From a virus, in IMG/VR virus record IMGVR_UViG_3300024346_000519, positions 1-23,644 of that record: a stretch of 23,644 nucleotides of DNA. One strand, written 5' to 3'. The position numbers were made by a program, and so were the translations under genes. Position 1 is the stretch's first letter, and each line of letters opens with the position of its first letter. The notes under the pieces were generated by a model. That model did not search any database. It was given only the letters and a program-made list of their open reading frames with translations, and was not told the DNA's origin. Below are positions 1 through 23,644 of the stretch, one piece after another.

Positions 1-43
1 ACCGATGCATACCAGAAATATCTCTTACCCAATCTTCACTCAT
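1..43 (-). CDS. Start of an unidentified phage gene (partial, cut by window edge)
   Basis: An ATG at 43-41 overlaps the TGA stop of peptide deformylase (42-40) in an ATGA arrangement, the same coupling used by the preceding genes. Only 14 codons are visible (MSEDWVRDISGMHR), continuing off the left edge. I have a vague impression of similarity to the N-termini of small phage proteins with a D-W-V-x-D-I-x-x-M-H pattern, some annotated as MazG-like, but 14 residues are not enough to name a function. The call rests on the overlap geometry and the open frame. Confidence 0.6.
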   Translation of the reverse strand, partial: MSEDWVRDISGMHR

Positions 44-600
44 GCTTTTAACCAATCCATCATTTGTTGTACTTCTAAAGATAACTCATTTTTCGGTTTA
101 AGTACACCGTTTTTTCGGTTTATTTTCGTCGCAAGCTTTCTTGCTTGTTCCATATGATATATATTCGCTCTCTTTGTGTATTGAATACCGTTGAGATGGT
201 CCATTTCATGTTGAAATACACGAGCAGTGATACCATCAAACTTCTTTGTCTCAGTCGTACCATCCGGATGTGTAAAGCGAACCTTAATAAACTTCGGGCG
301 CTTGATCTTCACGAAGAGATTTGGATACGACAAGCATCCTTCTTCGAGTGTCACCGTCTCAGATGATACGTCGATAATCTTCGGATTGATAACACCAATC
401 ACGTTCTCTGCTCTCATGACAAACATACGAGTACGTACACCAATCTGATTGGCCGAGAGTCCCATACCTTCAGCATCGATCATCGTCTCGGCAAGATCGT
501 TGTAGAGTTCGACTGGATTGACAATCGGATTATCGAAGTCAAACTTCGGCATCTCTTCGCGAAGCATATTTGCTGTATGATGTAAGATGTCTTTGATCAT
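40..600 (-). CDS. def: Peptide deformylase (phage-encoded)
   Basis: It removes the N-formyl group from nascent proteins using a metal-dependent active site. All three family motifs are present in the 186-aa product: motif 1 GMGLSANQIG (residues 45-54), motif 2 EEGCLSYP with the metal-ligand Cys89, and motif 3 QHEMDHLNG with ligands His131 and His135 and catalytic Glu132. The length is slightly above that of the short cyanophage enzymes and similar to bacterial ones. The start ATG (600-598) overlaps the TGA of the 46-aa gene upstream, with AGGATT about 8 bases before it. Phage deformylases are well known in marine T4-like phages and have been proposed to support translation of particular host or phage proteins during infection. 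The catalytic residues argue for an active enzyme. Confidence 0.96.
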   Translation of the reverse strand: MIKDILHHTANMLREEMPKFDFDNPIVNPVELYNDLAETMIDAEGMGLSANQIGVRTRMFVMRAENVIGVINPKIIDVSSETVTLEEGCLSYPNLFVKIKRPKFIKVRFTHPDGTTETKKFDGITARVFQHEMDHLNGIQYTKRANIYHMEQARKLATKINRKNGVLKPKNELSLEVQQMMDWLKA

Positions 601-737
601 TTCACAATCCTATCAAAATTGAGTTTTGTCAATCTGCTAATGGCTACATGATACTTTTTCAGTAGTTCCATCTCAGCTTTCGAATACTGTTGATACCAGT
701 ATTGTTTGCCATCTTTCTCTTCAATCCACTGGTTCAT
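597..737 (-). CDS. Small hypothetical protein, 46 aa
   Basis: This short open frame exactly fills the gap between gp46 and deformylase. Its ATG (737-735) overlaps the gp46 TGA (736-734) as ATGA, and its TGA (599-597) overlaps the deformylase ATG. AGGA lies about 7 bases before the start. The product begins MNQWIEEKDG, has an aromatic stretch (YWYQQY) at residues 13-18, and is otherwise charged and probably helical. It has no signal peptide or membrane segment. Coupling on both sides makes it a real gene, but I do not recognise the family and assign no function. Confidence 0.75.
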   Translation of the reverse strand: MNQWIEEKDGKQYWYQQYSKAEMELLKKYHVAISRLTKLNFDRIVK

Positions 738-2449
738 GCTGCTATCCTACTAAAGTTTTTATGTTTCTCGAACTTGATTACGCTATGGAACTTATCATAG
801 AGCTGATCGCCTTTGTGGCTAATCACAAACGTGTTCGTATCTTGTGTCAAGCCTTCGAGGATCTTCATGAATTCTTCTGTTCCTCCAACGTCGAGCGACG
901 AGTCGAAGACTTCATCCATGAGGAGAAGGTTGGTCGAAGCAGAATTGCGAAGCTTAGCAATAGCCCTCCAGGTAAACATAAGGCTAAGATCAATGCGCAT
1001 CTTTTCTCCTTCTGAGAAAGAGGCATAGCTGAAATCGTCTCTGTGACGCGACTTAATAGTTTCATTAAAATTTTCGTCCAATTCGAACTGGACAAAGAAG
1101 TCCATGGCTGCGAGATACTTATTGATCAACTTATTCATGACAGGAACATATTGCTTGATGATCTTTGTCTTAATGCCTGTATCCTTGAGCAAAACACCAG
1201 CGACTTCGAGAACTGAACGATGGTGTGTGAGTTCTTCTTTGCGAGCTTTGGTATTTTTTAATTCAGTCTTAAAAACATCAACATCGTCAGTGCTCGTATC
1301 AATCGCAAGTGTATTGTTACGAATCGATTCGATCTCTGCGTTCAGAGTCTTAATCGAGTTTTGCCACGAACGAATGTCCGCGTTATGACCAGTCATCTGA
1401 GTATTCAGAGACGTGATCTGTGCATTGATAGCAGCGATTTCGTTCAGACGAGTCTCGATGTTTTTCATCTGTCTTTCGATCTCAACCATGGCAGTTTCAA
1501 TCTCACTTGTCTTATTCGTGCGATTACTAATCCATTCTTCTTTGAAACCATGATCGATACCTTGGCGGCATGTCGGGCAGTTATCGTGGTCGTGGAAGAA
1601 CGAGATCTCTTTCTTAAACTTACGAATCTTGGTCTCGAGATCGGTCTCCATCTGACGTAGCTTCAGCTTACGCTTCGATACCTTGTCATGATCCTCGATC
1701 TGTGCACTCAGAGATAAGATGTTATCAGACACAACTTGAATAGCAGTTTCAGTTTCTGATACACGATCTTCGAGTTCATCGATCATGCCTTGCTTAGCTT
1801 TGATCAGCTCGTCATTGTTGGTACGAAGAGATACGATATGCTTCTCTGCCAATTCGATTTTGTTCTCGATGAGATTAATCTTATGATCAGACTCGTGAAG
1901 TTCATTCCGATTCTCAATGATCTTTTCTTTGAGCAATGTATTCATCGTACTAAAGATTTGTATGTCCAGAAGATCTTCGATGACTTCTCTTCGCCCATGA
2001 GCTGGGAGCTGCATAAAGGGCAAATAGTTTGCAGAGCCTAATACTACGATCTGGCTGAAAGATTTGAAACTTAATTTCAATAATTGCTTCTCAAAGTAAT
2101 CTTGATAATCTTTATTAGAGCTATTTTGATTTAATAGTACACCATTTTGATAGATCTCGAACAGGTTAGGTCGCATACCTCTTTTTACAAGAAACGAGTT
2201 TTTTCCTACTAGGAACTCACATTCAACTAAAAGGTTCTTATTTGTCATTGAATTGACAAGCTGTGGCTTATTGATATTACGGAAAGCTTTACCATACAAG
2301 ACATAAGACAGCGCATCCAAGATCGTCGACTTGCCTGCGCCATTTTCACCGAGAATGAGTGTAGATTTGCTGCGATCCAATTGGACTTCAGTCATTTGAT
2401 TTCCAGTCGACAGAAGATTCTGCCAACGGAGTTTGTTAAAATAAATCAT
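734..2449 (-). CDS. 46: gp46 recombination endonuclease subunit (Rad50/SbcC-like ATPase)
   Basis: This is the SMC-type ATPase of the gp46-gp47 complex, which resects DNA ends for recombination-dependent replication and takes part in host DNA degradation. The 571-aa product is close to T4 gp46 in length. It has Walker A GENGAGKST (34-42), a long coiled coil (about 170-400) interrupted by the zinc-hook CPTC (291-294), the ABC signature SFSEGEK (477-483), and Walker B LLLMDEVFD (508-516). The start is two bases after the gp47 stop, with GGAG inside the end of gene 47 as ribosome site. This is the normal T4-like pair, with no truncation or missing motif. Confidence 0.97.
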   Translation of the reverse strand: MIYFNKLRWQNLLSTGNQMTEVQLDRSKSTLILGENGAGKSTILDALSYVLYGKAFRNINKPQLVNSMTNKNLLVECEFLVGKNSFLVKRGMRPNLFEIYQNGVLLNQNSSNKDYQDYFEKQLLKLSFKSFSQIVVLGSANYLPFMQLPAHGRREVIEDLLDIQIFSTMNTLLKEKIIENRNELHESDHKINLIENKIELAEKHIVSLRTNNDELIKAKQGMIDELEDRVSETETAIQVVSDNILSLSAQIEDHDKVSKRKLKLRQMETDLETKIRKFKKEISFFHDHDNCPTCRQGIDHGFKEEWISNRTNKTSEIETAMVEIERQMKNIETRLNEIAAINAQITSLNTQMTGHNADIRSWQNSIKTLNAEIESIRNNTLAIDTSTDDVDVFKTELKNTKARKEELTHHRSVLEVAGVLLKDTGIKTKIIKQYVPVMNKLINKYLAAMDFFVQFELDENFNETIKSRHRDDFSYASFSEGEKMRIDLSLMFTWRAIAKLRNSASTNLLLMDEVFDSSLDVGGTEEFMKILEGLTQDTNTFVISHKGDQLYDKFHSVIKFEKHKNFSRIAA

Positions 2450-2451
2450 GA

Positions 2452-3516
2452 TTACTCCACACTTAAAGCTTCACCATACAACGTTGTTAAGAAATTGTAC
2501 AATCTTTTTTTATCCACTGGAGTTTCCCACTGGTCAATCACTTTGGTGAGGATTGTGAGTGTATCTTCCGCTTCATTGACAATGTCACGGTCATCTTCCA
2601 GTTGAAGATTGAGATTGTCTTCGACCACTTGTATGTCAAGAGCACCTGCCTTTTCGAGCTTATCAATATATGTATCGAACCAGAAAGGATTGTTCTTGTT
2701 CTTCACAATGACCTTCACATAGTTACCTTTGACAGCATCGAAATCTAATTCATGAATGGATTCAAAGTTGAGCCATTTGGCATCATCATAGAACCACTTC
2801 TGAAACATCGTATAAGGATTCTGTATGAATGTTAGCTCACGAGTGTCTGTGTCAAATATATGAAAGCCCCTTGGATCATCATAGTCAGACCAAGACATTT
2901 CGTAGGGTGCGCCAAGATAATTGATATTACCACGCGTGGATTTATGATGGAAATGCCCACTACACACGACATCAAACTTATCAAACATGCTAGCGCTAAA
3001 TCCATGATCATTCACTGCACCCTTATACATTTCGAAGCCAGCGAGTTCGAGATGCCCAAATAAAACCTGCGCAGAAGTGTCATCGATAAACTTCATGCTT
3101 TCATCATAGTTGCCAGAACAAATCCAAGGAAGTACGGCAATACTCAAGCCGTCGATATCTACTTCTGTTGGATCTGAGTAATAATGAATGTCATACGTCG
3201 AGTGATCAAACAACTCGCGCATTGAATTGACTTCGTTCGTGTTCTTGAACGAAGTATCATGGTTGCCGATGATCACATCTAGACGTATTCCGGAGCTATC
3301 ACAGTGCTCGACGAATCTTCGTAGGTGTCTTGCGGTGACAAAATTAATATACTTACGCCTATCAACAATATCCCCAAGATGAAATATACGATTAATACCA
3401 TGTTCAGTAAGATACGGGAAAAAGTAGTCATAATAAAACCTATTAAAATATTCTGCAAAAGCCGCAGAATCTCCGCGGGCTCCCCAATGAGTGTCAGTGA
3501 TCAAAGCAATTTTCAT
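2452..3516 (-). CDS. 47: gp47 recombination endonuclease subunit (Mre11/SbcD-like nuclease)
   Basis: This is the metallophosphoesterase nuclease partner of gp46. In its 354 aa the phosphodiesterase motifs appear in order: DTHWG (8-12), GDIVD (48-52), GNHD (84-87), GHLE (154-157) and GHFHH (187-191). These supply the two-metal site of Mre11-family nucleases. The C-terminal third (about 230-354) is the expected Rad50-binding and cap region and is less conserved. The start ATG (3516-3514) overlaps the stop of the 55-aa gene as ATGA. Its own ribosome site is weak (AAGAAGAAG), so translational coupling is likely. Together with gp46 it would make a complete Mre11-Rad50-type complex. Confidence 0.97.
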   Translation of the reverse strand: MKIALITDTHWGARGDSAAFAEYFNRFYYDYFFPYLTEHGINRIFHLGDIVDRRKYINFVTARHLRRFVEHCDSSGIRLDVIIGNHDTSFKNTNEVNSMRELFDHSTYDIHYYSDPTEVDIDGLSIAVLPWICSGNYDESMKFIDDTSAQVLFGHLELAGFEMYKGAVNDHGFSASMFDKFDVVCSGHFHHKSTRGNINYLGAPYEMSWSDYDDPRGFHIFDTDTRELTFIQNPYTMFQKWFYDDAKWLNFESIHELDFDAVKGNYVKVIVKNKNNPFWFDTYIDKLEKAGALDIQVVEDNLNLQLEDDRDIVNEAEDTLTILTKVIDQWETPVDKKRLYNFLTTLYGEALSVE

Positions 3517-3680
3517 TTAAAAATCTTCTTCTTATTATAATATTCACGTAAAGACATATCCGCGAAATCACGAATGAGTTCCATTGAAATCATGTAGTTA
3601 TATCGAATGTGTTCAGGTGTTTTTTCATTCAGCATGTTTTCTCTGATCTGTTGAACCAGAGCTGGAATATTATCCTTCAT
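3513..3680 (-). CDS. Small hypothetical protein, 55 aa
   Basis: This frame fills the 150-base space between gp55 and gp47. The ATG (3680-3678) lies inside the last codons of gene 55 (11-base overlap), with GAGG about 9 bases upstream. The TGA (3515-3513) overlaps the gp47 start. The product begins MKDNIPALVQ and ends with a basic KKKIFK tail. It is soluble, probably helical, and methionine-rich in its middle (RYNYMISMEL). The tight overlaps at both ends support it as a real gene. I do not recognise the family. Its position between the late sigma factor and the nuclease pair does not by itself give a role. Confidence 0.8.
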   Translation of the reverse strand: MKDNIPALVQQIRENMLNEKTPEHIRYNYMISMELIRDFADMSLREYYNKKKIFK

Positions 3681-4230
3681 CTTCTTCGTCCTCGATAAAC
3701 TTCTCTACGCCTTTCTTTTCGACAGGCTTTGGTGGTTTCTTTGCTTCAAACTTCTCTACCAATTCACCAAGCTTTTCTGATACATTGATAAATGCGGCAT
3801 TGAAGTGCGATCGATCTTCTGGTGCCATGTCTACGAGAGTGTTCATGATCATGCTATTCTCAAAAGCTTTGTGTTTGATATATGTGTGCTTCTTTTCTTT
3901 TTGAATTCGACGTAAAAACGCATAGTAAATGATTTGTGTAAAGTAAGCGAATGGATTCGAAGATTTTTCTGGATTGAAGTTATGAATGTATGTCAGACAG
4001 TTTTCAATGCCATCACCTACCATCTCTTCGCGATAAGAATACCCAATAAAGTTAGGCCGAGTTGAGAGGCGCTGGGCAATCAACATAATGCATTTGCCTA
4101 CATAATTTGGAATCGCTGGCCTTGGTTCACCATTCTTCTTTGCTTCTTGACAAGAATTCCAGAACTTGACCATCTCGGTATAAAACAACTTATTGTCGAT
4201 ATAGTGGGTAGTCGGTTTCTTTTTAATCAT
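3670..4230 (-). CDS. 55: gp55 late-transcription sigma factor
   Basis: This is a diverged sigma-70-family protein that directs host RNA polymerase to the 8-bp late promoter box TATAAATA, in T4 together with co-activator gp33 and the sliding clamp gp45. The 186-aa product matches the T4 gp55 size and carries the region-2-like block FNPEKSSNPFAYFTQIIYYA (85-104) followed by LRRIQKEKKH, the core-binding and promoter-melting part of the family. The C-terminus is highly acidic (EDEEDEG), as expected for the part that in T4 contacts the clamp, although the T4 hydrophobic clamp-binding end is not obvious here. It lies upstream of 47 and 46. Its presence agrees with the exact TATAAATA boxes found elsewhere in this window. 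Confidence 0.93.
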   Translation of the reverse strand: MIKKKPTTHYIDNKLFYTEMVKFWNSCQEAKKNGEPRPAIPNYVGKCIMLIAQRLSTRPNFIGYSYREEMVGDGIENCLTYIHNFNPEKSSNPFAYFTQIIYYAFLRRIQKEKKHTYIKHKAFENSMIMNTLVDMAPEDRSHFNAAFINVSEKLGELVEKFEAKKPPKPVEKKGVEKFIEDEEDEG

Positions 4231-4242
4231 TATTCAACTTTC

Positions 4243-4626
4243 TCAATTTACTGTACTTTTTCCTACGAGTCTTTGTGTCAGAAAAGATTTCATCTTACGA
4301 TCCATCTCATCCATACCCTCGAGGGTTTGCTTTAACATGACATCATTTTCGCGTTTAGCCGTAAATTCAACGAGTCGGCCATAATATTCTTCGAGTCTAT
4401 TCGAAGGATTATAGCTATACAATACCACGTTTTTCTTTATATGTACACAGTTATCTTTCGAAAATGCTAACAAATAATCCATACGAATACCAGAACCTTC
4501 ATCTGAGTCGTCGACAATATCCATCATAAATGGTTGTTCAATTGTATGTGTCGCTGATCTGTCTGTGTCATTTTTGATTTTACCGATCAGGACTTCGCCG
4601 TTAATCAAATGTAATACTTTTATCAT
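4243..4626 (-). CDS. Hypothetical protein with possible Sm-like fold, 127 aa
   Basis: It lies between uvsW and gene 55, starting 3 bases after the uvsW stop. The N-terminal segment MIKVLHLINGEVLIGKIKND resembles the first strands of Sm/Lsm or similar small beta-barrel folds (hydrophobic strand, N-G-E turn, strand with G-K). It is followed by a strand-rich region (about 30-75) and a charged helical tail (80-127). There is no catalytic signature, signal peptide or membrane segment. The resemblance is by pattern only. Proteins of this size and place occur in other marine T4-like phages as conserved hypotheticals. I am confident it is a gene and not confident of any function. Confidence 0.85.
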   Translation of the reverse strand: MIKVLHLINGEVLIGKIKNDTDRSATHTIEQPFMMDIVDDSDEGSGIRMDYLLAFSKDNCVHIKKNVVLYSYNPSNRLEEYYGRLVEFTAKRENDVMLKQTLEGMDEMDRKMKSFLTQRLVGKSTVN

Positions 4627-4628
4627 AA

Positions 4629-6092
4629 TTAAACCTTTACGTTATAGATTTCGTAGTCAAACTGCTCAGCATCATAAATCTTCGTACGTTCAATAAAATG
4701 CTTGAGCGTAAAGTTTTGATGGGATTTGTAAGAGAGATCATCGACGATATCATATAAGATAGCACCGTGTTCTTGTTTCTCTTCATGCAATCGAAGCATA
4801 CGACCGATGGACTGTAGAACCTTAATCTTCGACTTCGATGGAGAAGCTGCGATCATATGATGTAGTCGATTGATACTCACACCTGTCGATGTCGTTCCGA
4901 GCGAGGCGAGGAGGATAGCGTTTTCTTCTTCTTCGAGAGCCTTTCGTATAGACTCTCGCATATCACCACTAACAGAACCATCAATGTAAAAAACATTATG
5001 ATTAGTACTTCTTGTGATGAGATCATAGAGTGTTTTACCATGATCGACAATTCGAAAGAAAACAAGCTTATTACCTTTTAAAGAGAGTCCGAGGTTGCGG
5101 ATGAACTTATTCCGAGCTTCACTACCAACGAGGAAATCGATTTCTTCTTGATATGTTTTTCCTTTGAGATCTTTGCTTGTCTGTTCATCATATTTAAGGA
5201 CGATACACTTGATCTTGAGTTTAGATACGTATCCTTGATCCATAAGTTCTTTTGTGGTAACTGCTTTGTACTTTGGACCGAAGAGACCTTCGATTGTTGT
5301 CTCATTAAGAGGTGTACCATCGAGCGTGCCGGTAGTACCAAAACGATACTTACAATCAGTAAGACTGCTAAGAATTTGTATAAGCGAAGTAGCTTTTGCT
5401 CCGTGGGCTTCATCTCCGAATACGACTCCAAACTGTTGATACCAAGGTTTTGGCATCTTATTCTTACCATTATTGAGTGACTGCCACGTTGTAATAACAA
5501 GTTCAGCTTCGATGTCATTCGACTTACTTAAACCTTGAGTCGACATATGAATATCACCTGTATATCCATACTCTCGAAAGTCACTCTCCATCTGATTCAC
5601 CAATCCAATCGTAGGAACGATAATCAAACCTTTGTGTTTCTGATACCATCTCATCAGAATGTAGATCATTAATGATTTACCAGAAGAAGTTGGCGATACT
5701 AATGTTCTTCGATTCGATCGAATACACTTTAAGATTGAATCAAACTGATAGTCTCGAATTGCATACTTTTCCGGAATTCTAAGAGTATCTATGAATTCCC
5801 TCAACTCATGCTCAGACACTCCGTCATAGTACATCTCTTCATCAAACGAGAATGTATAGTTTCGAGCATCGCAAAACTTTTTAATATGCCTTGCCAGTCC
5901 GGCGTATACATATCCAGTCAGATTGTTGACGAGACGAATCTTTCCATCCCACATTCTCGCTCGATACTTTGGATGGAACTTATAGTTCTCAGCATAGAAC
6001 GTAAACGCATCTGCCAGTTCCATAATAGTCGATGGCTCTGCTTCCACTTTGACATGGACATTATTAATAAATTTAAGATGCACTGAACTCAT
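4629..6092 (-). CDS. uvsW: UvsW RNA-DNA and DNA helicase
   Basis: This superfamily 2 helicase unwinds R-loops and branched recombination intermediates. In T4 it shifts replication from origin- to recombination-dependent initiation. The 487-aa product shows Walker A SPTSSGKS (133-140), DEAH box (227-230), motif III TTGT (253-256) and motif VI QSIGRMLR (427-434). The N-terminal 100 residues form the small DNA-binding domain typical of UvsW. The ATG overlaps the uvsY stop in TAATG. In T4 uvsW is a late gene. Here it sits directly behind uvsY with no visible promoter of its own, so it is probably read through from upstream. Confidence 0.96.
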   Translation of the reverse strand: MSSVHLKFINNVHVKVEAEPSTIMELADAFTFYAENYKFHPKYRARMWDGKIRLVNNLTGYVYAGLARHIKKFCDARNYTFSFDEEMYYDGVSEHELREFIDTLRIPEKYAIRDYQFDSILKCIRSNRRTLVSPTSSGKSLMIYILMRWYQKHKGLIIVPTIGLVNQMESDFREYGYTGDIHMSTQGLSKSNDIEAELVITTWQSLNNGKNKMPKPWYQQFGVVFGDEAHGAKATSLIQILSSLTDCKYRFGTTGTLDGTPLNETTIEGLFGPKYKAVTTKELMDQGYVSKLKIKCIVLKYDEQTSKDLKGKTYQEEIDFLVGSEARNKFIRNLGLSLKGNKLVFFRIVDHGKTLYDLITRSTNHNVFYIDGSVSGDMRESIRKALEEEENAILLASLGTTSTGVSINRLHHMIAASPSKSKIKVLQSIGRMLRLHEEKQEHGAILYDIVDDLSYKSHQNFTLKHFIERTKIYDAEQFDYEIYNVKV

Positions 6093-6526
6093 TAAATACC
6101 TACTTTAAACCGTTCCCATTCTATTGCGGCCTTAATATTAAAACCACGAGCAGTGAGAGACTTGATGATGGATTCAAGGAGATCGATCTTCTCGTGCTGA
6201 ATGCCGAGTTTGAGCGATAGATTTACCATATCCTTGTCTGCTTCGATATAGTTATTCACTTCAGATTTCAGTATTTTTCCTTGTGGTGGCAAGCGCCAAC
6301 CTTTCTCATGAGACTCTTCTGTTGGTCCAAGCGTGTAGAACTCCAACTTCTCGAGCTTCAGTTGCTTGAGTTCAACTTCTTGTTTACGAAGCAGCAGACG
6401 CTCATGCGTAAAGATCTTAAAATACTTGTGATGGAGCTTTGGAATGTTGAGCGCCTCGTCGCCGAGCTCAGAGCGATTAATCTGGGAATCTTTTTCCCAT
6501 TCTGCATAAATGTCATCAATTTTCAT
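6092..6526 (-). CDS. uvsY: UvsY recombination mediator
   Basis: UvsY loads the recombinase UvsX onto gp32-covered single-stranded DNA. The 144-aa product fits T4 UvsY (137 aa). The N-terminus MKIDDIYAEWEKDSQI, the basic helical middle rich in K/R/E/L (LLLRKQEVELKQLKLEKLEF, 45-64) and the C-terminal RGFNIKAAIEWERFKVGI are family features, and the neighbour is uvsW as in T4. The product is helical and soluble. Its UvsX partner is not in this window. The gene begins 10 bases after the stop of the tail-tube-like gene, so late read-through may contribute to its expression. Confidence 0.94.
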   Translation of the reverse strand: MKIDDIYAEWEKDSQINRSELGDEALNIPKLHHKYFKIFTHERLLLRKQEVELKQLKLEKLEFYTLGPTEESHEKGWRLPPQGKILKSEVNNYIEADKDMVNLSLKLGIQHEKIDLLESIIKSLTARGFNIKAAIEWERFKVGI

Positions 6527-6535
6527 AACTAAATC

Positions 6536-7048
6536 CTATAAAACTTCGATATCATACCTTAGATATTTAAACTCTACACTGCATTCTATATAATTGACAC
6601 TAGTATCTGTAGTATTAAACTCAATATCTCCAATACTCACTGGAAATGCATCATAAAAAGTTATCATAATATTCGAGTTCATGCTACTATTCATAATCTG
6701 TAAGTTGAGATCTGAATATAAAGCAGCTGTGCCTCCAACTTGAGAATTCTGTAAAGCCTTATATCCATCGAAACTTACTGGAGAAGCGAGTGCTACCATC
6801 CAGTTATAGATCTCGAGATAATCTGTCATATCTTCATTCACGCGAAACGTCAGATCGAGAGGACTATAAGTCAGTTTGCCTGTGACTGGAATCGGAACGA
6901 ACGGAGTTGGACTCTCGCCGTTACTCATCTGTACTCCAGGAAAACGAACATTCTGTACATTATAGCTAATCGCAGGTGCTCGAGCCAAAGTAAACTTATA
7001 GCCTAAAGGTGACAGAAAGTTTTTGTTTATATTATTTACGGCTGTCAT
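6536..7048 (-). CDS. Tail-tube-fold virion protein (gp19-like paralogue)
   Basis: The 170-aa product has the pattern of T4 gp19/tail-tube-family proteins: an N-terminal NKNFLSPLGYKFTLARAP stretch, PGVQMSNGESPTPFVPIPV, and a conserved DLTFRVNEDMTDYLEIYNWM block (about 65-84). I choose the ATG at 7048 because AAGGAAAG lies 2-9 bases before it. An upstream ATG at 7081 would add 11 residues but lacks a ribosome site and sits in the promoter leader. An exact late promoter box (7084-7091) precedes it, so it is a late, probably structural gene. It occupies the place downstream of gp23 where some cyanophages carry the tail-completion protein gp3. It could be a tube initiator, terminator or stabiliser. 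The exact T4 counterpart is uncertain. Confidence 0.85.
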   Translation of the reverse strand: MTAVNNINKNFLSPLGYKFTLARAPAISYNVQNVRFPGVQMSNGESPTPFVPIPVTGKLTYSPLDLTFRVNEDMTDYLEIYNWMVALASPVSFDGYKALQNSQVGGTAALYSDLNLQIMNSSMNSNIMITFYDAFPVSIGDIEFNTTDTSVNYIECSVEFKYLRYDIEVL

Positions 7049-7083
7049 ATCTTTCCTTCGGCTGTAATACCCATTATACACAC

Positions 7084-7091
7084 TATTTATA
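7084..7091 (-). promoter_or_regulatory. T4-type late promoter box for the tail-tube-like gene
   Basis: The minus strand reads TATAAATA, identical to the T4 late promoter consensus bound by gp55. It lies between the gp23 terminator and the ATG at 7048 (36 bases), a normal leader length. Confidence 0.85.
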
Positions 7092-7104
7092 TATTGTACA
7101 TGCC

Positions 7105-7135
7105 AAAAAGAAGGGGAGCCTTTCGACTCCCCTTC
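7105..7135 (-). terminator. Rho-independent terminator after gp23
   Basis: On the minus strand a 9-bp perfect stem (GAAGGGGAG with CTCCCCTTC) is extended by a T-G and a C-G pair closing a GAAA tetraloop (7110-7135). It is followed by TTTTT (7109-7105). It lies 35 bases beyond the gp23 stop and upstream of the next late promoter. Confidence 0.93.
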
Positions 7136-7143
7136 CAGTTTTA

Positions 7144-7165
7144 GAGGTTGGTTTTACACCAACTC
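7144..7165 (-). other. Second hairpin immediately after the gp23 stop
   Basis: On the minus strand GAGTTGGT pairs with ACCAAC-C-TC around a short A-rich loop, with one bulged C. It starts 5 bases after the gp23 stop and is not followed by a T-tract, so it is probably not a terminator itself. It could stabilise the 3' end of the capsid mRNA or assist the following terminator. Confidence 0.5.
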
Positions 7166-7170
7166 TTATA

Positions 7171-8526
7171 TTACATCAAGTTGTTAACAAGAACGCGACG
7201 ATAGTACTTGTTCGAATCCTGCTCAAGAACAGCTGTTGCAGAAGCAGCAGTTGTACCCTTTGCGAATGGATTCGGTGCCATGCCGTAGCGTGTCTTGAAG
7301 CCAATCTTCGGTTGGAACGAACCTGGATCAACCGCACGAACCATCTGAAGTGGAACGTATGGGCAATAGAACAGACCGGCGTCGAACGGATTCGAACCCT
7401 TATAGCCTACGACCAAGAAGTTTGTACCGGCATAAGGATCGATATAGACCTTAATGCGACCACTGATAACACCAGCAAATGTGTTGCCTGTGTCGTCGAT
7501 ATTCAACGAAGAGGTGTTCAATGCAGGAGCGTAATCAAGAACGCCTGCCATTTGAAGTGCCGAAGCAACATCAGACGAGCAGATGATTACGTTACCCTTA
7601 CCGCGACGTGTTTGCTTCGCGATCTGGTTGCATTCACGTTCGATCTGGAACAGAAGACCTTTGAACTTTTCAACTGACCAACGACCGTTTGAATCGGTGT
7701 CGAGGTCGAAGATACCAGCAGTTGTGGTTCCTTCGGTTGCACCCTTTTCAGCAGTGATAATGATCGAGCGAACAACTTCACGGTTGATTTCTGCAAGGAT
7801 TTCGCCCGAAAGAATGTTCGAAAGTTCTGATTCTGCGTCAAGACCATGAATCGCTTTCAGATCTTGTGCGAGTTCAAGTGTGTATTCAGCCTTCAGTGCA
7901 CGTGTCTTTGCAGATACGGTAACCTTCTCGATTGAGAAGCCCATTTCCGGGAAGATGTATGTGCTGTTAGCGCCGAGCAATTCAGCCGAACCAACGAGAA
8001 GACCCATTGTGTAGTTGTAGAACGTGTTGCCTGCGTTGTTTGACGAATCAGGTGCTGTACCAACGGTGTTAGCACCAACAGTAGTTGCTGTAGCAGCACC
8101 GGTGTTAGCAGCTGTTAAGCCAGCGCCGAGACGCGAAGCGTGACCTGTGTTGGCTTCGTTGTAGAAAGCTTCTGCAACACTCGGATCTGACGAGTTAGCA
8201 TACTGCGAACGCATTGCAAAGATAAGGCCGGTTGGGCCGTTCATTGGCTGAACTCCGCAAACATCATAAGCAATTAGATTTGGCATCGAACGACGTACGA
8301 GCGAAATCAGTACCGGATCGAAGTTTGCAATATTTCCGCTGCCTACAGTATTTGTAGATTCAGCTTCTCCAAGCATTTGCTGCCCGCCACCAGCTTCGCG
8401 AAGCGCGCGCTCTGTGTTCTCAAGCACTGTCGCAGTGACAAGGCGCTTGTGAGCATCTTTAATTTCTGGAAGATCCGAGTGCTCGAGCACTGGCTTCCAC
8501 TTGTTATTTAGTTCCTCAGCTAACAT
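7171..8526 (-). CDS. 23: gp23 major capsid protein
   Basis: This protein forms the hexamers of the T4-like head shell. The 451-aa precursor has the family N-terminus (LNNKWKPVLEHSDLPEIKD), the segment FDPVLISLVRRSMPNLIAYD (70-89) followed by CGVQPMNGPTGLIFAMRSQY, and the C-terminal YCPYVPLQMVRAVDPGSFQP and FKTRYGM blocks that mark gp23. A likely gp21 maturation site is L52-G53-E54 before A55, fitting the (L/I)xE rule and removing about 54 residues, as in T4. GGGAG lies before the ATG. Upstream is a GATAAATA late box, and downstream a strong terminator isolates this highly expressed gene. It is shorter than T4 gp23 (521 aa). No vertex paralogue gp24 follows. Confidence 0.98.
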   Translation of the reverse strand: MLAEELNNKWKPVLEHSDLPEIKDAHKRLVTATVLENTERALREAGGGQQMLGEAESTNTVGSGNIANFDPVLISLVRRSMPNLIAYDVCGVQPMNGPTGLIFAMRSQYANSSDPSVAEAFYNEANTGHASRLGAGLTAANTGAATATTVGANTVGTAPDSSNNAGNTFYNYTMGLLVGSAELLGANSTYIFPEMGFSIEKVTVSAKTRALKAEYTLELAQDLKAIHGLDAESELSNILSGEILAEINREVVRSIIITAEKGATEGTTTAGIFDLDTDSNGRWSVEKFKGLLFQIERECNQIAKQTRRGKGNVIICSSDVASALQMAGVLDYAPALNTSSLNIDDTGNTFAGVISGRIKVYIDPYAGTNFLVVGYKGSNPFDAGLFYCPYVPLQMVRAVDPGSFQPKIGFKTRYGMAPNPFAKGTTAASATAVLEQDSNKYYRRVLVNNLM

Positions 8527-8559
8527 TTTATTCTCCCTTTATCCTTAGGATTTGTTTAT

Positions 8560-8567
8560 TATTTATC
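8560..8567 (-). promoter_or_regulatory. Probable late promoter box for gp23
   Basis: The minus strand reads GATAAATA, one mismatch from TATAAATA, 34 bases before the gp23 ATG and just ahead of the gp22 stop (8570). Position and similarity support it. The first-base change makes it less certain than the exact boxes. Confidence 0.55.
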
Positions 8568-8569
8568 AA

Positions 8570-9559
8570 TTAAAAGTTTTTGGTTTTAGTTCTTGAAATC
8601 GCGCTGACATAGTTTGCCATTTCACCAACTGCTACAGGTTTAGCTTCTTCAGTAAGGCCTTCTGACGCTTCTTCTGTAATCACACCAGAATTAATTTCTT
8701 TCTTTTCAGAGAAGTACTTGCCCTTCAAAATATTGAGTTTCTTTACATAAGACTCAGAATCTGTGAACTCGATACCTTCTGCAAGAGTGCGAAGTTTTTC
8801 TACCTGTGTAGCAGCAAGACCTTCGGTCACTTCGTCGAATGCCGCTTCCATTGTCGCTTCATCGATGACTGACTGCAGTTCGAGTTGCTTGTTTACAGAC
8901 TCGTCGAACTTTGTTTCAAGTTCTTCGATCTGTGCCTTCAATTCACCAACTACATCAAGCTTCTCTTCAGGTACTGTAATGTATGATTCAGCAAATAGAT
9001 TGTAAAGACCTTCCATGAAGTTCTCTGCAATATCGGCGCGTAATGTGGATTCGACAGCAAGCTTGTTGTCTTCCATCCACGATTCTACTACATAATCGAG
9101 ATACTGGTCGATTTTTGTAGTGATCTCTTCTTTGATTTCTTCTACTTCTTCGCCAAGACGAGTTTCAAACTCTTCTTCAAGACGAGCTTCTTCGATCGAA
9201 ACGCGAGCTGAAACAGCAGCTTCAAAGATTGTAGAAAACTTTTCTTTTGCTTCTTCGGTCAGATCTTCACCGGCGAAAACTTCATCGATGTCTTCCTTGA
9301 CCGCATTAAGCGTAGGCATTGGCATTTGACCCATACCAGGAGCTCCACCGGGAGTTGGCGACGAAGGAATACCATCGGCACTATATTGCTTGATCGAATC
9401 GTTAAAGAAGTGCGAAAGATCTTCGCCCTTCAGCTGAGCAAGGAGCTGGCTAAAAGTAGCTAGCATCTCTGCACGTGTTGGATTCGGCTTCAATGTTTCC
9501 GAACCAGCAGATTCATCGATACCGTCTTGAACGATTTCACTCGTATCTTTATTTGACAT
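8570..9559 (-). CDS. 22: gp22 major prohead scaffold protein
   Basis: This is the main component of the transient core around which the prohead shell assembles, later cut to small peptides by gp21. The 329-aa product is very acidic and mostly helical, with coiled-coil-prone stretches (about 100-170 and 200-300) and a Gly/Pro/Met-rich linker near 64-82 (TPGGAPGMGQMPMPTL). Several (L/I)xE gp21-type sites can be seen. The length is larger than T4 gp22 (269 aa). GGAG precedes the ATG. It sits between protease and capsid genes as in T4. Confidence 0.93.
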   Translation of the reverse strand: MSNKDTSEIVQDGIDESAGSETLKPNPTRAEMLATFSQLLAQLKGEDLSHFFNDSIKQYSADGIPSSPTPGGAPGMGQMPMPTLNAVKEDIDEVFAGEDLTEEAKEKFSTIFEAAVSARVSIEEARLEEEFETRLGEEVEEIKEEITTKIDQYLDYVVESWMEDNKLAVESTLRADIAENFMEGLYNLFAESYITVPEEKLDVVGELKAQIEELETKFDESVNKQLELQSVIDEATMEAAFDEVTEGLAATQVEKLRTLAEGIEFTDSESYVKKLNILKGKYFSEKKEINSGVITEEASEGLTEEAKPVAVGEMANYVSAISRTKTKNF

Positions 9560-9575
9560 TTTTGACTCCTTGTAA

Positions 9576-9591
9576 TATTTATTTATTTATT
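9576..9591 (-). promoter_or_regulatory. AATAAATA tandem array upstream of gp22
   Basis: In the 36 bases between gp21 and gp22 the minus strand reads AATAAATA three times in overlapping 4-base register, each one mismatch from the TATAAATA late box, ending 17 bases before the ATG. That is a short leader. It may be a late promoter or only AT-rich spacer. Confidence 0.4.
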
Positions 9592-9595
9592 CTAA

Positions 9596-10273
9596 TTAGA
9601 TTTTAGAAATTTTATTGAGGAAGTTCTCAAAAATTTCAAACTTTTTAGCATCGAGCTGTTTAGAAGAAGATGCGCTTTCAATATTTTGTACAACTTGTTC
9701 GAGTACTGCAGCCGCTTGTTTCTTTGCGACGAGAAGTTCGTCTTGCCAAACCCACTCAACACCTTCCATAATTCCGTTCACAAATGCATCTGGAGCAGAA
9801 GGATCAGCTACAATATCAGCAGCTGTAGCGAGATAGAAATCGTCTTGAACTTCATTAATGCCTTCTTTATTTAGCTTCAATGAACCCATACCTCTGGATG
9901 AAACACCGAGCTTGACACCTTCGCCGATCAGCCCCTTGGCAATATTACCCATCGGAGTATCCATCAGCTTTGCTCGACCCACGAAATTGGTGCCTTCTCT
10001 CTTCAAAGAAGTGATCATATGAGATACACGATCGAGGTTAATCGACGGACCATCAGGATGACCTAACTCACCGAGAGCACGACCTTTTTGAATGTAAGAC
10101 TCGTCGTAACGATTGACTTCTTTTTCAAGAGTTTCGACAGGATACATACGACCGTTGCGGTTCTTGATGCCTCCTTGCAAGAAGATACCTTCAATGTATA
10201 CGTTCTTCTTCCCGTCTTCACGAGATTCAGTAATACATTTTAGATCTTCAACAACTTCTGTGATTAGCTTCAT
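9596..10273 (-). CDS. 21: gp21 prohead core protease
   Basis: This serine protease of the herpesvirus assemblin-like fold matures the prohead by cutting gp23, gp22 and core proteins at (L/I)xE sites. The 225-aa product, near T4's 212, carries the conserved N-terminal YIEGIFLQGGIKNRNGRMYP block (27-46), the catalytic His in GELGHP (His72), and the nucleophile in GVSSRGMG (Ser125 or Ser126). The TAADIVADPSAPDAFV segment (150-165) completes the active-site region. The start is preceded by AAGGTAAG. Many substrates with matching sites lie in the same cluster (gp22, gp23 and the 350-aa core protein). Confidence 0.96.
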   Translation of the reverse strand: MKLITEVVEDLKCITESREDGKKNVYIEGIFLQGGIKNRNGRMYPVETLEKEVNRYDESYIQKGRALGELGHPDGPSINLDRVSHMITSLKREGTNFVGRAKLMDTPMGNIAKGLIGEGVKLGVSSRGMGSLKLNKEGINEVQDDFYLATAADIVADPSAPDAFVNGIMEGVEWVWQDELLVAKKQAAAVLEQVVQNIESASSSKQLDAKKFEIFENFLNKISKI

Positions 10274-10282
10274 GTTCTTACC

Positions 10283-10684
10283 TTACGAGTTGTTATATGG
10301 TGAAATGAATGTGCCTTGCTTCTGTACTTCCAGCAAACAATATGAGTTTGCAGAACCGACAAAATTAACTACTAAATTTGCCGTAGGATTTACATTGAGC
10401 GGCATCCCGTTACCGGCATAGTCACAGTATCCAGTCGAGTCATATACGCCAACAAGAGTCGTACCTCTGAGGATTTGAATATGGCCATTGCCGTCACAAC
10501 CCCAAAAAATTTGTGCGATATAAGCTCCAGAAAGAACCTCATCGCTCGTAGCGAGACAGGTGGCAGTGGCACCAACATTTGTAGTAGTGCTATTGCCAAC
10601 AACCACAATATTGCCGCTATTCGCAGCAGATATGTGAATAACGGCAGAAGTATTTTTCTTATTTGATGTAATAGTAACAGCCAT
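10283..10684 (-). CDS. Hypothetical virion protein, 133 aa (possible head decoration)
   Basis: It lies between the core protein and protease genes, with TAATG coupling to the gene upstream and GAGGTG as ribosome site. The sequence is Ser/Thr/Asn/Gly/Val-rich with almost no helix-forming runs (ISAANSGNIVVVGNSTTTNV near 18-37; GHIQILRGTTLVGVYDSTG near 67-85). This is typical of an all-beta virion protein such as a head decoration, fibre or tail domain. It has no signal peptide or enzyme motif and no visible gp21-type site cluster, so it is less likely to be a core protein. T4 has no gene in this position. The function is inferred from context and composition only. Confidence 0.85.
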   Translation of the reverse strand: MAVTITSNKKNTSAVIHISAANSGNIVVVGNSTTTNVGATATCLATSDEVLSGAYIAQIFWGCDGNGHIQILRGTTLVGVYDSTGYCDYAGNGMPLNVNPTANLVVNFVGSANSYCLLEVQKQGTFISPYNNS

Positions 10685-11727
10685 TATTCACCTCTATAAC
10701 TGATTGAGAAGTCCAACATTTGCTCGATGCCGTCTGCGGTGTCGCAAGCTTGCATGAATGCATATTGGTTATCTTCGTTGAGTTTTTCAAAGACCGATAT
10801 CATCGTTCTCTGATGTGTTTCTGAAATATCAGCCAACTTAGTCAGAAGACGCTCTTCTTTGTTGAGTGGTTTGTCACCGCGCTCTGCTGAAAGCTTCGCA
10901 GCGATTGCCATCACTTGGCGCTTCTTCTGTGATTTACCCATAAACTGAGGAGCATCAGACTTCTGGAAATCCTTGACTACGGTTCCCATCGAAGCTTTCT
11001 TCATGTCAAGCTTTTCTTCAATCTCTACTTCTTCAGCAACCTTTGGATGCGATAAACCGTAGAGTCGTTTTGTAGTAGTACGAACAGCTTTTGCTCCACC
11101 CTTCCAAATATTATCTTTGAATGACTTTTCAGCTTTGGCTTTGTAGTCAGCAGCTTTCTTTGGTGTGTCTAAAATTTCATCGATCTGTTCTGAATCTTCA
11201 GACATCTTCATTTCACCGCTGCGGCGCTTCAAAGCCATCGTACGACCAGCTGCACGCTTCTTCAGAGTCTTAGTATCTGATCCGTCTTTTGACCAATCTC
11301 CGCCGCCCATCTTCATTTTATCGGCAATCTTTTTGCCTTGTTCGCCGGCCTTATTATAATAAGTGCGTACAGTAGGTTCGCTAAGCTCTTCTAGCTCTTC
11401 AGCTTCTTCAGCAACCTTTTTCTTCTTACGAAGAAGGTGGAAGTCATGCGCATCAACCTTGCCATTCTTATTAGCATCGATCTTATGCTGAGCACCTTTT
11501 AGTTCTTCGTATACTTCTTCGTCTTGACCAGGATTGTAGCCCTTACGATGTTTCGGACGATCGGCCATCTTGACCTTCGAGCCTTTGAAAACTTCGTCGT
11601 CATTGCCGTTGCGATCGTCAGTCTTCGCAACTACGTGTTTATCGATGAACTTTTGCTCGTCAGGATTTTTGACGACCATTGGTCCAAGCTGTCTTTCATT
11701 TAAGAAATCTTTAAGCGTCTTCGCCAT
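10684..11727 (-). CDS. Large prohead-core-type protein with EF-hand-like loop
   Basis: The gene occupies the T4 gene 68 position between gp67 and gp21, so it is probably an internal head or core protein, but it is far longer than T4 gp68 (141 aa). I prefer the ATG at 11727 (347 aa). The in-frame ATG at 11736 sits only 2 bases after AGGA, while 11727 has workable spacing. The protein is rich in Lys and Glu in alternating blocks. It carries several gp21-type (L/I)xE sites, for example in EELEELSE (about 110-117) and VEIEE (about 234-238). The segment DANKNGKVDAHD (84-95) is a near-canonical 12-residue calcium-binding EF-hand loop. DUF-like repeats such as LSEPTVRTYYNKA recur in other marine phage core proteins. 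Exact equivalence to gp68 is unproven. Confidence 0.85.
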   Translation of the reverse strand: MAKTLKDFLNERQLGPMVVKNPDEQKFIDKHVVAKTDDRNGNDDEVFKGSKVKMADRPKHRKGYNPGQDEEVYEELKGAQHKIDANKNGKVDAHDFHLLRKKKKVAEEAEELEELSEPTVRTYYNKAGEQGKKIADKMKMGGGDWSKDGSDTKTLKKRAAGRTMALKRRSGEMKMSEDSEQIDEILDTPKKAADYKAKAEKSFKDNIWKGGAKAVRTTTKRLYGLSHPKVAEEVEIEEKLDMKKASMGTVVKDFQKSDAPQFMGKSQKKRQVMAIAAKLSAERGDKPLNKEERLLTKLADISETHQRTMISVFEKLNEDNQYAFMQACDTADGIEQMLDFSISYRGE

Positions 11728-12037
11728 CGTCGTCATCTTCCTCTGTGTCTAAGTCTTCAAGATCTTGTAACTCTTCAAGATCAAGATCATCGATATTAAA
11801 ATCTTCGTCTTCGAACTCTTCGTCGTCAATTTCAAAATCTTCTTCGTCGAAGTCATCATCGGTGTCTTCGTCTTCGTCATCGATATCTTCTGGCTCGGCG
11901 AACATCTGCTGAGCATATGCAACGCTCTCATCTTCGAGTCTTGCGTCAATCTTCTGTCTCATAATTGCATCGAATGCGTTTGCAAACCGAGTAGGTTGTT
12001 GATCTACGGTTGCTCCAATCAGTTCGTCAATATCCAT
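11711..12037 (-). CDS. 67: gp67-like acidic prohead core protein
   Basis: The 108-aa product has a helical N-terminal half (DELIGATVDQQPTRFANAFD) and a C-terminal half made almost entirely of Asp and Glu (about 50-108), the same two-part build as T4 gp67, a minor core protein that influences head shape and is cut by gp21. Its place directly after portal gp20 and before the 68/21 genes matches T4. An exact late promoter box lies 25 bases upstream. Its end overlaps the next gene by 17-26 bases depending on that gene's start. The assignment rests on synteny and composition, since acidic tails carry little family signal. Confidence 0.85.
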   Translation of the reverse strand: MDIDELIGATVDQQPTRFANAFDAIMRQKIDARLEDESVAYAQQMFAEPEDIDDEDEDTDDDFDEEDFEIDDEEFEDEDFNIDDLDLEELQDLEDLDTEEDDDDGEDA

Positions 12038-12061
12038 ATAAATTCTCCAAAATTCTTTTAC

Positions 12062-12069
12062 TATTTATA
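12062..12069 (-). promoter_or_regulatory. T4-type late promoter box for the prohead core operon
   Basis: Exact TATAAATA on the minus strand, in the 38-base gap between the gp20 stop (12076) and the gp67-like ATG (12037). The 25-base leader is short but usable. It likely drives 67, the core protein and gp21. Confidence 0.85.
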
Positions 12070-12075
12070 CTCGGT

Positions 12076-13713
12076 TTATTTTCCTACCAAATCTGGTACG
12101 TTTGGAATAGAAGTAGCCTTCGGTTTACCTGCTGGTGAAGGAGTCGCATCATCTGGAGAAGGCTCAGTGCCTACATCTCCAGGTGGTAACTGCTCTCCAC
12201 CTGGCCCCATTTCTGGAGGAGCATACTGTGGATTATCCATTTCTTCAATAATCTGCTTATCAATCTCTTCCATGTCTTCTTCTGTCTGATAAAGAACGTT
12301 GCGGCGAATCCATTCATGCGAGTAGTACTTGCCTGCATAGTCATCGACATCACGAAGCATCGAGATACGATCGCGAAGAATTTCTGTATTCTTCAATTCG
12401 GCGAAGTGATTATCTTCAGAGTATTCGTACTTAAAGTTAGCTTTAAATTCTGACCAATCTTCTGAGGTAATGATACCTTTCAGAATCAATTGTTTCTCAA
12501 GAATTTTACTAAAAACTTCTGAAAATCTTGCACGAAGACGCGTAATGAATTTAGCAAACTTCACTTCGTCGCGAGTGACTTCAGTGGCTCTTCCAAAGTT
12601 GAAAGCTTGTTCAGGATCTAAACGTGAAATAGGAACGTTCAGCGCTTTATAAAGCTTACGCTGAAAGTAAACGATGTCGTCGATCTGTCCGAGGTTTTGT
12701 CCACCTGGAAGAGTAGTAATTTCTGTACCCTTACCGCCTTCACGTCGTGGTAGCCAGAAATCCTCAAGCATTGTCATATGCTTACGATCATCCCGGATTT
12801 CTCCGGTCCCGGCATCGTACACTACCTTATTCTTAAAGCGAGTCATGACATCACGAAGATATTGCTCAGCTTTCATTTTCGGTAAGTTGCCGACATCAAT
12901 ATAGAAGATACGACGTTCAGGTGCACGTGAGATACGATAGATGACTAATGAGTCTTCCATCGCCTTTAACTGATTAAGAGGCTTAATTGCCTTCTGTAAA
13001 TAACCAAGAACCATGTCACCTTTGACATTGACAAGACCAGAAGATACATTGACAATAGAGTCGACTGCAATCTTAATGCCTTGAGTAGTAGGATCTTGAT
13101 AATTTGGTTGGCTTGGTGTTTTACCGAAACCATTTTCATTGTAGATATAGAACTCTTCGCCTACCATCGGAACAATGACATTTGAATCTTTCGCAGCTTT
13201 TCTTTTCTTTTGAGTCTTGACTTTCCGAAGCTTACGAGGATCTACGTAGCGTAGTTCTTGAATGCCTTCTCTTGGCTTCTTCTCGTCGATCATCAAGTGA
13301 TAGAATATTCTGCCGTCTACATACCATTTACGGAAAATTTCGTAGGCGTGTTGATTAAATTCAAGCAGTTCGAGTACTGTATCAAACTCATCAAGGATAA
13401 GCTTTTTGACTTTGTCTGGCTGCTCTAAATCGTCAAGATTTAAAGATACAGGTTCTTTCTTTGGATCAATTACGACAGCTTCGTTGATAATGTCATCGAC
13501 AGCCAACTCGATGTCAGGATGTTGAGCCATCTCTCTATACTTCGAGACGAGCTCTGATTCGGTTCGAATAGAACCTTCCATATCAACATATTGACCGTAA
13601 GCGCCACCTTCAGCAAGAACAAGCGCTCCATCATCGTCCTGTTTTGGGGCAAATGATAGAAGCGCTTTTTCTTCTTGCTTTCTTTTAATTTCAAAACCAA
13701 ATAACTCGGCCAT
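12076..13713 (-). CDS. 20: gp20 portal protein
   Basis: The dodecameric portal sits at the unique head vertex, nucleates prohead assembly and is the DNA channel and docking site for the terminase. The 545-aa product (T4: 524) shows the family blocks GSIRTESELVSKYREMAQHP (48-67), DDIINEAVV, FRKWYVDGRIFYHLMID and the FGRATEVTRDEVKFAKFI crown/stem region. The C-terminus is Pro/Gly-rich (PPEMGPGGEQLPPGDVG), a flexible tail. GGAG precedes the ATG. The gene follows the gp19 terminator region and lacks an exact late box of its own, although the 55-base space is AT-rich. Confidence 0.97.
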   Translation of the reverse strand: MAELFGFEIKRKQEEKALLSFAPKQDDDGALVLAEGGAYGQYVDMEGSIRTESELVSKYREMAQHPDIELAVDDIINEAVVIDPKKEPVSLNLDDLEQPDKVKKLILDEFDTVLELLEFNQHAYEIFRKWYVDGRIFYHLMIDEKKPREGIQELRYVDPRKLRKVKTQKKRKAAKDSNVIVPMVGEEFYIYNENGFGKTPSQPNYQDPTTQGIKIAVDSIVNVSSGLVNVKGDMVLGYLQKAIKPLNQLKAMEDSLVIYRISRAPERRIFYIDVGNLPKMKAEQYLRDVMTRFKNKVVYDAGTGEIRDDRKHMTMLEDFWLPRREGGKGTEITTLPGGQNLGQIDDIVYFQRKLYKALNVPISRLDPEQAFNFGRATEVTRDEVKFAKFITRLRARFSEVFSKILEKQLILKGIITSEDWSEFKANFKYEYSEDNHFAELKNTEILRDRISMLRDVDDYAGKYYSHEWIRRNVLYQTEEDMEEIDKQIIEEMDNPQYAPPEMGPGGEQLPPGDVGTEPSPDDATPSPAGKPKATSIPNVPDLVGK

Positions 13714-13734
13714 GGATTCTCCAATTTAAATAAC

Positions 13735-13767
13735 AAAAAAAGTAAGGGTAATAACTACCCTTTACTT
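13735..13767 (-). terminator. Rho-independent terminator after gp19
   Basis: On the minus strand, starting two bases after the gp19 stop, AAGTAAAGGGTA pairs with TACCCTTACTT (one bulged A) around a GTTAT loop and runs into TTTTTTT. This is a clear intrinsic terminator between the tail genes and the portal gene. Confidence 0.88.
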
Positions 13768-13768
13768 A

Positions 13769-14311
13769 TTAATCGCCGCCGGCATCGCCTGTCTGTCCGA
13801 CCTTACCAACTGACCAGTAGTCATATTGGAATGTCACCTGGAACAGTTCGATCTGATCAGTCGTCGACCAATCGAGCTCGATCGGGCTGATATTACTTGG
13901 GAAGATTCCGTTAAAATCATAAGTACGGATCTTCGTACCATCTTTACCAAACTGAGTGACTGTGGCCTGAGACTTATATCCAGGGCCAATTTCTCTGACG
14001 TTGCGCTGTAGACGATTGATCTGATTCGACCATTCTTCCATGGCATTCCGAATCAAGAAGTCTTCATCGTTCATGATCGTGACTGTCCATTCGGCGAATG
14101 TTCTATCACCAGCTAACTTCATTTGACGACCAAAGTAAAACACTGGAATGACTCCAAGATCAGAGCCAGGCAGCTGAGCTGCCTGACACATGAATCTTGT
14201 TTTTCGATCTCCATCACTGTTCGCGGGATTTGAAATATCCACTTGGAACAGATTTTGTCTTGCACCGCCAAATTGTAGCTGGCTTCTCATTTCATTGATA
14301 TTAAAAGCCAT
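13769..14311 (-). CDS. 19: gp19 tail tube protein
   Basis: This is the subunit of the inner tail tube, stacked as hexamer rings inside the sheath. The 180-aa product (T4: 163) has the family features ARQNLFQVDISNP (17-29), the CQAAQLPGSDLGVIPVFYFG block (42-61), FAEWTVTIMNDEDFLIRNAM (72-91), and a C-terminal strand set including FNGIFPSNISPIELDWSTTD. AGGAGG, a perfect-looking ribosome site, lies before the ATG, fitting a protein made in high copy. It directly follows the sheath gene as in T4. Confidence 0.96.
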   Translation of the reverse strand: MAFNINEMRSQLQFGGARQNLFQVDISNPANSDGDRKTRFMCQAAQLPGSDLGVIPVFYFGRQMKLAGDRTFAEWTVTIMNDEDFLIRNAMEEWSNQINRLQRNVREIGPGYKSQATVTQFGKDGTKIRTYDFNGIFPSNISPIELDWSTTDQIELFQVTFQYDYWSVGKVGQTGDAGGD

Positions 14312-14335
14312 TTACTTTCCTCCTACGTTTATTTT

Positions 14336-14343
14336 TATTTATT
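14336..14343 (-). promoter_or_regulatory. Possible late box between gp18 and gp19
   Basis: The minus strand reads AATAAATA, overlapping the gp18 stop, about 25 bases before the gp19 ATG. It has one mismatch to TATAAATA and is AT-rich, so it is only a candidate for separate gp19 expression. Confidence 0.35.
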
Positions 14344-16954
14344 AGAACTGGCCAGCGATTTCATTGAACTCGACACCAGATCTGACGGCGACGAAGTTTA
14401 GCTGAATGAAGTTGATCGACTTAGCAGGCTTAATGTAGATGTCTCCAACAAAGCGATTGCTGTCAATTACTTCAGCAGTGTTATTCGTCTCGTCACAAAC
14501 CACGCGGAAGTCAAAGATTCCACGACGACCTTGAACGTCGCGAAGATATGGTTCAACTAGATTTACAAACTGTGATCTTGTGAAATCGTCGTTGAATTCA
14601 AACAGCGTAGAGTTTGAAGCTGTTGCAATCGCCTTTTCAAGAACAATAAACAAGCGACGTACGTTAATACGGTCGAATGCACTTGCACGACCTAGGAGAG
14701 TCTTATCTCCGTAAAGTACTGTGCCTTGACCTGGGAATGTTACGATTGGATTGACATCGTTCTTATACAGAAGATCTCTTTCAGTTTTTCCAGGGCTGAA
14801 TGCCAACTTCACGAGGTTTTTAATTTGACCGCGAGTAAATCCAGCAGGAGAGAACCAAGGATCTTTCAGGCTATCACTGCGAGCAGTAATACCAGCAATA
14901 TCTCCGTTCAAAGGAATGTAGCGATATACGTCAGCATACTTGTCGTACTGATACTTGTAACCAGAATCGAGGAATGCATATGAAGTATTACGCAGAAGAT
15001 TTCTGAAATCTACGATGTTCTGAGCTTGTGCGTTTTCTGTTGCGATACCTACAACATCAGAGTATGCAGGAGATACGAACACTACGCAATCCTTACGAAC
15101 TTCTGCAATGTTATCGATCAGATAGTTAGCTAGCTGAACGTCGCTGGTTCCGATTGCTTTCCCTTGAAGAATCAAAGAAACATCGACTGTACTTGCATCT
15201 GCGAAGAGATCGTATGCAGCACCAACGGCTGCCATTGATACTGTACTTTCTGTCGCGCCATCTGTTCCTCGAACGAAAGACTTCGTATAAGTCGTCGTAT
15301 TGGTCGAGTTAGCAACGGTTGAGAGAGTATTCGAAGCAGCGCCTGAGCGATCGTTTGTAGCCCAAACCCAACGTGAGAAGTCGTTGATCGCTGTCTTATA
15401 GTAGTTAGTTGTACCATCTTCTTTCTTAGCATCTGTTGCACGCGAAAGGTTTTGGTAGATTTCAAGTACTTGACCAGGTGTTCCGCTGATTAGACCATCT
15501 TCGTCAACCACAACAACTGAAACTTCGTCTTTCGTAGAAAGTCCGGCGTTTGTCATCGCTTGAGATACGCCTGGAGCAGAATCTACAGTGTTGAAGTATT
15601 CCCATTGACGTGTCAAAGAGTTTGCGCTGAAGTTAGTCGATTTGTTCCAAGTTGAATCGAAAACGATGTTAAAGTAGATGTTTGTACCATCATCGGCTTG
15701 TGCGCCTTTTGAAGCGACCTTCATATTCTGCTTACCGATAGTAGTATTACCAACTTCTACGTAGTCGCCAACCGTTAGCTTGTCACTGACTGCTGTCACC
15801 GCAAGACGTGCTTGAGCGAGCGTAAGGCCAAGATCAGTCGCTGATTGTTTTGTGAAGAATACGACCGAGTTGGCTGCGCCATTCGAGATGGCAACGTTTG
15901 CTCCACCAGATGTTAACGAGAGAGTAAAGCCGGTTGTATTCGCTCCAGTAATGAAGTACGATGTACCTTCTGATAAACCTTGAATGCTATTCGCGGTCGA
16001 AGAAGAGCCCTTTGCATACCATACTGCATCGCCATTCGTAAAGAGTGTATTTGCGGTTGCAAGAGAGATAAAGTTAGCTGATACGCCATTGGATCCAACT
16101 GTTCGTGCTGTCACAGCAGATGCTACGCGATCTGCGAAATCGTCGTTAGACCATACGAAGACAACGTTAGCAGTATTGCTGCCGACTGAAATCGATACAT
16201 TCGCTGATGTAAGATCTGCAAGAGCATATGCGTTTGCAGTTGTTGAACCGTAAGAAGTATTGGTTTCGAAAGTGATAGTTTCAGCGTATTGTCTATCACT
16301 GTCGCACATTGAAACTTTCAGAGAGTTACCGAGTGCACCAGGATAACGAGCTACAAACTCTGTTCCTGTAAATGTTGCATTCGCTGCACCTTTGTTTTCG
16401 AATTCTTCGGAGTTTCTAACAACTACGTTTGATGCAACGACTGCAGCTGTATCACCAGCATAAGCAGAAAGAGTCGTAGTGTTTGCAAAGAATGAAAGAA
16501 CCGCAGAAGCGCTTGTAGTAGCTGCTCTCGAAATAGTAGTAGTGGTATTGGAAACCGCCGTAACGAAGGTATCATCTGGAATGCCATCGCCTTGTACGCG
16601 ATTACCAACTGTAAGGCCAAGAGCCGCGCCGTTCGATGTGGCAAGCGTAGTATTACTACTAAGAGTAACAGTCGCTGTATTAGAGAAACCTGTTGTATTG
16701 GCAGCACGCGAAACATATAGAGCATTGCCATAAGAAAGGAAGTTTGCTGCTGTATAGAACGTTTCGTAGTTGTCCGAGGTCGGTTTACCGAAGCGATTTG
16801 CGAGTGTATTTTCTGAATCTACAAGAACGAACTTTCCGACTGGTCCCCAACGAAATACTCCGCCAAAACCTCCGACAGTAGTCGCAAGTGCTGGAACAGT
16901 AGTTGTAAGATCAATTTCGGAAACATTGATTCCTGGGCTGACTTGAAACGCCAT
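14342..16954 (-). CDS. 18: gp18 contractile tail sheath protein (enlarged)
   Basis: Sheath subunits surround the tube and contract to drive it through the envelope. The 870-aa product is much longer than T4 gp18 (659). The N-terminus SPGINVSEIDLTTTVPALAT (6-25), the ARYPGALGNSLKVSM block (202-216) and the C-terminal RTYxP-like region ending EVIDSNRFVGDIYIKPAKSI are classic sheath features. Extra material is seen as a beta-rich insert at about 90-165 (VGNRVQGDGIPDDTFVTAVS pattern) and another at about 295-365 (TNGDAVWYA...GLSEGTSYFITGANTTGF). Both resemble small beta modules known from surface and tail proteins. The start is preceded by AGGGAG and by an exact late promoter box. Confidence 0.96.
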   Translation of the reverse strand: MAFQVSPGINVSEIDLTTTVPALATTVGGFGGVFRWGPVGKFVLVDSENTLANRFGKPTSDNYETFYTAANFLSYGNALYVSRAANTTGFSNTATVTLSSNTTLATSNGAALGLTVGNRVQGDGIPDDTFVTAVSNTTTTISRAATTSASAVLSFFANTTTLSAYAGDTAAVVASNVVVRNSEEFENKGAANATFTGTEFVARYPGALGNSLKVSMCDSDRQYAETITFETNTSYGSTTANAYALADLTSANVSISVGSNTANVVFVWSNDDFADRVASAVTARTVGSNGVSANFISLATANTLFTNGDAVWYAKGSSSTANSIQGLSEGTSYFITGANTTGFTLSLTSGGANVAISNGAANSVVFFTKQSATDLGLTLAQARLAVTAVSDKLTVGDYVEVGNTTIGKQNMKVASKGAQADDGTNIYFNIVFDSTWNKSTNFSANSLTRQWEYFNTVDSAPGVSQAMTNAGLSTKDEVSVVVVDEDGLISGTPGQVLEIYQNLSRATDAKKEDGTTNYYKTAINDFSRWVWATNDRSGAASNTLSTVANSTNTTTYTKSFVRGTDGATESTVSMAAVGAAYDLFADASTVDVSLILQGKAIGTSDVQLANYLIDNIAEVRKDCVVFVSPAYSDVVGIATENAQAQNIVDFRNLLRNTSYAFLDSGYKYQYDKYADVYRYIPLNGDIAGITARSDSLKDPWFSPAGFTRGQIKNLVKLAFSPGKTERDLLYKNDVNPIVTFPGQGTVLYGDKTLLGRASAFDRINVRRLFIVLEKAIATASNSTLFEFNDDFTRSQFVNLVEPYLRDVQGRRGIFDFRVVCDETNNTAEVIDSNRFVGDIYIKPAKSINFIQLNFVAVRSGVEFNEIAGQF

Positions 16955-16998
16955 TGTTATCTCCCTTTAAAGGTTAGTCATGTAAGTTGCATTTACTT

Positions 16999-17006
16999 TA
17001 TTTATA
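16999..17006 (-). promoter_or_regulatory. T4-type late promoter box for gp18
   Basis: Exact TATAAATA on the minus strand, 44 bases before the gp18 ATG. The TAA inside the box (17004-17002) is the stop codon of the Coq4-like gene, so promoter and upstream reading frame share bases. Confidence 0.88.
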
Positions 17007-17706
17007 ACTTCAAAAAATTAGGGTATTTGTTTATGAAAACACGAGGCAAACGTATGTTTAATCGTTCCCTAGCAGAATCTAGATTTTCAGATAGTAGTTT
17101 ATCATAATCTTCGGCTAATAGAAACTTAGCCTTTTTGCCATTTCGATAAGCTTCATACACCATTCGAAGCCGAGTAAAAGCTTCAGAAGGATGTCTTATT
17201 AAAAGCGTGAATAAGATACTTAAACTAATTACTAACCACGCAAGCGACCGGGTTTGTGCATAAGAAAACATTATCATACACATTTCTCCTTCTGCAGTTG
17301 TAGGATAATTAGTTAAAATATGCCATATATCATGAGTATCGCGGTATCTTCTTGCCATCCAACTGTAAGGATGTTTAACTTCAATCCATTGATCAGCGGC
17401 GTTTTTTCTACTCATTGCTACAATAGCTAATCGATGGTGCTGAAAACAATCAGCAGCTGCTTTACCAACAGATTTTTCAGGTCTATTCACAAGACCTGGC
17501 AAATATTCTGATATTTCTTCAGACTTATATGCCATCTCTCCGCCTGTTCGAGTTTCGAGCATCTTTTTATACGTATATTTTAAAGAAGGTCCACTGCCAT
17601 GGCGTACTACTTGTAAAATAAAAATTAAGGCTTTCCCAGGATTATTCAGTGCATACTTCATAGGTTTAATTAATTTTCTGAGATTAAGTCCGTATTCATC
17701 TTTCAT
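17002..17706 (-). CDS. Coq4-like ubiquinone biosynthesis protein (candidate auxiliary metabolic gene)
   Basis: The 234-aa product carries the Coq4 metal-binding signature HDxxH-x11-E intact: His125, Asp126, His129 and Glu141, within YRDTHDIWHILTNYPTTAEG and E. The preceding SWMARR, the following FSYAQTRSLAW with a hydrophobic segment (154-170), and the C-terminal VYEAYRNGKKAKFLLAEDY fit full-length bacterial and mitochondrial Coq4. In eukaryotes Coq4 is required for coenzyme Q synthesis, has been linked to oxidative C1 decarboxylation of the ring, and organises the Q-synthesis complex at the membrane. I chose the ATG at 17706 (AAGGAA 9 bases upstream, 1 base after the gp17 stop). A TTG at 17724 inside gp17 is less likely. 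Hand counts give about 37 % GC in six sampled lines, against about 43 % in five lines of gp17, consistent with acquisition. No promoter of its own is visible, so it is probably read through with the terminase. Confidence 0.88.
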   Translation of the reverse strand: MKDEYGLNLRKLIKPMKYALNNPGKALIFILQVVRHGSGPSLKYTYKKMLETRTGGEMAYKSEEISEYLPGLVNRPEKSVGKAAADCFQHHRLAIVAMSRKNAADQWIEVKHPYSWMARRYRDTHDIWHILTNYPTTAEGEMCMIMFSYAQTRSLAWLVISLSILFTLLIRHPSEAFTRLRMVYEAYRNGKKAKFLLAEDYDKLLSENLDSARERLNIRLPRVFINKYPNFLKL

Positions 17707-17707
17707 A

Positions 17708-19381
17708 TCAAAAGTTTCCTTCAAAAAACCCTCGCTTTTGTGCTACCCAAAAATCATCTCTTGGACCACCGTCAAAGAGTGGTTCGTTGACTTCTTCGTC
17801 ATGTATATCATCGCCTGTACTCATTAATCCGAATGGTAGCATTTGTTGCTCAAGCATTTTCTCGTTCTGCTCGTAGATTTGCATACGAATATCGATATTT
17901 GTAATTTCTTTCAGATATGGTTGTGTAGTTAACCAGGCAAAGAGAACACAACACATGGCCATATCATCGTTACCATCTTCTGCTTCGTAAGACTGATTCC
18001 CTTTCAAGGTGTTCTTGAGTGAGAAACGACTTAACTCATAGATGGTATCATAATCATAGATCAAGAACTTGTCGGCCTCGACGAGAGTCTTGAGTGTGGC
18101 ACAACCAATTCTCTTGACTTGTTTTGATGTTTTGACTCCATAATGTGTAGTGGTAGCAAAACCACCTGATAAACTTTGTCCTGTTCTACCATTATTGGCA
18201 GTCACAAGAACTCCGTCATATTCAAGATCATAGTGTAAGATGTCAGCCACTTGCTGACCAATATCATTTGTTTCGACGAGAACAAGAGCATCATTGTATT
18301 TGACTGCAGCTCCATAGATAATGTTTGGATATATCAATGGAGATATTAGATTATTTCGAAATGCGGCCACTTGACGATATGGCATCGTCGATACGTTGAC
18401 GACAATAAAAGCAGAATAGTCGGCTCCGGCTCCTCGAGCAGTATCAACCACAATCGCATAAATGGTATCTGGTTCTGGTTCTTCGTAGATCTTCAATCCA
18501 CCATCAGCCTGAGCAATTGGATTTTTATAAACCATATTACGAAGTTTGGTAGGATGAATCAGTGTATTCGAAGATCCAAGGAATTCGCACTCATATTCTT
18601 GTCTAAACTGATCTTCAGACGTATTGCTGATCGTCTGTTCTTTCCATGCATCATCGCGGCCTGGAATTTGTGACCAGTGAACGTCAACACGAGCATAAGC
18701 ATTTCTACCTTCTTCAGACTCTGTCCAGATACGATAGAACATGTTCATGCCATTCGGTGTCGAAGTAATCAGAACCTTCGAACTTTGACCAGATGAAATG
18801 GTAGGATAAACCGAAGCGAAGAACTCATCTTGAATGTTGGTCGGAACGAAGGCAAACTCGTCAAGGTAAACCATGTTCTGAGAAGTACCACGAATCGCAG
18901 AAGATGAGGTAGCCGAGGCAAGGATTTCAGATCCATTCTCGAGCTTAATGTTACCTTTATTCCATTCAGTCACGCCCATCTGAAGCCACTTCGGAAGATG
19001 CTCGAACATCAACTGAATACGTCCAAGGATTTCTCGAGCTTGTCTGTCTTTGTTGGCCAGAATAGCAATCGAGTATTCTTCGTTGAATACGATCTTCCAA
19101 AGTAAGTAAGCGGCAACAGTCGTCGTCTTACCGACCTGACGAGGCATCTTACAGATAACAAATCGATTCTCTTCGAAGGCGAGGATCATTTCTTTCTGAA
19201 ATTCCCAGAGCGGGAACATGATCAAACCTTTGTCAATGTTGACAATCTTACAGTAAGTTAAGATAAAGTAGATCGGATCCTCAGAGCACTTGATATACTC
19301 GGCAACCTGCTCTGGAGTATACTCGACTTTTGTGTCGGCTCTTTTTAATCGAGGATTACCTAAATAATTTTCACTCGCCAT
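17708..19381 (-). CDS. 17: gp17 terminase large subunit
   Basis: This ATPase-nuclease motor cuts concatemers and pumps DNA through the portal. In 557 aa (T4: 610) it has Walker A MPRQVGKTT (79-87), Walker B VYLDE (171-175), the coupling motif ITSTPNG (205-211), and an RNase H-like nuclease domain with acidic residues in VVDTARGAGADYSAF (Asp313; Asp321), VLVETND (Glu370) and NDDMAM (Asp472 or Asp473). The start lies inside the end of gene 16 (11-base overlap). All catalytic residues are present. It is followed after one base by the Coq4-like gene rather than directly by gp18. Confidence 0.98.
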   Translation of the reverse strand: MASENYLGNPRLKRADTKVEYTPEQVAEYIKCSEDPIYFILTYCKIVNIDKGLIMFPLWEFQKEMILAFEENRFVICKMPRQVGKTTTVAAYLLWKIVFNEEYSIAILANKDRQAREILGRIQLMFEHLPKWLQMGVTEWNKGNIKLENGSEILASATSSSAIRGTSQNMVYLDEFAFVPTNIQDEFFASVYPTISSGQSSKVLITSTPNGMNMFYRIWTESEEGRNAYARVDVHWSQIPGRDDAWKEQTISNTSEDQFRQEYECEFLGSSNTLIHPTKLRNMVYKNPIAQADGGLKIYEEPEPDTIYAIVVDTARGAGADYSAFIVVNVSTMPYRQVAAFRNNLISPLIYPNIIYGAAVKYNDALVLVETNDIGQQVADILHYDLEYDGVLVTANNGRTGQSLSGGFATTTHYGVKTSKQVKRIGCATLKTLVEADKFLIYDYDTIYELSRFSLKNTLKGNQSYEAEDGNDDMAMCCVLFAWLTTQPYLKEITNIDIRMQIYEQNEKMLEQQMLPFGLMSTGDDIHDEEVNEPLFDGGPRDDFWVAQKRGFFEGNF

Positions 19382-19760
19382 CTTTATGCTGCTTTAGATA
19401 TTTTTGTAATTCTGCAGTCGACCCGACGAACAAATTATTTGTGACTTGTTGAGCGGTAGCAGTTGGATCATCTTCCATCAGTTTTTTCTTTTTGACTTGT
19501 AAATCCAGAAGATCTTTGCTCGCTCCAACCATGGTGTTCATCATTCCAGCAAGTACTTCATATGCTCTTGGATGTTGACTTTGTTTCGCTACATCCATCA
19601 GATCAAAGAGAGCTTCTTGCCCTTTATTAATGACTTCCATCATATTCTCGCGAGCAAATTCAAAGTCAGCCGAGACTTGTGTGCTCATCTTCTTTTCGAT
19701 CACAGCCGGAAGAGTTTCGCCTGCGGCGATGTTTAAAAATTTATCAAGTTCATTGCTCAT
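19371..19760 (-). CDS. 16: gp16 terminase small subunit
   Basis: This subunit recognises viral DNA for packaging and regulates gp17 ATPase and nuclease activity. The 129-aa product is helical, with a central pair of long helices (about 27-95: FEFARENMMEVINKGQEALF, then MMNTMVGASKDLLDLQVKKK) as in T4-type small terminases, and a flexible C-terminus (TAQQVTNNLFVGSTAELQKY). It is shorter than T4 gp16 (164 aa) but of the size usual for marine relatives. TAATG coupling to gene 15 and the overlap with gene 17 fix both ends. Confidence 0.92.
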   Translation of the reverse strand: MSNELDKFLNIAAGETLPAVIEKKMSTQVSADFEFARENMMEVINKGQEALFDLMDVAKQSQHPRAYEVLAGMMNTMVGASKDLLDLQVKKKKLMEDDPTATAQQVTNNLFVGSTAELQKYLKQHKDGE

Positions 19761-20590
19761 TAGATATTCTCAGTAATTGTATTAATAATGCTATAGTTAT
19801 CTGTACTTATAATATCTTCGTATGAAATACTTAAAGCAGTGTTGGTAGTAGGTTGTCCATTTGCTGTCAGTCCAGGACGTGAAGTCACTACTATCGTATT
19901 CGCCGTGCTATTAGTATTTCCGGTCGCGACATCTTCTGGAAATCTAAATACAGTTTCAGCATGTTTAATTAGTTTTGATTTCTTCGATGGTCCGTACAAC
20001 CAACCTTTCAATGTAAAGTTGAGTGTCCATATTAAAGCTCTTCTTTGTTCGAAGCTGCCTTCATATTGATCTTGAGAAGAGATGCTATTTAAAATAATAG
20101 GAATATCGCGAGCACTATCGACTTCTGGTACAACATTCACGCTCACAGTAAAAGCAGGTGTAAAGTAAGGTACGATCTGTTCTACTATTCTTGTGCCATC
20201 TTCGGCGTTCTTCACTAAGATATTCATCTCAAACTGCATATCATACGGAACAGGTTGATATTGATATTTGACTTCATCGTCTGTGCCTGCAGTGGCAGAT
20301 TGTTTCGTCAGTTTATTCAAAGTATTTAACTTACGAGTAGGATCATATTCTAAAGTCGTCATTTCAAAAGAAATGCGAGGAAGAATAATACCAACTTGAT
20401 TATCGAGTCTCGGGCTTTGTTCAAGTCTCGAAAGTATTTTGTCTTTTGGACCGTACGTTAAAGGAACTTTCAGAGTCTGAAGTACTTCTCCGGTCGAGCT
20501 GAGTCGATTGATATAGATATCGTTGAAGACAGTTCCGAATACAATGATGTATTTTCTTAGACTGTCATGGTTCCATGTTCTTCCAAACAT
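19760..20590 (-). CDS. 15: gp15 tail terminator / sheath-stabilising protein
   Basis: In T4 gp15 forms a hexameric ring capping the finished tail and joining it to the head. The 276-aa product matches T4 (272) and begins MFGRTWNHDSLRKYIIVFGT, followed by FNDIYINRL, LKVPLTYGPKDKILSRLEQ and LPRISFEMTTLEYDPTRKLN, the recognised gp15 N-terminal pattern. TAATG couples it to gene 14. The Thr/Asn-rich C-terminus is probably flexible. No anomaly is seen. Confidence 0.95.
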   Translation of the reverse strand: MFGRTWNHDSLRKYIIVFGTVFNDIYINRLSSTGEVLQTLKVPLTYGPKDKILSRLEQSPRLDNQVGIILPRISFEMTTLEYDPTRKLNTLNKLTKQSATAGTDDEVKYQYQPVPYDMQFEMNILVKNAEDGTRIVEQIVPYFTPAFTVSVNVVPEVDSARDIPIILNSISSQDQYEGSFEQRRALIWTLNFTLKGWLYGPSKKSKLIKHAETVFRFPEDVATGNTNSTANTIVVTSRPGLTANGQPTTNTALSISYEDIISTDNYSIINTITENI

Positions 20591-21318
20591 TATACTTGTC
20601 CCTCACTAAACGGATCTATCTGCGTCCAGTCAAGGATAGTGTCCCCGTCTGTTTCAAACTCGACATTATCTTCGAATGCATCTCCGGCTTGTGTACCAAA
20701 ATCATAGCTGCCTTGTATGATTGGATTTCCTTCTTGAGTAACCAGAAGTAAATTGTCATTTGTCAAGATTCCAAAGGCATCGAGGCTGAGACTACTTAAT
20801 TTCTCAATACTGTCAATGGCTTCAATGCCAGTATTTAACTTCTCACTTCCATACTCAAACATCTCGCAGACGAGATCATACATCTGAATAGCGCCCATCT
20901 GATAAAAGACAGGAGTTTTATTGACATACTTGACATACATCAAACGATCAGCCATGGCAAGATAAATCAAATCACCTTCTTGTGGACGATCGATCATTTC
21001 TACTGAACCAATCTCGTTCATGAAGTTACGAACAGAGACAGTAAATGTAACTTGATCTCGAATCTCAAGACCAAACTTCGATAAGAATTGTCCGTCACCT
21101 TCATAGCTTTCATAGCTACGAATATACATGTCAATTAAATAATTACTGTTGTACTGTGATAATGAATCTTCTTCATAAACTTCGTCTTTTTCTATTAAAG
21201 TACGAGGACAATAGAATACATCATGACCATATATTTGAATAGACTCAAGAACCAGATCTTCAATTAAGATCTGCTCTTGACTATTCGTAAAGTTGTTGAA
21301 ATAGAAATTGGTCGACAT
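20590..21318 (-). CDS. 14: gp14 neck protein
   Basis: In T4 gp14 sits with gp13 in the neck connecting portal to tail. The 242-aa product (T4: 256) starts MSTNFYFNNFTNSQEQILIE and contains the family block LVLESIQIYGHDVFYCPRTL (22-41), an acidic middle, and AMADRLMYVKYVNKTPVFYQ. Its stop overlaps the gp15 start in TAATG. It follows gp13 by 3 bases. Identification is by these blocks and by the 13-14-15 order. Confidence 0.95.
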   Translation of the reverse strand: MSTNFYFNNFTNSQEQILIEDLVLESIQIYGHDVFYCPRTLIEKDEVYEEDSLSQYNSNYLIDMYIRSYESYEGDGQFLSKFGLEIRDQVTFTVSVRNFMNEIGSVEMIDRPQEGDLIYLAMADRLMYVKYVNKTPVFYQMGAIQMYDLVCEMFEYGSEKLNTGIEAIDSIEKLSSLSLDAFGILTNDNLLLVTQEGNPIIQGSYDFGTQAGDAFEDNVEFETDGDTILDWTQIDPFSEGQV

Positions 21319-21321
21319 GTA

Positions 21322-22065
21322 TTATCCAATCATATCGAGAACCGGCAGAGAATAAGAAGAAATCATCTCATCTTCGAGCTTTCTTCTTTCGGCCACAGCA
21401 TCATCATAAATTTTCTCTCCGTTGAACTGTACTCCACCAGGTAAAGTCATACCACTAAACTTTGTAAGATTCGAACCCCATTGTTCTTTAATGAGAGTCG
21501 TAGCATAGTTCTGAAGCCACCGATCGTTATAAGCATCTGTAAAAGTTTCTGGATCGACGACCTCATAAGCTTCTACAAGTAAGAATGAGCCAACAGCAAC
21601 CGTGTTCCAGTCCATGTCGACATGTAATCGATCTTTATGACGAGAATAGCGAATCGGTTGTTTACCGACGAGAAGCTCTGTCATGAGTGCAAGATGTTCC
21701 ATCACCATATAATATGGAACAAGAGATACGTTTGTGAGAGTATAAATATCATTCAGTGCGATTTGATATCGAATATTGAAAAGATCGTCAGAGCTTATCG
21801 AAGGATCTCCCATCGAGAAGATGCTGACAGCGCCGATGATATTTTCTGGAAGAGTAATATACTTGTTTGTGACATCAGTATCAGTGATCGCATGCTTATA
21901 GTATATTTTTTCTGAACCATCAAAGTGATAGTCATACCAGTAACGTAAAGCTTCGTCGATACGATCGTCGACTTGATCATCATCGACGTTAATCTCAATG
22001 ACTGGTTTGCCGAGCTTTCGAAGGCAATACTCTTTAAATGTCGCTTTTGTAGTAGGAGTTGCCAT
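21322..22065 (-). CDS. 13: gp13 neck protein
   Basis: This is a head-completion and neck protein that closes the filled portal. The 247-aa product (T4: 309) contains FKEYCLRKLGKPVIEINVDD (10-29), VDDRIDEALRYWYDYHFDG (32-50) and GSEKIYYKHAITDTDVTNKY, all typical of gp13. It is the first minus-strand gene of the late block, with GAGG before the ATG and two late boxes in the 85-base divergent spacer. Confidence 0.95.
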   Translation of the reverse strand: MATPTTKATFKEYCLRKLGKPVIEINVDDDQVDDRIDEALRYWYDYHFDGSEKIYYKHAITDTDVTNKYITLPENIIGAVSIFSMGDPSISSDDLFNIRYQIALNDIYTLTNVSLVPYYMVMEHLALMTELLVGKQPIRYSRHKDRLHVDMDWNTVAVGSFLLVEAYEVVDPETFTDAYNDRWLQNYATTLIKEQWGSNLTKFSGMTLPGGVQFNGEKIYDDAVAERRKLEDEMISSYSLPVLDMIG

Positions 22066-22083
22066 CGAATACCTCTTTTACTA

Positions 22084-22091
22084 TATTTATC
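22084..22091 (-). promoter_or_regulatory. Secondary late box upstream of gp13
   Basis: GATAAATA on the minus strand, one mismatch, 19 bases before the gp13 ATG and 7 bases inside the exact box at 22099. It may be an accessory or chance match. Confidence 0.35.
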
Positions 22092-22098
22092 CTTTAGT

Positions 22099-22106
22099 TA
22101 TTTATA
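22099..22106 (-). promoter_or_regulatory. T4-type late promoter box for the neck/terminase operon
   Basis: Exact TATAAATA on the minus strand, 34 bases before the gp13 ATG, in the divergent spacer. It would start the transcript covering genes 13, 14, 15, 16, 17 and the Coq4-like gene, since no other exact box is seen before 16999. Confidence 0.88.
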
Positions 22107-22111
22107 AGCAA

Positions 22112-22119
22112 TATAAATA
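22112..22119 (+). promoter_or_regulatory. T4-type late promoter box for the plus-strand accessory cassette
   Basis: Exact TATAAATA on the plus strand, only 5 bases from the minus-strand box at 22099-22106 and 32 bases before the ATG at 22151. It forms a back-to-back late promoter pair. Confidence 0.85.
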
Positions 22120-22150
22120 CAGCCAGTACATGATGAGGACTTGAAATATT

Positions 22151-22702
22151 ATGAATTTAGACTTGATGATTATTGATAACTTCTATATCAATCCCGACGC
22201 CGTGAGAGCTTTTGCTTTGACTCAAAACTTTGGCGTCATAGGTAACTATCCAGGAAAACGAACACCTTCATTTTTGACACAAGACGTCAAAGATTGCATT
22301 CAGCATTGGATGAATCCAGTCGGAAAGATTTCCAACTGGCACGAAGATTCAGGTTATACTGGCGCCTTTCAATACGCTACCGCTTCAGATCGAACGTGGA
22401 TTCATTGCGATCATACGAGCATGTGGGCTGGTGTATGCTACTTGTCACCAGATGCTCCATATACCGCTGGCACTGCCATGTATCGGCACAAAGAAACGGG
22501 CGAATATCGAGCTCCAACGAACGAGCATGAGGCATACGACTATACCAAGTGGGATCGAATCGATGTTGTAGGCAACAAATACAATCGATTAATTCTCTAC
22601 AGCGGAGATCTCTTTCATGCTAGCTTAGATTATTTCGGTAAAGATTTGTATGATGGCCGTCTGTTTCAGACATTCTTCTTTGACACGGAGCATGCACAAT
22701 GA
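22151..22702 (+). CDS. 2OG-Fe(II) oxygenase-like protein
   Basis: The 183-aa product shows the iron-binding facial triad of the dioxygenase superfamily: His85-x-Asp87 in WIHCDHTSMWAGVCYLSP and His156 in SGDLFHAS, with Arg170 in DGRLFQTFFF as the probable 2-oxoglutarate anchor. The N-terminal IIDNFYINPDAVRAFAL is shared by related phage proteins of this type. Such enzymes hydroxylate proteins, nucleic acids or small molecules, and the substrate here is unknown. AGGA lies 13 bases before the ATG. The stop overlaps the glycosyltransferase start as ATGA, so the two are co-translated. Genes of this family are frequent in marine T4-like phages. Confidence 0.85.
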   Translation: MNLDLMIIDNFYINPDAVRAFALTQNFGVIGNYPGKRTPSFLTQDVKDCIQHWMNPVGKISNWHEDSGYTGAFQYATASDRTWIHCDHTSMWAGVCYLSPDAPYTAGTAMYRHKETGEYRAPTNEHEAYDYTKWDRIDVVGNKYNRLILYSGDLFHASLDYFGKDLYDGRLFQTFFFDTEHAQ

Positions 22703-23451
22703 AAGTTTGTAAGGTAATATGGTCGACCAATCGACTCGAGTATTTGATTCCTACACTCAAATCTCAGCGAGATATGTTAAACTTTGAAGGTTGCGAAGTC
22801 GAAGGCATCTTTTTCGACGATATGCCAAAAGGGCGGCATGACGGTACGATGTTCGAGCTAGCTAAGAATTTTGGCTTTACTGAAATCTTCTTACATCAAC
22901 AGAATATGGGTTTGCCATACGTATGGAATCGAACCTTCGAACTCCTGAGAGAACGAGATTATGATTACGTGTATCTATCTGAAGATGATGTGACGTTCAA
23001 CTGTCCGATTCGAATGCTCGACATGACTCAGATCTTACATGACTATCGTAACGTTTCTCAGGTATGCTTGACACGACAGAAATGGTATGACTTTGAAGAG
23101 GAAACACAAGCTTATGAAACAGACATTACACTTGGAAAATACCGTGGCGAGCTTTCTGAAGCATATTTTTGGAGTTTGGCAAGTGTTTTTCCGCGTGCCA
23201 TAGTAGATCTTCCTCATGCCGAATCAGTAGGCGAGAAGAACTTGAGCGAGTATGTTGTAGCAAAATCATTGCAGCAACTTGGTATGCAGACATGTAAGCT
23301 GAAGACCGAAGAAGGCCATAACATTGTAAATCATATCGGCGAATATAGCATCGGTAAACGAGCAGAACCAGGAGATCCTCGCTACGAAGATTTTGCATCA
23401 TATGATCCTGAAACAAAATACAGTTCAAAGCATGGAACGAAGTGGAGTTAA
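22699..23451 (+). CDS. GT-A-type glycosyltransferase family protein
   Basis: The 250-aa product starts with a Rossmann-like strand and turn (KVCKVIWSTNRLEYLIPTLK, 2-21), and continues to DYDYVYLSEDDVTF (87-100), whose E95-D96-D97 is in the place of the DxD metal- and nucleotide-sugar-binding motif of GT-A enzymes. The LHQQNMGLPYVWNRTFEL stretch (65-82) matches the nucleotide-sugar pocket layout of GT2-like proteins. There are no membrane segments, so it is cytosolic. The acceptor could be phage DNA, a virion protein or host glycan. Coupling with a dioxygenase suggests successive hydroxylation and glycosylation, but this is inference. Confidence 0.83.
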   Translation: MKVCKVIWSTNRLEYLIPTLKSQRDMLNFEGCEVEGIFFDDMPKGRHDGTMFELAKNFGFTEIFLHQQNMGLPYVWNRTFELLRERDYDYVYLSEDDVTFNCPIRMLDMTQILHDYRNVSQVCLTRQKWYDFEEETQAYETDITLGKYRGELSEAYFWSLASVFPRAIVDLPHAESVGEKNLSEYVVAKSLQQLGMQTCKLKTEEGHNIVNHIGEYSIGKRAEPGDPRYEDFASYDPETKYSSKHGTKWS

Positions 23452-23454
23452 GTT

Positions 23455-23644
23455 ATGAACTTAGAATTTTCAGAAATAAAACTTTACAATCCGGGGGTTC
23501 TTAAAACACGAATTCCAGCTTCTATTTTTGCTGATCTCACTCGAGACTTGCAAAAGCAAGTTGATAATAAGCCGAAAAAATACAATGCTTTTTTAATAGG
23601 ACAAATAGAAACAGAATTTCAGTACGTTATTAACGGACAATTTA
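23455..23644 (+). CDS. Partial gene, possible second 2OG-Fe(II) oxygenase N-terminus
   Basis: The ATG lies 3 bases after the glycosyltransferase stop, with GGAG 8 bases before it, and the frame stays open for 63 codons to the right edge. The visible sequence (MNLEFSEIKLYNPG...; KYNAFLIGQIETEFQYV at 43-59) resembles the N-terminal part of phage 2OG-Fe(II) oxygenases, which have an N-x-x-L-x-G-x-I-x-x-E pattern before the catalytic core. The iron-binding residues would be beyond the window, so the assignment is tentative, while the gene itself is well supported. Confidence 0.6.
   Translation, partial: MNLEFSEIKLYNPGVLKTRIPASIFADLTRDLQKQVDNKPKKYNAFLIGQIETEFQYVINGQF

Follow-up and report, generated by a model that had tools for sequence, protein, structure and literature searches.

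A Coq4-family gene between the terminase and tail sheath genes in a lineage of T4-like phages

Results

The coq4 locus

The window, i.e. the whole stretch of DNA analysed here, is a 23.6-kb virus record (23,644 nt) whose minus strand carries T4 core genes arranged as in T4: gp13-14-15-16-17, coq4, 18-19-20 and 21-22-23, several of the gp numbers being assigned by position. The coq4-like gene (Table 1), whose minus-strand orientation the initial annotation had left out, has phage genes on either side, gp17 and gp18, as the initial annotation of this T4-like phage had described. The place was also called striking, which is supported by the closest isolate, Synechococcus phage S-IOM18, where gp17 and gp18 are only 62 bp apart with no gene inside.

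The gap from the gp17 TGA to the coq4 ATG is 1 nt. Since coq4 starts one base past the gp17 stop and an AAGGAA motif lies nine bases upstream, it is probably co-translated with gp17. The sequence AAGGAAACTTTTGAT upstream of coq4 is conserved in most relatives. Six TATAAATA sites occur in the window against 0.87 expected, and five of the six lie directly upstream of genes. Judging from the gene order, the site upstream of gp13 is probably the start of a gp13-14-15-16-17-coq4 transcript. Late expression of coq4, as proposed initially, is probable in view of its place in the gp17 operon and the late promoters. Positions 22151-23451 contain two genes oriented against the core genes, on the plus strand: one for a DUF6445 protein (PHROG minor coat protein) and, after it, a glycosyltransferase-like gene; the position of this pair is conserved across the window's group.

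Table 1 Features of the coq4 locus and of related viral contigs
Feature	Position	Strand	Remarks
coq4-like gene	17002..17706	minus	ATG 17706-17704, TAA 17004-17002; 234 aa, intact ORF
Shine-Dalgarno-like AAGGAA	17716..17721	minus	9 nt upstream of coq4 ATG, within final gp17 codons
gp17, terminase large subunit	17708..19381	minus	TGA 17710-17708
TATAAATA, T4-type late promoter for gp18	16999..17006	minus	overlaps coq4 stop codon
gp18, tail sheath	14342..16954	minus	870 aa
TATAAATA, late promoter	22099..22106	minus	upstream of gp13
gp16, gp15, gp14, gp13	19371..22065	minus	T4 core order upstream of coq4; gp13, gp14 named by position
Permuted tmRNAs	L114:16325-16739; L331:5957-6392		128-kb sister contig; just after Coq4; tags ANDNDSFADIRLAA, ANDNDVAFALAA
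GT2 - Coq4 - 207-aa ORF cassette	L330:7262-9258; L402:1998-4198; L327:7265-10851		large phages incl. 360-kb contig
Beta-ketoacyl synthase, fatty-acid desaturase	L112:18656-19762, L117:9933-10655		128-kb contig

Family, motif and fold

The product had been proposed to be a Coq4 homologue. Its sole Pfam match is PF05019 (Coq4), over residues 30-220 (E = 7.1e-17; 61.9 bits, gathering threshold 22.9), and a PDB sequence search gave only two significant matches, both to Coq4 homologues (3.6e-7 and 9.3e-7). PHROGs and NCBIfam contained no family match. The exact metal motif noted before was confirmed in the ORF as HDIWH-(x)11-E (H125, D126, H129 and E141). The HDxxH-(x)10-13-E motif is retained in 40 of 40 full-length group-A copies, in 18 other viral copies and in 169 cellular copies, and all four ligands are among the 19 alignment columns that are invariant over 56 phage and bacterial sequences. 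The phage ligands line up by sequence with those of Nostoc Alr8543, which bind Mg; yeast Coq4 requires the metal motif (PMC9774615).

An AlphaFold2 model from a 56-row alignment (pLDDT 85.8, pTM 0.85) has the all-helical Coq4 fold that was expected from the initial annotation. This model supersedes a weak one from 21 rows (71.6). In structure comparison, it gave Z scores of 20.0 (202 residues, 6e12) and 18.6 (3msq), the next best and unrelated structure reaching 3.2, and Foldseek assigned a probability of 1.00 to the solved Coq4 proteins. A search of BFVD structures with the first, weaker model gave no significant match. The window gene encodes an intact protein of the Coq4 family and fold with the full metal-ligand motif.

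Distribution, selection and loss

The initial annotation understated the finding, which is a whole phage lineage of Coq4 and not a one-off. The search of other T4-like phages that it suggested gave about 45 IMG/VR contigs with coq4 between gp17 and gp18 (Coq4 identity 50-100%), where the counts come from pattern scans of metagenomic data and are lower bounds, not numbers of independent isolates. The finding exceeds chance, since both the motif and the gp17/gp18 place are kept in 40 of 40 full-length viral relatives checked and dN/dS is 0.07-0.20. These values (where dS was computable) indicate purifying selection and, together with the full-length frame, agree with the earlier reading of the gene as functional rather than decayed. 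For coq4, dS mostly lies close to or moderately higher than the values of the neighbouring genes, and its dN is higher, so that recombination would not be needed to account for its faster divergence. In the most divergent group-A Coq4 (L087:3060-3110), a small frame change before the late promoter ends the protein a few residues early.

That coq4 is not a standard phage gene was borne out by tblastn against 50,697 isolate phages, which gave no Coq4 match even at E 10; in the open-access papers found, Coq4 was unreported as a phage gene. Seventeen contigs whose gp17 shares 95-99% identity with that of the window lack coq4 or have it reduced to a remnant. Most of them retain traces of the coq4 3′-end between gp17 and the late promoter, some also the start-codon region, which shows that their ancestors had coq4 and that it was lost repeatedly. 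For the L045, L049, L058 and L085 types, the scars score higher against the coq4 3′ end than any shuffled sequence, and those of L060/L063 and L084 are individually borderline; codons 193-234 survive the deletion in L085. The sister group (gp17 82-87%) has 55 bp at the site with no coq4 trace. By its context, coq4 is a putative phage auxiliary metabolic gene: it is phage-flanked, cell-derived, non-core and patchy, yet under selection.

Origin and host

In a maximum-likelihood tree of bacteria and phages only, the phage copies form one clade (support 100/100), which is nested in a Caulobacterales/Sphingomonadales/Cupriavidus Coq4 clade, the exact sister being unsure. This phylogeny covers the alphaproteobacterial part of the one suggested initially and places the phage clade within alphaproteobacterial Coq4. 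A quicker tree including the 360-kb copy gave the same placement. A long branch (1.2-1.9 changes per site) leads to the phage clade, and the substrate may therefore differ now. A scan of 84,980 species genomes with the phage alignment detected no close bacterial copies, and cellular Coq4 was then reached via plasmid matches. Even within Caulobacterales, the phage-type Coq4 has a patchy distribution, scoring high in about 36 of 150 genomes.

The nested clade and the alphaproteobacterial-type permuted tmRNA in a 128-kb contig of the window's group make the alphaproteobacterial host clue of the initial annotation probable. The tmRNA comparison for a finer host assignment gave short conserved matches only, spread across Alphaproteobacteria. 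The host probably belongs to Alphaproteobacteria, an assignment made from sequence at class level with the order not settled. The late-promoter-like GTATAAATA precedes this tmRNA (L114). The same 128-kb contig encodes a 687-aa protein with a CHASE2 sensor and adenylate/guanylate cyclase domains (L112:1353-3413), which is unusual in a phage. A cyanophage host (the terminase has 57% identity to Synechococcus phages) was not supported, no psbA being found in 13 contigs.

A second setting of viral Coq4

About 20 further viral contigs (including those of 105, 150 and 360 kb) carry Coq4 of the same phage clade elsewhere (identity 37-50%). In 19 of 20, Coq4 overlaps or comes after a family-2 glycosyltransferase (GT2), and a conserved ORF of 207-210 aa without a known family follows next in nearly all of them. 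This cassette is often accompanied by radical-SAM/B12 and PP-loop genes. The exception is L331, where Coq4 is preceded by a sulfotransferase-like gene and followed by a tmRNA. A T4-like terminase (52%) is encoded by the 150-kb contig. One of the 21 tRNA genes of L330 (1864-1938) has a CTA anticodon (called tRNA-Pyl) and might act as an amber suppressor; tRNA genes number 25 in L325 and 26 in L326. Neither GT2 nor the 207-aa ORF was found in the large contigs of the window's group, which implies that Coq4 works there without them.

Discussion

Because human COQ4 has been reported to be a decarboxylase, a role in quinone synthesis is the likeliest single reading of the phage protein. Human COQ4 was described as a Zn-dependent C1 decarboxylase in vitro, where metal-site mutants were tested and EDTA abolished the activity (PMC7615680), and, from work in cells, as an oxidative decarboxylase (PMC11495197). 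Phage Coq4 would be translated late together with gp17, would bind a divalent metal (Zn or Mg) and, at the host inner membrane, would modify a prenylated quinone precursor at its head group. The reaction would most likely be the one reported for human COQ4, removal of the C1 carboxyl from the ubiquinone ring (with hydroxylation in one report). This step could bypass UbiX/UbiD/UbiH and so sustain the quinone supply late in infection. A ubiquinone role, as the initial annotation proposed, is plausible, although we would stop a little short of calling it probable. The best explanation also includes a single acquisition of coq4 by phages from an alphaproteobacterium and its subsequent retention by selection; as a whole, it has in our judgement slightly less than an even chance of being right.

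Several observations weigh against this reading, among them the patchiness of Coq4 in Caulobacterales and the long phage branch described above. UbiA, the only pathway gene looked for, was not found in 13 phage contigs. As to whether Coq4 might stand in for UbiD/UbiX, UbiD was found in 14 of the 37 draft genomes with Coq4 and in 4 of the 18 without it, and in all four of the nearest cellular relatives in this set (G015, G022, G081 and G296). The control genome of Caulobacter vibrioides has UbiD and no Coq4, and Coq4 is therefore dispensable for ubiquinone there. Coq4-family genes on sphingomonad plasmids lie in catabolic-looking operons with P450, nitronate monooxygenase and acyl-CoA dehydrogenase genes, and in Cupriavidus the neighbours of Coq4, read by eye, are flavin-monooxygenase-like and hydrolase-like genes. 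The family also occurs in cyanobacteria, organisms unrelated to ubiquinone. The Coq4 family is thus broader in scope than the ubiquinone pathway, and the cassette of other phages may indicate a different activity: Coq4 is conserved there together with a glycosyltransferase and an ORF of no known family, not with quinone genes.

As the main alternative, it is possible, and deserves serious weight, that the Coq4-fold enzyme acts on another lipid, altering a prenyl-lipid, a lipid-linked sugar or a membrane lipid with GT2 and partners, e.g. in a cell-surface or membrane change during infection. The GT2-Coq4-207-aa ORF cassette of about 20 viral contigs and its frequent radical-SAM/B12 and PP-loop companions speak for such an activity, as do the UDP-sugar dehydrogenase, methyltransferase and AMP-ligase genes of one second-setting contig, and the non-quinone operons of cellular family members. 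Solved Coq4 proteins also contain a bound lipid: the obsolete model has geranylgeranyl monophosphate, and its replacement has oleic acid (PMC9774615). The 128-kb sister contig has ketoacyl synthase, fatty-acid desaturase and sulfotransferase-like genes, the first two suggesting that lipids may be changed in infection. The lack of GT2 and the 207-aa ORF in the window-group contigs argues against this activity, and that group would have to use host partners. The broader proposal that the phage Coq4 lineage as such lies outside ubiquinone synthesis, that several kinds of large phage use the GT2/Coq4/207-aa ORF/radical SAM-B12 cassette to produce or modify a prenyl-lipid or lipid-linked compound, and that the gp17-gp18 copy is a stand-alone offshoot, is taken jointly rather unlikely.

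A non-catalytic protein, serving as a prenyl-lipid-binding scaffold which organises or disturbs the host quinone-making complex, would fit the organising role proposed for yeast Coq4, where an E-to-K mutant of the motif loses the complex (PMC11495197; PMC9774615), but the invariance of all metal ligands in the phage copies suggests metal chemistry and makes such a binder quite improbable. The several kinds of natural deletion show that coq4 can be lost, as would be expected of a passenger without function in infection. However, the dN/dS values, the dozens of contigs with an intact ORF at the identical place, and the single phage clade, for which 84,980 species genomes yielded no close bacterial copy, strongly disfavour a passenger gene, contamination or an assembly artefact, and we consider these to be very remote prospects.

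If the COQ4-like activity is true, one phage enzyme feeds the host respiratory quinone pool in late infection, and the papers found describe no viral gene for such a step. If Coq4 acts elsewhere, the GT2-Coq4-ORF207 cassette would point to a novel lipid modification in several large phage groups. The recent natural deletions supply matched phages that either carry or lack coq4. The role of Coq4 outside eukaryotes is unsettled, and the phage protein is compact enough to serve as a test case for the bacterial family members.

Nostoc Alr8543 (6e12) and 3msq share the fold, the HDxxH-(x)11-E motif and the length with the phage protein, but at about 20% identity, and only the latter protein is phage-borne. 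Human and yeast COQ4 share the family and the exact metal motif; they are coenzyme Q C1 (oxidative) decarboxylases, an activity that the phage protein may share, and UbiA was not found in 13 phage contigs. The nearest cellular relatives, with 38-42% identity and in the same clade, are the Coq4 proteins of Caulobacterales and Sphingomonadales (L210, L275 and L189), from which phage Coq4 differs as a separate long-branch clade; where the bacterial copies were inspected, they were solitary chromosomal genes. The reported viral auxiliary quinone genes ubiG and ubiE (PMC9301287; PMC8066274) are phage-borne genes assigned to quinone synthesis, as coq4 would be, but they encode methyltransferases of other steps.
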